From an uncultured Schlesneria sp. (GTDB lineage: Bacteria; Planctomycetota; Planctomycetia; Planctomycetales; Planctomycetaceae): a DNA stretch of 64,000 bases. Position 1 is the stretch's first letter, and each line of letters starts with the position of its first letter. Below, one piece after another: positions 1-64,000 of the stretch. The stretch is taken from NCBI GenBank assembly GCA_903858935.1, contig CAIOKO010000258.1, positions 1 through 64,000 on the forward strand. Reading direction: 5' to 3'. The notes beneath the pieces were generated by a model. The model ran no database searches. It saw nothing but the letters and a program-made list of their open reading frames with translations, and was not told where the DNA came from. Both the position numbers and the translations under genes were made by a program.

Positions 1-2114
1 TCGAGCAGATGCGGGCCAGAAAGGCCGCTGAAGCGAACGCACAACAGCCACCAGCCGCAGCAGCAGACCAGCCCGCAACATCGCCTGCCGAAGTAAAGTC
101 GGAAGAACCTGCTGCCCCACAGAAAAAACTGTCACCCATCGAGCTGATGCGGGCCAAAAAGGCCGCTGAAGCGAACGCACAACAGCCGCCAGCCGCAGCA
201 GGAGACCAGCCCGCAACTCCGCCTGCCGAGGTAAAGTCGGAAGAACCTGCTGCCCCGCAGAAAAAACTGTCACCCATCGAGCAGATGCGGGCCAAGAAAG
301 CCGGAATTGGTTCTGATCAGGTCCCGTCTGAGCCGCCAGCGAACACCCCTGCCAGCGGACAGTCCACCAGCCAGGCGGGAAAGACAGGCCCTTCAACCGG
401 AAACCTGGACACGCCACCAGTCCCATCGGGCAAGCCCACAACCGACGTCGATTCAAAACGTCCTCTACTGAAAGAAAAGCACTCCGGGGAACCTGGATCA
501 CTCGTTTTTCTCGTCAAATCGTGGTTAAACGGTCATGTACTGGAAGCTGCTCAACAAATCGGGAACCAATCGTTGACCGGTGAGCCCTTGGCTCGTGCTC
601 AGGAATTAATCCTTTCCGCATTGAATCAACTTCTCGGGAGACCTGATTTTTTGAATGACGATCGGTTGATTGCTGACGTCTATTCGAAGCCTGAACTCCT
701 GCGAAAAGTGGCGACTTTCCCGAAAGGGACTAAGGGAATTAAGAAGGATTGGTCCGAGCTGGAATTACGAACCGCTGGACGTGCGGCATTCAGCGAGATT
801 TTCCCTAAACTGATCCGAAAGCCGGTTGAATCTTCCGGACCGCCGCGTGTTCTCGCCTACCTGTCACGTGGCGAATGTTTTGGCGAAATTGCGGTTGTGA
901 CTCGCAGCCCTCGAAACGCCAGTTGTATCGCTTACAACCATCCCTCGACAGAAGAGGTTCGCGATTTTGGCAATGTCGAACTTGTGCGAATTCCCGGTGC
1001 GGCCTTTCGCAAGTTGATGGACGAATCACCAGCGCTCAAACAACAGGTTGAGTCCCTCGCTCAAACGCGTGTCAATCAAACGAAGTCCTCGGGTTCAAAA
1101 CATACTGAGACCGACCTAATTGCATCGGCCGAATTCCAGAAAATGGGCCTCTTTCAAGGAACGCGGCTGCTTGTCATCGATCTGGATTCGTGTACTCGTT
1201 GCGGGGATTGCGTCGAGGCGTGCGTAAAAACGCATGACGATGGTTATTCGCGATTGTTCCTCGACGGACCACGTTACGACCGTTTTCTGGTACCGTCAGC
1301 CTGCCGGAACTGTCTTAACCCCGTCTGCATGCTCGGTTGCCCGGTGGGGTCCATCGCACGTGGCAATAATGGTCAAATTGAGATCTATGACTGGTGTATC
1401 GGTTGTTCCAAGTGCGCCGATCAGTGCCCGTACGACTCAATACAAATGCACGACTTAGGCCTGATTCCAGAAGAATCACTTGGGTGGCTTTGTGCCAGCC
1501 GTCGATCATTACCCGATGACTGGTACCGAGCAAGGCGGCTGAGTGGTGGCTGGATGCAAGGATCGTCACCTTTTCTCTGGCAGGGAGATTTTCTCAGGAA
1601 CTTGACTGAAAGCGTTAGTGATTCCGAATCGTTATCGATCTGTTTTCGTCACGAATTTCGTTTGCCGAAGAAGTCAAAGACGAGTCACTATCGGCTTTCA
1701 ATAAACGAAGATCGACGTAAGAGCACGTTGAAAAAGGTCCGGGTCGACAAGTCCAAAGTCTTGGGCGTCTGGTTGAACGGAAAAAAACTGGAATTGACCG
1801 GAAATTCGATTGATCTTGCCACCGAAGATTTTCTGACAAGCGAAAATCTGCTCGCAGTCGAAGTCAGTTTGGGTTCAGACACGTCCTACGGTCAAATTGT
1901 CCTTTCAGCCTGTCTGGACGCTGTCCCGGAAGCGAGCGCTCAAACACGTGCGATCCTCGGAGATCAAGTTCTCCCTGAAATGGACCTGGTCACAAGCCGC
2001 GCTGCGGTGTGTGATCTCTGCAGCCACCTCCCAAGCCAGCAACCTGCCTGCGTAACGTCGTGCCCACACGATGCGGCAATCCGCATTAACCCCTTGATCA
2101 ACTTTCCGACGTAA
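1..2114 (+). CDS. Cyclic-nucleotide-binding / 4Fe-4S ferredoxin hybrid protein (5' end outside window)
   Basis: Probably a cytoplasmic or membrane-edge electron-transfer subunit feeding the cytochromes encoded downstream. The reading frame is open through the left edge, so the N-terminus is missing. Numbering is from the ATG at 9. Residues 1-92 are two copies of a 46-residue Ala/Pro-rich repeat ending in LSPIE. Around residue 291 lies the phosphate-binding-cassette signature FGEIAVV...R of a cNMP-binding domain, but the first strands of that domain are not visible. Cys 395/398/401/405, 432/435/440/444 and 463/466/469/473 form three ferredoxin-type clusters of the DmsB/HybA kind. A fourth set, 668/671/681/685, comes after an insertion of about 190 residues whose WLNGKKL...NLLAVEV pattern resembles a galactose-binding-like sandwich. 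The ferredoxin assignment is firm, the cNMP-domain function is doubtful. The next gene starts 24 bp downstream. Confidence 0.85.
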   Translation, partial: EQMRARKAAEANAQQPPAAAADQPATSPAEVKSEEPAAPQKKLSPIELMRAKKAAEANAQQPPAAAGDQPATPPAEVKSEEPAAPQKKLSPIEQMRAKKAGIGSDQVPSEPPANTPASGQSTSQAGKTGPSTGNLDTPPVPSGKPTTDVDSKRPLLKEKHSGEPGSLVFLVKSWLNGHVLEAAQQIGNQSLTGEPLARAQELILSALNQLLGRPDFLNDDRLIADVYSKPELLRKVATFPKGTKGIKKDWSELELRTAGRAAFSEIFPKLIRKPVESSGPPRVLAYLSRGECFGEIAVVTRSPRNASCIAYNHPSTEEVRDFGNVELVRIPGAAFRKLMDESPALKQQVESLAQTRVNQTKSSGSKHTETDLIASAEFQKMGLFQGTRLLVIDLDSCTRCGDCVEACVKTHDDGYSRLFLDGPRYDRFLVPSACRNCLNPVCMLGCPVGSIARGNNGQIEIYDWCIGCSKCADQCPYDSIQMHDLGLIPEESLGWLCASRRSLPDDWYRARRLSGGWMQGSSPFLWQGDFLRNLTESVSDSESLSICFRHEFRLPKKSKTSHYRLSINEDRRKSTLKKVRVDKSKVLGVWLNGKKLELTGNSIDLATEDFLTSENLLAVEVSLGSDTSYGQIVLSACLDAVPEASAQTRAILGDQVLPEMDLVTSRAAVCDLCSHLPSQQPACVTSCPHDAAIRINPLINFPT
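9..298 (+). repeat. 138 bp in-frame tandem repeat
   Basis: Units start at 9, 147 and (partial) 285. Each encodes MRA(R/K)KAAEANAQQ... and ends in LSPIE plus a Leu or Gln. The repeat begins at or before the window edge, so the copy number is unknown. It forms an Ala/Pro-rich linker at the N-terminal side of the ferredoxin protein. Confidence 0.9.
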
Positions 2115-2138
2115 GTCCCGACTCCTTGATCGGCAACT

Positions 2139-3770
2139 ATGTTTTACCCTCGCGAAACCGTGAATTCGACTTTTCCCGACAAACGCCCGGGGGATTCGAG
2201 GAAGTTGTATCGACCGATCCGCGTCCAGCGACTCGCAATGACAATCGGCTTTTTCATACTGCTGATTTCCGTTTCAAAGAATTCATTCGGACAAGTTCCT
2301 CCGCCTCCGTCACCGACTTCCCTCATCGACATCAACGGCACAGAAGTCTTTTCTGCGACGACCATAAATTCGCCTCATGATTACTCATCCGGCCGGTTTC
2401 TGGGCAGCCAATCGTGTACTGCGGCAAGCTGTCACGGAAATCCTCGTCGAGAATCCGCTCCTGGATCAGCGGCACATTTTTTTTTCGACAATGATCCTCA
2501 TCAAAGAGGGGGCGCGGTTCTCCGTGAAAAGCGTTCGGACGAGATCGTCAAACGACTAAACTTGACCAAGCCAGCATGGGAAACAAAAGAATGCCTTGTT
2601 TGCCACGCACCCGGAGCGATGCATTCAGAGAATCGCCAGGATTTCCTCGTAAAACTGGCGGAAGGAGTTGGCTGCGAAAGCTGTCATGGTCCTGCTCAAA
2701 ACTGGCTGACTCATCATCACACACTCGAATGGAAGTTCCCCGAAATCTGGTCAAGCGAAAGAAAATTGGACTCGGGTTTTCGTGAGACCAAGAACCTTGT
2801 TAACCGGGTCAACGACTGTGCTGACTGTCACGTCGGCAACGCAAGCCAGTCAGTCAACCATGATTTAATCGCGGCTGGACATCCCCGGCTCGTGTTTGAG
2901 TATGCCGCATATCAATCGCTGATGCCTGCCCACTGGCGACGTTCTGAAGATCGCCAACGACAGGCAATGGCTCGTGGCTCGCAGTCGAGTCTTTCAAATT
3001 CGGCAGCGAGGGACTGGCTGCTCGGACAACTCGTCAATGCCGAACATGAACTGAGCATCCTGTCCGCTTCTGCCAGCCATCCAGATGAAGTTCATGCCGG
3101 ATACCCAGACAAAGTCTGGCCCGAACTGGCTCAATACGACTGCTTTGCCTGCCATCATGACTTGAAGTCAGCGAGCTGGCAGCAATCCCGATCGGGTATT
3201 AATCTCGAATTGAAACCGGGCGAGATTCGATGGGGTACCTGGAGTCTCGGATTATTACCCGAACTGAAAACTCCCTTAAACCGGCTTGTCGACAATCAAC
3301 TAGTCGAAGATCTCTCGAAACTGCAAACGCGGATGAGATCCCCGATTGTCGAAACGAAATCGGTTGCTGATGATATTCTTGATTTGCAGCACAGACTGGG
3401 GCTGGCTGCAATATTTCTCGATAGAGCTGAACTTCGTACCGAAGACCTTCGTGCGATTCGAAATTCGTTACTTGCGGACTCCGCGCGAGTTACGAATCAG
3501 GGATGGGATCGATCAACACAGCTTTACCTTGCGCTCGTCGCAATTGATATCGGTTTGTCAGAAACCCCTTACCGACCGGATCGCATGAATCCCGGTCGCG
3601 AAGTGACTTATCGTCAATTGCGAGAGAATTTATCTTTCGGGGGCTCAACGAAATTGCGTCCGCCGTTCGAACATCGCGGGAGTCCGTTTCGTCTACAACA
3701 GAACTGGCAGAAAATCCAGCAGGGCTTTGATGATCTGACGATCCAACTCAGTTCGGAGCTTCAGCAATGA
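2139..3770 (+). CDS. Pentaheme c-type cytochrome, c554-like
   Basis: A periplasmic electron carrier with five covalent haem sites. The motifs are CTAASCH at 93-99 (an expanded CX4CH), then CLVCH 152-156, CESCH 179-183, CADCH 227-231 and CFACH 335-339. IAAGHPRL (244-251) followed by FE and PAHW is the signature seen in planctomycete cytochrome c554-like proteins and probably supplies a distal His ligand. The hydrophobic export segment is at residues 35-50, so the internal ATG at 2238 would give a conventional signal peptide and may be the true start. The C-terminal 200 residues have no haem motif. It lies 24 bp after the ferredoxin gene and its stop overlaps the next start by ATGA, so all three are likely one operon. 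Electron donor and acceptor are unknown. Confidence 0.88.
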   Translation: MFYPRETVNSTFPDKRPGDSRKLYRPIRVQRLAMTIGFFILLISVSKNSFGQVPPPPSPTSLIDINGTEVFSATTINSPHDYSSGRFLGSQSCTAASCHGNPRRESAPGSAAHFFFDNDPHQRGGAVLREKRSDEIVKRLNLTKPAWETKECLVCHAPGAMHSENRQDFLVKLAEGVGCESCHGPAQNWLTHHHTLEWKFPEIWSSERKLDSGFRETKNLVNRVNDCADCHVGNASQSVNHDLIAAGHPRLVFEYAAYQSLMPAHWRRSEDRQRQAMARGSQSSLSNSAARDWLLGQLVNAEHELSILSASASHPDEVHAGYPDKVWPELAQYDCFACHHDLKSASWQQSRSGINLELKPGEIRWGTWSLGLLPELKTPLNRLVDNQLVEDLSKLQTRMRSPIVETKSVADDILDLQHRLGLAAIFLDRAELRTEDLRAIRNSLLADSARVTNQGWDRSTQLYLALVAIDIGLSETPYRPDRMNPGREVTYRQLRENLSFGGSTKLRPPFEHRGSPFRLQQNWQKIQQGFDDLTIQLSSELQQ

Positions 3771-5512
3771 GTATCGCAAATCCTGCGACACGTCTCGAGT
3801 ACGTCTGTCTGATTCTTGCCTTGTTCCTTGGACAGATTGCGTCTGGAGACGATGGTGTCTCTCGCGACGCCAAAGATCGATTCGGGACGCCTGACAAATC
3901 TCGAATCGTTGTTGGATTTAATAACAGTAATTGTTCGATCTGTCATAGCAAAGGGACTTCCGATTCAAGCAATAAATTGCCGCCAAACTTGCGAGGACGC
4001 GGCAACGATGGATGGATCCTGGGTGATGAGATCTCTACGTGGTACGACCACGATTTTCACAGTCAAGCATTCAACGTGCTCTTGAACGAACAATCTCAGC
4101 AAATCGCAAAACGACTGGGAATCGTTGACAAAGAAACAAAGAAATCGATGGTCCATCGTGATCGTCGATGTCTTTCCTGCCATTCATCTGTTCCAGTTGA
4201 CCAGATGGTTGTGGATGCCGACCGCGTCGTTGACAAAGTGAATCAGGATTACGATACGGAAGAAGATCCTCTTTACAACATTGGGGTTTCTTGTGAGGCC
4301 TGCCATGGGCCTGCTGGTGGAAGCAATGGCTGGGAAAAACGTCACGTCGACGCCGACTGGAGAACAATGAACCCGAAGTCCAAGTTCGATGATTTCGGAT
4401 ATTGGGACATCCACTCTCCAAGAACTCAGACTCGAATCTGTCTGTCGTGCCATATGGGTAACGTCGAACAACAGAAGGTCATTACCCACGAGATGTACGC
4501 TGCCGGCCATCCGCCGCTTCCAAGCTTTGAGCTTTCTCAATTCGTTCATCAAATGCCCAGACATTGGCGTCGCCTCGAAGAGAAGCCGAAGTCTTTGAGT
4601 AAAAATGTCATCGAGAAACTTAGCCAATTCAATCAAGATTGTGACTTTGCCTTGATCGGCGACAACGAACTTGCCGCCACCAAATTGACGGTCATTTCGA
4701 CGTTGGTGACGCTGGAAGAATCGATGAGATTGACTGCCGGACTGATCTCAGACCCGGCCGCATCACCACAGTGGCCGGAACTGGCAAACTACTCATGCTT
4801 TGCATGCCATCATGAACTCAAACGTGATGGTTGGCGCAAGCGAAGCAGATTGAGCAAATTCCCAGGCCGCCCAACGCTACACGAATGGCCGTTCTCGCTT
4901 TCGCGCGTCGTTGCGCAAGAAGTCCTGAACACCGACAGCAAGTCCCTGTTCGAAAACAACGTCAACGCTGTGATTAATGCAATGACCGCTCGACCATATG
5001 GCGACTCGACGGAATTAAAACAGTCTGCAACAGCCCTCGCTAAAAGCATCGAAGCTGATACGAAACAGTTAAATTGCAAGACGATCGACCGTGAATTCGG
5101 AATTCGCTTTTTAACGAAACTTGCGACAGCGGCGTCGAACGAAATTACTGATTACGATTCGGCTCGACAGTTTGTCTGGGCCTACGAACGGACATTAAAT
5201 GCATTGAACAAGCCGGCACAACCCAATGTTGTCGCGTCACAAGAAAAGTTGCCAACCCCCGACACATGGGTTAGCGGCCATCCCGTCCTGGATGAATTTG
5301 AACAAGACCTCGTCCTTTGGCTTCGGTCGAATCGCAATGCCCCAATCCCGGTGAGTCTGGGCTCAAATGAACAAAAGTTCGAGCAATTGCAACGTATGAC
5401 AAACGTCTCTGAAACACTGAAAAAGATCGGCGAATACGACTCCCAGAAAACCAGCGAACGTTTTCAACGATTGCTGAAGACCCCTGTCGATCAAACCGAA
5501 CAAATTCGATGA
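3767..5512 (+). CDS. Pentaheme c-type cytochrome, c554-like (second)
   Basis: Periplasmic multihaem cytochrome related to the preceding gene. A signal peptide (hydrophobic residues 12-26, cleavage near ASG-DD) is followed by CSICH 56-60, CLSCH 135-139, CEACHGPAG from 176, CLSCHMGN from 225 and CFACHHE from 344. AAGHPP around 245 and a following MPRHWRR match the c554-like family. All five motifs are standard CXXCH, unlike the first cytochrome, whose first site is CX4CH. The start overlaps the upstream stop by four bases (ATGA), which indicates translational coupling and roughly equal amounts of both cytochromes. The C-terminal 230 residues are haem-free and of unknown role. Confidence 0.88.
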   Translation: MSIANPATRLEYVCLILALFLGQIASGDDGVSRDAKDRFGTPDKSRIVVGFNNSNCSICHSKGTSDSSNKLPPNLRGRGNDGWILGDEISTWYDHDFHSQAFNVLLNEQSQQIAKRLGIVDKETKKSMVHRDRRCLSCHSSVPVDQMVVDADRVVDKVNQDYDTEEDPLYNIGVSCEACHGPAGGSNGWEKRHVDADWRTMNPKSKFDDFGYWDIHSPRTQTRICLSCHMGNVEQQKVITHEMYAAGHPPLPSFELSQFVHQMPRHWRRLEEKPKSLSKNVIEKLSQFNQDCDFALIGDNELAATKLTVISTLVTLEESMRLTAGLISDPAASPQWPELANYSCFACHHELKRDGWRKRSRLSKFPGRPTLHEWPFSLSRVVAQEVLNTDSKSLFENNVNAVINAMTARPYGDSTELKQSATALAKSIEADTKQLNCKTIDREFGIRFLTKLATAASNEITDYDSARQFVWAYERTLNALNKPAQPNVVASQEKLPTPDTWVSGHPVLDEFEQDLVLWLRSNRNAPIPVSLGSNEQKFEQLQRMTNVSETLKKIGEYDSQKTSERFQRLLKTPVDQTEQIR

Positions 5513-5612
5513 ACTCGTAGGGTGCGGTCGAGTCTTCGAGGCCCACCAACGGCATCACAAAAAGTTGGCCAGGTTGGCCAAGTTCCTTTTTCATAGGCTT
5601 TTTAATGAGTTT

Positions 5613-5637
5613 GAAGTTGGCCAACTTGGCCAACTTC
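5613..5637. repeat. TTGGCCAACT repeat, palindromic copy A
   Basis: The segment reads GAAG, then TTGGCCAAC twice, then TTC, and is close to self-complementary. A degenerate copy lies at 5562-5585 and a longer one at 6043-6076. Confidence 0.8.
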
Positions 5638-5866
5638 ATTCAGTCTCGAAATACCTTCGGCAGGGCGAGGTTCCACCAAAGCCGCCTTTGTGCCTTGTCT
5701 TCACTTCGTGAACTTCGTGTCCTTCTGTTCAAAATTCTTCTCTCCTTTTTCGCTGAAACCCATTCGTCACGAAATTTGGTGTCATAGTTTGTTCGAGTTC
5801 GATCGACTTCGACCATTCCTCGTAAATCACAGGCTTTGTGGCGGCAATCGACCCATTTTTGGGGGT

Positions 5867-5896
5867 GTTCGAGTTTGTTCGAGTTTGTTCGAGTTC
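5867..5896. repeat. GTTCGAGTTT decamer, three tandem copies
   Basis: Two exact units and one variant follow each other directly. Related GTTCGA and CTTCGAC words scatter through 5780-5920 and 6395-6440. Confidence 0.8.
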
Positions 5897-6042
5897 GACG
5901 CAGTTCGACCGACTTCAACCGGATTCGCCATCTTTCACTCTTCCGATTTCATGCATAGGCCGATTTCGTTCGACTTGCATCCTCGAAACAAATGTTGGTC
6001 AAGTTGGCAAAGTTCCATTGTTTCAGGCATTTTTGCAGGATT

Positions 6043-6076
6043 GAAGTTGGCCAACTTGGCCAACTTGGCCAACTTC
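6043..6076. repeat. TTGGCCAACT repeat, palindromic copy B
   Basis: Three consecutive TTGGCCAAC units inside GAAG...CTTC make a 34 bp near-palindrome, one unit longer than the copy at 5613. Confidence 0.8.
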
Positions 6077-7065
6077 AATCGTTCACGCCTTGTCTTCAGG
6101 AGGGCGAAGTTCCACCCGAGCCACCTTTTACGTTCGGTCTTAACGCCGCAGAACTCCGTCACGTCTTCGTGATACATCAAACCAGACGAACAATCTGGAA
6201 ATACAAAAACCTTTGAACAGAAGTTAACTAAGGGAACGAAGGAATTCGGAATGCAGCGTTCGCCCCGAATTGACGGGACAGTTCTGACAGCACGCACCCT
6301 GCATGCGATTATCTTCCCTTCGTTAACTTCAAACCTTCTGTTCAAAATCTTCTTTTCCGGCCTGCTGCCATCCCGCCGCCGAGAGATTTGACATCAAAGT
6401 TCGAGCGTGTTCGCGCGACTTCACCTGACTTCGCCCGATTTCGAATTTCTCCGCTCCCGTTGTGCGTATCCAGCGAACAAAACCGGGACTGGCTCTGAGT
6501 TTCAAGGTGCCTGTCCTGCTTTTGTTCCAAACAACGAACCGCCACGGATCAGCCCGCAGCGATCAATGGCTGCGGGGGCGACCCTTAATTAATTCATTCC
6601 AAGATGTCAAAGATCAATTGTCGTCGTCAGTTTCTGGGTTCGGGAAATCCAGGCGAGCTACAACCCGTAGAACGTGCTTTAGCCCGTTCCAAACAATCGC
6701 TTGCGCAGCCAAAAGCCAAACACATACAAGATGCCAACATCGCAACGATGACGGTGACATCGGTTTCGAATGAGTCCTTGCGTATCCTTTCGCCTCCGCC
6801 AAACACACAACCACATAAAACTACAACGCTTTTTGTCGTACGTCAATAGAATAACAGAATTACTTTCTTAACGTTTGGAAGCTGCACATGCGAATCGCCT
6901 TTTCGTAGTTGCGACGATCCGTACTTTGGGCCTCGCAATCAAATTGGCATTCCACAATTTTCTGCCCGCCCTGCTCGATATCGATTTACTCGACATGGAA
7001 TGTATCGCGCAAATTGCGTTGTCTGTCTTCCCTGCGGGACTCATTATCGAGGGGAGTTCCCGCCC

Positions 7066-7262
7066 CCCACCGTTGAAACCGTGGGCTATTATCGGGTGTC
7101 CCCAGGGGACAAGGACGGTTGCGTCGGCTGGCCCGACTTCGATCTCGAAACCAACCAAACGGTCACATGGCGAAGCGAACCCAAGTCGCCATCATCACAG
7201 AGGAGTTTGGCCTTAGTCCCGGTAGGGACGGTCGATAATAGCCCACCGTTTCAACGGTGGGG
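7066..7262. repeat. REP-like inverted pair
   Basis: A 30 bp element at 7066-7095 (CCCCACCGTTGAAAC..., ending TATTATCG) recurs inverted at 7233-7262 with one mismatch. Each arm is itself a hairpin built from CCCACCGTT and AACGGTGGG, and each sits beside GTCCC/GGGAC words. This is the usual form of a REP/BIME unit. Confidence 0.85.
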
Positions 7263-7425
7263 TACACGATATTGAAATCGACCGAGTCCCGTGGGGACGA
7301 CAGACCCTCATCTAACGCGTCCCCATTCGTTGAAGTGAAGCGGGGACAGATCCAGTTTCAACTGGATCAAATTCATGGGGCAGATTGAGGATCGAAGTTT
7401 TGTCAAGCGTTGGACCCGCCCCGAA

Positions 7426-8289
7426 TCAAAGTTCCAACCTTATATGGGCCTTAACCCTCTCGCGCAGTGAAGTATAATCCGGATACCAGCGCTGAAACAT
7501 GGCGGCAAGTTCAGGCGGGCTACAGCTCTCGTGGACATACATTCTCGGGACTGCCAGGGCATCCACACTGGGGCCACGGAAGCCATTGACCGTCGTATAG
7601 GCGGTTGTAAAGCCTGCTTCGCGAACAGCCTCTATCACATGACGGTTGAAATCGCCATAAGGGTAGGCAAAATCTTCAACCGACTCGCCAAGCACGTCTT
7701 CCAGCCAGCGGCGTGAGGCGACCAGTTCACGTCTCAGCCTTTCAGGGTCGAGGTGTGTCAATCGGGAATGGGACCAGCCATGCGCGCCAAATCGGAACCC
7801 ACGACGACGAAGCGAGCGGATCTCGGTCGATACAAGACACCGCTTCCGCTGGTTTACGAGCAATCCCCTCGTACCCTCGGTGAAACCGGCCCTCCCCCGA
7901 CTCGACCAGCGCCCGACGACGAAGACTTGCGCCGACACCCCAGCTTCCTCGATGGGATCCGCGGCCCATTCGAGCACACCGCGACAGGCATCGTCAAATG
8001 TGACGAGCACCGAGGGCTTGTCCCCGTTTGCGCCAGAGCTTCGAAGAGCAATATTGGTTATTACATTGAGGTGTTGACGGAATCGACTGACTGACACACA
8101 AGTCAATCGCGGCTCAGGCTCCGGCGCGACGTCATGGTAAAGCAGGATCAATTGCTCGGCACCGCTTATCGAGGAGCCTGTGTGCCGAAGAGCGGAGAAA
8201 AGCGCCATTCGACAGAAGTTGATCGGGCCACGCGCAATTGTAGAAATTGTCGGAAGCATATTCTTCTCAATCGTTTCTTCGCGATTCAA
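7426..8289 (-). CDS. Polysaccharide deacetylase (NodB homology domain)
   Basis: A predicted metal-dependent carbohydrate esterase (CE4-like) acting on N-acetylated envelope or exopolysaccharide sugars. ILLYHDV (48-54) is the first NodB strand, TFDD (97-100) supplies the catalytic and metal-binding Asp pair, H170 and H174 in HGWSHSRL are the metal-binding HxxxH, and FAYPYGDFN and YTTVNGF are the later conserved motifs. Length (287 residues) fits a single-domain enzyme with a short N-terminal extension, and no clear signal peptide is present. It follows the GT4 gene on the same strand with 76 bp between them, so a two-gene polysaccharide unit is likely. Confidence 0.87.
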   Translation of the reverse strand: MNREETIEKNMLPTISTIARGPINFCRMALFSALRHTGSSISGAEQLILLYHDVAPEPEPRLTCVSVSRFRQHLNVITNIALRSSGANGDKPSVLVTFDDACRGVLEWAADPIEEAGVSAQVFVVGRWSSRGRAGFTEGTRGLLVNQRKRCLVSTEIRSLRRRGFRFGAHGWSHSRLTHLDPERLRRELVASRRWLEDVLGESVEDFAYPYGDFNRHVIEAVREAGFTTAYTTVNGFRGPSVDALAVPRMYVHESCSPPELAAMFQRWYPDYTSLRERVKAHIRLEL

Positions 8290-8365
8290 GTCTAAGCCCT
8301 CATTTTCGTTTAAAGGGCCCTGCGAATCGCATTAATGAACTCAATGTTTCCAGCGAATGACCGTT

Positions 8366-9538
8366 TCATGAAAAAAAGGCTTCCCTGTTGTGTATTTGAT
8401 CCTTGATGTTAAATGTCGTTCGAATTCTTGAAGCAGCTGATATACCCAACTCTTTGCGAGTTGCGTCGTCAGCTTGGATTTGGCGAATCGCACGTGCTAG
8501 TACTTCCGGCTGATCCGGCGGCACTATCCAACCGGCATGGGGTGGGTTCAGGATGTCACGCATTCCGCCGACGTCAGTTGCGATCACTGGTACACCAAGA
8601 CACATTGCTTCCATAATAAAGCGACTTTGCTCCTCGCTCTGAGACGGCAACACCGCGAGATCGGATGCGGCCAGAAGATTAAAGACGTCTTGTCGAGCAC
8701 CAAGAAAGGAGATTCGCTGTTCGAGATGCCGGAGTCGAATTTGCATTCGACAGAAGTCAAGATAGGCTTCGTCTTCACCATACGCTGGCGCCCCACAAAT
8801 TATTAGGTGCCCCTGCGGCACCGATTGCATTGCCTCTATCAAATGATGAAACCCCTTGCGAGATGTTATCCGGCCCGCTGAAATTATGAGGAACGTGCGG
8901 TCGTCAAGGCCGAGTTGTCCCCGTACAGAGAGCCTCGATTGATTGGCCGTAACCTCTTCTGGTGCGAGGCAGTTCGGCAGACGCATAATGCGTTCCCTCG
9001 GGAACAGGCACTGCAATTGTGCTTGTGTTTCATGCGACTGAACGGATATTGCAGCAACTCGACGACGACCGAGAGTTAAGAGTGATGCAAGAAACCACCT
9101 TGGTACATCTGCTTCACGCAAGTCCCAAGCAATCGCTGCATTGTGCCAAGCCCCCGACGCAAGGCTCACTAAGTGTCCTTTCATGGAAAATGTGTATACC
9201 AAATCGGGTTGAGTCTTACGCACGTGTTGGGCCAGGGTGTACCCAGCAGACATCAGTGCCTGGCAGAATCGTGCCGCGCGGTAAGGGTGGCAGAGGAGCC
9301 GAGATCGAGGTTCAAAGATGATCGACGGAGCTTTTAACCCATAAGTTTGGACATCCCGGGACTCCATTTCAGAAACCATCGCTCCGCCTTGAAAGGCAGC
9401 GAAGTCTGTTGGAAACCGCGTTTGATCCAGATTCCGTACCATGAGCAAAACACTACGCTCCGCACCGCCATTAATAACTGCGGTGTCGTTGAAAACCAGG
9501 ATGCGAGAACTACCCACCATTGTTAACTCTAGAGTCAA
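8366..9538 (-). CDS. Glycosyltransferase family 4
   Basis: Transfers a sugar from a nucleotide-sugar donor during polysaccharide synthesis, presumably in the cytoplasm. The N-terminal acceptor domain has NGGAERSVLLMVRNL (18-32). The C-terminal GT-B domain has GRITSRKGFHHLIEAM, FLGARQDVFNLLAASD and a nucleotide-sugar-binding segment ending in EAMCLGVPVIATDVGG. The glutamate expected before this segment in GT4 enzymes is present in EEQSRFIMEAM. An alternative start at residue 7 (MVGSSRIL) would put the first strand at the N-terminus. The donor and acceptor cannot be deduced. It is the upstream partner of the deacetylase. Confidence 0.88.
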   Translation of the reverse strand: MTLELTMVGSSRILVFNDTAVINGGAERSVLLMVRNLDQTRFPTDFAAFQGGAMVSEMESRDVQTYGLKAPSIIFEPRSRLLCHPYRAARFCQALMSAGYTLAQHVRKTQPDLVYTFSMKGHLVSLASGAWHNAAIAWDLREADVPRWFLASLLTLGRRRVAAISVQSHETQAQLQCLFPRERIMRLPNCLAPEEVTANQSRLSVRGQLGLDDRTFLIISAGRITSRKGFHHLIEAMQSVPQGHLIICGAPAYGEDEAYLDFCRMQIRLRHLEQRISFLGARQDVFNLLAASDLAVLPSQSEEQSRFIMEAMCLGVPVIATDVGGMRDILNPPHAGWIVPPDQPEVLARAIRQIQADDATRKELGISAASRIRTTFNIKDQIHNREAFFS

Positions 9539-9937
9539 TTCGGTTCGAAATGCGTTAAACCATTTCTTTACTGGCCGTCAGACGATATTTGGCCCTCTTG
9601 GAAAGTCAAGAAACTCCTCGTCGGAATTCCTGCGAGATGCTGCAGAGCGAACCATTGATGCACGGATATCTCTGTCATGCCTTGAAATTGCGAGCGTTAT
9701 CTAGTCTCTGCAGTCGTTACCAGAGCGAATCGCTCAGAGGATGTTGCGCCGAGATCGTCATTGTGCGTGTGGCTACCGGGCAAGTCACCTGCTCCCATTC
9801 CTCGCGTGTCAGGCTTTCCGCCTTTCGCCCACGAACTGCCCCACTGTGCATTTCACAACGGCTTTCAAAAAGGGGACAGGCACCGAGGACGGAGCCAGTC
9901 CCCTTTTTGAAAGCCGTTGTGACGTAGTGTTGAATCG
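9539..9937. other. Intergenic region with a long hairpin
   Basis: Between the GT4 gene and the end of the large cytochrome gene. Apart from the palindrome at 9854-9921 nothing coding or regulatory was recognised. Confidence 0.6.
9854..9921. repeat. Perfect 24 bp inverted repeat
   Basis: The arms CACAACGGCTTTCAAAAAGG.. (9854-9877) and their exact complement (9898-9921) flank a 20 bp loop. The GGGGACAGGCACC and GGAGCCAGTCCCC words at the loop are typical of REP-like elements in planctomycetes. It lies just past the stop of the large cytochrome gene, so it could also act as a transcription terminator. Confidence 0.85.
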
Positions 9938-12900
9938 TCACTTTTTGGCGCTTTGTTTGGGTCGCAGTCGGGAATCTCGTGACGGACCGAACCAGTCTTC
10001 TAACCGGAAGTGAAGATCGACTTCGCGTTCCCTTGATCCTTGAATTCTCTCGTCGCGCTGGATTTCCGGAATCCGGTAGGGGGTGACTCCGTCCGGCAAC
10101 AGGTACATTCTCCGTTGTTCTTCCAGGGAGAGTGGTCGACCTCCAACTCGTCCGAAGACTGCGATCTGGTTGCCCGATTCGTCAACGGCCCGATCACGAT
10201 CGACCCCTTCGGAAATCGCCTTTGCACACCCGCCGTGTGGAAGGGAATACCCGGCGATGATTCGAGGAATCGGCTTGGGAAGAAAGCTGTCATACCCTTT
10301 GGTTTCAGGGGATGTCAGTTGCAGGACTCGCATGCCGTTGCGGCCATCGGCCACGAAGGCGAACTGGCTGGCATAATAGGCTCCCAGCTTCACGTCGTAG
10401 ACGTCGTTCATTTCGCCGCCCGCGTTGTATTCCAGATATTTCACAGGAAATTCCGGATTCGTCACGTCGATGATCACCAGTCCGTCACAGCCTGCCGCAA
10501 CGTAAGCATAGTTTCGTGCGACATAAACGTTGCGAGCGTCTCGCAAGGGATGCGTAGTGACGAGTCTCGGATGAGCGAGATCGGTCACGTCCAGGACCTT
10601 CAATCCATCCTGATCACAAACAAACCCATATCGAAACTGAATCTGAACGGCGGTTGGATTACGCAGCACATCGGCACCAATCGTCGAAACAATGCAAGGG
10701 TTTTTGGGATCGTTAAGATCGACAACAACCAAACCCGCACTGCAAGAGACATAGGCATATGTCCCGACGACCGTTACCGCACGCGCTCCGTTCAATTGTC
10801 CTTGAGGATTAAAGACAACATCGGCCTTCAGGAAATTGTTGGTTGGGTCACCATCCAGCAGCGTCCCAGCGCCGATCAGAATTAACCCGTCGTACAAGTC
10901 GGTCGCATAAACATACGCGTAAACGGCATGCACAGCCGCCTCATGATTTTCAGGACGATGGGTTCGTGTCGGATCTGGGGCGATCGTTGTCGGAGCAGCC
11001 ACCGAAGTCGCGTACCGGGTCTTCACGTAAAACTTCTGCCCGAGCGGCGAAACAGGTGCTGTCGAGAATCGCTGGGAAAACGCTTTGTCATCAATGAAAG
11101 CGATGTCAAAAATGCGAACGCCCCCTTCACCGCACGCTGCATACAAGTATTCTCCACGAGCCTGAAGGCTGAGGATTTCCGGGTGTTTAAACGGATGCAG
11201 AATGCTGTCGCCAATATCCTTGCCTGGATGTCGGGCGGCGATTAGCTGACTCCCGTTTTTGCAGTGCTTCTGATATCGGTTTGGGTAAACAATCTGATGC
11301 ATCGAGCTGCCGATTACGGTCTGAGGTTCATCCCTCTCGGATACCGCCACGCCGTGGATTCCGTGCTCACCGGCCCCAACCCAGCAATAGCGGCCAATGA
11401 AATTCATAAAATTCGTGCCGTGCATCATCAACTGGGCCATTTGTGCGTTGTTGCGATTGTCTTGAGTCAGATGACAATCCGCGCACATCTTGGTTTCGCC
11501 ACGCCCTCGAACTGTGTGAGGGACGTTTGTACTGAAAGCGATCCCGCTCATTCCTTCAGCAGAAATCGTCTGCTGCTGCGTATAGATGGAATCGCGGTTC
11601 TGGTTATAGGACGTCACATGAATCGCACACGACGACCGAGCCGGACCGATTTTGTTACCGGTCACGTTGCCATCGTGAGCCAGCATATAAATATCTTCTC
11701 GAAGCGTTTGAAAGTTATAAGAGACATAATTTCGCGTAACGTCACCTTCATTATGTAACCCCGGCGCCTTTTTATTAGCCTTTTGTGGCAGATGGCAGCC
11801 GTAGCAACTGGGATTCCAGGACGAATGACAGGCGATACAGTTAAGCTTTGCTCCGGCGTGGGCACATTCGCGTTCAGACTCCGGAACATCACCCCATGCG
11901 TATTCTCCGCCAGGAGCGAAACGGACTGTCTTCGCCAGGGCCGAAAGTGCGTTGTAATCTTTGTGCTTGGGATTAACCGTGTCTGCGACCTGCTTAATCT
12001 CCCAACTCAGGTCTTTTTCGACCATTGAATTTTGAACAACACGGTTGCCTCGCACTTCAAACCGGCGTTTTCCGAATGGAGTTCGCATCGAGGTCAGGTC
12101 TCGACCAACCGTGTTCCGCAGCGGATTCTCTTCGGCAGCCGGCCCGGTCGTGTGCATCTTCGGAATTCCGTTGACGACTTCAATCGCCCGCTGTTTTACG
12201 GAACCGTGACAGTCTTCACAGCGAATTTCGATTGCTGCCCGAACTTCCCCGTAAAGCTTGGTGTTTCCGTGCACATCCTGGGCGAAGTGACAATCGACGC
12301 AGTGCATCCCCTTTTCAAGATGGATATCCAGCAGATGCACGGGCAACCCGTTTTGATCCCTTCGCAGACTCTCTTCAAGTTCAAGTATGCTTTCAAGCGA
12401 TTTCTCATCACGATTCCGATGAACTTCTCGCGACCTGAGAGGCATATCAACGGCCGCCTGTCGTTCGCTCGGACCTGGATCTGCAATCTTATTTCCAAAG
12501 CGGTCCAGGTGGTTTCCTTCAGCATCCTTCTTGAAAACTGCTTTAAATACCCAACCATGTCCGTGGAAATCAGCGAAGTGGGACTTTTTCAGACGAGGGT
12601 TCAACTCTGCGATCGAATCGAGAAATGCAGGATCAGTCAAATTCGTGCGAGTCGTGATTTCATTGGGATCACTCATTTGAGACTGAGTGAATTCCTCTGA
12701 AGTCAAATTCCGCTCGACCTTCGGATACATCATCTCACCGTCAGTTTCCTGGTCCCACCACATGTAGCCCAGGTAACTGTTCATCACGGTTGTGCCAGGA
12801 TGAATATGGCAGACAATGCACTGGCTGGTTGGCATTCCCGTGACGAAACGGTGCGCCACAGGATGCCCTGGTTCGTTTTTGGGAATCATCGGATCGACGT

Positions 12901-14059
12901 GACTGACAAATTCGTCCGTCTCGAAATGTGCTGTTCCTTGATTACCGTATTTGGCCCAGGGACCGGAATTCACCGGTGAGCGGTCGTTGGCATAAACCAT
13001 GTGACACGACGAACAACCGCTGGAGCGATAATCGCCAGGGTGGTCGTTCGTACCAAGAAAATTCAGTGTTGGATCGAAAAGACGAGTCTTTTGCAAACCG
13101 ATGAACACCGGGTCCGTCCGGTTCAACGTTCCCAAACCACGATTACTGAGACGAGTTCTCGGCTTCCCGTTCAGCTCCTGAGTTTCGGGAATACCGATCT
13201 CGTTCGTAAACCTTCCACCCCGTTCGAAGATGCGCAGAATGTTTCCAGGCTGACTGTTTTCGAACCTCGGCAGAGGATCGAGAAACGGCAGAATACCTTT
13301 TCTGGCCGTCTCTTCGGGGGTTGGAGCGGGCACTGTCTGAAGCCTTTGTGGCGTGCCATTCATGGAATAGCTTTCGCCGTATTTTGGCCACTTGTTCGGG
13401 ACAGCTCCATTGTTATACAACGCCGCGCCCCACAACATGCAACCATGCGTCATCATGCTTTTTTTGACTTCAAGCGTTTCCTGCGAATGGCAGCTTGCAT
13501 TCCCGCAACTCAAATGAGCGATTCGCAAATCACCAGGATTCACGAACCGAATGAATTCAGGACACTCTTCATTTAACAGAGTGTAAGAACGGACGGGATT
13601 GGCCGAGGAATGCCAGATCTCGGGATACCGAGGCTGGACATGTGCCTCAATCTTATTTGTCGAATTGCTGTTGCCACCATGGCAATCAACACAGCCGAGA
13701 TGAAACGACAAGGGACGATCCGGCTGCTCATGCGGATCACACGCGTCTTTATGGCACTGAATACATCCCTGGCTTTTCATCGCAGCCAAATCAGCCGTCT
13801 GGCCGAGCAGCGTGTTTCTGAGCGCTTCATTTATCGATGGCCGATTTTCTCTCGGAGCTATGGGATCATTTTCAACAATGACAGGCGGAAGCGACCTCTC
13901 CCTTTTGACGAGACGGACCTTTTCGCCCGCATGCACCAGACGAGACGACACCAATCTTGGATTGACGTCGATATCCATCGTGAAGACGACGAAAGCAACA
14001 ACGCCTATCAGTGCGAAAAGTCTACGATTTAATTTTTGATGTCGATCCATGAGCGGCAT
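9938..14059 (-). CDS. Ten-haem c-type cytochrome with C-terminal LVIVD beta-propeller
   Basis: A very large exported electron-transfer protein. A signal anchor (residues 12-28) is followed by CIQCH 99, CVDCH 123, CGNASCH 185 (CX4CH), CSSCH 349, CIVCH 414, CVDCH 587, CEDCH 614, CIACH 741, CYGCH 752 and CADCH 859: ten haem sites over 765 residues. From about 960 to 1260 come LVIVD-type repeats such as YVSCSAGLVVVDLNDP, VCDQDGLKVLDVTDL and VAAGCDGLVIIDVTNP, expected to fold as a propeller. A second ATG at 14050 is an equally good start. It lies 83 bp downstream of a beta-barrel gene on the same strand, suggesting a porin-cytochrome pair that passes electrons through the outer membrane. That role is inference: no experimental homologue was identified. 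Confidence 0.86.
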   Translation of the reverse strand: MPLMDRHQKLNRRLFALIGVVAFVVFTMDIDVNPRLVSSRLVHAGEKVRLVKRERSLPPVIVENDPIAPRENRPSINEALRNTLLGQTADLAAMKSQGCIQCHKDACDPHEQPDRPLSFHLGCVDCHGGNSNSTNKIEAHVQPRYPEIWHSSANPVRSYTLLNEECPEFIRFVNPGDLRIAHLSCGNASCHSQETLEVKKSMMTHGCMLWGAALYNNGAVPNKWPKYGESYSMNGTPQRLQTVPAPTPEETARKGILPFLDPLPRFENSQPGNILRIFERGGRFTNEIGIPETQELNGKPRTRLSNRGLGTLNRTDPVFIGLQKTRLFDPTLNFLGTNDHPGDYRSSGCSSCHMVYANDRSPVNSGPWAKYGNQGTAHFETDEFVSHVDPMIPKNEPGHPVAHRFVTGMPTSQCIVCHIHPGTTVMNSYLGYMWWDQETDGEMMYPKVERNLTSEEFTQSQMSDPNEITTRTNLTDPAFLDSIAELNPRLKKSHFADFHGHGWVFKAVFKKDAEGNHLDRFGNKIADPGPSERQAAVDMPLRSREVHRNRDEKSLESILELEESLRRDQNGLPVHLLDIHLEKGMHCVDCHFAQDVHGNTKLYGEVRAAIEIRCEDCHGSVKQRAIEVVNGIPKMHTTGPAAEENPLRNTVGRDLTSMRTPFGKRRFEVRGNRVVQNSMVEKDLSWEIKQVADTVNPKHKDYNALSALAKTVRFAPGGEYAWGDVPESERECAHAGAKLNCIACHSSWNPSCYGCHLPQKANKKAPGLHNEGDVTRNYVSYNFQTLREDIYMLAHDGNVTGNKIGPARSSCAIHVTSYNQNRDSIYTQQQTISAEGMSGIAFSTNVPHTVRGRGETKMCADCHLTQDNRNNAQMAQLMMHGTNFMNFIGRYCWVGAGEHGIHGVAVSERDEPQTVIGSSMHQIVYPNRYQKHCKNGSQLIAARHPGKDIGDSILHPFKHPEILSLQARGEYLYAACGEGGVRIFDIAFIDDKAFSQRFSTAPVSPLGQKFYVKTRYATSVAAPTTIAPDPTRTHRPENHEAAVHAVYAYVYATDLYDGLILIGAGTLLDGDPTNNFLKADVVFNPQGQLNGARAVTVVGTYAYVSCSAGLVVVDLNDPKNPCIVSTIGADVLRNPTAVQIQFRYGFVCDQDGLKVLDVTDLAHPRLVTTHPLRDARNVYVARNYAYVAAGCDGLVIIDVTNPEFPVKYLEYNAGGEMNDVYDVKLGAYYASQFAFVADGRNGMRVLQLTSPETKGYDSFLPKPIPRIIAGYSLPHGGCAKAISEGVDRDRAVDESGNQIAVFGRVGGRPLSLEEQRRMYLLPDGVTPYRIPEIQRDERIQGSREREVDLHFRLEDWFGPSRDSRLRPKQSAKK

Positions 14060-14142
14060 CCATGCCAGGCACTTTCAGCAATTTATTCGTCAATTGCCAT
14101 AAAAACCAAGACTCGCACAAATCCATCGATAATCAACAAAAT

Positions 14143-16761
14143 CTAGAACTGAAAAATCGCCTGCATGAAGGCCGCACTTAGCACCCCAAGTGACGCAGAC
14201 GTCGTACTCGCGTTCGATGTCGTAAATGGCGACGTTGTGCCGTACAAATCTTTAAATCCAGCCCCGGGCAACAGACACGCATAGCCGCCGGTCAGAATAA
14301 TATTGTCACTTAGTAGCGGTCTGTACTCCAATCCGACACTCAGGTCAACGCCAATGGTCGGGTGGATATTATTCTGAAATGTATAGGCCTGAAGGACCTG
14401 GGTACTGTCAAACTCCAGGTAATTCGCGTTCGTAATCAAACGTGACCTGGGGGTTAATTCAAAATCCATACCCAGATTGAACAGATGCAAACCCGGATTG
14501 ACGAAATTGCTTTGCCCTTCGAACTTGCTGGACCTCAGGTCAGGTACAAGACTCATACGATTCACCAGACCGACGCCAAACAGATCGATCTGCTGGCGCT
14601 GCCAATAACTGAATTGACCGCCTGCGAAATTCGGGTTATCGAGGATCGTATCAAACCCTTTCGCCGTATGGTCATATGGGTTTCGGTCCCCCGATGCGTA
14701 GAAGAACGACGTCCGGAACCGAATCCAGTCGCGGTCGTAAGAAAGTTCCACGGCGGCCATTTGAGCGTTGATGTTTTGACTCGTCCCCGCGAGCGGATTT
14801 TGCGAATCTTTACCCGTCACCCAATAGAACGCGTTTGAGATGTTGAACCGACCAAAGTGACCGTCACCCGCCATCCCAAAATAGACGGATTCAACGCGAT
14901 GTGGCTGAAACACCCCAACAGGGTCAGGACGGGCAAGAAAATTATTCCGGTCGAATTTGTAACTCGGTCCATCGTTATTGTAGTGCATGCTAAATTGAGC
15001 TGTGTATCCGGGAAAAACAAAATCCTGACGATAGTAATTCGCAATCACGATATTCTGGTTGCGGTCTTCGAATGTATTAAGTTGACTGTTCGTATCCTTT
15101 TCAGCCTGCCTGAAGAACAAGAGGTTGAACTGATCGCGATTTGCCAGTCGCGTTCCAAACAGACGCACTGCACGATTGGTATCCGAGAAAATGAAACCTC
15201 GAAAATCGCTGGTGAATTGTTGGGACCCGACTCGCATTGACGCGAAGTCGTAGTCCGGACTGAGGTCTTTCAACTTGGCTTCAACAAAGTACTCTTCCAG
15301 AGCCATGAAATCGTCGAACCGTGATTTACCGAGGCGAACATCTGGATTGACGACGGCCAATTGTTGCGCCGACAGATAGTTGGCATCAAAGACGGGCGTC
15401 AGCCTGACATTCCAGTCAACTGGCTTGAAACTTGTGTTTCCATGAAACAGGTCGACGGACAATCGAAAGAAATTGGTCGTAAAATACTGGTTATTGTTAC
15501 CAAAAAACTGTTGTTGATTTGGTTTTGCCGTACTTTCAAACGGCGTTGTTGCCGTCGGAACCTGACGGAATTCCTGAATACTGTTGATCTGCCCGGTGAA
15601 CCTGATGAACGTGTGCTGCCCGATGATCGGGTAATCCCCTTTCAAGGCATTCAAATTATAGGGATCCCACCAGTGCCCTTTTTTATAGGGATAATCCTCA
15701 CCAAGCGGATGCTTCCGGTCATAGCGATCCCAATCGGAATAGCCGGATCGCCAACGGTCGGGAACGGGCACAAAATGACCGTCCTCCTGCACGTCGACAG
15801 GTAAAACCCCGGACTTACCCGAATACCCGAGTGGAGCTTCGATGGGATGCACGGGCCAGACGTTCGCAGCGACGGGCTCTGTAAATATGTCACCAGGTTC
15901 AGCAAAGGGCCGATCGAGCAGGCTCGGATCAAGCATGTTGCCAGATTCAATCCCCTCGTCGAACTCTGCTGGCTCTTCAATCTCTGGAAAGACCCTGTTG
16001 AACGGACGAGGAGTGGGGGGCAGATCTAACGTTTGAAACGTCGTCAAACTTGTTGAACCGGCCTCATAGAATGGGTCGGAACTTTCCATCGACTGACCCG
16101 TTAATGGATCAACGACATCACCTCCGTGATACACCGCACGCCTGACTCGCGACCGCCCCGCGACACCTGGAGTTTCGTCTTCCGACTGAAAGCGACTTCT
16201 TACCGATAAAGAAGACTTTTTTGCTGACTCAACGGGGAATTGATCCAAAGAGTGACCAGACCTTAATTCCTCACGAGGACGCGACTCGGAATACTCAGCA
16301 AGAATCAACCTCGACTTTGCCTGACACAGCGAGTCCGGATCACGATCCGCCAGCAATGCGACCCGGTCCAAGAGCAAGCGACTGGGAACAATACGTGCAA
16401 CAGCTTCCAATGCGTTACGACGAATCTGACTGTCGCGATTCTTGAGCAACTCAACCAATACCTCAGACAAATCTCGCAAGCGATCCTCGGCAATCGCATC
16501 GGCGGCAGCATTTTTCGTCGCAGCGGACCAACCCAGCTCTCCAGACAGCAACTCAATTCTCGCGACTGCAGGCTCGGTTACGATTTGATCAAAGCTGTTT
16601 TCTTGCGAATACCCGAATGAACTGACTGCAACTGCTGACCCGAGACTTAATAGAAATAAACAACATCTCGCCAGAACTCGACGACTGGATCGAATCTGAC
16701 GCAAGCTCACGACCCGAAGAATCGAGTACACAATTCCCGGTGATTGGTGAGGTTGATTCAT
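14143..16761 (-). CDS. Outer-membrane beta-barrel protein with N-terminal HEAT-like region
   Basis: Exported protein of 872 residues. A long signal region has its hydrophobic core at about 30-50. Residues 60-150 show helical repeat character (ALEAVARIVPSRLLLDRVAL). A Pro/Glu-rich linker runs to about 330. From about 380 to the end there are alternating polar/aromatic strands (FRLSVDLFHG, ASMRVGSQQFTSDF, VIANYYRQDF, LITNANYLEFDS), and the chain ends in Phe (AFMQAIFQF), as expected of a BAM-inserted barrel. It resembles alginate-export-type porins, but the substrate is unknown. It is the first gene of a likely two-gene operon with the ten-haem cytochrome, so it could be the barrel housing an electron conduit. 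Confidence 0.75.
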   Translation of the reverse strand: MNQPHQSPGIVYSILRVVSLRQIRSSRRVLARCCLFLLSLGSAVAVSSFGYSQENSFDQIVTEPAVARIELLSGELGWSAATKNAAADAIAEDRLRDLSEVLVELLKNRDSQIRRNALEAVARIVPSRLLLDRVALLADRDPDSLCQAKSRLILAEYSESRPREELRSGHSLDQFPVESAKKSSLSVRSRFQSEDETPGVAGRSRVRRAVYHGGDVVDPLTGQSMESSDPFYEAGSTSLTTFQTLDLPPTPRPFNRVFPEIEEPAEFDEGIESGNMLDPSLLDRPFAEPGDIFTEPVAANVWPVHPIEAPLGYSGKSGVLPVDVQEDGHFVPVPDRWRSGYSDWDRYDRKHPLGEDYPYKKGHWWDPYNLNALKGDYPIIGQHTFIRFTGQINSIQEFRQVPTATTPFESTAKPNQQQFFGNNNQYFTTNFFRLSVDLFHGNTSFKPVDWNVRLTPVFDANYLSAQQLAVVNPDVRLGKSRFDDFMALEEYFVEAKLKDLSPDYDFASMRVGSQQFTSDFRGFIFSDTNRAVRLFGTRLANRDQFNLLFFRQAEKDTNSQLNTFEDRNQNIVIANYYRQDFVFPGYTAQFSMHYNNDGPSYKFDRNNFLARPDPVGVFQPHRVESVYFGMAGDGHFGRFNISNAFYWVTGKDSQNPLAGTSQNINAQMAAVELSYDRDWIRFRTSFFYASGDRNPYDHTAKGFDTILDNPNFAGGQFSYWQRQQIDLFGVGLVNRMSLVPDLRSSKFEGQSNFVNPGLHLFNLGMDFELTPRSRLITNANYLEFDSTQVLQAYTFQNNIHPTIGVDLSVGLEYRPLLSDNIILTGGYACLLPGAGFKDLYGTTSPFTTSNASTTSASLGVLSAAFMQAIFQF

Positions 16762-17097
16762 TTACGGGTACATGAATCCAAAGTACATGAAAGGAGAAAA
16801 GAAGTGCTCCTGCGTATACGCAAAGGTGATATTTTCATTTTTTCAGCAATTCTCAATTAAATAAATAGTAAGGGAATCATTTGCGGACAACGCTCGTGCA
16901 GTGAGCGAAACTTTCTTACGAATCCGGCAGAAATCGCCAGAATAACCAGCGTTTTCCGTGAATCCTCCGGTGATGCCGAAAAAAACGGCTGTATAACCCG
17001 CTGCGCTTGCCGATCCATTTGGTAAAAGATTCCGCAATCGGTGAATCCATTTGTAAAACAGTTAACAAGCGTTTTCTGCCGTACGGAGTTTTGCGAG
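16762..17097. other. Divergent intergenic region
   Basis: Separates the minus-strand barrel gene from the plus-strand protease gene and so should carry both promoters. No operator-like palindrome stood out. Confidence 0.5.
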
Positions 17098-20000
17098 ATG
17101 AAATGGCAAGACGTGTTCCGAAGTTGGCTCGGTTCGAACGATTTCGATGAACGGCCTGTTCATCCCGATCGATGGGCGAACGGCACGGAAACTCTTGAAT
17201 ACCGGCTCGTTTTGGGTTCGTTGTCAACAGATCCATCATTGGCAGGAACGGCGAACGTCGGCCCCGTGACGAGCGTGACTCCAACCACGACGAATTCGAC
17301 GGGCAATACAGACAGTTCGACCGGGGGCATTCAGGCCATCGGGTCTCAATTTAGCAGCTTGTCACTGCAGCAGGATAATTCTTCGCCGAATTCAACAAGT
17401 CCGTCACAAACAACGACCGATTCGGCTCAGCCAGATACATATACTTCGTCGAACAACTCAACAAGCACAAGCAGTCCCGATGATGGACTGACATTGACGT
17501 CATTTAACTCCGTTGGATCGTTACCGGTATCGTCGCAATCGTCGACACAAGAGTCCGCGTCAGGGAATTCTGCGAGCACTGGGCCGGCAACACAAAGCGG
17601 CCCCATCATCACCATGACTCCTTCGGCTTCGACAAATTCGGCAAATTCCGTGAGTTCTCAGAGCTCTGAAGCGTCGCCAAGCTCGACATCGACAAGTCCG
17701 CCTGTTGCGATTGACACCTCTCTTACGGCAATAAATACGAATGTTCTCGTCAGCAGCGCAGCAGTAGCAGCGGCAAAAAACGGGGCCGGAGCAGCAGGGG
17801 CTAAGATCGTTCCTCCCTGGACTGGCAGCCAGGCCATCAGCACGGTGATTCATTACGATTTCCGCGATGCCAACGGGATCAAAAATGAGATCTCCGCCCA
17901 GCAAATTCAAACTACCGAAGCGGTGCTCCAAGACTGGTCGGCAGCAAGTGGTGGTAAAATCCAATTCGTGCGTGACACCACATCGCCCGCTTCTGACATC
18001 GTGAATATTGGAGTTGGCGACCTTTCTGCGGTCGGAATGACCAGTGCCGAAGGTGGCACGCTGGGTACATCGGTGCATTCCATTCAGACCGTTAAAGGAT
18101 CCCAAACGTCTGTGGGAACAATCTGGCTGGATCGCAGTGAAACCTGGGTCGACGGACAAAGTTCCGGCGCGACTTCCTCGGGCACTGATTTTGCCACCGT
18201 CATGGCCCATGAAGTCGGACACACGCTCGGCATCAGCGATGATCTGACGTCGCAAGGAATCATGAGTCCCACCTATTCCGGTACTCAGAATCTGGCAGGA
18301 ATCACGACGGCATTCCAGAACCCCAATTACTACACGACTGACAATGAGGACGCGAACGGTTTCATTACTGACAACATGGGGATGACAGCGGGCCAGTTGT
18401 CGATTGCGGATGTGACCCAGTTACTCAATCGAGCTTCGGTCGCTTCACCCAGCAACAATGCAATCATCGCCATAGTTGACCGTAACGGAAACATTCTGGG
18501 TGTTCGCCAGGAACAGGATGTCGTCGATACGATTAAAGACCCGGCAACATTAGCCTTCGCGACAGATGGCGCAGTATCTCTGGCCAGGACGGCAGCGTTC
18601 TTCGGGAACAATCAAGCCCCGCTCACATCACGAGTTGTGGAAGACCTCAGCCAGACGACGATGCTTCAACGGGAAGTCGAGGCCAACCCCAATTCCATGG
18701 ACCCTACGATAAAAGGCCCTGGCTTTGTCGCTCCCGTGGGAATTGGTGGTAATTTTCCAGCCGGTGTCGAACATACACCCCCTGTCGACTTGTTTAATAT
18801 TGAAGCTTCAAATCGAATTCAAACCGTAAGCCAGACCATGGTCAACCTCGAGTCTTACGGGACCGCGATTGGAATGACAGGTGTCTCACAAAATCGGGGA
18901 ATCGCCACCCTTCCCGGAGGAATTCCGATTGTCAGGGACATTAACGGAACACCGACGGTCGTTGGCGGAATTGGTGTCTTCTTTCCAGGGAAAGATGGTT
19001 ACGCCACCCATGAGCAAGGATTTGTCGCAGGACAGGACCAAACCGTAACCCAGCGCATGAATACCAATCAGGAATTGGAAGCGGAATTCATTGCATATGC
19101 GGCGTTAGGAGGTAGCCAAATCGCCATGGACTCTGGGGTTTGTGGCGCCGTCATTGGAAACCTCGGCGGCTACGCTCCCGTATCTGGCCTCGATCTTCCA
19201 TTTGGGCATATTTCACTGAATGGAATTCAGCTGGGGCTTTTCGGCTCGACCCCCGGGAACCAGGGGCTTGATGATTTGATCGAGCAGTTCGGCGGCGTTA
19301 TGGGAAAAGGGACGAACAGTGGTACAAGTCAGATTTTTGACACAACGACAAGTCCCACAACCATCATCAGTAGTAACACGGATATGGATCCCAAGATTAT
19401 TGGTACCGAAGAACCGTCAGGATATCTGGTCGATCCCACAACATCGCCTGCCAGTAGTTTAACCAAAGCCGAGATTACAGGGATTATCGACGCGGGGATC
19501 GCAGCAGCGAACAAAGTGCGAGCCGCAATTCGCCTGGGCTCAAACGACCCCAAACTCCGGACAGGAAACATCGGAGTTAAAATGACTTTCGCGATCACTG
19601 ATCCGCTCGGAAAAGTACTTGCCGTTTACCGCATGAATGATGGCACCGTGTTTTCCACAGACGTTGCCATCGCCAAAGCACGCAATGTTTCTTATTACGA
19701 CGACAAATCACAAATTCAGCCAGTTGATCAGGTCGCAGTCAATTCGTCAGATCCTGCAGGACAGAAGATTGCTGCCGGAACATCGTTTACCAATCGTACA
19801 TTCCGCTACCTGGCCGAGCCGTTCTTTCCTTCGGGAGAAAACGGATCAGCCCCCCCTCAATTCTCAATTTTGAGGGATGGATTGAATGGGAACCCGGCCG
19901 GAATCAATATTACCAATGGCGAGAATACAGGCGCACCAGCACCTGACACAGCTTTTACGAGCGTCATGGGACACGATGTCTTTAACGTCGGAACGAACTT

Positions 20001-20253
20001 CCACGACCCCGGCGATCCCGCGAACCAGAATGGAATCATTTTCTTCCCTGGCAGTACGGCACTCTACAAAAATGGACAACTCGTCGGCGGCCTGGGGGTC
20101 AGCGGTGATGGTGTTGATCAGGATGATGTCGTGACATTCCTTGCCGCCCAGGGCTATTTGCCGAATGGAACGAGTGTCACCACTGCCGATCAGGTAAACG
20201 TGGACGGCGTTCGGCTACCATTTCAGAAGTTTAATCGAAACCCATTCGGTTAA
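17098..20253 (+). CDS. Secreted metzincin-like metalloprotease with two HbpS/GlcG-like domains
   Basis: A predicted extracellular zinc protease of 1051 residues. The N-terminus carries TLEYRLVLG, an LExRLLL-type motif of large secreted planctomycete proteins, followed by a Ser/Thr-rich linker to about residue 210. Then a metzincin domain with HEVGHTLGISD (HExxHxxGxxD, first His at 371) and a Met-turn-like GIMSP. AIIAIVDRNGNILGVR (from about 455) with GGIPI...VVGGIGV (about 606) and, from about 790, FAITDPLGKVLAVYRM with GQLVGGLGVSGDG, are two HbpS/GlcG-type domains, a fold known to bind haem or small ligands. The ATG at 17098 has ACGGAG 10 bp upstream. A GTG at 17041 would add 19 residues but has no such site. 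No classical signal peptide is obvious. Confidence 0.78.
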   Translation: MKWQDVFRSWLGSNDFDERPVHPDRWANGTETLEYRLVLGSLSTDPSLAGTANVGPVTSVTPTTTNSTGNTDSSTGGIQAIGSQFSSLSLQQDNSSPNSTSPSQTTTDSAQPDTYTSSNNSTSTSSPDDGLTLTSFNSVGSLPVSSQSSTQESASGNSASTGPATQSGPIITMTPSASTNSANSVSSQSSEASPSSTSTSPPVAIDTSLTAINTNVLVSSAAVAAAKNGAGAAGAKIVPPWTGSQAISTVIHYDFRDANGIKNEISAQQIQTTEAVLQDWSAASGGKIQFVRDTTSPASDIVNIGVGDLSAVGMTSAEGGTLGTSVHSIQTVKGSQTSVGTIWLDRSETWVDGQSSGATSSGTDFATVMAHEVGHTLGISDDLTSQGIMSPTYSGTQNLAGITTAFQNPNYYTTDNEDANGFITDNMGMTAGQLSIADVTQLLNRASVASPSNNAIIAIVDRNGNILGVRQEQDVVDTIKDPATLAFATDGAVSLARTAAFFGNNQAPLTSRVVEDLSQTTMLQREVEANPNSMDPTIKGPGFVAPVGIGGNFPAGVEHTPPVDLFNIEASNRIQTVSQTMVNLESYGTAIGMTGVSQNRGIATLPGGIPIVRDINGTPTVVGGIGVFFPGKDGYATHEQGFVAGQDQTVTQRMNTNQELEAEFIAYAALGGSQIAMDSGVCGAVIGNLGGYAPVSGLDLPFGHISLNGIQLGLFGSTPGNQGLDDLIEQFGGVMGKGTNSGTSQIFDTTTSPTTIISSNTDMDPKIIGTEEPSGYLVDPTTSPASSLTKAEITGIIDAGIAAANKVRAAIRLGSNDPKLRTGNIGVKMTFAITDPLGKVLAVYRMNDGTVFSTDVAIAKARNVSYYDDKSQIQPVDQVAVNSSDPAGQKIAAGTSFTNRTFRYLAEPFFPSGENGSAPPQFSILRDGLNGNPAGINITNGENTGAPAPDTAFTSVMGHDVFNVGTNFHDPGDPANQNGIIFFPGSTALYKNGQLVGGLGVSGDGVDQDDVVTFLAAQGYLPNGTSVTTADQVNVDGVRLPFQKFNRNPFG

Positions 20254-20338
20254 AGTTTTCGGACAAAACAGGCCGCGCCGATATCATGGGAAATTCGCCT
20301 GAAGGATTGCGTTTTCCCAAGATCGTTGAGCCATTGAA

Positions 20339-20716
20339 ATGACTAACGCCCCGTTCCGATGTCAAATCATCACGGCTCTATCCGTGTTCGGACTGTGGCT
20401 AAACGTGTGCCAGGCGACAGTTGTCTCAGCCGAAGATGACCTCGCACGTGCAGGATGCCCAAATCAGATTTCCAGGCATGCGCGTGTCAGCAACGGAAAA
20501 GGGTACGTTGCTTATTATGTCGGCGGCGGAGCACATTCGCATAAAGGCGAGTATCGTACGTGCCAGGAAGGAACGTTCGGAGTCGATTACATGCCGATTG
20601 TTCCCGGCTTCCGGCAAGGTGTCGTACAGAAATGGTGGCACGGCCAGCGTTTTCAAGGTGGACCAGGCCAGTATGAGCCGAACACAAAGGTCTCGCCGTT
20701 GCCCAATCTTCGTTGA
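20339..20716 (+). CDS. Small secreted protein of unknown function
   Basis: A 125-residue product with a signal peptide (hydrophobic 10-28, cleavage near VVSA-ED). The mature part contains CPNQISRHAR, GYVAYYVGGG, two cysteines and several His, Tyr and Gly residues. It ends in a Pro-rich tail. No domain was recognised. It starts 85 bp after the protease gene on the same strand, so the two may be co-transcribed. Confidence 0.6.
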   Translation: MTNAPFRCQIITALSVFGLWLNVCQATVVSAEDDLARAGCPNQISRHARVSNGKGYVAYYVGGGAHSHKGEYRTCQEGTFGVDYMPIVPGFRQGVVQKWWHGQRFQGGPGQYEPNTKVSPLPNLR

Positions 20717-20781
20717 CGAAACGTCGTATTTCCGTCGGCGATTGATTTGTATTTGATCAAAATTCTAAATATGTCTTTTGT

Positions 20782-20815
20782 GCCACTGCTTTGGAGTCTT
20801 CCAGGAAGCAGTGGC
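20782..20815. repeat. 10 bp stem hairpin
   Basis: GCCACTGCTT pairs with AAGCAGTGGC around a 14 base loop, 66 bp after the stop of the small secreted protein. No T-run follows, so it is more likely a repeat element than an intrinsic terminator. Confidence 0.65.
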
Positions 20816-21008
20816 TTCGTCCCCTCCATCGCAAAAAACGAAGAGCATTGCTTGACCCAAAGCGTTTAAGCAGTGCCGCTAATGGCAGGTAGCAATTTCA
20901 CGGTCGGTTAGGCATCTGAATTTGTCCCGGCGGGATGACAGAATGAGTCAAGGTGCGAATGAATTTTTCGACGTCGATCGAGAACTCTGCTGAAAGGCTG
21001 CAAACGCA

Positions 21009-21455
21009 ATGGCATCCACCTATCTCAGTCTGCATTATCATATTGTTTTCAGCACCAAGGACCGCATACCTTCGATATCCTTAAAATGGCAGACGTCTCT
21101 TCATGATTACCTTGGTGGAACTGTCGTCGGACTTGGAGGTGTCCCGCAACGAATAGGTGGCATTCAAGATCACGTCCACCTTCTCGTTGGACTCAAGGCA
21201 ACACATCGTCTTGCAGATTTTATGCGTGAGTTGAAAAAGGTTGGTTCGATTTGGTTTCACGACGAGATCCGCGACCGAAAATTTACGTGGCAAGAAAGCT
21301 ATGCTGCGTTTACCGTCAGCCCTACGGCGCGAGCGGCGGTGATGCGGTATATCTCGAATCAAGAATCTCATCATCGAAAGAAGAACTTTCGTGAAGAACT
21401 CAGCGACTTATTGAAGAAGGCTGGCGTTGAATACGATCCAAAGTATCTGGATTGA
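21009..21455 (+). CDS. Y1 transposase (IS200/IS605 or REP-associated type)
   Basis: A single-strand DNA transposase of the HUH/Y1 family, 148 residues, full length for the family. HVH at 55-57 is the HUH metal site. Y114 in MRYISNQ is the catalytic tyrosine with Q118 as the accompanying metal ligand, in the YIxxQ helix. The N-terminus SLHYHIVFSTKDR is typical. No accessory TnpB is present. Palindromes of REP type lie on both sides: GTCCCGGCGGGA near 20925 and the hairpin cluster at 21650-21745. A REP-associated tyrosine transposase is therefore more likely than an ordinary IS copy. The reading frame is intact. Confidence 0.88.
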   Translation: MASTYLSLHYHIVFSTKDRIPSISLKWQTSLHDYLGGTVVGLGGVPQRIGGIQDHVHLLVGLKATHRLADFMRELKKVGSIWFHDEIRDRKFTWQESYAAFTVSPTARAAVMRYISNQESHHRKKNFREELSDLLKKAGVEYDPKYLD

Positions 21456-21773
21456 ATGCGACCGAGCAGACAATGAACGCTTCAATCATCGCTCCGGTTG
21501 CACTCTGAAGGTCAAACGCGACCTGATGCTTGAGCAAAGCGACACTTATGACATAAGAAGATTTTAGGATTTGCATCATCCGCAGCTGATAAAGTCGATG
21601 TTTATACATTTCAGCATTCGTCCGAACGACACTCGCCCGCTTTCTTTTTCTGGAATCCCTCCGGGATTCAACACGTTTTTAGTCCGCATATCCGGTGGTG
21701 TCGCTGCGCTCAACCACCGGCTAATTGCTGCGGTCCCTCCGGGACAAAGACAAGTGAAAGCAACACTTGCAAC
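21456..21773. other. Intergenic region with REP-like hairpins
   Basis: Downstream of the Y1 transposase. It holds GGAATCCCTCCGGGATTC (about 21650-21667), the hairpin at 21692-21720 and GTCCCTCCGGGAC (about 21735). No gene was seen. Confidence 0.7.
21692..21720. repeat. REP-like hairpin beside the Y1 transposase
   Basis: CCGGTGGT and ACCACCGG form an 8 bp stem around GTCGCTGCGCTCA. The following GCTAATTGCTGCGG and CCCTCCGGGA words are part of the same compound element. Confidence 0.8.
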
Positions 21774-23594
21774 CTATTTCATTGACTGTTTTGATGTCTC
21801 TTCTCGTAAACCTGCCGTCACGACATTCGAAGATTTGTTCGCCGATGGCGGTGGCGGAACTTCTGTCGGCATCAGCGGCACAGTCATCGTGCCGGTTGCA
21901 AACTGCCAGCCGTTGAGTGCCAGATTGTAGTCGACCAAGGCAATTTGCGATTGCTGCAGGGCATTCGATAACTGCTGACGCGAACGCAACAGTCGATCAA
22001 GATCAATTTGCCCGGCGGCGTGCAACTGGGTAAATGTCTCGGTCTGTACACGTGCCGCGGACACGCGTTCCTGCTGACATTGATAAACTTCCCAGGCCGA
22101 ATTGACAGAATCCCACGCGTCGCGGACCTCCTGCCGGATGAGAAATTCACTTTCTTCGCGAGCTCGAACCTGCCTCATGTAGACGAGTCGAGCCTGCTCA
22201 AGAGCGGCTCGATCGGCTCGCTGACCAATCATATAACTGTAACGCACGCCTAAGCTCGCTGTACCGTAGTGGGCGGAAGCAAATTCACTGAACGAGCCCC
22301 CGATATTGTTATTCAATCCTGTCAGCGAATATCCTGCATAGGCACGAACGTCTGGTGAAAGATTATTTCGGCGACGATCCAGCTCTAATTGAGCCTGTGC
22401 CACTTGAAACTGTCGCACACGAATTTCTGGACGCTGCTCGGTCGCCAGAGCAATTCCCTGATCCAGATCTGGTAACACCGGCTGAGAGATTGGCTTTCCC
22501 GTCATTTTGAGCGGGCGACGATCTGAGGGTGATGCGCCGATCAGCGAGAGCAAATGATTACGAGCGGCTCGTGCTCGCTGTTTCGCTTGAGAAAGATCTG
22601 CTTTCAGCGAATGGAGATGTTCCGTTGCTTGAGCAACCTGGACAATCCCCCCTTCACCGATCTCAAAACGAACCTTTTCAAGATGATGAGTCGTCTGAGC
22701 CTGTTCCACAAAATCTTCGCTGGTTTTCAAATGTGATTCCGCCAGCCACGCGGTCCAGTAGGCCCGCTGAACTTCGGACAGCGTCTGGTTGATCTCGACC
22801 TGGAATTCGGCGGCCGTCTGCTTCTGATTGGTTTCCGCGAGATGAATCGCCGTAAGGTTGGCCTGTCGTGACGCTCCCCTGAAAAGCGCCTGTTCTACGA
22901 CAAGGCTGCCGGCGCTCTGAAAAGCCGGATTGTAAATCAAGTACTGACCGATCGGAGACGTGTAGTTGTAATTGCTGCCAACTCCGATCCGGGCGAACGT
23001 TCCCGAGGAAAATCGCTGTTCCAGAGAGACGAGATTGGGATTGCCGGCGACCGGACCAAACGTCGTCAATCCAAATTCTCTTTGACCACCCTTCACCGCC
23101 TGTAATGCCGAGGCGACTTGCTGAGTCCCCTGCAAATACTGAAGATTTGCGTTGAAAGACATGTCATATTCTGAACGCTCAATTTCCGCCTGTTTACCAA
23201 CCTCTTCCGGTTGTGTGGCAACCACGCGCAAATGCAGGTTGTTAGTAAGTGCCGAAGAAATCGCTTCACTGACACTGAGTGACAATACGTCTTCTTTAAA
23301 CCGGTCGTCTTTAACAGTTGGGGTTTCGTCCAATGGTAATGGCGTCATTTCCGGTGGTTCCGGCACGGGGTCGCCACTCGCTGACGCGGGCTTGACCTGT
23401 GAATCACGTCTGGACTTCCCAGACTTCGAAATCGTTTCTTCATCAGAAACGGGTGCGGAAATGGATGCCTTCGTGTGGTTCATCCATTGATGTTTCGAGG
23501 TCGCGTCAAACGTCTGACATCCCTGGCAGGCACAAAAGATCAGCACCACCCCTAAGCGGGGCAGAAGCCAACGATCTTCAGCGCGACATTTCAT
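21774..23594 (-). CDS. TolC-family outer-membrane efflux protein
   Basis: The outer-membrane channel of a tripartite efflux or type I secretion system. The 606-residue chain has an export signal at 14-24 rich in Cys (possibly a lipoprotein signal, lipobox weak), a Ser/Pro linker to about 100, then two outer-membrane-efflux (OEP) repeats of long amphipathic helices and strands: LSVSEAISSALTNNLHLRV and VEINQTLSEVQRAYWTAWLA in the first, GIALATEQRPEIRVRQFQVA and VRDAWDSVNSAWEVYQCQQE in the second. The C-terminus YNLALNGWQFATGTM is typical, followed by a Pro-rich tail. No pump or adaptor gene is adjacent, so the partner complex is unknown. Confidence 0.88.
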   Translation of the reverse strand: MKCRAEDRWLLPRLGVVLIFCACQGCQTFDATSKHQWMNHTKASISAPVSDEETISKSGKSRRDSQVKPASASGDPVPEPPEMTPLPLDETPTVKDDRFKEDVLSLSVSEAISSALTNNLHLRVVATQPEEVGKQAEIERSEYDMSFNANLQYLQGTQQVASALQAVKGGQREFGLTTFGPVAGNPNLVSLEQRFSSGTFARIGVGSNYNYTSPIGQYLIYNPAFQSAGSLVVEQALFRGASRQANLTAIHLAETNQKQTAAEFQVEINQTLSEVQRAYWTAWLAESHLKTSEDFVEQAQTTHHLEKVRFEIGEGGIVQVAQATEHLHSLKADLSQAKQRARAARNHLLSLIGASPSDRRPLKMTGKPISQPVLPDLDQGIALATEQRPEIRVRQFQVAQAQLELDRRRNNLSPDVRAYAGYSLTGLNNNIGGSFSEFASAHYGTASLGVRYSYMIGQRADRAALEQARLVYMRQVRAREESEFLIRQEVRDAWDSVNSAWEVYQCQQERVSAARVQTETFTQLHAAGQIDLDRLLRSRQQLSNALQQSQIALVDYNLALNGWQFATGTMTVPLMPTEVPPPPSANKSSNVVTAGLREETSKQSMK

Positions 23595-24757
23595 CGGTCT
23601 TCAATCGATATTAGCGGGGATCAGGGGAATACCTGGTCGTACACCGTGAGCACCCAGCGTTTTTCCAAATAGGAAAAGCACTCGTCATCTTACGTAAAAA
23701 TGCTCACTGTCTGACAATATATCCCCGCGATGAAGTTGGCTGCTTGTTTTTTCCGACCGTGTACTTATTCCCCGCGAAAATTCGTGCTGCCCCGCTCGGC
23801 CAGCGGCAATTGCTGCCGATTGTGGTTCATTGAAAGATTACGGCGCAGGCTGCTCCCGCATCCCAATGGGAGGGCTGGGCCGCATGATTAAACGATCGGA
23901 ATTCAGGAGAGACGGAAGAGATTGGAGGTTTCAGGACGGTCGCGCGGAAGCGATGGCGTTCGATTCAGGGTTGGAGGGTATTCTGCCCTGTTAAGGGCAG
24001 GACAAATCAGCCCAGGGCAGGCTCGTCTTCGAGCGCCGCCCTGGGAAAATCGATTAGATGAATGAGAGAGCCCTGAAGGGCAGCTCCGTGAAGGATTCTT
24101 CGTTCCACTTGGGCAAGGGTTCCGTCGCGATTTCCTGACCGCTTGACAAGCGGCCAAACGTCAAACCGACACGAAGGACACGAAGAGCACGAAGGAACCA
24201 GAGAGCAAAGCACTTGAAGTCATCTTTTCGCCCGATGCTGTTAAAGTTGATAATTCGCCAGATCCTCACGTGAGACAGTTTCATATCATTCACGTGATTG
24301 GCATGGTCGTCGAATTCCATCTTCGTGCTCTTCGTGTCCTTCGTGGTGTTTCTCGGCCGATCTCCGCTACCCTTCACTCGTTTTGTACTTTGCCACGACT
24401 TGACAAAGGCCGTCAAGTAGCCGCCCGGCTTTCGGTGGAGCCCCTGTTTTGCCGACGAAACATCCTTCACAGCATTGCCCTTCAGGGCACCCCATTATCT
24501 TGTGATCGTACCCCAGGGCGGCGCTCGAAGACGAGCGTGCCCTGGGCTGCCATGTTACGTCCATTCTGGGCAAAAAGACATTTTACGGCGAAGTTGATTG
24601 AAATGTTCCCTTTTCGGCGTCTCAAGACATCCTCATGTGACGACACCGTTTTATCAAGCCAGCCTCAGCCTCCCCGTGACGAATGGACTTTCAATGAAGT
24701 GGTTGTTACACAGGACAGCCGTTTCCCCGTTTGAGATGATGACGCACTGAGGCTGAA
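23595..24757. other. Intergenic region with a 540 bp nested palindrome
   Basis: No convincing gene was found. Most of it is the imperfect inverted repeat at 24009-24548, described separately. The TMTC-like gene's promoter should lie in the last 200 bp. Confidence 0.65.
24009..24548. repeat. Nested inverted repeat (BIME-like)
   Basis: The outer arms are 37 bp, 24009-24045 and 24512-24548, complementary with one mismatch and centred on GCTCGTCTTCGAGC. Middle arms built on GCCCTGAAGGGCA lie near 24070 and 24480. The inner arms are a perfect 25 bp pair, 24170-24194 and 24321-24345, made of CACGAAGGACACGAAGAGCA plus CGAAG. A further copy of the 37 bp unit is at 26867-26903. Confidence 0.85.
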
Positions 24758-26692
24758 ATGACTGACAAGCGCCTGTTCGTGTGCATGGCGACCCTCTTCG
24801 CACTGACCATCAGCGTCTATTTACCGGCGTTAGGCCTCGGGTTTGTCGAACTTGACGACAATATCTACGTTTTTCGAAATCCGAATGTTCAAGCCGGGTT
24901 GTCGAAGGCAAGTATCCTTTATGCCTGGACCACGTTTGATTCCGGCAATTGGATTCCCGTCACGTGGCTGTCATACCTGCTGAATTCGACTTGCTTTGGG
25001 ATAAATCCAATCGGCTTTCATGCCGTCAATGTGTTGCTGCATGCCTTCAATGTCGTCTTGCTGTTCCTCTGGTTGCATCGGATTTCAAACACGGTCTGGC
25101 GGAGTTTCGCCGTTGCAGCTCTGTTCGCGGTTCATCCATTACACGTCGAGTCTGTTGCCTGGATTGGAGAACGTAAAGACGTTCTCAGCATGTTCTTTTT
25201 TCTCTGGATGCTGATCGCCTATCAAGCCTATGCTTGCCGTCCAAATCGAGGACGGTATGCATTGGTGATCACCGCCTTTGCGTTGGGACTGCTATCGAAA
25301 TCAATGCTCGTCACAGCACCAGTCCTCTTGTGCCTGATCGACCTGTGGCCTGGATCAACGTGGAATTCAGACAAAACAGCTACCGCTTTGCCTTCCAGCA
25401 CGCGTCCTCTGTGGCAGCTGGTCGTCGAAAAAATTCCCTTACTATTGATGTCCATCGCAATCGGATTCGTCACGATCAAGGCACAAGGTTCAGGACCGAC
25501 AACGGCATTTACCTCTTTCAACAGAATTCCGGCAAGCTACCGTATCGGAAATGCGTTCACGGCATATGCATGGTACGTTACAAAATCCTTCATCCCTCTC
25601 GACCTTTGCGCGATGTACTCGCACCCGATGCGAAATCTTTCCTGGACGTATGCCGGACTTTCCGCGTTGCTGCTGGTCGCCTGCGCCGTCTACGCTGGTT
25701 CAAGATATCGTCGTGATCCGTTTCTGATTTTCGGAGGACTTTGGTTCTTGATCTCGCTTGCACCCGTCATCGGCTTACTGCAAGTTGGTACTCAAGCCTA
25801 CGCCGACCGTTATAGTTATCTCCCTCAAATCGGACTTTTGATCGCCGTCATCTGGCAGGCCGAGCGTTGGATGCGGTACTTAACAGCACCTCGATTGGCT
25901 GCCGTTTTGTCACTGACAGCCGCGTTGATCATCTTTTCCTGCATCACGATTCGTCAGATCGGTTACTGGGAATCGACTGAAACCCTCTGGAATCGAGCAA
26001 TCGCCTCGTCGCCGGACAATTGGGAGGCTCATCGACAGCTTGGGATGCTGTGCTTACAGCAACAACGTTTCGACGATGCAAATCGCCATTTCCAGAGCGT
26101 CATCGAAGTGAATCCCAATCTGCCTGATGTCTTAAGCAGCATGGGCTGGATTCATCAACAGCAGTCGGAATGGACGGAAGCTCAACGTTTGTATCAGCGG
26201 AGCCTGGCATTGAATCCGGGGAATGAATTTGCAATCCGCAATCTTGTTCTCGTGTTAAAACAGCAGCGTAAAATATCCGACGCGCTGCCGTTTCTTCTGC
26301 CGTATCTACAACGGAATCCCAGCGACGCGAATATGCAGAATCAGCTTGGCTTGATCTACGCACGCAGTGGCGACTTTGAACGAGCTCGAGCTCAATTCGC
26401 CCAGGCAAAACAGGCTTCGCCAAATGACTTACCGACGCGAACAAACCTCGGCCTGGCGCTGTCGGAACTCGGAAAGCTGGACGAAGCGCGGCTCAATCTG
26501 GAAATGGTTGTTGAAGCCCAGCCACAGGATGCGAATGCACGAGTTAATCTCGGATCGGTTCTCTTGCGACTTGGCGTTAAGGATGCGGCGCGCAAGCAGT
26601 TTGAAGCGGCAATACAAATCAATCCGAACGACGAGGAGGCCAAAGCGCAGCTTGAATCGATTAATCAGTCGGCTTTGAAACCGATGCCGTAG
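24758..26692 (+). CDS. TMTC-like membrane protein with C-terminal TPR repeats
   Basis: A polytopic membrane protein of 644 residues. Residues 1-400 hold about ten transmembrane segments and the motifs FVELDDNIYV, NWIPVTWLSY, GFHAVNVLLH and HPLHVESVAWIGERKDVLS, which are shared with the bacterial/eukaryotic TMTC group of putative mannosyltransferases (GT-C fold). Residues 415-640 are about six TPR units, for example WEAHRQLGMLCLQQQRFDDA and NARVNLGSVLLRLGVKDAAR, predicted to be outside the cytoplasm. It may glycosylate exported proteins, but neither the reaction nor the substrate is shown by the sequence. No related gene is adjacent. Confidence 0.82.
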   Translation: MTDKRLFVCMATLFALTISVYLPALGLGFVELDDNIYVFRNPNVQAGLSKASILYAWTTFDSGNWIPVTWLSYLLNSTCFGINPIGFHAVNVLLHAFNVVLLFLWLHRISNTVWRSFAVAALFAVHPLHVESVAWIGERKDVLSMFFFLWMLIAYQAYACRPNRGRYALVITAFALGLLSKSMLVTAPVLLCLIDLWPGSTWNSDKTATALPSSTRPLWQLVVEKIPLLLMSIAIGFVTIKAQGSGPTTAFTSFNRIPASYRIGNAFTAYAWYVTKSFIPLDLCAMYSHPMRNLSWTYAGLSALLLVACAVYAGSRYRRDPFLIFGGLWFLISLAPVIGLLQVGTQAYADRYSYLPQIGLLIAVIWQAERWMRYLTAPRLAAVLSLTAALIIFSCITIRQIGYWESTETLWNRAIASSPDNWEAHRQLGMLCLQQQRFDDANRHFQSVIEVNPNLPDVLSSMGWIHQQQSEWTEAQRLYQRSLALNPGNEFAIRNLVLVLKQQRKISDALPFLLPYLQRNPSDANMQNQLGLIYARSGDFERARAQFAQAKQASPNDLPTRTNLGLALSELGKLDEARLNLEMVVEAQPQDANARVNLGSVLLRLGVKDAARKQFEAAIQINPNDEEAKAQLESINQSALKPMP

Positions 26693-26716
26693 AAAACATA
26701 AAAGATAATTCGACGC

Positions 26717-26845
26717 AACCCCACCGCCCTCGAGGCTGTGGTAAACGGGCCTTTGCACCAGCACGAGCCACCATTCATTGATCTGACCAAATTCCAATTG
26801 CTCGAGCAACGGCCCGTTTACCACCCCCGCAGGGGAGGTGGGGTT
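26717..26845. repeat. Dispersed hairpin element, copy 1
   Basis: A 129 bp element with arms AACCCCACCGCCC...GTAAACGGGCCTTTGC and GCAACGGCCCGTTTACCACC...GGTGGGGTT. A second full copy is at 61382-61514 and a half copy at 60185-60238. The arms are complementary, so the transcript or single strand can fold on itself. Confidence 0.85.
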
Positions 26846-26866
26846 TCGTTTCCGTTCGGTTCAATT

Positions 26867-26903
26867 CCCGGGGCGGCGCTCGAAGACGAGCTTGCCCCGG
26901 GCT
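26867..26903. repeat. 37 bp REP-like unit, third copy
   Basis: CCCGGGGCGGCGCTCGAAGA followed by CGAGC..TGCCCCGGGCT. It matches the outer arms of the palindrome at 24009-24548 and is itself a hairpin. Confidence 0.85.
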
Positions 26904-26983
26904 GGTATCCATCAGCCTTTCAGGCTGAAGATTGTCCTGGCTTCCGATGTGCGCCTCTCCACCAAAACATTGCCCTGATATGC

Positions 26984-27017
26984 AAAAACCCCTCGGCAGC
27001 AGCACTACCGAGGGGTT
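26984..27017 (-). terminator. Intrinsic terminator of DUF1559 gene 1
   Basis: Read on the minus strand, AACCCCTCGG...CCGAGGGG is followed by TTTTT. The stem is 8-10 bp with an 11 base loop, 49 bp past the stop codon. Confidence 0.85.
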
Positions 27018-27063
27018 CATTTCAGCGGAAATGCTCGCAAATTCGAGCTTTTTTTAACCGATC

Positions 27064-28128
27064 TTAGAAATCGCCAACAACGCCACCATCGGCGCGATCG
27101 CACAGCTTGCGGATCGTGTCGGTGTCAACGTTTTGTGAGATGAAGCGAACCGAACCGTCGGCGAGCAGAGCATGGCAGCCACCAACGTGAAGGCTGAATG
27201 GCTCGTCGTTTGGACCACAGTTGTTGGTTGTCCAAGGGCAGGTCGCTGGTCCACCGATCGGACTTGCGTTCTGATTAATGATCCCCTGCGAGGCCTTTAG
27301 TGTGCTTGTGGCGTACGCGGAACCAGAAACTCCGTTGCCGGTGTCACCGTCAGCCCATCGGTTTGGACAGGTCTTCGTTCCACCACCGCACATATTGGCG
27401 GCGGTCCAACCGGGTGCCCCACCGATAATCGTGGCCTGCGTGTAGTTACCACCAACGACTTGCAAGCTGGTTCGTCCAGCGTCTTCGATGATCGCAATCG
27501 TGTTACTGGTACCGTCCGTTGTGTCGCCGATTCGGTTTCCGAACAGACCAAACGCAGTGTCCTTACCTGAACCCCAGTTCGTCCCAACAGGATCGCGGAC
27601 GCCGCCACCATTCGGACAAGCTCCGCCGCTCAACGAAGTGCCGCTGGTTGGACAGAGATCGACGTAAGCGACTGGCATGTAATCGCACAATCCAAAGCCT
27701 AGTGTGTCAGCCGCGCTGATCGCGTTACTTGGGCAAAGGAATGGGGGAATCTTACTTTGAGCAGCTTTTGCGTTACCAGTAATTGTTCCTTCAGAGTAGT
27801 GAAACTGAAAGTTGAACTGGTTGTACAACGGGGCTTGATCGATAAACGGCAGGGATTGAATGAAGAACGAGACTGGGAAGATCCCCTTGTTGTAAGGTGA
27901 ACCGAGGTTCAGACCTTCACCGGCAGTTGGGAACCGACCATAGGTTCCTTCATAGTTGTGGGCGGCGAGTCCCATCTGCTTGATGTTGTTCTTGCACTGC
28001 GTACGGCGAGCGGCTTCACGAGCCTGCTGAACGGCTGGCAACAACAGAGCGATCAAAACAGCGATGATGGCGATTACCACCAGCAGTTCGATCAGTGTAA
28101 ACGCTTTGCGAAACGGCTTCTTCGACAT
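27064..28128 (-). CDS. DUF1559 prepilin-like protein 1
   Basis: A pseudopilin-like surface protein of a kind abundant in planctomycetes. The start [20 protein letters not shown] at 28128 carries the type III leader with cleavage before Phe and a following 20-residue hydrophobic helix. AAGGA lies 12 bp upstream. The helix leads into [20 protein letters not shown], and the DUF1559 body ends in the [13 protein letters not shown] motif (H-x-DG type). Paired cysteines such as [13 protein letters not shown] suggest disulfides. The frame is open further upstream to a spurious start at 28278. A paralogue lies immediately upstream on the same strand. Confidence 0.92.
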
Positions 28129-28902
28129 ACTGACAAATTCCTTAACGAGTGAAACAAACCAAAACTGGACAAAACAATAAAGGGATAAATCACAGCTAAT
28201 CCATGCAACCCTCTGTCCATCTTCCCTGACTGCGAAAACAAGAACCATTGAGTCGCAATGGTAGCGCGTTGCTTTCAAATTTCAAATTTAAAAAATCTTT
28301 TTCCCCAAAAACGATCCTGGCGTGTAAACCGCCAAGTGAACCGCCTGCCATTTTTGCGGAGACCACGATGGCGCAAAATCAAATTGCAATCGGCTTCATC
28401 TTGCTCACCCCGACGGGTGATTGTTAAGAAATCACGAGCGACGAAAACTCCAGTGCGAACCGGAAATTCTGTACGATCGATACTTTCCTCAAGGCAAATT
28501 GCCGAAATGAGTTGAGCGCCCGCCTGAACGATCCAAAATCACGCATTTAAGCGTACAGAACATTTATGAAGATTTTGTTAAGAAAACCTTAATATTAAAT
28601 TAAATTATTAACGAAAAGGGTGTTTTGAAACGGACCATGGAATGATTATTACGGATCGATCCCTAGCCCGATTTTATCCCGAATCATTTCTTAGCCCGAC
28701 GCGCAATCGAGGGGCTTACTGAAGTACGTTCCTCGCTTGCGGGTCGGGCCAGCCGTTTCACTGCGTTCAAGAAAACATCGCCTTAAACACTTACCAAAAA
28801 ACATCTTGCAATCACCAATGAAGCATGCTTGAACAATCTGCGATTAGGGAACTTTGGTAACTTTTTTCACCGTCCGTGCCTTTTTCACGCCTATCAACGA
28901 AG
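28129..28902. other. Region between the DUF1559 paralogues
   Basis: Holds the promoter and leader of DUF1559 gene 1. About 150 bp directly upstream of the start resembles the leader of gene 2 (ATGGTTC..TTTTCG..GTC.GGGAAGATGG, read on the minus strand), and 28260-28350 resembles 30190-30290. The segment 28550-28620 is very AT-rich. No gene was seen. Confidence 0.6.
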
Positions 28903-28933
28903 AAAACCCCTCGGCAACAGCGTCACCGAGGGG
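28903..28933 (-). terminator. Intrinsic terminator of DUF1559 gene 2
   Basis: On the minus strand CCCCTCGG and CCGAGGGG form an 8 bp stem followed by TTTTC. It is the counterpart of the terminator after gene 1. Confidence 0.83.
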
Positions 28934-28982
28934 TCCAGTTCACAGGGATACGCTCAGAGAACCGAGCGTTTCTTAACCGATC

Positions 28983-30053
28983 TTAGAAATCGCCAACAAC
29001 GCCACCATCGGCGCGATCGCACAGCTTGCGGATCGTGTCGGTGTCAACGTTTTGCGAGATGAAGCGGACCGAGCCGTCTGCGAGCAGAGCGTGGCAGCCA
29101 CCAACGTGAAGGCTGAATGGCTCGTCGTTTGGACCACAGTTGTTGTTTGTCCAAGGGCAGGTGGCGGGACCGCCGACGGGGGTTGCGTTCTGGTTGATGA
29201 TCCCCTCTGAAACTTTAGAGGTGTTCTGAGCGTACGAGGAACCAGAAACACCGTTGCCGGTGTCACCGTCAGCCCAACGATTTGGGCAGGTCTTCGTTCC
29301 ACCGCTACCGCACATGTTACCGGTCGTCCAACCTGGTGCCTGACCGATAATCGTGGCCTGAACATAGTTACCACCAGCGACCTGCGAGCTTACTCGACCT
29401 GAGTCTTCGAAAATCGCGATCGTGTTACTCGTACCGTCGGTCGTGTCACCGATTCGATTACCGAACAAACCAAACGCGCTGTCCTTGGCAGAACCCCAAG
29501 ACGTTGCAGTACTAGGATCACGTACGCCAATACCATTAGGGCAAGCTCCGCCGCTCAGCGAAACATTGTTGGTTGGACAGAGGTCGACGTAGGCGATTGG
29601 CATGTAATCAACCAGACCGAAGCCAAGTGTGTCAGCAGCGTTGATTGCATTGCTTGGGCAAAGGAATGGTGGGATCTTGTTCTTGGCGGCAGTGGCGTTA
29701 CCGGTGATCGTCCCTTCAGAATAGTGAAACCCAAAGTTGAACTGGTTGTACAACGGGGCCTGATCGATGAACGGCAGGGCCTGAATAAAGAACGAAACAG
29801 GGAAGATCCCCTTGTTGTAAGGGTTACCAAGCTGAAGACCTTCACCGGCGGTTGGGAACCGGCCATAGGTTCCTTCGTAGTTGTGGGCGGCAAGACCCAT
29901 TTGCTTGATGTTGTTCTTGCACTGTGTGCGGCGGGCAGCTTCACGAGCCTGCTGAACGGCTGGCAGCAACAGAGCGATCAAAACGGCGATGATGGCAATC
30001 ACCACCAGCAGTTCGATCAGTGTAAATGCTTTACGGAACGGCTTCTTCGACAT
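28983..30053 (-). CDS. DUF1559 prepilin-like protein 2
   Basis: A close paralogue of the gene at 27064. It shares the whole prepilin leader and helix ([18 protein letters not shown]...) and the C-terminal 40 residues. The differences are clustered in the middle (for example a [15 protein letters not shown]-like loop against [12 protein letters not shown]). The chosen ATG at 30053 has AAGGAAAAAGAAAG just upstream. The gene, leader and terminator are all duplicated, which indicates a recent tandem segmental duplication of about 1.9 kb. Function beyond pseudopilin-like surface assembly is unknown. Confidence 0.92.
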
Positions 30054-30805
30054 TCTTTCTTTTTCCTTAAACGAGTGAATCAAACCAATAATGGACAATG
30101 TCCAGAGAGTTACAATGCGGCTTAATACAGCCGGCTGCCCATCTTCCCAGACAACGAAAAGACGAACCATAGTCCAAAGATTCTGATGACATCTGCGAAC
30201 GCTTCAAATTTCAAATCAAAAAATCGATTCTCCCGGCAATACAATCCTGGCAAGCAAAACCATCCCTGATGAACCGCCCGCCAGCTTCGCGGTTGCCACC
30301 AACATCTGACTTCCTGATCTTAAAGATCAATTATTGAGAACCGATGAACGAACCGAGAATTTCACACGAAACCTGAAATTTCGAAAACACATTCACCGTT
30401 TCGACCCGACACTCGCAGCGATCTACTCGACGAGATGGCGCAAACCAACAACAGTCCGAGCCCTCTCACCAGTGAAGCGAATTCTAGGCTCGGAAATGAA
30501 TAAAATGTGTTGGAATTGTTAATTTTCCGTGAATACAGGGCCCCATCGACGGTTCGCCTGCGAGCCTCCGGTTAGGCATTCGTCTGTACTCACGTTTTTT
30601 CGATGAAAACTTATGAGTAATTGAAAAGAAATCACAATGAAAATCGCTTGCGACTGACGTTTCGCATCGAATCTTCAATTCAAAGAAGCCGACTAAGGTG
30701 ATGATCGATCAGGGTCACCCCGTTGAAGTTCGGCGTGTTTCGGTAACACTAACCCAGGCCGATAGCTGGGCTGACTTAGGGCTGTCGCGTTGCGACGGAA
30801 GAGCG
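30054..30805. other. Intergenic region upstream of DUF1559 gene 2
   Basis: The first 400 bp next to the gene correspond to the leader and upstream region of gene 1. The remainder to the end of the threonine aldolase gene contains no recognised feature. Confidence 0.55.
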
Positions 30806-31906
30806 TCAACGAGCGGCGTAAGCGCCGAGGGCATCACTTTTACTTTTCTGAATTCCTTCTGCGAGGCATGATCGAATCACGTCAGCAGCTCGAATCACCT
30901 GTTTCTGATTCACGTCCAGATGGGTACACGCACGAAGCCGCTGTGGCCCGGTGGGATTGATCTTCACACCACGCTGTAACAGCATCGCCGACAACTGAGC
31001 AGCAGTCCCCAATTCCGGATTCATCTCAAAAAACACCAGGTTGGACTCAACATCGGCGACGTTCAGTCGAACTCCGTCAATCGTCGAAATCGACTCGGCA
31101 AGGACGCGTGCGTTGTCATGATCTTCTGACAAACGATCGACATGATTTTCGAGTGCATAAATCGCTGCTGCCGCCATCATTCCCGCCTGGCGCAGCGCAC
31201 CACCGAACAACTTCCGTGCCCGCCTGGCCCGCTGAATCGTCCCTTTGTCCCCAACGAGAATTGATCCCATTGGACAACCCAGCCCCTTGGAAAAGCAAAT
31301 CGACACGGAGTCAACGTGGCTGGTAAAGTCTTTTGCGCTGTAACCCGCTGCGATCACTGCGTTGAACAGGCGGGCTCCATCAAGATGGACCTTAAGCCCC
31401 TGCGCTCGAGCCCATTCTCCGACTCTGGCCACCTGAGCCAACGGCCAGACGCGCCCCCCGCCAAGATTGGTTGTGTTTTCGATACAGACCAGACGAGTAA
31501 CACAGCAATGTTGATTATCCGGACGAACCTTTCCTTCCAGATCATCAACATCCAGTACTCCGCCTCGCCCGCGAAGACAGCGAGCAGAAACACCGCTCAA
31601 AGCCGCAGCTCCGCCCGCTTCATAATTGACGATGTGCCCGGTCTCATCAATCAGGATTTCGTCCCCCTGCTGGCAATGTGCCCGGATCGCCATCTGGTTC
31701 GACTGCGTTCCCGAACAGTTGTAGACGGCGGACTCTTTATCGAGCAGATCGGCCACCATCCGCTCAAGCCGATTCACCGTCGGATCTTCACCCGACATGT
31801 CGTCCCCGACTTCGGCGCTGGCAATCGCGGCGCGCATGGCAGGGGTCGGCTTCGTGACAGTATCACTGCGGAGGTCAATCATTTCTTCGCTGATCGGTGG
31901 TCTCAT
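30806..31906 (-). CDS. ltaE: Low-specificity L-threonine aldolase
   Basis: A PLP enzyme that splits threonine or allo-threonine into glycine and acetaldehyde in the cytoplasm. [14 protein letters not shown] (11-24) is the N-terminal signature, [14 protein letters not shown] the substrate/PLP segment, [10 protein letters not shown] (174-183) the PLP-pyridine Asp segment, and K207 in [11 protein letters not shown] the Schiff-base lysine. Length (366) is normal for the family, with about 15 extra residues at the C-terminus. The start overlaps the stop of the upstream NYN gene by four bases (ATGA). A second ATG at 31882 would remove eight residues but break the coupling. Confidence 0.92.
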
Positions 31907-32676
31907 CGCTTCTTCACAACCTTCTTTGTCCGAATTTGATAGTTGCCACGCTTTTCGTCGAATTCGAGTTCAATCAGCCCTTCATCTTCAATGTCGTGCA
32001 GCAGGTCACTGAATGTGCCGTAACCGTAGTAACCTTCGTTGAAACCGGGATGCACCCGTTTGATCGCCTGCTTAAGCATTGAACCCCAGATCGGCGGGTC
32101 ATAATCCTGCTCGAGTGAATTCAGTACCTCCAGCAATCGATCGAAGGCCTCCTGCGTCTTTCCTTCTTTTTTCACCCCGGCTTTCGCCACAATGGCGGGC
32201 TTTTGTGCGACACGAATCAAATCGTCGTAATAGATGAACTCATCACAGTTCGCGATCAACAGATCCGATGTCGAGCTTTTGACGCCACACCCGAGGACCC
32301 GTTTGTTGTTCTCTTTCAACTTGGAAACGAGCGGCGAAAAATCGCTGTCACCGGAAATTAAGGCAAACACATCGATATGCTGCTTCGAATAACAAAGGTC
32401 AATCGCATCGACAACCATGCGGATGTCAGCACTGTTTTTACCGCTCATCTTGCTTTGGGGAATATCGATTAATTCGATCCCCTGCGCATGAAATTCGCGA
32501 ACCGCGTCCCTGTAGTTGCTCCAGTCACAATAGGCTCGCTTATGGACAATTCGTCCTTTTTCCAGCAACCGCTTGAGAATCAGTTGAATCTGGAACGCAC
32601 CCGATTTCATGTGCCGGACACCGATCGCCAGATTCTCAAAATCCACAAAAACCGCGATCAGGGGCTCATCAGACAT
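31903..32676 (-). CDS. NYN-domain ribonuclease-like protein with OST-HTH domain
   Basis: A predicted RNA-processing or RNA-binding protein. Residues 1-160 form a NYN (PIN-like, LabA/DUF88) nuclease domain with acidic residues D12 (FVDFEN), D84 and D90 ([11 protein letters not shown]) and D110/D112 (SGDSDF). All expected metal-binding acids are present. Residues 180-255 match an OST-HTH/LOTUS domain ([11 protein letters not shown]...[16 protein letters not shown]...[15 protein letters not shown]), which in other proteins binds structured RNA. It is translationally coupled to threonine aldolase. No functional link between the two is known. Confidence 0.87.
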
Positions 32677-32710
32677 GAAGGGTTGCCTTTAGTTTCGGAA
32701 AAGAGTTTAT

Positions 32711-32825
32711 GCCACAGATGCACACAGAATCACACAGATAAATGCAAAAGAGTAATAGATCAGTGAAAGTGCTTTTCTCGAAATTCAGTCCTCTTTATCA
32801 GTGTGGTTCAGTGTGCATCTGTGGC
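32711..32825. repeat. Inverted repeat, GCCACAGATGCACAC type
   Basis: A perfect 15 bp inverted pair, 32711-32725 and 32811-32825, between the NYN gene and the VanZ-like gene. A related word, GTGCATCTGTGGCT, recurs near 37687. Confidence 0.8.
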
Positions 32826-32914
32826 TGAATTCTTATGAATTTCATTGTTTCGCGTATCGCAATCAGTGAGCGACGGGCTTCATCTGGCTGCCAGTTACGA
32901 AATCCAACCTTTTC

Positions 32915-33352
32915 TCAGCGCTGAATTATTCGTGATTTCGTCCGAAAATACCAGACGGTCAATGTCACCAAAGCCAACCCCATCGCCGCACCTGTCACAT
33001 CAAAAACCCAGTCAAAAATGTCGGCGTTTCGATTAACCAAGAGCTGTGTCAACTCGTCAAACACCCCATAAAACGCCAGAATGAACCACGCAATCAATAC
33101 GTTCAACCAAGAGTGAGCCCCCCGCGTGACACTCAGCGACATCAGCAAGATCGCCAGTCCGGCATACGCCCAGAAATGAATGAACTTATCGGAATTACCT
33201 GGCAACAACCCCTCGGGAACCTTCGTATGAGTTCCATAAAATAACGCCGCCCAATAAATGCACAGCATCACAAGCACGACGCGCGTGGCGAAGGATGTTT
33301 TTGTTTGATCTGAATTGGATTGGGCCGGATCAGCCGAGATCGAGTTCGACAT
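32915..33352 (-). CDS. VanZ-like membrane protein
   Basis: A small integral membrane protein (145 residues) with four predicted transmembrane helices. The VanZ-family pattern is visible: NSDKFIHFWAYAGLAILLMS, FYGVFDELTQLLVNRNADIFDW and DVTGAAMGLAL. VanZ-like proteins are linked to low-level glycopeptide or lipid-related phenotypes, but the general role is unknown. It lies 11 bp downstream of the RicT/PSP1 gene on the same strand, so the two are probably co-transcribed. Confidence 0.83.
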   Translation of the reverse strand: MSNSISADPAQSNSDQTKTSFATRVVLVMLCIYWAALFYGTHTKVPEGLLPGNSDKFIHFWAYAGLAILLMSLSVTRGAHSWLNVLIAWFILAFYGVFDELTQLLVNRNADIFDWVFDVTGAAMGLALVTLTVWYFRTKSRIIQR

Positions 33353-33363
33353 CAGGACTCTGT

Positions 33364-34413
33364 TTACTCCAAATCCGATTCGGGAGTCCCGCCGCCATCT
33401 GGCACATCTGCGTCCAATCGATCGCCAAATTCGTCGGGTCCTTTTTCGGTGCGAGGGCGAGGATTTGGCCTGGAATCATGACGCGGCTTGGTATCTCGCC
33501 TTGGTCGACTCTCGTTCGATTGATCATTCTCACCTCGACCATCCGAGTGTTTTTCGGAAGCGGGCGAGGTGGACTTCGCCGATTTCGTGCTGACAACGGT
33601 CAGCACGTCTTTCGCATCGGTCATGACCTGCCGTTGCCCCTCGTACTGGATCATCAGTTTCTGTGCCAGTAATTCCTGCCCGATCACCTTCCCCGTCCCT
33701 TGTTTCGTCACAACTGTTGCGCCTACCGGCGGCATCTCTTTGCGGTGTTCCTCATAGGTGTCGTACTCGTACCGCAGACAGCATTTCAGTCGACCACAAC
33801 GTCCCGAGATTTTTGTCGGATCAAGCGTCGCCTTTTGAAGCTTGGCCATCTTCATCGAAACAGGAGGCATTTCGCGCAGGAATGTATTGCAGCAGACCGG
33901 CTGGCCGCAGTCGCCATAATCGGCAAGCAGCTTCGCCTCATCCCGAATCCCGATTTGACGCATCTCAATTCTGACATGAAATCGCTTCGCCAGCCCTTTC
34001 ACCAGATCGCGAAAATCGACACGTTGTTCTGAAACGTAATAAAATATCAGCCGCTCACCACCGATCACTTGCTCGGCGTCCACAAGCTGCATCTGCATGT
34101 TTCGTTCTTGAATCAACTCCAGGCAACCCGCGAAGGCTTCTTTCTCAGCGAGAATCGAACGGTCTCGTTCGGCCTCGTCTTCCGGCGTTGCGATTCGAAT
34201 GATTCTTCCATGAGCGTCGGACGTCCCGAGGTACGTTCGAGTTTGCTCCGTGGCCGTGCTGAGGACCGTTCCCCACTCATGGCCCCGTTCACTCCGAACG
34301 ATGACGGAGGTTCCTCGGGCTAATGATCCAAACCCCCGGGCGGTGAATTCGCCAAGTATCCGAGTGACACCGTATCGTATGACGTAAGACAAGTCTTCAG
34401 CGGGCGTATCCAT
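33364..34413 (-). CDS. ricT: PSP1 domain protein (RicT/YaaT family)
   Basis: A cytoplasmic protein of the PSP1/RicT family, which in Bacillus is part of an Fe-S complex that assists RNase Y. LSYVIRYGVTRILGEF is the N-terminal signature. The core has ERLIFYYVSEQRVDFRDLV, RIEMRQIGIRDEAK, DYGDCGQPVCCNTFL and SGRCGRLKCCLRYEYDTY, with the Cys-rich pairs CC and KCC that bind the cluster. The C-terminal 60 residues are a charged, low-complexity tail specific to this protein. The ATG at 34413 is preferred over a TTG at 34506 because GAAGG precedes it and the family N-terminus begins there. Confidence 0.86.
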   Translation of the reverse strand: MDTPAEDLSYVIRYGVTRILGEFTARGFGSLARGTSVIVRSERGHEWGTVLSTATEQTRTYLGTSDAHGRIIRIATPEDEAERDRSILAEKEAFAGCLELIQERNMQMQLVDAEQVIGGERLIFYYVSEQRVDFRDLVKGLAKRFHVRIEMRQIGIRDEAKLLADYGDCGQPVCCNTFLREMPPVSMKMAKLQKATLDPTKISGRCGRLKCCLRYEYDTYEEHRKEMPPVGATVVTKQGTGKVIGQELLAQKLMIQYEGQRQVMTDAKDVLTVVSTKSAKSTSPASEKHSDGRGENDQSNESRPRRDTKPRHDSRPNPRPRTEKGPDEFGDRLDADVPDGGGTPESDLE

Positions 34414-34665
34414 AGGGCCTTCAAAATCGAGGCGGGGAATTGATTGATATTGATCCGTCGGCACGGACGCCGTGGAGTATACTCCGCACAGGTACTCAGA
34501 TGGCAAGGGACTGGGCCGCTTGCGCTTTGACTAACTTCATCAATGCCGATTCGGAGCCACTGCAATCGCAATTGTCTACGTCGAAGTCACTTCACGGTTT
34601 CACAGTGCCGAACGAAGAGCACTGCGTGACCGAATTTAGAAAAATCGGCATCGCACAAGATGAAT

Positions 34666-36420
34666 TCACGACAACAACTTCTCCAGCGCAGCAACCCCCG
34701 TCGGTGGGTCCGATTGCCACCTGATTAACACAGTTCGCCGCGCCTGCTGGTCCACAACTTCATGAATAAACTTCCACTCGTGCGATTGTCGGGACTTCAA
34801 CACAGGATCGCTGACGGTCAGTGGTGCGAGGCTCTGATTGATGACCCAGGCATACGGCTCGATTTCCGCACGACGAAGGTCGTGTTGTAATTGGGCCGCC
34901 TCATGCACGGGTGTGGCTTCTGGCAGTGTGACAATCAGCACTCGCGTGAATTCAGGATTACGAAGCCGAGGCAGGAGATTTGATACAGATTCCGGCATTT
35001 GGCTGGCTTGCCGAGCAACTTCCTTGTGATAGGCCAGAGCGGCATCGAGTAACAGAATCGTATGCCCGGTGGGAGCCGTATCGAGCACCACGAACTGATT
35101 TTGTCCCTCGGCCACGACCTGAGCAAACGCCCGAAAGACCGCAATTTCCTCGGTACACGGCGAACGAAGATCCTCGGCCAATAATGCCTTTCCGGCAGCA
35201 TCCAAGGCCGCTCCTGCCGTACTCATCACTTCGGCTGTGTACTTCGCCGTTTCCTGCTGAGGATCGATGCGAGACACTTGAAGGTTAGGCATGGAGTTTC
35301 CGATCACAGCAGCGGCAATGTGAGCGGCCGGGTCCGTTGTCGAAAGGTGAACGCGATGCCCCCGTTCCGCCAAACCGATTGCGACAGCCGCAGCAACCGT
35401 TGTCTTGCCAACGCCACCTTTTCCCATCGCGAGAATCACGCCGTGACCTGGAGCGGCCAGATCGTCCATCAGACTCCCAAGACCGAGTGGCAATCTTAAC
35501 AATGGCGCATCGGGAATTTTCTCGACGGAGACAAACTCGGTTCCGCTGGCCATTGCCCGCAACGAGGCAATCCCCTGGATACCGATCGCGGTGAGCGGGA
35601 CCGTTGATCGCGGGAGTGAAGCCAACGCCGGCGGCATCGTGGCGATCGAAGTTGCGACTCTCGCTTGCATCGCGACGGCAATCACATCATCGGCATGGAT
35701 GGTCGTGAAAAAACCGTTGATGATCAGGTGCTGATTGTGGATACCAAGCCCTGCCAGCTCGACACTTGTTCGCGCCGCTTCGCGAATGGCGGTGATTTCG
35801 GGCCGGGTCACCATGACCAGCGTTGTCAGTTTTCCGTCACCTAAGGATTTCACGGTTTGCTGATAGAGTTCCTGCTGTGCCTGCAACCCGGCCAGTGGTC
35901 CCAAACAGGAGGTTCCCGTGGAATTGGCTGTCAGAAATGATGACCACGCTGAGGGAAGGGACAGCAATCTCAGTGTGTGTCCTGTAGGTGCGGTGTCGAA
36001 GATGACATGGTCGAATTCGGCAGTCGCCTTCGTATCGCCAAGCAAACGTGAGAACTCGTCAAAAGCGGCGATCTCTAAAGTGCAGGAGCCTGAGAATTGC
36101 TCTTCCATGCTTTTGATCGCTGCAGCCGGCAACAGCTTTCGATACGGCCCGACCATACGTTCACGATATTCGGCGGCGGAAGCCTGAGGGTCAAGATTCA
36201 TGCCACTGAGATTGGGGACAGATAGCACTGGCGTTGGATGGTTCCCAAGTTTGACGCCAAGTACTTCATCAAGATTCGATGCCGGGTCAGTGGAAACAAG
36301 CAGCACTTTCTTACCCTGGTCGGCTAAAGAAACTGCCGTCGCACAGGCCAATGACGTCTTGCCAACGCCCCCCTTTCCCGTAAAAAACAGGATGCGAGTA
36401 GGGTGGTCAAGTATTTTCAT
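34666..36420 (-). CDS. arsA: Arsenite-translocating ATPase ArsA
   Basis: The catalytic subunit that energises arsenite/antimonite efflux. It is the fused two-half form of 584 residues. P-loops GKGGVGKT are at 15-22 and 333-340, with DTAPTGHTLRLL and DTAPTGHTILLL in the two halves. Cysteines 113, 172 and 422 fall at the positions of the metalloid-binding Cys of the E. coli enzyme. That conservation supports a real arsenite ATPase rather than a Get3-type relative. The arsD gene lies 496 bp upstream on the same strand, but no arsB, acr3 or arsR is in the window, so the membrane channel and repressor must be elsewhere. Confidence 0.93.
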   Translation of the reverse strand: MKILDHPTRILFFTGKGGVGKTSLACATAVSLADQGKKVLLVSTDPASNLDEVLGVKLGNHPTPVLSVPNLSGMNLDPQASAAEYRERMVGPYRKLLPAAAIKSMEEQFSGSCTLEIAAFDEFSRLLGDTKATAEFDHVIFDTAPTGHTLRLLSLPSAWSSFLTANSTGTSCLGPLAGLQAQQELYQQTVKSLGDGKLTTLVMVTRPEITAIREAARTSVELAGLGIHNQHLIINGFFTTIHADDVIAVAMQARVATSIATMPPALASLPRSTVPLTAIGIQGIASLRAMASGTEFVSVEKIPDAPLLRLPLGLGSLMDDLAAPGHGVILAMGKGGVGKTTVAAAVAIGLAERGHRVHLSTTDPAAHIAAAVIGNSMPNLQVSRIDPQQETAKYTAEVMSTAGAALDAAGKALLAEDLRSPCTEEIAVFRAFAQVVAEGQNQFVVLDTAPTGHTILLLDAALAYHKEVARQASQMPESVSNLLPRLRNPEFTRVLIVTLPEATPVHEAAQLQHDLRRAEIEPYAWVINQSLAPLTVSDPVLKSRQSHEWKFIHEVVDQQARRTVLIRWQSDPPTGVAALEKLLS

Positions 36421-36662
36421 TAAATGTTCCGGGTGAAAATGCTGCGTCAGCGGATATCGTTAAACATCGGTTGAGTGATTCGTGAGTTGTCTTTTATTTG
36501 TGCCTGTCATTGCCATTTTCGTTCACGTGAAACAACGAAGCTTTGCCATTTTTCCGAATTCGGGCGCCACTGCATAACCGCCTTCAGTCACGCAATGCTC
36601 TTTGGCCGGAAGAAGGAGAAGACACTGCGTGTCCGAAGCCTCCAGCGACGCTTCGCCTCAGA

Positions 36663-36820
36663 CCAAAGTAGCCATCATCGATCCGCGTGATGAGCATCGT
36701 TCGAGAACCTGCCGTATTCCAATCCGCGTGTTTTCAAAAAAACTTTGTTTCGATGCTATGGCAACAATTGAATCGTTTCCGACGCATGCTCATCACGCGG
36801 AGCGCTGATGGCTTCTTTGG
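36663..36820. repeat. 35 bp inverted repeat
   Basis: Arms 36663-36697 (CCAAAGTAGCCATC...TGATGAGCAT) and 36786-36820 are complementary with a few mismatches around an 88 bp centre. It resembles a REP/BIME unit of a different family from those elsewhere in the window. Confidence 0.8.
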
Positions 36821-36832
36821 CAGATACCCTGT

Positions 36833-36855
36833 AACTTGACTCAATGAGTCAAGTT
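36833..36855. promoter_or_regulatory. 23 bp palindrome after arsD
   Basis: AACTTGACTCA and TGAGTCAAGTT around a single A. Its perfect symmetry suits a dimeric regulator. It could also be part of a weak terminator for arsD, as it lies 62 bp past that gene's stop. Confidence 0.5.
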
Positions 36856-36916
36856 TCAAACTCGAAGAAGTCCTATGCCATGGCACTGAATCCTAATTAA
36901 GAAATTTGACAGGACA

Positions 36917-37285
36917 CTAACAGCAACCAGTCGTACCACAACATCCGCCAGCATTCAGCATCGGAAGCGGTGACATCACGGGAGCTAACCTTGTCCATTT
37001 GGTGAGCAGCGTCCGCGACGGATAATCCGCCTGTGAAACGAGCGCATCATCCAGGAAAATCAATGGCAGGCAATCGGTTCCGGCTGACGATAACAGCTTC
37101 TGAACCTCGGCATTCTGGATGAATGCCTCTGGCTGCTGGGCGAGATTAAAGCGTTCGACGGACACCCCCTGAGATCGCAACCAGTCAAGGTCGGCAGCGA
37201 ACCGCGGAAGCACTGGGTCCACTTGCGGTCCGCAAACACCGGTCGAACAACACATCGGCTTGTCAAACACTTTGATCGAACTCAT
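36917..37285 (-). CDS. arsD: Arsenite metallochaperone ArsD
   Basis: A cytoplasmic chaperone that passes As(III) to ArsA (122 residues). C12, C13 and C18 in MCCSTGVCG are exactly the three functional cysteines of known ArsD proteins, and the C-terminus carries two vicinal Cys pairs, GGCCGTTGCC. The ATG at 37285 is chosen because it gives the family N-terminus (SSIKVFDKPMCC) and has AAGGAG eight bases upstream. A longer open frame to 37555 has no homology. It is transcribed toward arsA, and the 20 bp palindrome just upstream is a candidate operator. Confidence 0.93.
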   Translation of the reverse strand: MSSIKVFDKPMCCSTGVCGPQVDPVLPRFAADLDWLRSQGVSVERFNLAQQPEAFIQNAEVQKLLSSAGTDCLPLIFLDDALVSQADYPSRTLLTKWTRLAPVMSPLPMLNAGGCCGTTGCC

Positions 37286-37313
37286 CCTGCTTCTCCTTTG
37301 CCACGAGATCGTT

Positions 37314-37333
37314 TCATCAGTCATGACTGATGA
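37314..37333. promoter_or_regulatory. Candidate ars operator (20 bp perfect palindrome)
   Basis: TCATCAGTCATGACTGATGA is fully symmetric and ends 29 bp before the arsD start codon. It is a plausible site for an ArsR-type repressor encoded elsewhere. No -35/-10 pair was assigned with confidence. Confidence 0.5.
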
Positions 37334-37898
37334 CTCGGATCTTTGCCAGAAAAAGTCAGATGGAAGACCTCCCCAGATCCAAGCCGATATATACTCGCGC
37401 ACGCGAATACCGTATGGAAGGGACTGCACTGGAATAGTTGTCGGGAACAATTTCAATGGGGAGACAAGGGAAGCGCTCGTTGAACAATTCGTTCGCCTAG
37501 CAGTTTGAGCGACCATGGCCTGATGAGCCTTGCCTTTACCCACGTTTCCCTTCACCAGAAGGGAAACGTCATGGACCTCAAAGAGTCCGGGGGCTGACGC
37601 ACCCCGGACCGCCTTGACTGTTTTTTTCGTGTGTTCCGTGGTTCAAATTCTTTTCGTGATTGGGTTGCGGGCGAAGCCCGCGCCGGGTGCATCTGTGGCT
37701 AAATTCTTTTGGGTTTCATTGTGACAAACGTCGGCTTCAGCAATCGAAGTCAGTGGACCGGCAAGCGTGCCATGTTCCACCCCCCTTTTTACATACCTCT
37801 TATTTTTTTATCATTTTAAGTTTTAAGCACTTTCCAGGTTTTATCTTACTTGCATGTTTTGCCGACTTAATGTTCAACGCGCAATCAGCCTACTGACG
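37334..37898. other. Intergenic region with hairpins and decayed repeats
   Basis: Three hairpins: 37542-37569 (ACGTTTCCCTT stem), 37585-37609 (GTCCGGGG stem) and about 37668-37682 (GCGGGC stem). They are followed or flanked by TTCGTG...CCGTGG and GCATCTGTGGCT words that recur elsewhere. No gene was seen. Confidence 0.6.
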
Positions 37899-38651
37899 TC
37901 AGTCAATCCCCATCGCGGATTGAAGAATTTCGGCGATGTGCATGACGCGCAATGGTGATTTCTGGCGGTGGATCAGGCCTGACATGTGCATCAGGCATGA
38001 CATGTCGCCGGCAGTGAGGACTTCTGCACCGGCCTCTTCGTGATCGTGGATACGATCGAGGCCCATCATGCATGAGACCGCTTCTTCGGCCACTGCAAAC
38101 GTACCGCCAAACCCGCAACATTCGTCAGGTCGCTTCAGGTTCACAAGCTCAATCCCCTGCAAGCCGGCCAGCAATTGCCCGGCTTTGTTGAACTTGTCGA
38201 CCATCATTTCACTGGACGAGCCAAGCCGTAATTCGCGCAGTCCGTGGCAACTGTTATGTAAGCCAACCCGATGAGGAAACCGACCTTCGATCGATTTAAT
38301 CCGCAGCACGTCCGTGAGAAATTCGCAAAGTTCAAACGTCTTCGGTTTGACGATGGCATAGCCAGGATCATCATGCAGCAACTCACCGTAATGTTGCCGA
38401 ATCATGGCGGTGCAACTTCCCGAAGGGCAAACGATGTATTCGTACTTCTGAAAGACCGAAACGAATTTGCGGGCGAGCGGAACGGCATCATCGACGCAAC
38501 CAGTGTTGGCCATCGGTTGCCCGCAACAGGTTTGTGCCGCCGGAAAATCGACTTCACAACCAAACCGCTCGAGGATCTTGAGCGTTGCCATCGCAACGTT
38601 GGGATACAGCTGATCGACGTAGCAAGGAATAAATAAACCAACCTGAGGCAT
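37899..38651 (-). CDS. LutA/CCG-domain Fe-S oxidoreductase subunit
   Basis: A 250-residue protein with two cysteine-rich CCG domains, as in LutA of lactate oxidation and the Fe-S subunits of glycolate oxidase or heterodisulfide reductase. Visible motifs are GLFIPCYVDQLYPNVA, TCCGQPMANTGC, CPSGSCTAMIRQHY, LHNSCHGLREL and ECCGFGGTFAV. The ATG at 38651 gives the family N-terminus (MPQVGLF). A longer frame to 38924 would run into hemC. LutB and LutC partners are not adjacent, so the substrate (lactate, glycolate or other) cannot be named. Confidence 0.85.
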   Translation of the reverse strand: MPQVGLFIPCYVDQLYPNVAMATLKILERFGCEVDFPAAQTCCGQPMANTGCVDDAVPLARKFVSVFQKYEYIVCPSGSCTAMIRQHYGELLHDDPGYAIVKPKTFELCEFLTDVLRIKSIEGRFPHRVGLHNSCHGLRELRLGSSSEMMVDKFNKAGQLLAGLQGIELVNLKRPDECCGFGGTFAVAEEAVSCMMGLDRIHDHEEAGAEVLTAGDMSCLMHMSGLIHRQKSPLRVMHIAEILQSAMGID

Positions 38652-38889
38652 AGGATGTTTCGTCAATAACGTGATTTTGAATTTAGTTTTGGCAAGTGCA
38701 CTATCAATCGTCTGTCCTAGAGTGCCACCGCTTGACCGTCTTCGCTCAAACAGGACACTGTGACCGGCAACAGGAGAAACTCTGAGTCTCCGAAGCGGTG
38801 TTACAGAATCCTGCACTGAAGGGTTCGACAACGTACCGATCAGATTGTAGTCAACCGTGTCAGTCTGAGCGAACGAGCCGTGCCTGAAA

Positions 38890-39855
38890 TCATTCAGGCT
38901 GTCCGCCGCGCAACACTCGGTCAACGCCTTGAGACCTCAGCAACTCGGCGACATTTCGCCCAAGCGAAACCGGGTCCGTAGTCGTCCCGGATGCACTCGC
39001 CATCCATCGCTTATGACCGTCCTGTGGAAGAACGACGGCATCCAGACGAACGTCGTTTCCTTCGACTTTGGTTTGAACCCCAAGCGGAGCATGGCAACCT
39101 GCTCGAAGTGTTGACAGAAGACTGCGTTCCGCAGAGACCGCTGCCAATGTCGGTGGATCGGTGATGTGTACCAGCAGCGTTCTCAAATCAATGTCGTCAG
39201 TACGACATTCGACACCAACCGCCCCCTGCCCGACAGCAGGATACATTTCCGGTGGTGAAATCTCAGAATGGATGCGCCCCCCCAAACCAAGTCGTGTCAG
39301 ACCAGCGGACGCAAGAATCAGCGCGTCGTAATTCCCTTCATCCAGCTTCCTCAGTCGGGTTTCAACATTACCACGAACCTCGGACAATTGAAGATCGGGA
39401 CGAAGAAATCGGATCTGCGCCTGTCGCCGAGGGCTGCCAGTACCAACCCGTGCCTGCAGGGGAAGATCTTGAAGCGATAAACGACGAGATTCCTTCGACG
39501 GCAAAACCAGCGCATCGAATGTCAACCCACGGATCGGGGTTGCGGCCAACGTCAGTTGCGGGGGACCGTCGGTCGGAAGATCCTTCAAACTGTGAACCGC
39601 CATGTCGGCACGCCCATCCAGCACAGCCAATTGAACTTCCCGAGTGAAAACACCAAAACTGCCTAAGGCTCGCAACGTTTCAGTTTGATCACGATCACCG
39701 GTCGTTGAAACGTGGATAAGCTCCACAATAACTTCAGGAGCCACTTGACGAATCAGGCTGGAAATATAATTGGATTGCCAGAGTGCGAGTTGACTCGCAC
39801 GAGTTGCAATACGAAGTGTAGATCTGGGGAACGTCGGCAAGAGTTCGATTTTCAA
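38890..39855 (-). CDS. hemC: Hydroxymethylbilane synthase
   Basis: Joins four porphobilinogen units into hydroxymethylbilane in haem synthesis, in the cytoplasm. STLRIATRASQLALWQ starts the domain, HSLKDLPT contains catalytic D92, GTGSPRRQAQI and RGNVETRLRK bind the growing chain, and C254 in RAGCHAPLG anchors the dipyrromethane cofactor. Length (321) is standard. It follows the FHA gene by 53 bp on the same strand. The many c-type cytochromes in this window would depend on this pathway, although the genes are not linked. Confidence 0.94.
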   Translation of the reverse strand: MKIELLPTFPRSTLRIATRASQLALWQSNYISSLIRQVAPEVIVELIHVSTTGDRDQTETLRALGSFGVFTREVQLAVLDGRADMAVHSLKDLPTDGPPQLTLAATPIRGLTFDALVLPSKESRRLSLQDLPLQARVGTGSPRRQAQIRFLRPDLQLSEVRGNVETRLRKLDEGNYDALILASAGLTRLGLGGRIHSEISPPEMYPAVGQGAVGVECRTDDIDLRTLLVHITDPPTLAAVSAERSLLSTLRAGCHAPLGVQTKVEGNDVRLDAVVLPQDGHKRWMASASGTTTDPVSLGRNVAELLRSQGVDRVLRGGQPE

Positions 39856-39908
39856 TTATCAGTTTCAATGGAGGCAAGTTAACCGCGCCTACGACGAACA
39901 GCGTACGA

Positions 39909-40475
39909 TCAGTAGCTGTCCGAAGCGAGCATGACATCTTGAGCTTCTTCGCTGTCATCTAACGGGATCACGTCATCGATTCGCTTCAGCCGTGCATGAG
40001 GTATCGGCCGGTTCATACTGGTCTCGTCCGCTTCGAAATCCTGACGATTGACGAACCCTTTTAGCGGAATTGACTCTTCAACAGTGTGTCGTCCGCGTAC
40101 GGGAATCGGAGCATCCGGCGTATCGGTTACCGTCCGGCTGATGTGACGGTCGTCGATAACTGGCTTCGATTTAGGAATGGCCTTCGCTTCGTTCTGCACG
40201 CGAAAATGAACATCACCAATCATCAAGTCGTCGCCAAGAGAAAGAGTTGCTTCTTTCCTGATTCGAGTACCATTCAGAAATACGCCGTTCGTGCTGCCTA
40301 GATCTCGCACCACAAATCTGTTGTCCACTTGTGCGATACAACAGTGCTTTCGGGAAATCTTGCGACTCAGCGTCAATGAGACATCACAATCGGATTGACG
40401 GCCAATCAGGACGATTGCTTTTTCCAGTGGGATCAGGCAATGCCCAGGATCGACGGGAACCAGGAAGGCTGGCAT
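39909..40475 (-). CDS. FHA-domain protein
   Basis: A phosphothreonine-binding adaptor of 188 residues. The N-terminal FHA domain spans about 15-95: IVLIGRQSDCDVSL, KISRKHCCIAQV, VVRDLGSTNGVFLNGTRI and LSLGDDLMIGDVHFRV, with the key Arg, Ser-Arg-Lys-His and Asn-Gly residues present. The C-terminal half is acidic and low in complexity, with Arg/His-containing segments (RGRHTVEESIPLKGF, RLKRIDDVIPL). It probably reads the output of a Ser/Thr kinase, a common planctomycete arrangement, but no kinase of that class is adjacent. Confidence 0.87.
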   Translation of the reverse strand: MPAFLVPVDPGHCLIPLEKAIVLIGRQSDCDVSLTLSRKISRKHCCIAQVDNRFVVRDLGSTNGVFLNGTRIRKEATLSLGDDLMIGDVHFRVQNEAKAIPKSKPVIDDRHISRTVTDTPDAPIPVRGRHTVEESIPLKGFVNRQDFEADETSMNRPIPHARLKRIDDVIPLDDSEEAQDVMLASDSY

Positions 40476-41069
40476 GTGTTACTCCGCACGGCCCGAAACG
40501 CACTTTAAAAGTGGACCCACTTTGTGGTTCACGTGTGACAGTAAAAATCTATCTTAATCAACGCTGAATGGAATCTTTGAGTGATGTGGTAAATGTATCA
40601 TCTCAGAAAAATCTGCCACATGCCACTGGTTTAATTATACGCTCGTTCTCAAAGGTTGGAAACCCGGAAGTTGAATCAACTCCTGATTTTGTCGAAGGTT
40701 GTTTCCGTCGACAACGAATTTGACACCAGCCTTATTCACTTCAACCTTAGCTTAAATCGGACTTTTTAATATTTTGAATTGGCGCAAATCAGAAGGATCT
40801 CCAAGAATTCGCTTCTTTATTGCACTGCAGTGCGTTTTCAATACACAAAAGATCTTTATTGCATCACACGCAACCTTTGGGTTGCTGACAGGAGTGATAT
40901 TCGCTAATTTCATGCCAGCCTCCCTTTTGATGAGACGGCGAAAGGTACTTGAATGAGCACATTCAAGTGTTGTTAAATGACGGGCACGATGCCCTGATTT
41001 TATTGCCTTCTATCTATTGATGCAGAGGTTTTTGCCTTTCCCACTTTGCCCTCGCGAAGGAGCTCAAGG
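40476..41069. other. Intergenic region, no feature found
   Basis: The segment lies between divergent genes (FHA on minus, zinc-ribbon protein on plus). It is rather AT-rich around 40560-40800. No repeat or conserved gene was recognised. Confidence 0.5.
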
Positions 41070-41378
41070 ATGAGCCGACTCAGCGTGTATTGGCCGGATG
41101 AAACCGAATCGGCAGAAATCGTAAAAGACGAACCGAGGATTCTGCCGTTTCCCACTTTGAAAAAAGTAACGGAAATCGAATCTCATCCCATGGATGTCGT
41201 CACTCGAGCACGCATCCTTTTCGCAAATCGCAAGTGCCGCGATTGCGGTTATCCGGTTGTCGAACCAATTGAGCTACAAGATTCGATGACCAACCTCAGC
41301 GGCCTCGCGATCCCTGGCACAGCGACATTAATCGGCTTCCACTGCTGCGGATGCCAGAACGAGTGGCCTGCCTGCTGA
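41070..41378 (+). CDS. Small zinc-ribbon-like protein
   Basis: A 102-residue protein with two cysteine pairs, KCRDCGYP and FHCCGCQNEW, in the spacing of a zinc ribbon. The N-terminal half is charged (DETESAEIVKDEPRILPFP). The ATG at 41070 is preceded by AAGGAG at a 6-7 base distance, which makes it stronger than the TTG at 41046. Function is unknown, possibly a nucleic-acid- or protein-binding factor. Confidence 0.62.
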   Translation: MSRLSVYWPDETESAEIVKDEPRILPFPTLKKVTEIESHPMDVVTRARILFANRKCRDCGYPVVEPIELQDSMTNLSGLAIPGTATLIGFHCCGCQNEWPAC

Positions 41379-41635
41379 CCGATTTATGGTTTCCAACGTC
41401 GAAGAATTCATCGCGAGATCGCTCTTGCGAGCAGCGCGTTCGTTTTCACGAATTAAGAACATCGAGCCGCAGCATGGGCTTCAGCCTGTGTGCCATTGAT
41501 AAAATTGATTGCAAACGCAAGCTCAACGAGGTGGCTGGAATCGACCGCTACGAAAGCCGACGACCCCGGCACGTCAATATCACCTATTGCATTTTGGTCC
41601 GAGCGACATCTGTGCTCTACGGACGCGGCACCACG

Positions 41636-42460
41636 TTAAACTGCTTTTTGTTTTAAAAGCAACTCCGTCAGCAAATTCCTGGCGATCCATGACAAAGGTG
41701 CCTGTGCCAATTGAAACGTATTGAGTTGGCTCCACTCATTCGCCAGTCGGTCGCGAAATCGAGTTAGTAAACACCTGTCATTAAGTGACGCGATCGCGGT
41801 CTCAGCCAACCGCTGAAGTCTGGAGACAGGCAGGCAGGTCGCCGCCGAAAAGATCAGCGCCCGCAGGTCATCCGCATGACGATCCAATTCCGACACGTTT
41901 GGTAAGTGACGCATGTCAAAATCAATCCAATTGGCTTCCTGCAAATCAACATTGACTATCACATTATTGACCGTGGCATCGCCGTGACTCACGGATTGAT
42001 TAACCCCGCTTCCCCAATCTGCTGATCGTAGATGAAGCTGACAAAGCGAATCCACCGCCCATCCGATGGCGGAAAACTTTACTTCTTCGGAGTACAGGCC
42101 CTCGTTCAACACGTCGCGCAACGAAGAACCTGAAACATAACGACGAGTGAAGGTGTGCGAGTTGTCAGCAATCGATTCTGCCTTTTGGACGCAGTTAGTG
42201 CGGTTCATCGCGCTCTGAACCGCTTTCTCCCATCGAATCCATTCGTCGGTCCGCAGAATTTCGACTTCGCATTTTTGAAGCTTCAAGTAAAGGTTTCCTG
42301 AGTAGATCGCGACTCGACTGCCAGATCGTCTTGATTTGATCACGACCGCGACATCGCCCTGATCGACATAGCAGATTTGATGCAAACGACATCGAGCCAT
42401 CACTGCCCCGAGACAGCGTCGGCATTCATGAATCAGCGGTCGTATGCATACAGGCATCAT
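41636..42460 (-). CDS. Kinase-like protein (HGDxxxNN loop)
   Basis: A 274-residue protein that looks like a lipopolysaccharide- or sugar-kinase-type enzyme of the protein-kinase fold. RYVSGSSLRDVL resembles the hinge, SHGDATVNNVIVN the catalytic loop (Asp and Asn present), and WIDFDMRHL replaces the usual DFG by DFD. The N-lobe lysine is not certain (VVIKSRR or LYLKLQK). It is the last gene of the envelope operon and starts immediately after the stop of the GT2 gene with no gap. Phosphorylation of a lipid- or glycan-linked sugar is plausible but not shown. Confidence 0.68.
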   Translation of the reverse strand: MMPVCIRPLIHECRRCLGAVMARCRLHQICYVDQGDVAVVIKSRRSGSRVAIYSGNLYLKLQKCEVEILRTDEWIRWEKAVQSAMNRTNCVQKAESIADNSHTFTRRYVSGSSLRDVLNEGLYSEEVKFSAIGWAVDSLCQLHLRSADWGSGVNQSVSHGDATVNNVIVNVDLQEANWIDFDMRHLPNVSELDRHADDLRALIFSAATCLPVSRLQRLAETAIASLNDRCLLTRFRDRLANEWSQLNTFQLAQAPLSWIARNLLTELLLKQKAV

Positions 42461-43186
42461 TCAGCGAATCCGATCCGAATAATTCAATCGTCCGCTACGG
42501 TGGAGAATCGCCCACACGTATTTCAGAAACGTACGTGAATATCCAAATGGTTGCGCCTGCATCCGGCGATTAGAACTCAACGCCGTAATGGATCGGTCAT
42601 AAACAAAATTGCGTCGACGTCGGCGATAATGGTTTGCCAGTATGGGCCATTCTTCCCCGATGGCAACACTTTCATCAAAGGGGCCAAATTCGTCGAAAAC
42701 CTTTGCCGTACAAAACATCAAAGCGGGCATCGCCTTCGCACGACACAAGGGAAGCCGGCGCACATGTTCCCAGAATATCCACCACACGCGGGCCCGAAGA
42801 CCACCTTCAAGACCGGCCAGACGAGTGATCCCCGCTTCAATTCCTCGATCATCGCAGTGCTCGACAATCCGCTGCAGACAATCGGGCGAGACCTGAGTAT
42901 CCGCATCGACAAACACAAGTATTCGGCCACTGGCGTGGACCCGCCCCAGGTTTCTGGCCCGGGCGGCTCCAAGCTGGTCGAGCTGAATCGCTTTGATCCT
43001 GTCTTCGTTGGCATACTGCTGCAGGATCTCCCAAGTCCCGTCGGTGCTGGCATTATCAACAACGATCACTTCGGTGCACACCGGACTGAGTCGTCCGATT
43101 GCGCCAAAGACGCAATCCAACGTTGCGCGAATCAACCGGCGTTCATTTCGAGCCGGGATGATGACAGAGAGATGACAGCCCATCAA
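42461..43186 (-). CDS. Glycosyltransferase family 2
   Basis: A GT-A-fold glycosyltransferase of 241 residues. LSVIIPARNERRLIRATL is the N-terminal signature, VIVVDNASTDGTWEIL the nucleotide-binding loop, and ILVFVDADTQVSPDCL contains the DxD metal motif (DAD). The rest (EEWPILANHYRRRRRNFVYD) fits an ED/RRxR-type acceptor region. It overlaps the methyltransferase gene by ATGA and abuts the kinase-like gene, so it is translationally coupled. The acceptor is unknown: the operon suggests a lipid-linked or envelope glycan. Confidence 0.88.
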   Translation of the reverse strand: MMGCHLSVIIPARNERRLIRATLDCVFGAIGRLSPVCTEVIVVDNASTDGTWEILQQYANEDRIKAIQLDQLGAARARNLGRVHASGRILVFVDADTQVSPDCLQRIVEHCDDRGIEAGITRLAGLEGGLRARVWWIFWEHVRRLPLCRAKAMPALMFCTAKVFDEFGPFDESVAIGEEWPILANHYRRRRRNFVYDRSITALSSNRRMQAQPFGYSRTFLKYVWAILHRSGRLNYSDRIR

Positions 43187-43800
43187 AGCGCCCCAGGCTC
43201 AGGTTGAAGTATAAACAGATCACGACTGACACCCAGTCTCCACCATTCGCCGGGCACAACCTCAACAACGACCAATCCGACGCGCGAAAATAAGTTCTGT
43301 AATTCAGGCCGAGTAAAACTATGGCGAGGCTGCAGCGAGTCGTGGTCCGGATGCACCAGACCGGCCAGCGATGCTAATCGTAAGGCAAATCGCCCCCAGA
43401 AGAATTCGCGAATCGCCAGCAAGGTACGTCCCAATCGACCTTGATACGTCGATTGAATGATCAAAAGCGGTCCTCGCGAAACGCGGCGACATTCCCGAAG
43501 AAGTTCCTCTGGAAACATGGGATATTGCAAGACGAAGAACATGATCAGCCCGTCAAAAACCTGATCATCAACCGGAATTCTTGAACTGCTGATCAGTTCG
43601 GGGCCAGGCCCAACCCAATGGAGATCGGCAACATCAAATTCGCGAAGGTGATGCTTTCCCAACCGACGAATCGCTTCGGCATTGTGTCCGGTTCCAGAAC
43701 CGATATCAGCAATGTTTCCCGATTCGGGAAGACGATGAGCGACCCGGACAAGCAGCTGTTTTGATCGTCGTGACATCACCCAGTTCGCCAGCCATTTCAT
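43183..43800 (-). CDS. Class I SAM-dependent methyltransferase
   Basis: A 205-residue Rossmann methyltransferase. NIADIGSGTGHNAEAIRRLG is the AdoMet-binding motif I, EFDVADLHW motif II, and FDGLIMFFVLQY with LLIIQSTYQG the following strands. The start at 43800 overlaps the upstream stop by ATGA. A longer in-frame reading to 43962 would overlap the upstream gene heavily and is not used. In this operon it may methylate a sugar or lipid carrier, but this is inference from context. Confidence 0.8.
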   Translation of the reverse strand: MKWLANWVMSRRSKQLLVRVAHRLPESGNIADIGSGTGHNAEAIRRLGKHHLREFDVADLHWVGPGPELISSSRIPVDDQVFDGLIMFFVLQYPMFPEELLRECRRVSRGPLLIIQSTYQGRLGRTLLAIREFFWGRFALRLASLAGLVHPDHDSLQPRHSFTRPELQNLFSRVGLVVVEVVPGEWWRLGVSRDLFILQPEPGAL

Positions 43801-44498
43801 GGGGCTTCGTCCCCTTCTGACATCAATTGTGCCGCGGTTTTCGGAACATATCCGCAATCCAGTAATTTTCGGATCAGTTGCTCTGCACGTGGTAGATATC
43901 CTCTGCGCAAATCGATGGGGTGAATGACAACACAGGGAATCGCTGTCGGATGACGCAGACATTGGACCTTTCCGAGTATTTCACCTCCACGAGACAACCA
44001 TCCCAGACGTCCCCAATCCCATGACCACGTTGCCAGCCGCCGCACGCGCCTCTCGTCCTGGCAACTTTCGATGGCTCCGTACCGAACTACGAATCGAAGC
44101 AGACTTAAGTCAGTAGAGCGAATTGGCATTTGCCAAGCCGGAGGGACAAACCCTGAAGCGGGCTGATTGGTCAAGTCTGTGAACACCGCCTGACCCCTTT
44201 CGATTCGTTGAAGGATCGACTGACGATCGAGACCCCTCATTTCATCAGCCTGACGAGTCAACAGCGAAATTGGGTGGTAAGAAAATCGGCTTTGATGAGT
44301 CCAGCCGTGAAGCAGCCGCTCCTCAACGACATTTAAAAGCCTTCGATACTCGTTACTCGAATTTCCCAGTGAAATTCCATGCCAACAAGGAACAACCGCC
44401 GCCGACACCTGCCGACCCACAAGAGGGTAAAGCCTCTCAACAATCTCGCTCAACTCTCGAAGAAACACAGGCGAAAAATCGTGGATGGCAATCAGCAT
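43797..44498 (-). CDS. DUF2334-type polysaccharide deacetylase-like protein
   Basis: First gene of the four-gene envelope operon (233 residues). LIAIHDFSPVF and VVPCWHG and LLHGWTHQSRF resemble the DUF2334 variant of the NodB fold, with Asp and His residues in the positions of the metal site. The ATG at 44498 gives the usual N-terminus (MLIAIHD) and has GGAGG 10 bases upstream. Alternatives are an ATG at 44528 and a TTG at 44570. The stop overlaps the methyltransferase start by ATGA. It is not closely similar to the deacetylase at 7426. Confidence 0.75.
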   Translation of the reverse strand: MLIAIHDFSPVFLRELSEIVERLYPLVGRQVSAAVVPCWHGISLGNSSNEYRRLLNVVEERLLHGWTHQSRFSYHPISLLTRQADEMRGLDRQSILQRIERGQAVFTDLTNQPASGFVPPAWQMPIRSTDLSLLRFVVRYGAIESCQDERRVRRLATWSWDWGRLGWLSRGGEILGKVQCLRHPTAIPCVVIHPIDLRRGYLPRAEQLIRKLLDCGYVPKTAAQLMSEGDEAP

Positions 44499-44884
44499 TG
44501 GCCGACTTCCTCCGCCAGAGATGCCCATAGTTCGCTCCGCCGAAAGGTTCGAAAAATGGAAATGAGCCAAGCCAGCGACCTATAACAAAATACGCTTTGC
44601 AACGCAAAGTCTATTTAATACGTTTGAACGAAGCAAGCCCGGAGGGGATTACGAAAGATTTTTTGCTGATCGAATCTTCAAAATGAAATCTTCCGATTCG
44701 CAAAATACATGTCGGGGAGTGTTCTAACTTTCTTCTCGTCACGTTTGGTACTCGACATTTGATTTCAAGAAAGACATAACACCTAATTTTGTGTTCTGTG
44801 GTCGGTAAAGATCCGGCTGTTAAAATCCTCAGACGTTTGAAATCTGATTCGGGTTTGAATCGACTCGCCAATCCCCACGGAAAA

Positions 44885-46174
44885 ATGAGACTCTTGATGA
44901 TCATCACAGGTCGACTGCTTAAAGCAATTGTATTGGCAAGCGCCGGGTTCATTTCAGCTCCCATGGTTGTGGCGCAACAATCAACGGTTCCTACCTGGGA
45001 TCAATGGCGTGGTCCAACTCGCGACGGATTGATTTCCGGCAATGATTGGCCTGCAAAGTTGTCAGACCAATCGTTGGCAAGACTGTGGCGGGTTGAGCTC
45101 GACTCAAGTTATTCAGGACCGATCGTTTCTGAGTCAACCGTGTTTGTCACCGGAACACGAAACAAAAAGACTGAAGTGATCACAGCTTTAGACCGCAAGT
45201 CCGGGGGCAAGTTATGGGAGGTTGAATGGCCCGGTACGATGACCGTTCCGTTTTTCGCCAGCTCAAACGGATCATGGATTCGATCGACACCTGCCTACGA
45301 CGGATCAACCCTGTTTGTCGCGGGTATGTGTGATGTGCTCGTGGCCTTGGACGGTAAGACTGGAAAGGAACACTGGCGAATTGATTTTGTCAAAGAGTTT
45401 AAAACAACATTACCCACTTTCGGCTGTGTCAGCTCACCGCTGATTGATGGTGAATTTCTCTTCGTGCAGGCGGGGGGTTCACTGGTCAAACTGGATAAAT
45501 CTACGGGCAAGGTGATCTGGCGAACTCTCGAAGATGGCGGCGGCATGATGGGTGGTTCATTTTCATCGCCGACAATGGCAACCAGTCTGGCCGGACGACG
45601 ACAGCTTGTGGTGCAGACCCGTGAAAAGCTGGCTGGGGTCGACCCGGAAACCGGTAAGGTCTTGTGGGAACGAAATGTTCCCAGCTTTCGAGGGATGAAT
45701 ATCCTGACTCCGCTGGTGATTGGTGATTCGATTTTCACCAGCACCTACCAAAACAAATCGTGGCGATTCGATGTCTCCAATACAGAAGGAACATTCGCGA
45801 CAAACGAAGCGTGGAACAACAAGTCTCAGGGATATATGTCGACCCCCGTCGTGATTGATGGCTATGTTTATCTGCACCTGCAGAACCAGCGGTTTACTTG
45901 CATCAATCTGTCAACCGGAGCCGGGATGTGGACATCACAGCCGTACGGAAAATACTCAAGTCTGGTCGCTCAAAAGGACCGGATTCTAGCCCTGGACCAG
46001 TCAGGCAGGCTTCTGTTGATCAAAGCGAATCCGAACAGTTTCGAACTGATCGATGAGCGACAAATCAGCGATCAGGAAACCTGGGCGCATCTGGCTGTTT
46101 GTGGTGACGAAATCTACGTGCGCGAACTCAATGCACTGTCGACCTTCCGCTGGAAAAATGAAAAACGCGACTGA
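44885..46174 (+). CDS. PQQ-like beta-propeller repeat protein
   Basis: An exported propeller protein of 429 residues, common in planctomycetes and related to BamB and PQQ-dependent dehydrogenases but without the catalytic quinone-binding residues being evident. A signal peptide (hydrophobic 8-24, cleavage near VVAQ-QS) precedes WDQWRGPTRDGL and repeated blades such as ALDRKSGGKLWEVEW, ALDGKTGKEHWRIDF, KLDKSTGKVIWR and GVDPETGKVLWERNV. The ATG at 44885 is used. A TTG at 44789 only adds a non-signal extension. Probably a periplasmic scaffold or binding protein. Confidence 0.86.
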   Translation: MRLLMIITGRLLKAIVLASAGFISAPMVVAQQSTVPTWDQWRGPTRDGLISGNDWPAKLSDQSLARLWRVELDSSYSGPIVSESTVFVTGTRNKKTEVITALDRKSGGKLWEVEWPGTMTVPFFASSNGSWIRSTPAYDGSTLFVAGMCDVLVALDGKTGKEHWRIDFVKEFKTTLPTFGCVSSPLIDGEFLFVQAGGSLVKLDKSTGKVIWRTLEDGGGMMGGSFSSPTMATSLAGRRQLVVQTREKLAGVDPETGKVLWERNVPSFRGMNILTPLVIGDSIFTSTYQNKSWRFDVSNTEGTFATNEAWNNKSQGYMSTPVVIDGYVYLHLQNQRFTCINLSTGAGMWTSQPYGKYSSLVAQKDRILALDQSGRLLLIKANPNSFELIDERQISDQETWAHLAVCGDEIYVRELNALSTFRWKNEKRD

Positions 46175-46252
46175 TTCGACTTCAGCTTTTACCATAGATT
46201 TTACGCTCTTGGCAGCCAAAAGCCGGCACGCACCAAGGAACAAATAGAACCG

Positions 46253-46639
46253 ATGACGACGATCCTGCTTTTGATTGCGTCGAATGTTTTCATGACCTTT
46301 GCCTGGTATGGCCATCTGCAATACGGACATGACTGGCCTCTCGGAAAAGCAATACTGATCTCATGGTCGATTGCATTGCTGGAGTATTGCCTGGCGGTCC
46401 CGGCGAATCGGTATGGCTTCGGTCACTTCTCGGGATTCCAACTGAAGATCATTCAAGAAGTGATCACGCTGGTCGTCTTCATCGGCTTTGCGATTCTGAT
46501 TCTCAAAGAGAAACTCCAGTGGAACTATCTTGTTGCCTTCGCGTTCCTTGGAGTGGCCGCATTTTTTGCCTTCGCGTTCCAGGCTCCCTCCCCAATCGAC
46601 AACGCTCATCAAGTCGCGGACATCCAAATCACAGAGTAA
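46253..46639 (+). CDS. DUF486 (DMT-type) membrane protein
   Basis: A 128-residue integral membrane protein with four helices. The family motifs are NVFMTFAWYGHLQY, ISWSIALLEYCLAVPANRYG, FSGFQLKIIQEVITLVVF and EKLQWNYLVAF. AAGGAA lies 14 bp before the start. DUF486 proteins are small relatives of drug/metabolite transporters with no settled substrate. It lies 78 bp after the propeller gene on the same strand. Confidence 0.85.
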   Translation: MTTILLLIASNVFMTFAWYGHLQYGHDWPLGKAILISWSIALLEYCLAVPANRYGFGHFSGFQLKIIQEVITLVVFIGFAILILKEKLQWNYLVAFAFLGVAAFFAFAFQAPSPIDNAHQVADIQITE

Positions 46640-46939
46640 AGTCATATGCAAAAACACGGGTCGTCTTTCACAGCAATTTTTTGGTTGGCATCGGGTGACT
46701 GTCCCCCTACCTCTTGGGTTGCGATTTCAATGACCGCTGAATTTTGTCGACATTTTTGATATGATCCTCGCCAGCCTCCATGCCTTGATCCGGAAACGCC
46801 GCCCAAGGAATATCATTAACGTTCGTGATAAATTATTCGCAAACGCTTTGCCGGACTAATGTTTTTCCCCAGCGGAAACTGCTTCATAATTCTAGCGAGA
46901 TGTTGAAAATAACCTGTGAATGCAAATGAGGGGCTGTCG
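46640..46939. other. Intergenic region, no feature found
   Basis: It should contain the promoter of the large repeat protein. No repeat or hairpin of note was seen. Confidence 0.5.
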
Positions 46940-49900
46940 ATGCGAATGCGTTACTGGCTTGTCAACATCCACCGGCGACTTTGGTTTTCACGGGGTTTTC
47001 GTATTCGTAAAGAACGTCGAAGCCATCAACGTTCCGTCGCTTCATCGGCCTTGATCGAACGATTAGAATCTCGCCTGCTATTGACTGCGGCCGCTGTCAA
47101 CTTGTTTGAATCAAAGGTCAACACGTATTCGGCTGGTATTCAAAGCACACCATCGGTCGCAATGGATGCGGCTGGTGACTCGGTCGTGACATGGGTAAGT
47201 GAGTTACAAGACGGCAGCGGCGATGGGGTCTTTGCTCAAAGATACGATAGCTCCGGAAAGGCGATCGGTAATGAGTTCCAAGTAAATACTTACACGCAGG
47301 ACAACCAGAATTCGCCGGTGATTGCCATGGATGCAGCGGGCGACTTTGTGGTCGCGTGGGGAAGCAACGGCCAGGACGGCAGCGGATTTGGGATTTACGC
47401 CAAACGCTACAACGCTTCGGGAGTCGTGCAAGGATCTGAGTTTCAGATCAACACCTACACGACGAATGACCAAATGTTTCCCGCCATCGCGATGAATTCC
47501 ACGGGGAGTTTTATCATCGCCTGGACGAGTAATGGGCAGGACGGTGACGGGGCGGGCATTTACGCGCAGCGATTCAACGCCAGCGCCGTTGCTCAAGGGA
47601 ACGAATTCCGAGTCAACTCGACCACGACGAGCACCCAGAATGATCCTTCGGTCGCGATCGATGCTGCCGGGGAGTTTGTTGTGACGTGGAGTAGCCTTTC
47701 GGATGGCAGCGATTTTGGGATTTACGGTCAGCGATATAGTGCTGCGGGAAGTCGCGTCGGAGGTGAATTCAAAGTCAACAACTATACGCCCAATAGCCAG
47801 AACCAATCTTCTGTTGCCATGGATGCCCTGGGCCACTTCGTCGTTGCGTGGGTCAGTGCAGGCGAGGACGGTAGCGGTGCCGGGATCTACGGACAATGGT
47901 TCGACACCGACGGAACTCCTGCGGGAGGCGAGTTCCGAGCTAATTCAACCACGACCGGCGATCAAATAGAACCTTCGGTTTCGATGGACGCCGTCGGCAA
48001 CTACGTGATTACTTGGGCCAGTTTTGGCGTCAATGACAGTTTGGGAATTGATGGGCAACGTTACAAATCGAATTTAGCCATGGATGGCGGCGAATTCCGC
48101 GTTAATGCATATACAACCGGCCTGCATTTTTTCCCGTCCGTTGCGATGGATTCGACAGGCGACTTTGTCGTGGATTGGATGAGTGACCAGGATGCGGGAA
48201 CATTTGGAATTTATTCGCAGCGATTCTTGACAGACGGGCCGCTTGTTACAGGCGTTTTCGAAGGACTGTCGCCCAATCTAATTCAAAATGGAGACCGATT
48301 GCGGACGATTCCCTCAACTCTGTCGGTCATCTTTTCAGACGATTTAAACGTCGTGAATGGTGGTGCAAACAGCGTTACGAATCCCTCCAACTGGTCTCTG
48401 GCACGGTATGGCGCTGATGTCAGCGACGAAATTGCGAGTATCACGTTTGGTTCCAGGATTCTCTATGGAAAAAATCGTTATGTGGCTGTCGTGACGTTTT
48501 TTCAGCCGTTGAGAGACGGACTTTATCAATTGGTCGCCCGGCAGGCGATTAGCGATCTCGGCGGGCGCATTCTCGACGGTGAATCGGACGGATTCGTCGG
48601 GGGGAACTTTCGCCGCAACTTTGCCGTAGCCAAGACGGTCGCAGATGCTGTGGAAACCAGGGTGAATACCTATACCGCCAATTCGCAATCGGCCCCAAAG
48701 GTTGCCATGAACGCCTCAGGGAATTACGTCGTGACTTGGGAAAGTACAGATCAGGATGGGGACGGGAGAGGAATTTTTGCGCAGAGGTACAACGCCGCCG
48801 GAATTGCCCAGGGAGCCGAGTTTCAGGTCAATTTCAACACGTATGGAGATCAGTACGAGCCATCGGTGACGATTAATCCTGCCGGCGACTTCGTGATCGC
48901 CTGGACGGGCCAGCAGCAGGGGCTGCCTGGAGACTTTAATATCTATGCGAGAAAATACAACGCAGCCGGTGTTTCGATAACGCCATCGTATGATATCTTC
49001 GTCAACCACGATGTTACTAATATCCAAGATCATCCTTCCGTTGCCATGGACGCGGCAGGAAACTTCGTCGTGACTTGGGAGAGCTTCGGGCAGGACGGAA
49101 GTGGGTACGGAATCTATGCCGAGCGATTCGATGCCGCCGGAAATACGAACGGGGGCTTGAATCAGACATTGGTGAACACAAATACGCGAAATAGTCAAAG
49201 GAACCCCTCGATCGCAATGGACCCGTCGGGAGACTTTGTGATCGCCTGGGAAGACTTGGATTCCGGGAATGACCCGCTTTTACCGCGAGGTATTTTTGCC
49301 CAGCGATACAATTCATCTGGAGTTGCACAAGATGCAAACTTTCAAGTCAATTCGACTGTGGGCATCATTCAAACAAACACCTCTGTCGCAATGGACGAAA
49401 TGGGCGATTTCGTAGTCGCTTGGGACAGCCATTATTTGACGTCACAATACATCCTTGACCATGCCTTGGCACGCCAGTTCAACAATCAAGGGATCGCACA
49501 GGGGGACAATTTTTCGGTCGATACGGGAAATGTGACCACACCTAAAAAGCCATCCTTAGCCGTGAACCAGAATGGCGATTTCATTGTTGGATGGGACTTC
49601 GACACTCAATCTGCCAATGGCATCGACGTTTACTCCCGGCGACTGAGTTCCGCAGGGTCGAAAATCAGTCGCGAAATCCAAGCCAATTCTTACACCTTGG
49701 GGGCTCAAGGTTCCAGCTCCGTGGGAATCGATGCAAACGGAAATTTTGTAGTCGTCTGGTCGAGTCAGAATCAGGACGGCAGCGGCGATGGAATTTACTC
49801 GCAACGACACGTGACAAAAGTCGCACCCTACCTGTATGAGATGGAATCCAAACCGCTGAATGTCGTCGGTTCGGCATCAACACCCTTAACATCGTCCGTC

Positions 49901-51439
49901 CTCGCGTACGATTTCGACAGCGACAACTGGACCGGGGCGACCGTCCAGATTTCCAGTAACTTCCGTAGCGGACAGGATGTCCTCGGTTTCGTAAACACCG
50001 CGACAATTACAGGTGCATGGAACGCTGTCACCGGAACACTGACTCTGACCGGAACCGATACCGTGTCAAACTATCGCAACGCGCTTCGTAGCGTGACTTA
50101 CCACAATTCAAGCGGTTCTCCCAATACGACTCTCATACGGACGGTCGATTTTCAGGTGAGTGACGGCATGCTGTTGAGCAATATTGTCTCACGAGACCTC
50201 ACTGTGACGGCCGCTCCCAATCCCCCCGTACTTTCGGGAGTTGGTGGTACGGGAACCTACTTCGAGAACGACGCGCCGTTGACACTTGCCGCCGGTTTGA
50301 CCATCACCGATCCCAACGTCGTCAATCTCGCCAGTGCCACGGTTTCGTTTACGAACTGGCAGATTGAGGATCGACTGGAATTTAATAACATCTATGCCTT
50401 GCAGCATACGTTTAGCGAAGATCCAGCGACGCACACGGCCACGTTCACAATTAACGGACTGGAAACGGTAGACCACTATCAGACGCTGTTGCGTTCGGTC
50501 GTGTATTGGGACGTCAGCGACGCACCAATCCTGGTGACTCGCGTTGCCAGTTTCACCGTGAGCGACGGAACTTCCAACAGTAATACGGTCATGCGCAATA
50601 CAGCAGTCGTGGCGGTTAACGATCCACCATTGTTGACGGCGATCGAAACATCACCATTGGCCTATAAAGCCAATGACCCGGCATTTCCGCCACAACCTCT
50701 TTCCGCCACGCTTCTGGTCAACGAACCTGACAGTAACAACCTGACATCCGCTTCAGTTCAGATTTCGGCGGGATACCAGAACGACGCCAACGGCAAGGAC
50801 ATTCTTTCTTTCACCGATCAACTCGGGATCAGCGGCTCATTTAATGCCGCTGCGGGAATCCTAGTTCTGTCTGGAACGAGTCCTGTGGGAAGTTACCGTA
50901 CGGCATTGCGATCCGTCACTTTCAGTTCCACAGGGGCCGCTGTCAGCAATGCAACTCGTACCCTCACAATCACGGGAACTGATGACTTCTCCACGCCTGC
51001 GTCGAGCCTGGCGATCACTCGAACGGTGACGATGTTGACATCAAACATCCCCCCTGGGTTGGCAGGAATCCCCGCCACCCCACTCGCATATGTTCGAGGA
51101 GCGGCAGCCATCGCCCTTGCACCGGGGTTGTTCGTACTGGACATCGACAGCATTAATCTGGCAAGTGCCACAATCCAGATAACGTCAAATTATCAGAACG
51201 GTCAAGACTTGCTGGCATTTACACCAGGGTTCGGTGTCATCAGTTCATTTGACGCCGCAACGGGGAAACTGACACTCACCGGTATCACGTCTCTGGCCAA
51301 CTATCAATTGCTACTGCGATCCGTCACGTTTAAGACCAACACTGGTTCTGCGAATACGCTGGCGCGGGCCGTCACATTCACAGTCAACGACGGACTTGAT
51401 TCGAGCATTCCCGTGTTCCGAACCGTGACGCCAACGTAA
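46940..51439 (+). CDS. Giant secreted protein: two seven-repeat propellers plus four cadherin-like repeats
   Basis: An extracellular or cell-surface protein of 1499 residues. The N-terminus has ERLESRLLLTAA, an LExRLLL-type motif of large planctomycete surface proteins. Fourteen repeats of about 55 residues follow the pattern FQVNTYT...PSVAMDAAGDFVV.W.S.GQDGSG.GIYAQRYNAAG. The first seven (about 53-432) and last seven (about 572-960) are separated by an Ig-like insert of about 135 residues (SVIFSDDLNVVNGG). This suits two seven-bladed propellers. DGSGDG loops may bind calcium. The C-terminus has four 120-residue repeats with the pattern (Y)R.ALRSVT(F/Y) and F.V.DG. The ATG at 46940 has GAGGGG six bases upstream. 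A GTG at 46916 is the alternative. Partner or ligand is unknown. Confidence 0.85.
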   Translation: MRMRYWLVNIHRRLWFSRGFRIRKERRSHQRSVASSALIERLESRLLLTAAAVNLFESKVNTYSAGIQSTPSVAMDAAGDSVVTWVSELQDGSGDGVFAQRYDSSGKAIGNEFQVNTYTQDNQNSPVIAMDAAGDFVVAWGSNGQDGSGFGIYAKRYNASGVVQGSEFQINTYTTNDQMFPAIAMNSTGSFIIAWTSNGQDGDGAGIYAQRFNASAVAQGNEFRVNSTTTSTQNDPSVAIDAAGEFVVTWSSLSDGSDFGIYGQRYSAAGSRVGGEFKVNNYTPNSQNQSSVAMDALGHFVVAWVSAGEDGSGAGIYGQWFDTDGTPAGGEFRANSTTTGDQIEPSVSMDAVGNYVITWASFGVNDSLGIDGQRYKSNLAMDGGEFRVNAYTTGLHFFPSVAMDSTGDFVVDWMSDQDAGTFGIYSQRFLTDGPLVTGVFEGLSPNLIQNGDRLRTIPSTLSVIFSDDLNVVNGGANSVTNPSNWSLARYGADVSDEIASITFGSRILYGKNRYVAVVTFFQPLRDGLYQLVARQAISDLGGRILDGESDGFVGGNFRRNFAVAKTVADAVETRVNTYTANSQSAPKVAMNASGNYVVTWESTDQDGDGRGIFAQRYNAAGIAQGAEFQVNFNTYGDQYEPSVTINPAGDFVIAWTGQQQGLPGDFNIYARKYNAAGVSITPSYDIFVNHDVTNIQDHPSVAMDAAGNFVVTWESFGQDGSGYGIYAERFDAAGNTNGGLNQTLVNTNTRNSQRNPSIAMDPSGDFVIAWEDLDSGNDPLLPRGIFAQRYNSSGVAQDANFQVNSTVGIIQTNTSVAMDEMGDFVVAWDSHYLTSQYILDHALARQFNNQGIAQGDNFSVDTGNVTTPKKPSLAVNQNGDFIVGWDFDTQSANGIDVYSRRLSSAGSKISREIQANSYTLGAQGSSSVGIDANGNFVVVWSSQNQDGSGDGIYSQRHVTKVAPYLYEMESKPLNVVGSASTPLTSSVLAYDFDSDNWTGATVQISSNFRSGQDVLGFVNTATITGAWNAVTGTLTLTGTDTVSNYRNALRSVTYHNSSGSPNTTLIRTVDFQVSDGMLLSNIVSRDLTVTAAPNPPVLSGVGGTGTYFENDAPLTLAAGLTITDPNVVNLASATVSFTNWQIEDRLEFNNIYALQHTFSEDPATHTATFTINGLETVDHYQTLLRSVVYWDVSDAPILVTRVASFTVSDGTSNSNTVMRNTAVVAVNDPPLLTAIETSPLAYKANDPAFPPQPLSATLLVNEPDSNNLTSASVQISAGYQNDANGKDILSFTDQLGISGSFNAAAGILVLSGTSPVGSYRTALRSVTFSSTGAAVSNATRTLTITGTDDFSTPASSLAITRTVTMLTSNIPPGLAGIPATPLAYVRGAAAIALAPGLFVLDIDSINLASATIQITSNYQNGQDLLAFTPGFGVISSFDAATGKLTLTGITSLANYQLLLRSVTFKTNTGSANTLARAVTFTVNDGLDSSIPVFRTVTPT

Positions 51440-51767
51440 TTTCAAGGAATGCAAAGGAGGGGTCGCATTAAGGATGTCACGTTTCTAGTCCTGCGCCGCC
51501 ATTTCAACAAAAGCTCGTATGACATATGCGCTTTTTCCTCGTTTATTTTGGAAGACCGTCATCGTGAGAAGATGGTTTGCTCGATCGGCGTTCGCACTGT
51601 TTCTCGTCTGTCTTTCTTCAACTGTATTCGCAGACGAAGATCACTGGAGTGCGCTATCAAGTATAAAATTCCAATGCCACGAGATAAACGTCTTCGGTGA
51701 GTACGTCATCTTTCCTGTCACGAAAAGCCAAGCCAATGAGCGACGTTGAAAGACACAGAAACAAACT
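51440..51767. other. Intergenic region with possible small ORF
   Basis: Contains only the weakly supported small secreted ORF at 51519. No repeat was found. Confidence 0.45.
51519..51749 (+). CDS. Possible small secreted protein (76 residues)
   Basis: The translation begins with a positively charged region and a hydrophobic core (SAFALFLVCLSSTVFA) followed by a signal-peptidase-like site before DEDHW. The remainder is 37 residues without recognised domain. There is no clear ribosome binding site. It may be a real small exported protein, a truncated remnant, or chance. Confidence 0.35.
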   Translation: MTYALFPRLFWKTVIVRRWFARSAFALFLVCLSSTVFADEDHWSALSSIKFQCHEINVFGEYVIFPVTKSQANERR

Positions 51768-53005
51768 TCAGGGCTTGATTGCTTTCTTCAGTTTGTCTCC
51801 GGCCACGCGCATTCCCCGCCATATTTTTGAATTGGAAACGGGAAACGAGTCTGTCATGGCATCACGAAACTGCGGTAGTAGCGGCTGCTTTTTCACAATC
51901 GTCGAATCGGCTTGATAGGCTTCCGTTGTTGCAGGAAGCAGATAGCTCGCCGCGTAGAATTGCGCGGGTTCAGCAAAGACTGAGTACGCGGCGTTCGTCT
52001 GAATAAACTGCAAAAAAAATCCGCGATCGCGGCTCGTTTTTTTGATAGCCGCCCCTTGGGGATAATAAATGCATCGGTCCAGCAAGGGGTCCCTTGTGAT
52101 TTTTCCGCAAACGAGAACTGTCGAATGACAATCTCGTCCGGCTTCACAATGGGAGGATATTGCCCTGGCGTGAGTTGAAGCTCACGCTCAGCGTAATAGA
52201 TTCGTTCTGAATACCCGATTAACGTCGAATCCTTTGAGTTTGCAAATAAACGCGGCAAAACGTACGAATGATCGTTGTAATGTGACAAATGAGCTTGATT
52301 CTCTTTGGACAATTCTTTGATCAGACTCAGCACAGCGGCTTTCGCCGGTTCATCGAGTTCCGCCCCGTCCTTCCAAAGGGAAATCAAATGTTCGCGAGCC
52401 CATTCAGGCCCGTGAATATCCAGGACCGCATCCGCGTAATACTCGCCCAGCGTTGTGCTGCCCCACATCGCTGCCAGAACAGGTTACCCAACAGTCGGGT
52501 CTACCGCTTTCAAGAACGACTCGAATGTTTTGGCATCAACCACGCCTTTATTCGAAGCCCAGATTTGAAGGTAATTGCCGCACACCCAATGCGGAATGAC
52601 TTGAGTACCGATCTCGGTCTTGCTGATGACACCAGCCGGGCCGACGTAACTGTCTGGCGTTCGGCGAACTTCGATCGGAATTTCGTCAATTCCACCGAAT
52701 TGGCCCTCCATCAATTCATCGATTCGACATGTATCAATTTCCACAATGTCAAAATCAACGATGCGAGAGAGTCCGTTCCCCTCAAAAGAATCGTCATAGG
52801 GGTTCCAAAGTTCAAGATCCAGGTCGATCGATAAATATCGTCGCTCAAATGCATTCTCCAACTTTTTGATTGCGGTGGAGGCATCCGGCAGATACGCGAA
52901 GATGGCCACATTCAATTTCGTGTCACGCGATTGGCCGTAAGCAAACAGTGGCGTTAAAACTCCAATACAGATCAAGAAAAACAGCCGAATTCTTGCTGCC
53001 CGCAT
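51768..53005 (-). pseudogene. Thiaminase I-like gene, disrupted by a stop codon and a frameshift
   Basis: Homologous reading runs through three open segments. 53005-52484 encodes a signal peptide (MRAARIRLFFLICIGVL) and the N-lobe with the candidate catalytic Cys in IPHWVCGNYLQIW. A TAA at 52484-52486 interrupts it, and the same frame continues as PVLAAMWGSTTLGEYY to about 52047. There the frame must change by one base near the GGGG at the end of IIPKG, after which the segment to 51768 gives AAIKKTSRD...ASYLLPATTEAYQAD. Joined, the product would be about 412 residues, close to thiaminase I (thiamine pyridinylase). The assignment rests on motif similarity to the CTNLL-type active-site segment. 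A sequencing error at one lesion cannot be excluded, but two lesions favour a real pseudogene. Confidence 0.65.
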
Positions 53006-53363
53006 CGTATTTCCTTTTTAATTCCATGCCGAATGTCACTGATACAACTCAGTTCAAAACGAACCTGCATCAATGCGTCGCAAAGGCTAACAAGCTGTTC
53101 CGCCCGCGAAAAGCGTACTGAACATTTAAACACAAGGCTTCCATCTGGCGATGCCAAAGTCACACGCTCATGGCACGCTTGCAACGTTCTTACTGGTTCC
53201 CAAGCCATAGCCTGGGAACGCATGCCTTAGAAGCTCCGCTTCACGAATAGCACAATAAGCCCTTTTGTTTTCATGGAGGCAATCGAACCACGTGACGCTG
53301 ACCAACTCTTAAAGAACGCCACATCAGCGAATGAAATCTCCAAACAAGCAAAAGACACAACTG
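53006..53363. other. Intergenic region with GTTCCCA hairpin
   Basis: GTTCCCA and TGGGAAC (53196-53219) form a short hairpin with sequence GTTCCCAAGCCATAGCC..., similar to dispersed repeats in environmental genomes. Otherwise nothing was recognised. Confidence 0.55.
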
Positions 53364-54530
53364 CTACTTCGTCGATTTCAAAACCGCATCCGCAGCGATG
53401 GTCGCCAATTTGCCTGCAAGCTGGTTTACCGATCCTTTGCCATCAGGATGGACTCGGTTACTCAGGAAGATGAAAAAGAGGTCCAGTTCTGGATCGATCC
53501 ATAGAACGGTGCCGGTGAAGCCACCGTGTCCGTACGAAGATTCAGTGAGCAATTCACCCCTATTGATGGAAAAACTTGTCTGCTTGTCCCAGCCGAGGCC
53601 GCGAACCCCGGAACTGACTCGATAACCTTGTGTCATCAGTGAGACTGTTTGCGGAGTCAGGATTTGTGTTTCGCCGACTTTTCCGCCGCCAAGCATCATC
53701 GTGGCATAGATCGCCATATCCTCCGCTGTCGAGAACAAACCGGCATGCCCCGCGACCCCCTCTAATTTAAAGGCCCTGGGATCGTGGACTTCGCCTTGTA
53801 TCCAGCGACCGTCCCGTTTTTGCGTTGGTGCGGATCGAGCCTTAAGCACTTCGCTCGGCAGATACCCGGTCTCGTGCATGCCTGACGGCTTAAAGATTTC
53901 CTGTTGAGAAAATTCGTGGACGGACCGCCCACTGACTCGCTTCACGAGATCACCCAGCAGAATGAAGTTGACATCAGAGTACACAAACTTCGTACCAACA
54001 GGGTTCTGCAGTTTCAGTGCGTAGATCTTTTGCATCGCCTCTGCGGGGCCGTTCTGGTAGTCACTGATCGGATTGTCGGCAATCAAGCCGCTCTGGTGAA
54101 TCAGCAAATTGAGGATCGTAATGTCCTGCTTATCGTTGACGGCAAATTCCGGGATGAGCGCCGAGACTTTGTCCGATAAGCTCAGCTTACCACGCTCGAT
54201 CAGCAGCATGATGCACGTGGCCGTCGCAACGGGTTTTGTGATCGACGCCATGTCGAACACCGTGTCGATCGTCATGGGGACATCCGCAGGTTCGAGTTGC
54301 TTGTTACCGTAGGATTTCAGCCATGCGATATGACCACGTCGGCCAAGACATACGACGCAGCCTGGCATCTTCTTCTCGGAAATCCCTTCTGCGACAACAG
54401 CATCTATCAAAGTCAGTTTCTGCGGATCAAGACCGATCGTTTGCGGTTCGATAACAGGTAAGGCCGCTTGAACGTTATTGCTGACGAGAAGTAGTCCGAC
54501 CACACAAATGCGTAACCAGTGACAATTCAT
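53364..54530 (-). CDS. Serine hydrolase of the beta-lactamase (class C/EstB) family
   Basis: An exported serine hydrolase of 388 residues, probably an esterase or D-Ala-type peptidase rather than a true resistance enzyme. The signal peptide is residues 1-22 (NNVQA-ALP). S96 and K99 in SITK are the nucleophile and general base, Y184 in YSDVN the second motif, and HGGFTGTVLW the third (HGG replacing KTG). FIFLSNRVHP is typical of the family. No resistance genes are nearby. Substrate is unknown. Confidence 0.86.
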   Translation of the reverse strand: MNCHWLRICVVGLLLVSNNVQAALPVIEPQTIGLDPQKLTLIDAVVAEGISEKKMPGCVVCLGRRGHIAWLKSYGNKQLEPADVPMTIDTVFDMASITKPVATATCIMLLIERGKLSLSDKVSALIPEFAVNDKQDITILNLLIHQSGLIADNPISDYQNGPAEAMQKIYALKLQNPVGTKFVYSDVNFILLGDLVKRVSGRSVHEFSQQEIFKPSGMHETGYLPSEVLKARSAPTQKRDGRWIQGEVHDPRAFKLEGVAGHAGLFSTAEDMAIYATMMLGGGKVGETQILTPQTVSLMTQGYRVSSGVRGLGWDKQTSFSINRGELLTESSYGHGGFTGTVLWIDPELDLFFIFLSNRVHPDGKGSVNQLAGKLATIAADAVLKSTK

Positions 54531-54620
54531 CCTTCAACCATTTTCTGTTTTCTGAGTTCAATAGTCGAACAAAAGGTAAGAGAGCTTACGCCCTCAATTG
54601 ATCTCTGGCGCTGTATTTCT

Positions 54621-55247
54621 TCAGGTCAACCGATCATCGGGACCCACACTAAACGGGACAAGTTCATTATTTGTCGTATCAAATATCGCGCAATAGCCAT
54701 GGCAAACCGCATTCACGACGACAAGATGTTGTTGAGTCGCGTCCAGCTTGACCGGCTTCTCACCATTCCATGGAAAAATACCGGCTGTCGAACCAACGAG
54801 CCAGGAATGGTAGTGCCCAATGAACATCACTCGATGAGGCATTGCAGCAAAACTTCGATTTAATTTTTCCTGCGTCTCGGGTAGACCTTCGAAATACCAG
54901 AGATCATCAATTTTGTTCGGATCGAGCCACGGTTCGATATGCGTGAACAGGCAACCATCAATTTCAAGCCGTGGCTGCAAACTGCTCATGAACTCAAGAG
55001 CATCCGTGCTGTAGCGCTGACGGATCTCATCGGACTGGTCAACGCACAGTCCGAAATCGTGATTGCCCCAGACGCCGATCGCACCGACGTCCCGCAATAG
55101 AGCGATTGTTTCCTCGACTCGATCGCCACTATCGCATGTATCGCCCAAGACAACGAACCTGTCGGCCTCGTGTCTGCGAAGTAAGTCAATTGCGTTTCGA
55201 AGCTGATCTACCTGTTCGTGAGTGTCGGACAAAATGCCGAGTTTCAT
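54621..55247 (-). CDS. Metallophosphoesterase (YfcE/MJ0936-like)
   Basis: A cytoplasmic dinuclear metal phosphoesterase of 208 residues. All family motifs are present: GILSDTHEQVDQL, VLGDTCDSGD, GVWGNHDF and MFIGHYHSWL. It probably hydrolyses small phosphodiesters or nucleotides. The gene lies 90 bp upstream of the beta-lactamase-fold gene on the same strand, and co-transcription is possible. Confidence 0.88.
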   Translation of the reverse strand: MKLGILSDTHEQVDQLRNAIDLLRRHEADRFVVLGDTCDSGDRVEETIALLRDVGAIGVWGNHDFGLCVDQSDEIRQRYSTDALEFMSSLQPRLEIDGCLFTHIEPWLDPNKIDDLWYFEGLPETQEKLNRSFAAMPHRVMFIGHYHSWLVGSTAGIFPWNGEKPVKLDATQQHLVVVNAVCHGYCAIFDTTNNELVPFSVGPDDRLT

Positions 55248-55768
55248 ACCATTCCCTGATACGGTTTATTGGTCCGCCACAGATCCGCGTCTGAATCAGT
55301 GTATCATTCCGCGATTGACAGACCATATCCATAATACAGCGCACTCCCGTTCGATGCCGCTTTGAAACAACGTTCGACGTCGGGGACCTGGCTTTTCAAC
55401 TGGAATGCCCCCATTGACCAGTTCTTCAAACGGACTGTCGCCACGATTGTCTGAGAAAACGAAGTGAGCCGCCCAGCAGGCCGGCACAGCCGGTTCACGC
55501 GCGTCGGACGACGGGTTCAGAATAGGGATATCTATCTCGCGTTGACGACGTGAGTCGGCAGGCCGGCACAGCCGGTTCACGCGCGTCGGACGACGGGTTC
55601 AGAATAGGGATATCTATCTCGCGTTGACGACGTGAGTCGGTCGGCCGGCACAGCCGGTTCACGCGTGTTGGATGGTGGGTTCATAATAGGGATATTTTTC
55701 GCGCGTTGACTGAGGTGAATCGGGTGGTGACTTTTGAATCAAAGTGTTCTCGTCACCCGGCCAAAATG
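55248..55768. other. Intergenic region with 82 bp tandem repeats
   Basis: The triplicated unit at 55477-55723 occupies about half of this stretch. Nothing else was recognised. Confidence 0.7.
55477..55723. repeat. 82 bp tandem repeat, three copies
   Basis: Units start at 55477, 55559 and 55641. The first two are identical and the third is diverged. Each contains CCGGCACAGCCGG (a short palindrome) and ends GACG(T)GAGTCGG-like. There are no variable spacers, so it is not a CRISPR. Confidence 0.92.
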
Positions 55769-57088
55769 CTAGAAACGAATATCGATTTGTGTCGACAGAT
55801 AGGGTCCGCTGCCGATGTTGACGGTGTTGTCACCCACCAACTTGAAGCCGTGGACTTCGGTGAAGTAGCGATCGAAAGCCCAGCCACCCGCAATTTCGAG
55901 TCCGACATTCGGTTTGAACCACCACAGAAAACCTGTCGCCAGTTTTTTCTCGTAGTAAAAGAAGTGGTCGCGTTCGTTAACTCGTTCGGCGAGCCGCCAG
56001 TTTTCGTTCGTCCAGTCAAAACCGGCATACAATTGCCAGGCCGCCGTTGGCTGGTAGACGGCTCTGGCATGCATCGTCGTCAGGAAGGCCCAGACATATT
56101 GAAGCTGCCAGTCTCGAGCCGGCTTCCAGCTGACAACGGAAAAGGGGAACCCCACGATCGCCTGGAAGTCTTCCGACGGATGGTAAAAGTAACCCCCTCC
56201 AGGAATTGGAATGCCATACAACACCTGACTGTTGGTCGAAGCATTAGCACCGATAAACCAGGCGCTCTTTTCGTCTTGTGGCATCAGCAGAAATGCTGTC
56301 CCCGATGCCAGCATATCGCGACCACTTTGAAAGGGCTTATCGCTGGCCGTCCCCATATCAAACACGATTCCGCCGACGTTGCCGTTGTCGTACGAATGGA
56401 AGTAGTTGACTCCCAGGGCGACGTTGAATAGTTGCGTAGGAAACGTCTGCATCGTCGTTGGTAAAATTGCTTTTGTCTGGATCGACGTTGTGTCCACGTG
56501 TGCTGTGAGCATAAATGTTTCGGCGCCAGTGCTATATAAGGGAACGGCCCCCTGGAAGTACGCTCGCTCCATCGCCAAAGTCGTACCTTGCTGATCCGTG
56601 TTCTGTTCGGGATACCACGTCATTCCCAAATGGGGATTGGCCATGAGCAACGTCCCAACTCCGCCAGGAAGATTCTTGATCCCTTTAATCCCGCGAAATG
56701 ATGGAAGAGAATCAAGCCCGGTCCCCGATCTCCGCTGTTGCATGGAGGAATTTTGACCGGATTGTTGATTGATTAAAAACGAAGGAAAGTCCTTTGGATC
56801 GGGATTGCCTTGCGTGTCAACGGTAGCGCATCGATGAACAGTACTATCAACGTCAGCCGCATTCACGGAAGTCAGAGGAACCGGAAGTCCATTACTCTCT
56901 GTTGACCTCGTTTCCCAGACCAAGGGCAATACCGATCGGTCCTGGGCAAATACCTCAACGCCGACCATCGTCATCAGGCCACACCAGACGGTCACTTGTT
57001 GCAGTGCGATCCACGCCAGCCGAGTCGTCACGTTCTGGAACCTACAGAAATAAGAGTCGATACTTTCGCTTTCGTAATCTTCGACCAT
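55769..57088 (-). CDS. Outer-membrane beta-barrel-like protein (DUF6268-type)
   Basis: An exported protein of 439 residues. The signal region is residues 27-48 (ending VFAQ-DR). The mature chain has many alternating strands and aromatic turns (YSTGAETFMLTAHVD, GGIVFDMGTASDKPF, GFPFSVVSWKPARDWQLQYVW, WQLYAGFDWTNENWRLAE, FLWWFKPNVGLEIAGGWAFD). It ends in Phe (QIDIRF), as expected for a BAM-assembled barrel. It resembles the planctomycete DUF6268 group. The ATG at 57088 is used. Frame extension to a TTG at 57211 adds no signal. Function is unknown. Confidence 0.72.
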   Translation of the reverse strand: MVEDYESESIDSYFCRFQNVTTRLAWIALQQVTVWCGLMTMVGVEVFAQDRSVLPLVWETRSTESNGLPVPLTSVNAADVDSTVHRCATVDTQGNPDPKDFPSFLINQQSGQNSSMQQRRSGTGLDSLPSFRGIKGIKNLPGGVGTLLMANPHLGMTWYPEQNTDQQGTTLAMERAYFQGAVPLYSTGAETFMLTAHVDTTSIQTKAILPTTMQTFPTQLFNVALGVNYFHSYDNGNVGGIVFDMGTASDKPFQSGRDMLASGTAFLLMPQDEKSAWFIGANASTNSQVLYGIPIPGGGYFYHPSEDFQAIVGFPFSVVSWKPARDWQLQYVWAFLTTMHARAVYQPTAAWQLYAGFDWTNENWRLAERVNERDHFFYYEKKLATGFLWWFKPNVGLEIAGGWAFDRYFTEVHGFKLVGDNTVNIGSGPYLSTQIDIRF

Positions 57089-57670
57089 TTTCGCGGCAAA
57101 ACTGAGCAGTCCACAAAACTTTCTAAAGAAATGGTTTGGCGTTAATTGGCAGTTTTCGAAGTATCGTTCAACAGATGTTGCTATGCAGAATGAGCGTACG
57201 CAGTCTGCCAAGTGTTAAGTTTCGCAATTGGTGTCTAAAACAAACTTCGTGGACCGGCGGAATTCGCTGCATCAGGGCCATTTTGGCGAGAAGCTCAACA
57301 ACGAGTCGCACCGGGATCAGGTTTTTACAAATTTCAAAATTGATCCCTTTAAACTCCGTTTTGAGGTGACTTATCAGGGCCGCCAATCTTTATTTCCAAC
57401 GGTCTCGCCCCGTTTCTTACTGACTTGTCGCCGGGCGGCAAAGTCGGCTACGCTGCTCTTCGCGGGCTGACAGTTTTTGTCGTTTAAAAAAAGATGAGAC
57501 ACGAGCTGTAGCAGCCGGCTTCCAGCCGCGACTTGATTCTGTGTGCTCAGGCCTGAAGCCTCGACGACAAATTTTGACAACCTCTCCCTTGCAACTCCCT
57601 GAATTCCATTCAGATTGATGCCCTGTGTCATGCGGCTAACGACGAATGTTCATCAACAGAGGACACACCC
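57089..57670. other. Divergent intergenic region, no repeat found
   Basis: Lies between the barrel gene (minus) and the glutaminase-like gene (plus). Apart from a short GC hairpin (GCAGCCGGCTTCCAGCCGC, about 57511) nothing was recognised. Confidence 0.5.
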
Positions 57671-60133
57671 TTGAAAGCAATTTCGCTTGCACTAGTAACC
57701 ATCCTCGGTTCGACTACCGTTTTTGGTCAGCAGTTAAACCGACCACCCGCGGTCCCATTGGTGGCTTGTGATCCGTATTTCAGCATCTGGTCTCAGGCTG
57801 ACAAGCTGACCGATACCGATACGACTCACTGGACGGGAAAACCGCAGCGAATGACAAGTTCGATCGTCATTGATGGGCGACGACTGAGGTTAATGGGGAC
57901 CGAACCGTCTACGATCTCTCCGATGCCTCAGAAAAGTGTTGTCGTTCTGCCGACTCGAACCGTTTATCAATTCGAATCGCCCGAGATCGCCCTGACATTG
58001 ACGTTCATGACACCCAGTCTTCCCGAGAGTATCGACCTGCTCTCGTGGCCTGTGACTTATGTAACCTATACCGTGAAGTCGGTGGATCGGAACGCACACA
58101 AAGTCTCAATCGATTTTGGCATCGCGTCAGAAATCGCGGTCAACGAGCCGAATCAAAAGACGGAATGGTCGCAACCGACGATTGACGGGTTGTCAACCGT
58201 TACGGTCGGATCGCAGGCTCAACCGATTCTGGGACGAAGTGGGGATGATCTACGGATTGATTGGGGTTACCTTTACCTCTCATCCCCAACGGCCCAGCAG
58301 CCAGTCTGGAAGGAACATCGACTGGAGCTCGATTTTGGCACCGTGATTTTAAAGGAATCGACCCGCTGGCTGATGCTGGCGTACGACGACCTTTATTCAA
58401 TTCAGTACATGAAAGAAAACTTGCGGCCGTTCTGGCGACGGAACGGATGGGAAGCCAGCGATCTCTTAAAGGCGGCGGCACGTGACTATGACAGCCTTTC
58501 CAGACGATGTGTCGCCTTCGATGACGAATTAATGGCTGACCTGCGATTGGCCGGGGGCGAGAATTATGCTCAGCTTGGGGCACTATGTTACCGTCAATGC
58601 TTCGCCGCCGGAAAATTCGTCGCGGACGAAAATGGACAGCCTTTGCAATTCTGCAAAGAAAATCATTCAAATGGCTGTATCGCAACCTCTGACGTCTTTT
58701 ATCCAATGGCACCGCAGTTTCTACTGTTCGGTCCAACGCTCGCCAAGTCGTTTCTCGTCCCCTTCATGAACTACGCGGCCAGTACACGTTGGCGGTTTCC
58801 GTTTGCCCCACATGACCTGGGTCAATACCCCCATGCAAATGGTCAGGTCTACGGCGGCGGCGAACGAACGGAGGAGAACCAGATGCCAGTGGAGGAATGC
58901 GGAAACGTCCTGCTACTCGTTACGGCGATTGCTCAGATGGAAGGGAATCCCGGTTTCGCCAATCTCTATTGGAAGCAAATCGAGACCTGGGCCGAGTACC
59001 TGAAAGAAAAGGGCTTTGACCCTGAAAACCAGCTTTGCACCGACGATTTTGCCGGACATCTTGCTCATAACGTCAACCTCAGCGCCAAGGCAATCTGTGC
59101 GATTGGAGCTTACGCAAAGCTATGTGAAATGCGCGGCGACACAGATAAGGCAACCAAGTCCTTTGAACTCGCTCGAACGTTTGCCAAACGCTGGATCGAA
59201 GCAGCGGATGAAGGGGATCACTATCGGTTGGCGTTTGACAAAAAGGGAAGCTGGAGCCAGAAATACAATTTGATCTGGGACCGAATCCTCGGCCTGAATC
59301 TATTTCCGGCATCGGTCGCGAAGAAGGAACTGGCGTATTATCGCAAGATTCAGAATGAATACGGACTCCCTCTGGACAATCGCGAGAACTACACGAAGCT
59401 CGACTGGATCACATGGACCGCGACGTTGACTCAAGATCGCGATGATTTTGAGGCCCTGATCAACCCTATCATCACTTTTATCAATAAGACTCCAGACCGT
59501 TCTCCGTTGACCGACTGGTATCAGACGAAGGACGCCAGAAAGGTTGGCTTTACAGCTCGCCCCGTTGTTGGTGGTGTATTTGCTCAAATGCTTTACAACC
59601 AGAAAACCTGGAAAAAATGGGCAGCGCGAGATGTGACAAAGGCCACGAACTGGGCCGCCATGCCCAAGCCGCCAATCGTCACCGAAGTGATTGCCGTTGC
59701 TGCGACTCACCCCAGCGACTGGTATTACACAACGTCGAATCCTGGAGACAATTGGAATAAAACAGACTTCGACCCGAAGGAATGGAAACTGGGTAAGTCT
59801 GGTTTCGGAACGGCTGACACCCCGGGGACGACTGTGCGAACGACGTGGAACAACGCCGATATCTGGTTGATTCGTGACATCGAGATTTCTCAAGCCGATA
59901 TCGAGAAACTGAATTGGCTGATTCATCACGACGAAGACACGGAGATTTTTCTGAATGGAAGACCCGCCGAACAGTTTTCCGGCTACACAGTTCAATACGA
60001 CACACGACCATTGTCTCAAGCGTCGAGGACTGCACTGAAGCCGGGATTGAATCGAATCGCGATCCATTGCCATCAAACGGGCGGTGGTCAGTACATTGAC
60101 GTCGGTCTGGTCACAGTGAAGAAACAAAAATGA
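57671..60133 (+). CDS. Glutaminase A-like secreted protein with C-terminal jelly-roll domain
   Basis: A predicted secreted enzyme of 820 residues from the DUF4964/DUF5127/DUF4965/DUF1793 (glutaminase A) family. The signal peptide is KAISLALVTILGSTTVFGQ. Motifs are PLVACDPYFSIWSQADKLTD, TGKPQRMTSSIVIDG, FAAGKFVADENGQPL, YPMAPQFLLFGPTLAK, CTDDFAGHLAHNVNLSAKAI and WSQKYNLIWDRILGLNLFP. The last 160 residues (WLIRDIEISQADIEKL...IFLNGRPAEQF...LKPGLNRIAIHCHQ) are a galactose-binding-like sandwich. The start is a TTG at 57671 with GAGGAC nearby, because it alone gives the signal peptide. It heads a group of glycan/peptide degradation genes. Confidence 0.82.
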   Translation: MKAISLALVTILGSTTVFGQQLNRPPAVPLVACDPYFSIWSQADKLTDTDTTHWTGKPQRMTSSIVIDGRRLRLMGTEPSTISPMPQKSVVVLPTRTVYQFESPEIALTLTFMTPSLPESIDLLSWPVTYVTYTVKSVDRNAHKVSIDFGIASEIAVNEPNQKTEWSQPTIDGLSTVTVGSQAQPILGRSGDDLRIDWGYLYLSSPTAQQPVWKEHRLELDFGTVILKESTRWLMLAYDDLYSIQYMKENLRPFWRRNGWEASDLLKAAARDYDSLSRRCVAFDDELMADLRLAGGENYAQLGALCYRQCFAAGKFVADENGQPLQFCKENHSNGCIATSDVFYPMAPQFLLFGPTLAKSFLVPFMNYAASTRWRFPFAPHDLGQYPHANGQVYGGGERTEENQMPVEECGNVLLLVTAIAQMEGNPGFANLYWKQIETWAEYLKEKGFDPENQLCTDDFAGHLAHNVNLSAKAICAIGAYAKLCEMRGDTDKATKSFELARTFAKRWIEAADEGDHYRLAFDKKGSWSQKYNLIWDRILGLNLFPASVAKKELAYYRKIQNEYGLPLDNRENYTKLDWITWTATLTQDRDDFEALINPIITFINKTPDRSPLTDWYQTKDARKVGFTARPVVGGVFAQMLYNQKTWKKWAARDVTKATNWAAMPKPPIVTEVIAVAATHPSDWYYTTSNPGDNWNKTDFDPKEWKLGKSGFGTADTPGTTVRTTWNNADIWLIRDIEISQADIEKLNWLIHHDEDTEIFLNGRPAEQFSGYTVQYDTRPLSQASRTALKPGLNRIAIHCHQTGGGQYIDVGLVTVKKQK

Positions 60134-60184
60134 TCTCGAAAACGACGGCCCAACGCTTGCGGCGTCGGAAAGGAGATCCGAAAG

Positions 60185-60238
60185 AAACCCCACTGTCCCC
60201 AAGGCAGTGATTAACGGGCCTTTACACCAGCGCCAGCT
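60185..60238. repeat. Dispersed hairpin element, half copy
   Basis: AAACCCCACTGTCCCCAAGG...TTAACGGGCCTTTACACCAG matches the left arm of the element at 26717-26845. The right arm is absent. Confidence 0.75.
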
Positions 60239-60281
60239 AAAACTCACAGGAATACAAAGCTCAAATCAGTGAAACAACAAA

Positions 60282-61343
60282 ATGAAAACGTCTGACATTG
60301 TCTGGAGCGTCCTGTTGATCGGTATCGTGACAATTCAAACACTCGCAGATGATCGCCCGCCACGCGCCATTCCGGAGGGAACCGATACACGCGATCGGTT
60401 CTTGAAATTGATTGAGCGACCTCATGTGCCACTCAATCCCATCGAACGACAATCGGTAGTTGTTGATGGCCTGTTAGAAACCGGCTTTGAATTTGACGCA
60501 GAAGCCAATCAGCGCGTGCCTGGACTGTTATTGAAAAAGGTATCAACGTCTGATTCGACACGTCGTCCGGCCGTGATCGTGCTTCATGGAACGGGTGGTG
60601 GCAAAGAGGCCATGAAGCCGTTGATGCGAAAGTTGGCAAATCAGGGGCTCATCGCGGTTGCCATGGATGCTCGTTTTTCCGGTGAACGTGCGACGTTCGG
60701 GAAAGGAAGTGAAGCCTACCGAGCGGCCATTCTGGAGACTTGGAAAACCGGTAATGGTTATCCGCTTTATTACGATACGGTCTGGGATTTACAGCGATTG
60801 ATCGACTACCTGGAAACTCGACCCGATGTCGATCCAAAACGGATTGCAGCCATCGGCATGTCAAAAGGGGGGACTGAACTTTATCTGACTGCCGCTGTCG
60901 ATACGCGAATCCTCGTAAGCGTCAGTTGCATAGGAGTCCAAAGTTTTGACTGGGCACTGGAACACAACGCCTGGCAATCACGAATCAGTACGATTCAATC
61001 GGCCGTCGATTACGCAGCAAAGGAAGTGAATGTCACGAACATCGACTCGCGCTTTATCCGCCGGTTTTATCAGCGAGTCGTGCCGGGGATCGAAAAGGAA
61101 TTCGACGGCCCACAGATGTTGCCGCTGATCGCACCTCGTCCGCTGCTGGTGATCAACGGCGAAAAAGACGATCGGACACCAGGCCCCGGCCTGGAGCTTT
61201 GCGTGAGCGCCGCTCGCAATTCCTATCGAAGCGCCAACGCCAGCCACAATTTTGAGTTCTGGTTACAACCGAATGTCGGACATGCGGTGACACCAGAATC
61301 CGAGCGTAATGCCATTGAATGGTTGATTGAGAAACTCAAATGA
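60282..61343 (+). CDS. Secreted alpha/beta hydrolase
   Basis: An exported serine esterase or peptidase-like enzyme of 353 residues. A signal peptide (hydrophobic 7-22) precedes the core. VIVLHGTGGGKEA is the oxyanion strand, GMSKGG (around residue 196) the nucleophile elbow, NGEKDDRTPG holds the catalytic Asp, and NVGHAVTP the His. The family resembles dienelactone/acetyl-xylan-esterase hydrolases. It follows the glutaminase-like gene by 148 bp, with a half copy of a hairpin element between. The substrate is not indicated. Confidence 0.86.
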   Translation: MKTSDIVWSVLLIGIVTIQTLADDRPPRAIPEGTDTRDRFLKLIERPHVPLNPIERQSVVVDGLLETGFEFDAEANQRVPGLLLKKVSTSDSTRRPAVIVLHGTGGGKEAMKPLMRKLANQGLIAVAMDARFSGERATFGKGSEAYRAAILETWKTGNGYPLYYDTVWDLQRLIDYLETRPDVDPKRIAAIGMSKGGTELYLTAAVDTRILVSVSCIGVQSFDWALEHNAWQSRISTIQSAVDYAAKEVNVTNIDSRFIRRFYQRVVPGIEKEFDGPQMLPLIAPRPLLVINGEKDDRTPGPGLELCVSAARNSYRSANASHNFEFWLQPNVGHAVTPESERNAIEWLIEKLK

Positions 61344-61381
61344 CCGTCCGACTCTTGCAGCGCCGGACGGCATTTCAACCG

Positions 61382-61514
61382 AAACCCCATCGCCCCCGAG
61401 ACTATGGTTGACGGACGTTTGCGTTAGCGCAAGCTACGATTCACCGTACGAACGAAATTCTAAGATCCTTAGGGCAACGGCCCGTCAACCATCTCCGCAG
61501 GGGAGGTGGGGTTT
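61382..61514. repeat. Dispersed hairpin element, copy 2
   Basis: A 133 bp element with the same arms as 26717-26845 (AAACCCCATCGCCC...GACGG and GGCCCGTCAACCATCTCCGC...GGTGGGG). It lies 39 bp past the stop of the hydrolase gene. Confidence 0.85.
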
Positions 61515-61598
61515 TGTCTTTAGACGGAAAAAAATTGGTTGCGTTACCCGAAAGAGTTTCTGGTAGCGAGCAACAACGATCTGCTTAGTGACGAGGTT

Positions 61599-62858
61599 TC
61601 ATTTCCATTTCTGAAGTTCAGATGTTGCCAGTGGCAGCTTTCCTGTCGCCAGCATCTCAGCAATCTCATCCAGTCTCTTTTGCTGCGCCACGTTCGTAGC
61701 CGCTCGGCGAAGTTCCAGTATCTTCATGGGAAATCGGAGTGTGGAAGCGGTCGTTGCCAACTTTATCTGCCCCAGTTTTTTCCGCCATTCGAGGATGACC
61801 GAGAGATCACGATAGCCAAACTCCTGACTCGGCTCGATGTTCGTCCCCTCTCCCCAATCATTCCACGTCGCGATTTGAATGATCGGAGCGTTGCCATTGA
61901 ATGCCTTTTCCAGCGTCTGCTCGAACGTCATCCCTTCGCGATCGTCGATTTCACCGTAACTGGCATGAATCCTGGCCTCCGCGTAGACTTCCTTGAATCG
62001 AAGGAAAGCGACCGGCATTGATATTGGCCACCCACGCGAGCGTTCCTCAAATTTCTTAATCGCGCCGGTCCCTTGAGAGGGGATCGGCCAATCGAACGCC
62101 CGCACGGCAGCAGCCCGTCGATGATGCAGACTGAAGTAGGCAATCGGCGTTTTCAATTCTGTCAGACATTGTGTCCACTCGGCATCTGTCAGGCCGGCCT
62201 GCCCGAACGACAGCAATACGGGTTGGCCATCAAGTTTGACATAGGATTCGAGGGCAAACCAGTTCTGTTTCAGCCATTCAAGTTCTTCCATTGCGTGGCG
62301 CACACGATTCTCGCCATTAAGTCGCCCCGCTTCGACTAACGCTGGGATCGTCTGATCTTCGTAACAGATGACTAACTTCATCCCAAGGCGTTTTGCCTGT
62401 TCAACAAGTCGTTCGGTATTTCTATGTAGCAGTTCGTAATCTCGAAATTTCTGTAAGCCATACCAGTCGACAACCACACCATCAATCCCCGCCAACTTCA
62501 TCAGCAGTAGATGGTATTCGAGCACATGCGGATCACCAGAATCATATGGGCCGATCAATGGCATGAAGTGCGACGCGATTTCTGGCCGATCGTTCACCCT
62601 CTTCTCCGGGTCAAACCGATTCATGGTCCAGTGCCATCCCCAGGCCTTGCTGAAAGGTTTTGCCTCGTACCAAGGCATGTAGTGAGCCAGAACGATTTTG
62701 TCAGCAGGGTTCTTCGCGTCAGATTCCTGTGCCAGAAGATCCGTTACGAATCCTTGAAATACCAGAATTGCAATGAGTTTCGTTACGCTCATCGAACGAC
62801 GAAGCGAGTTCAAACGTGCCTGAAGAAAGCGACCGATGTTTGTTTCAAGAAAGACCAT
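61599..62858 (-). CDS. GH71/GH99-like glycosidase
   Basis: A predicted glycan-degrading enzyme of 419 residues. A long signal region has its hydrophobic part at about 28-45. The core motifs are AHYMPWYEAKPFSK, WGWHWTMNRFDPEK, DGVVVDWYGLQKFRDY, KLVICYEDQT, PVLLSFGQAGLTD and IATWNDWGEGTNIEPS, which resemble family 99 and 71 endo-glycosidases. The ATG at 62858 has GAAGG at a 3-4 base spacing. The in-frame ATG at 62792 has no such site. It is convergent with the alpha/beta hydrolase gene. Confidence 0.8.
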   Translation of the reverse strand: MVFLETNIGRFLQARLNSLRRSMSVTKLIAILVFQGFVTDLLAQESDAKNPADKIVLAHYMPWYEAKPFSKAWGWHWTMNRFDPEKRVNDRPEIASHFMPLIGPYDSGDPHVLEYHLLLMKLAGIDGVVVDWYGLQKFRDYELLHRNTERLVEQAKRLGMKLVICYEDQTIPALVEAGRLNGENRVRHAMEELEWLKQNWFALESYVKLDGQPVLLSFGQAGLTDAEWTQCLTELKTPIAYFSLHHRRAAAVRAFDWPIPSQGTGAIKKFEERSRGWPISMPVAFLRFKEVYAEARIHASYGEIDDREGMTFEQTLEKAFNGNAPIIQIATWNDWGEGTNIEPSQEFGYRDLSVILEWRKKLGQIKLATTASTLRFPMKILELRRAATNVAQQKRLDEIAEMLATGKLPLATSELQKWK

Positions 62859-62890
62859 CACCTTCAATCGCCTTCATCCTGGTTATTCGG

Positions 62891-64000
62891 TCATGCAAGA
62901 ATGCCAGTAACAACGTTTCCATGGATATCGGTCAGCCGATAGTCGCGGCCTTGGAAACGATACGTGTGGCGCAAATGATCGAAGCCGAGCAAATGAAGCA
63001 GCGTGGCATTCAGGTCATGGACGTGAACGGGATCGGCAACGACGTTGAAACCGAACTCATCGGTCTGACCGTGGATATGTCCCGCTTTGATTCCGCCTCC
63101 GGCCAACCAGACACTGAAGCCTCGGTTGTGATGGTCGCGACCGTCATTGCCCCCCTGAACCATCGGAGTACGGCCGAACTCGCCCCCCCAGACAACGAGC
63201 GTGTCATTGAGTAGCCCTCGCTGCTTTAGATCGCGTACCAGAGCGGCACTCGCCTTATCGGTGTCCAGGGCATTCTGTTTGACTCCGGCAGTGAGATTAC
63301 CATGCTGGTCCCAGACTTCGTGAAAGAGCTGTACAAAGCGGACGCCACGCTCAGTCAGACGGCGCGCAAGCAGGCAATTACGGGCATAACTCGATTCCTT
63401 CGGATCTTTCACGCCGTACATTTCGAGCGTTTCTTTTGACTCGCCGCTGAGGTCCATCAATTCAGGAGCACTCGTCTGCAAGCGAAATGCCATTTCGTAG
63501 CTTTGAATCCGCGCAGCGGTTTCGGGGTCACCGATGGCCTCTTCAGCCATGCGATTGAGTCGCTGCAAAGAGTCCAGTGACGTCCGCTGAGTTTCCGCAT
63601 CGATACCGCGCGGGTTTGAGAGATACAAAACCGGATCGCCCGCGCTACGGAATGGAATCCCGCCATACATCGTCGGCAGAAAGCCGCACCCGTAATTACT
63701 GGCCCCGCCGCTGGTCCCCTTGGCACTGGTCAAGACAACAAAACCCGGCAAATCTTCACATTCTGAGCCAAGCCCATACAACGTCCATGACCCGAAGCTG
63801 GGCCGGCCAAACTGTTGTGAGCCGGTATTCATCATGATCTGAGCCGGCGCGTGATTCACCGCGTCTGTTTGCAGCGAACGGATCAGGCAGATTTCGTCGG
63901 CGATGCCTGCCGTGTGAGGCAGAACTTCGCTTAATTCCATGCCGCACTGTCCGTGTCGTTCGAATTTGAACTTCGGACCCAACAGTGCTGAGTTCGGATT
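62891..64000 (-). CDS. DUF1501 protein (5' end outside window)
   Basis: The C-terminal part of a planctomycete DUF1501 (alkaline-phosphatase-superfamily-like) secreted protein. The frame is open through the right edge, so the N-terminus with its Tat-like signal is missing. Motifs are [90 protein letters not shown] and [21 protein letters not shown]1501 genes are usually paired with DUF1549/DUF1553 genes, which would lie upstream beyond the window. The gene ends 32 bp before the GH99-like gene begins on the same strand. Confidence 0.9.

Follow-up and report, generated by a model that had tools for sequence, protein, structure and literature searches.

A barrel protein and a propeller-bearing decahaem cytochrome as the putative outer-membrane end of a PCC4-like electron-transfer system in an uncultured Schlesneria sp.

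Introduction

What does a gene for an outer-membrane barrel protein do next to a gene for a ten-haem cytochrome in a planctomycete? The question arises in a 64,000-nucleotide stretch of a contig from an uncultured Schlesneria sp., analysed as a whole and referred to here as the window. On its minus strand, the gene for an 872-residue barrel protein (14143..16761) lies upstream of the gene for a 1373-residue cytochrome with a C-terminal LVIVD beta-propeller (cyt10; 9938..14059). A sequence-only reading had taken the two for a planctomycete version of the MtrAB-type porin-cytochrome complexes with an unusual fused propeller, and the ORF list of the window agrees with it on adjacency, common strand and an 83 bp gap.

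That reading made a real observation and assigned it to the correct functional field, but with the wrong relatives and with too few genes in view. What stands is a planctomycete pair of barrel and decahaem-propeller cytochrome that is conserved and co-occurs; the proposed kinship with MtrAB and OmcA does not. We conclude that the set to which the pair belongs is a variant of a putative known conduit, with unusually tight co-occurrence and with several parts that we have not found described.

Results and Discussion

The barrel protein has an 18-strand predicted barrel

Structure prediction on the 872-residue protein returned a barrel. The AlphaFold model, built from an alignment of 51 sequences (the window protein and 50 relatives; mean pLDDT 71.5), predicts helices with confidence at residues 65-158 and a barrel at 384-871, with a low-confidence stretch (161-342) between them; of the 50 blocks of ten residues from position 381 onwards, 35 score above 85. 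The predicted layout is a hydrophobic N-terminal segment, HEAT-like helices (residues 65-158; 16288..16569, minus strand), a disordered linker and an AlgE/Occ-like barrel domain (residues 384-872; 14146..15612, minus strand) with 18 strands, when strands at least ten residues long are counted from 384 to 871. The C-terminal Phe that was read from the sequence is present; the last residue of the 51 aligned proteins is Tyr in 39, Phe in 10 and Trp in 2. The HEAT-like N-terminus claimed earlier is borne out for the window protein by the confident helices, but not as a general feature, as many relatives are much shorter at this end and lack it. Support from profiles is weak here: Pfam HEAT_2 matches at E 0.004, under its cut-off, and a sequence search against solved structures gave, at E 0.025 at best, artificial and HEAT-type helical repeat proteins that align to the HEAT part.

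No Pfam barrel family (only weak HEAT/Arm matches) and no NCBIfam model matched the protein at E<=1, and the Pfam sequence profile does not place it in the AlgE family. By structure, the best PDB match in Foldseek is the AlgE alginate exporter (E 7.3e-17, TM 0.71 by target). VIA-align superposes the model on AlgE with Z 27.4 and rmsd 2.7 over 360 aligned residues, which identifies a barrel fold, and on Occ/OprD channels with Z about 25. The likeness to AlgE and Occ/OprD is one of fold; sequence identity is low (about 13% and about 10%, respectively) and the gene context is different. MtrB is absent among the 50 VIA-align matches listed, which proves nothing alone.

The cytochrome carries ten haem sites and a propeller

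Nine CXXCH motifs (residues 99, 123, 349, 414, 587, 614, 741, 752 and 859) and one CX4CH motif (site 3, residues 185-191; 13487..13507, minus strand) confirm the haem count given by the sequence-only reading. In an alignment of 81 cytochromes (the window copy and those of the 80 loci described below), each of the ten sites is kept in 80 or 81 sequences when both spacings of site 3 are counted. Site 3 is CX4CH in 38 of the 81 and CX2CH in the other 43, and because of the latter we take the CX4CH motif of cyt10 as a probable haem-binding site. Pcc outer-membrane cytochromes are known to carry atypical CX3-15CH motifs (PMC4245776). A further 22 positions hold His in over 80% of the 81 cytochromes; these candidate ligands would be enough for bis-His ligation.

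The C-terminal propeller also holds up. Cyt10 belongs to the LVIVD family (PF08309; E 3.5e-20, 71.5 bits against a gathering cut-off of 20.2), with its best repeat stretch at residues 1173-1211 (10427..10543, minus strand). In a model of a homologue's core (pLDDT 57.8 overall), only the propeller is confident and the haem part is unreliable; the 50 Foldseek matches listed for it are mostly propeller proteins. An assignment of the haem domain to a fold was rejected, as the model is too weak for it. The sequence search of cyt10 against solved structures gave one chance match (E 0.6).

NCBIfam matches to cyt10 comprise ExtM, ExtN, ExtO, the choice_anch_B propeller model (28.8 bits) and two chance-level ones. 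The ExtM score (NF040943) is 68.3 bits against a curated cut-off of 800, which places cyt10 outside that family; its relatives from L061 (81.2 bits) and Sphingobium (64.0 bits) score similarly against the same cut-off. None of 14 control genomes matched. Since the similarity runs through three collinear stretches within the first 870 residues, the haem part seems to be a remote relative of ExtM, extended by a propeller.

These features bear on the idea that the cytochrome threads the barrel as an insulated wire, as MtrA threads MtrB. The 26 strands of MtrB sheathe the ten-haem MtrA, and as in MtrCAB/OmcA the window has a barrel and a decahaem cytochrome as a unit (PMC7198977); the two genes adjoin, and they co-occur across genomes. 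In contrast to MtrB, however, the window barrel is predicted to have 18 strands, and the cytochrome is of another family: neither the MtrA/DmsE (decahem_SO) nor the OmcA/MtrC NCBIfam model matches cyt10 at E<=1, and it has 137 residues per haem, plus a large propeller, where about 33 per haem is the figure quoted for MtrA homologues (PMC5566968). Membership of MtrAB or OmcA is therefore rejected on predicted barrel size and profile results, and we consider an MtrAB-type wire very improbable.

The barrel and the cytochrome are nearly inseparable

The sequence-only reading had proposed a comparison across planctomycete genomes, and this shows the pair conserved together. Of 574 stretches of genome contigs that encode a cytochrome relative, we kept as loci the best 80, ranked by their similarity to the cytochrome. 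Planctomycete-named records account for 77 of the 80 (the exceptions are L041 and L108, named 'bacterium', and L088, 'Bacteroidales bacterium'), and six named strains are among these best 80 of 574. By the locus criterion used, the barrel gene is directly upstream of the cytochrome gene in 50 of the 80 and somewhere within the fetched locus in 55. The remaining 25 seemed to form a barrel-free subtype, but this was rejected, as 23 of their genomes hold the barrel elsewhere (in G359 only as a 73-residue piece, and in G360 split over two contigs). Thus, 78 of the 80 cytochrome-bearing genomes have the barrel; the two misses are G348 and G350, genomes that may be incomplete. At some loci without a local barrel, another outer-membrane-type protein adjoins the cytochrome.

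We also surveyed an even sample of 294 planctomycete genomes across the phylum. The cytochrome (profile E<=1e-50, with at most two candidates scored per genome, so that misses are weak evidence) and the barrel (E<=1e-10) are found in the same 32 genomes, from 16 families. The pair is shared even when unlinked, its members being on different contigs in G054 and G331. Among 59 nearer genomes, the barrel is present in 21. The same 21 hold the haem part of the cytochrome, as does G028, a 78% complete genome that has the cytochrome and neither a barrel nor a b-type match. Although 24 nearer genomes matched the cytochrome, G040 and G046 were left out as they match in the propeller region only (E 2.0e-5 and 1.9e-6), and the 22 that were counted include several fragments from contig ends (G024, G026, G028, G031). 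Within the genus of the window, some genomes carry the whole system and others none of it. As all of these counts come from related genomes, no probability is quoted for the co-occurrence.

On plasmids, the cytochrome and the barrel are found on the same 13 of 72,556, excluding two further records (Gloeothece) that match the propeller only. A chance pairing or local artefact was rejected, given co-occurrence in the phylum, in the nearer genomes, at unlinked loci and on plasmids. We conclude that the barrel and the cytochrome are nearly inseparable.

The pair is the outer part of a larger gene set

The sequence-only reading covered two genes, and further members of the set lie in the same window: an HbpS-like gene at 17041..20253 and a cluster at 9-5512. 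The HbpS-like gene (plus strand) is the divergent neighbour of the barrel gene; its product belongs to PF03928 (51.8 bits against a gathering cut-off of 25) and has a matrixin-type metalloprotease domain. The cluster, also on the plus strand, encodes the C-terminal part of a cyclic-nucleotide-binding/4Fe-4S (cNMP/4Fe-4S) protein (9..2114; PF13247 at 27 bits against a cut-off of 26.2), c554-like pentahaem cytochrome A, with four CXXCH and one CX4CH (2139..3770), and c554-like pentahaem cytochrome B, with five CXXCH (3767..5512).

The contig starts within a 138-bp tandem repeat of the cNMP/4Fe-4S gene, which is thereby cut, and the repeat at the end of another contig of this genome, C106, matches it. 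C106 carries the N-terminal half of a gene of this type, divergent to the gene for a b-type membrane protein, together with a ten-CXXCH cytochrome and a third c554-like cytochrome. Because of the shared repeat, and because a Fe-S gene and a b-type membrane gene lie side by side on one contig of the same genus (L036), we infer that the window start and the end of C106 belong to a single cNMP/4Fe-4S gene. The five c-type cytochromes of this genome have 35 haem motifs, three of them CX4CH. The pair is thus the outer part of a larger set with an HbpS-like protein, three pentahaem cytochromes, a decahaem cytochrome, a b-type protein and a cNMP/4Fe-4S protein. Its redox genes cover all compartments of the envelope.

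Genes of these kinds are also found on Sphingobium and Sphingopyxis plasmids, where the order on the three examined is c554-like cytochrome, HbpS-like 'heme-binding protein', barrel homologue (39-40% identity) and LVIVD decahaem cytochrome. On the two Sphingobium plasmids there follows a divergent set of phosphoesterase, FHA-decahaem c3/c7 cytochrome, membrane protein and cNMP/4Fe-4S protein. The first four types of gene occur together on the same 13 of the 72,556 plasmids, 12 of which also carry the b-type protein and the decahaem cytochrome. Two of the 13 plasmids are typed as conjugative. The annotation reads only 'hypothetical protein' for 12 of the 13 cytochromes and for all 13 barrels. 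The cNMP/4Fe-4S protein of S. herbicidovorans, the species in which its domains were tested, also has a pyridine-nucleotide oxidoreductase part (Pyr_redox). The input protein of L109, and in part that of L082, combines cNMP-binding/4Fe-4S with NuoG-like Fe-S domains, and that of L031 has neither addition.

By profile thresholds, the partners found in the 80 loci are the barrel (55), HbpS-like (40), c554-like (29), b-type (16), cNMP (14) and decahaem c3 (14) proteins, many of these loci being short. At least one of c554, c3, b-type and cNMP is present in 24 of the 43 loci of at least 18 kb. Three loci of that length (L047, L090 and L091) have none of the six partners within the locus, and their genomes have the barrel elsewhere. 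The b-type protein (E<=1e-25) is found in exactly the 21 of 59 nearer genomes that have the barrel. In the phylum survey, where E<=1e-8 gives 77 of 294 genomes and only matches of at least 170 bits were counted, it is found in 17 of the 32 carriers (in G278 only in part) and in 2 of the 262 others (G101, G133). For the other 15 carriers no match of at least 170 bits was seen among at most seven candidates scored per genome, which is weak evidence. The HbpS-like protein (E<=1e-20, at most three candidates scored per genome) is present in 5 of the 294 genomes, all of them carriers, and is therefore an optional partner. In L049 it carries a dockerin domain.

If the barrel were an export channel for polysaccharide or protein, the cytochrome would be a mere genomic neighbour or a maturation factor. 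AlgE is an exporter, and the metalloprotease domain of the HbpS-like partner in the window and its dockerin domain in L049 would suit such a role. However, the two genes have identical phyletic sets even when unlinked, and they are present on plasmids jointly with multihaem genes. We regard export as the least probable of the explanations weighed here.

Comparison with known systems

The closest described system is PCC4, a conduit proposed tentatively in 2017 (He et al., PMC5566968). It is described there with a porin, cytochromes of 4, 5 and 10 haem-binding sites and Fe-S/redox genes, and its carriers include Alphaproteobacteria and Planctomycetes. The same article describes SGXXG and two copies of WX3HX13H for PCC3/PCC4 inner-membrane proteins, with five helices in those of PCC4. 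Both kinds of motif are present, the second twice, in the b-type protein of our genome (L124, 1729-2688) and in nine of ten aligned rows; the tenth row (L036) runs off its contig and shows one motif. A simple hydropathy threshold gives three hydrophobic segments in our b-type protein against the five helices of PCC4 proteins. The haem counts also agree with those in PMC5566968, at four CXXCH (plus the CX4CH) in cytochrome A, five in cytochrome B and ten in the C106 decahaem cytochrome. As described for PCC4 subgroup II, a Fe-S (pfam13247)/redox gene stands beside the inner-membrane gene, with Fe-S and cNMP parts in one protein here. The set therefore fits a PCC4-like variant, matched by gene content and inner-membrane motifs, and not an entirely new kind of system.

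There are differences from PCC4 as the article presents it. An additional c554-like cytochrome and the LVIVD decahaem protein are found here, whereas its text has three periplasmic cytochromes and is without the words 'lvivd', 'cnmp' and 'cyclic nucleotide', and its sections 16 and 17 name no HbpS-like protein (PMC5566968). As PCC4 was compared here through its description, its unlisted or 10-haem genes could include the LVIVD protein. That text does not describe the propeller cytochrome, the HbpS-like partner, the genes for cyclic-nucleotide functions or a stronger conservation of the outer pair than of the wire.

Other porin-cytochrome systems are more distant. The Geobacter extHIJKLMNOPQS cluster resembles the set in the remote collinear similarity to ExtM and in its described porin, several multihaem cytochromes and membrane cytochrome b (PMC5877670, PMC6148476), but ExtM is described with 12 haems and 68.3 kDa, in contrast to the ten haem sites and 1373 residues of cyt10. 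Pcc clusters, found via similarity to OmaB/OmbB/OmcB, likewise have a porin-like protein beside a multihaem cytochrome, including a two-gene cluster of the planctomycete Candidatus Kuenenia stuttgartiensis (PMC4245776). Compared by description, the cytochrome of Kuenenia carries either 12 or 14 motifs, with no word of a propeller in the passages on it (PMC4245776). A conduit has also been proposed for porin-multihaem clusters of freshwater Verrucomicrobia, a related phylum; by description, the adjacent cytochromes there have eight haem sites (PMC5615132). Porin-cytochrome complexes were sought in planctomycete bins with other marker sets in the work reported in PMC10732223. Our search of open-licence literature found no paper that joins LVIVD with a multiheme cytochrome, none with four of the terms planctomycet, cyclic nucleotide-binding, multiheme, cytochrome b561 and 4Fe-4S, and none that links a Sphingobium plasmid with a multiheme cytochrome.

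Conservation of the outer pair and the proposed electron path

Loci outside the genus show a median identity to the window of 59.8% in the cytochrome (75 loci) and 58.0% in the barrel (50 loci). As the loci were picked by cytochrome similarity, the medians favour the cytochrome, though not directly the barrel. The HbpS-like protein follows with 43.6% (36) and the cNMP/Fe-S part with 42.0% (9). Values of 33.6, 31.9, 30.0, 28.6 and 23.4% were obtained for the b-type protein and the remaining cytochromes, with pentahaem paralogues matched by best hit only. The outer pair is more conserved than the rest of the set. Geobacter conduits are described with the reverse pattern, their outer components being the most variable (PMC6148476). 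Together with the 137 residues per haem, the conservation of the outer pair makes a specific soluble or secreted partner plausible.

We lean towards a trans-envelope electron-transfer system of the putative PCC4 type, with the pair at its outer-membrane end, a reading we hold somewhat probable. In such a system, the cytoplasmic cNMP-binding Fe-S protein would pass electrons to, or take them from, the membrane protein with two b haems. This protein would exchange them with the membrane-anchored decahaem cytochrome, and the latter with the periplasmic pentahaem cytochromes. From there, they would reach or leave the decahaem LVIVD cytochrome, docked on the 18-strand barrel, which could exchange electrons with an extracellular partner in either direction, whether by reduction or by oxidation outside. 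The HbpS-like protein would be a candidate partner or accessory. What the analysis shows is gene content, haem motifs, predicted barrel and propeller folds and co-occurrence. The set would probably carry electrons through the envelope of many planctomycetes, and of a few soil bacteria that have it on plasmids, with putative crossing of the outer membrane.

Several observations count against a conduit. The modelled barrel is far narrower than MtrB, and the ratio of residues to haem is unlike that of wire-type cytochromes. The conservation pattern is opposite to that of Geobacter, and the b-type match of at least 170 bits is missing, among the at most seven candidates scored per genome, in 15 of the 32 phylum carriers. 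It should also be noted that the haem part of the cytochrome model is unreliable and that our b-type protein has the three hydrophobic segments given above.

The same gene content could also serve a periplasmic oxidoreductase with its own substrate porin, where the barrel would admit a soluble substrate for conversion by the LVIVD decahaem enzyme and no electrons would cross the outer membrane. The resemblance of the barrel to AlgE and Occ/OprD channels suits this, as do 52 positions at which a charged residue or His is kept in 90% or more of the 51 barrel rows, the high residue-to-haem ratio and the very high conservation. In addition, the gene cluster of the remote relative ExtM includes the porin ExtI, the loss of which lowers selenite/tellurite reduction (PMC5877670). 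Against this, PCC4, with matching cytochrome counts, is read as a conduit by its authors (PMC5566968), and an HbpS-like protein, of a family named for a secreted haem-binding protein, accompanies the pair in 40 of the 80 loci. We consider this explanation rather unlikely and prefer the PCC4-like conduit. A tentative possibility is that the set represents a distinct class of redox system with a conserved outer-end core. This would comprise a propeller-capped decahaem oxidoreductase bound to a substrate-type channel of 18 strands, in many cases joined by an HbpS-like partner, with one specific extracellular substrate and cNMP-gated electron input; it would also move as a block on sphingomonad plasmids.

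Should the PCC4-like conduit hold, a conduit tentatively proposed for iron oxidisers would become a recurring feature of planctomycetes and sphingomonad plasmids, and would offer a cytochrome family and a barrel type that we did not find described for such systems in the literature searched. The reversed conservation raises the question of whether there are conduits specialised for one substrate rather than for minerals.

Cyclic-nucleotide genes near the set

The Fe-S input protein carries cNMP-binding domains in the window, in S. herbicidovorans and in the other loci tested. A relative of the class III nucleotide cyclase described next was found neither in the window nor in 12 kb of C106 (L124). 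That cyclase is encoded in 16 of the 80 loci, a raw count, and PF00211 was confirmed for all four tested. Taken from gene neighbourhoods, these cyclic-nucleotide genes are a hint of a regulatory link, and they would make a connection between cyclic nucleotides and electron flow testable. The phosphoesterase beside the set is annotated as CpdA in one of the two Sphingobium plasmids examined.

The contig break falls at a 138-bp tandem repeat within the gene for the cNMP/4Fe-4S protein, and this repeat is present both in the window (1-303) and in L124 (1-424), a 12-kb stretch of C106, another contig of the same genome that holds additional genes of the set. Each side carries a c554-like cytochrome gene combining one CX4CH with four CXXCH motifs (window 2139-3770; L124 4402-5976). 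This combination occurs in 32 of the 59 c554-like cytochrome genes of the set, and 26 of the 29 loci with a c554-like cytochrome have at least one such gene.

The HbpS-like partner has a matrixin domain in the window (17041-20253) and a dockerin domain at the related locus L049 (3039-5414). Downstream of the window's HbpS-like gene sits an IS200-like Y1 transposase gene (21009-21455, + strand; PF01797). When a genome's AlgE-like barrel is encoded elsewhere, a different outer-membrane-type protein can adjoin the LVIVD cytochrome, as seen at L077 (6518-7711; matching PF05150, the only one of these loci so tested), L090 (6502-7713), L105 (1675-2856) and L108 (7165-7806).

The Fe-S protein of the set contains cNMP-binding domains. 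No class III nucleotide cyclase gene was found in the window or in L124; one is present in 16 of the 80 LVIVD-cytochrome loci (the best 80 of 574 relatives), namely L091 (4873-7029), L096 (2031-3932), L098 (5079-6938), L077 (15337-17160) and 12 others.

Large sphingomonad plasmids carry the outer block of four genes, encoding the c554-like cytochrome, HbpS-like protein, barrel and LVIVD cytochrome (L113, L114 and L115). On the Sphingopyxis indica plasmid, searches for the b-type protein and the decahaem cytochrome found neither. Two of the 13 plasmids carrying the block were conjugative by typing.

An Acido-Lenti-1 RNA was also detected in the window (7215-7261, - strand); its score is 45.1 bits, where the gathering threshold is 37.
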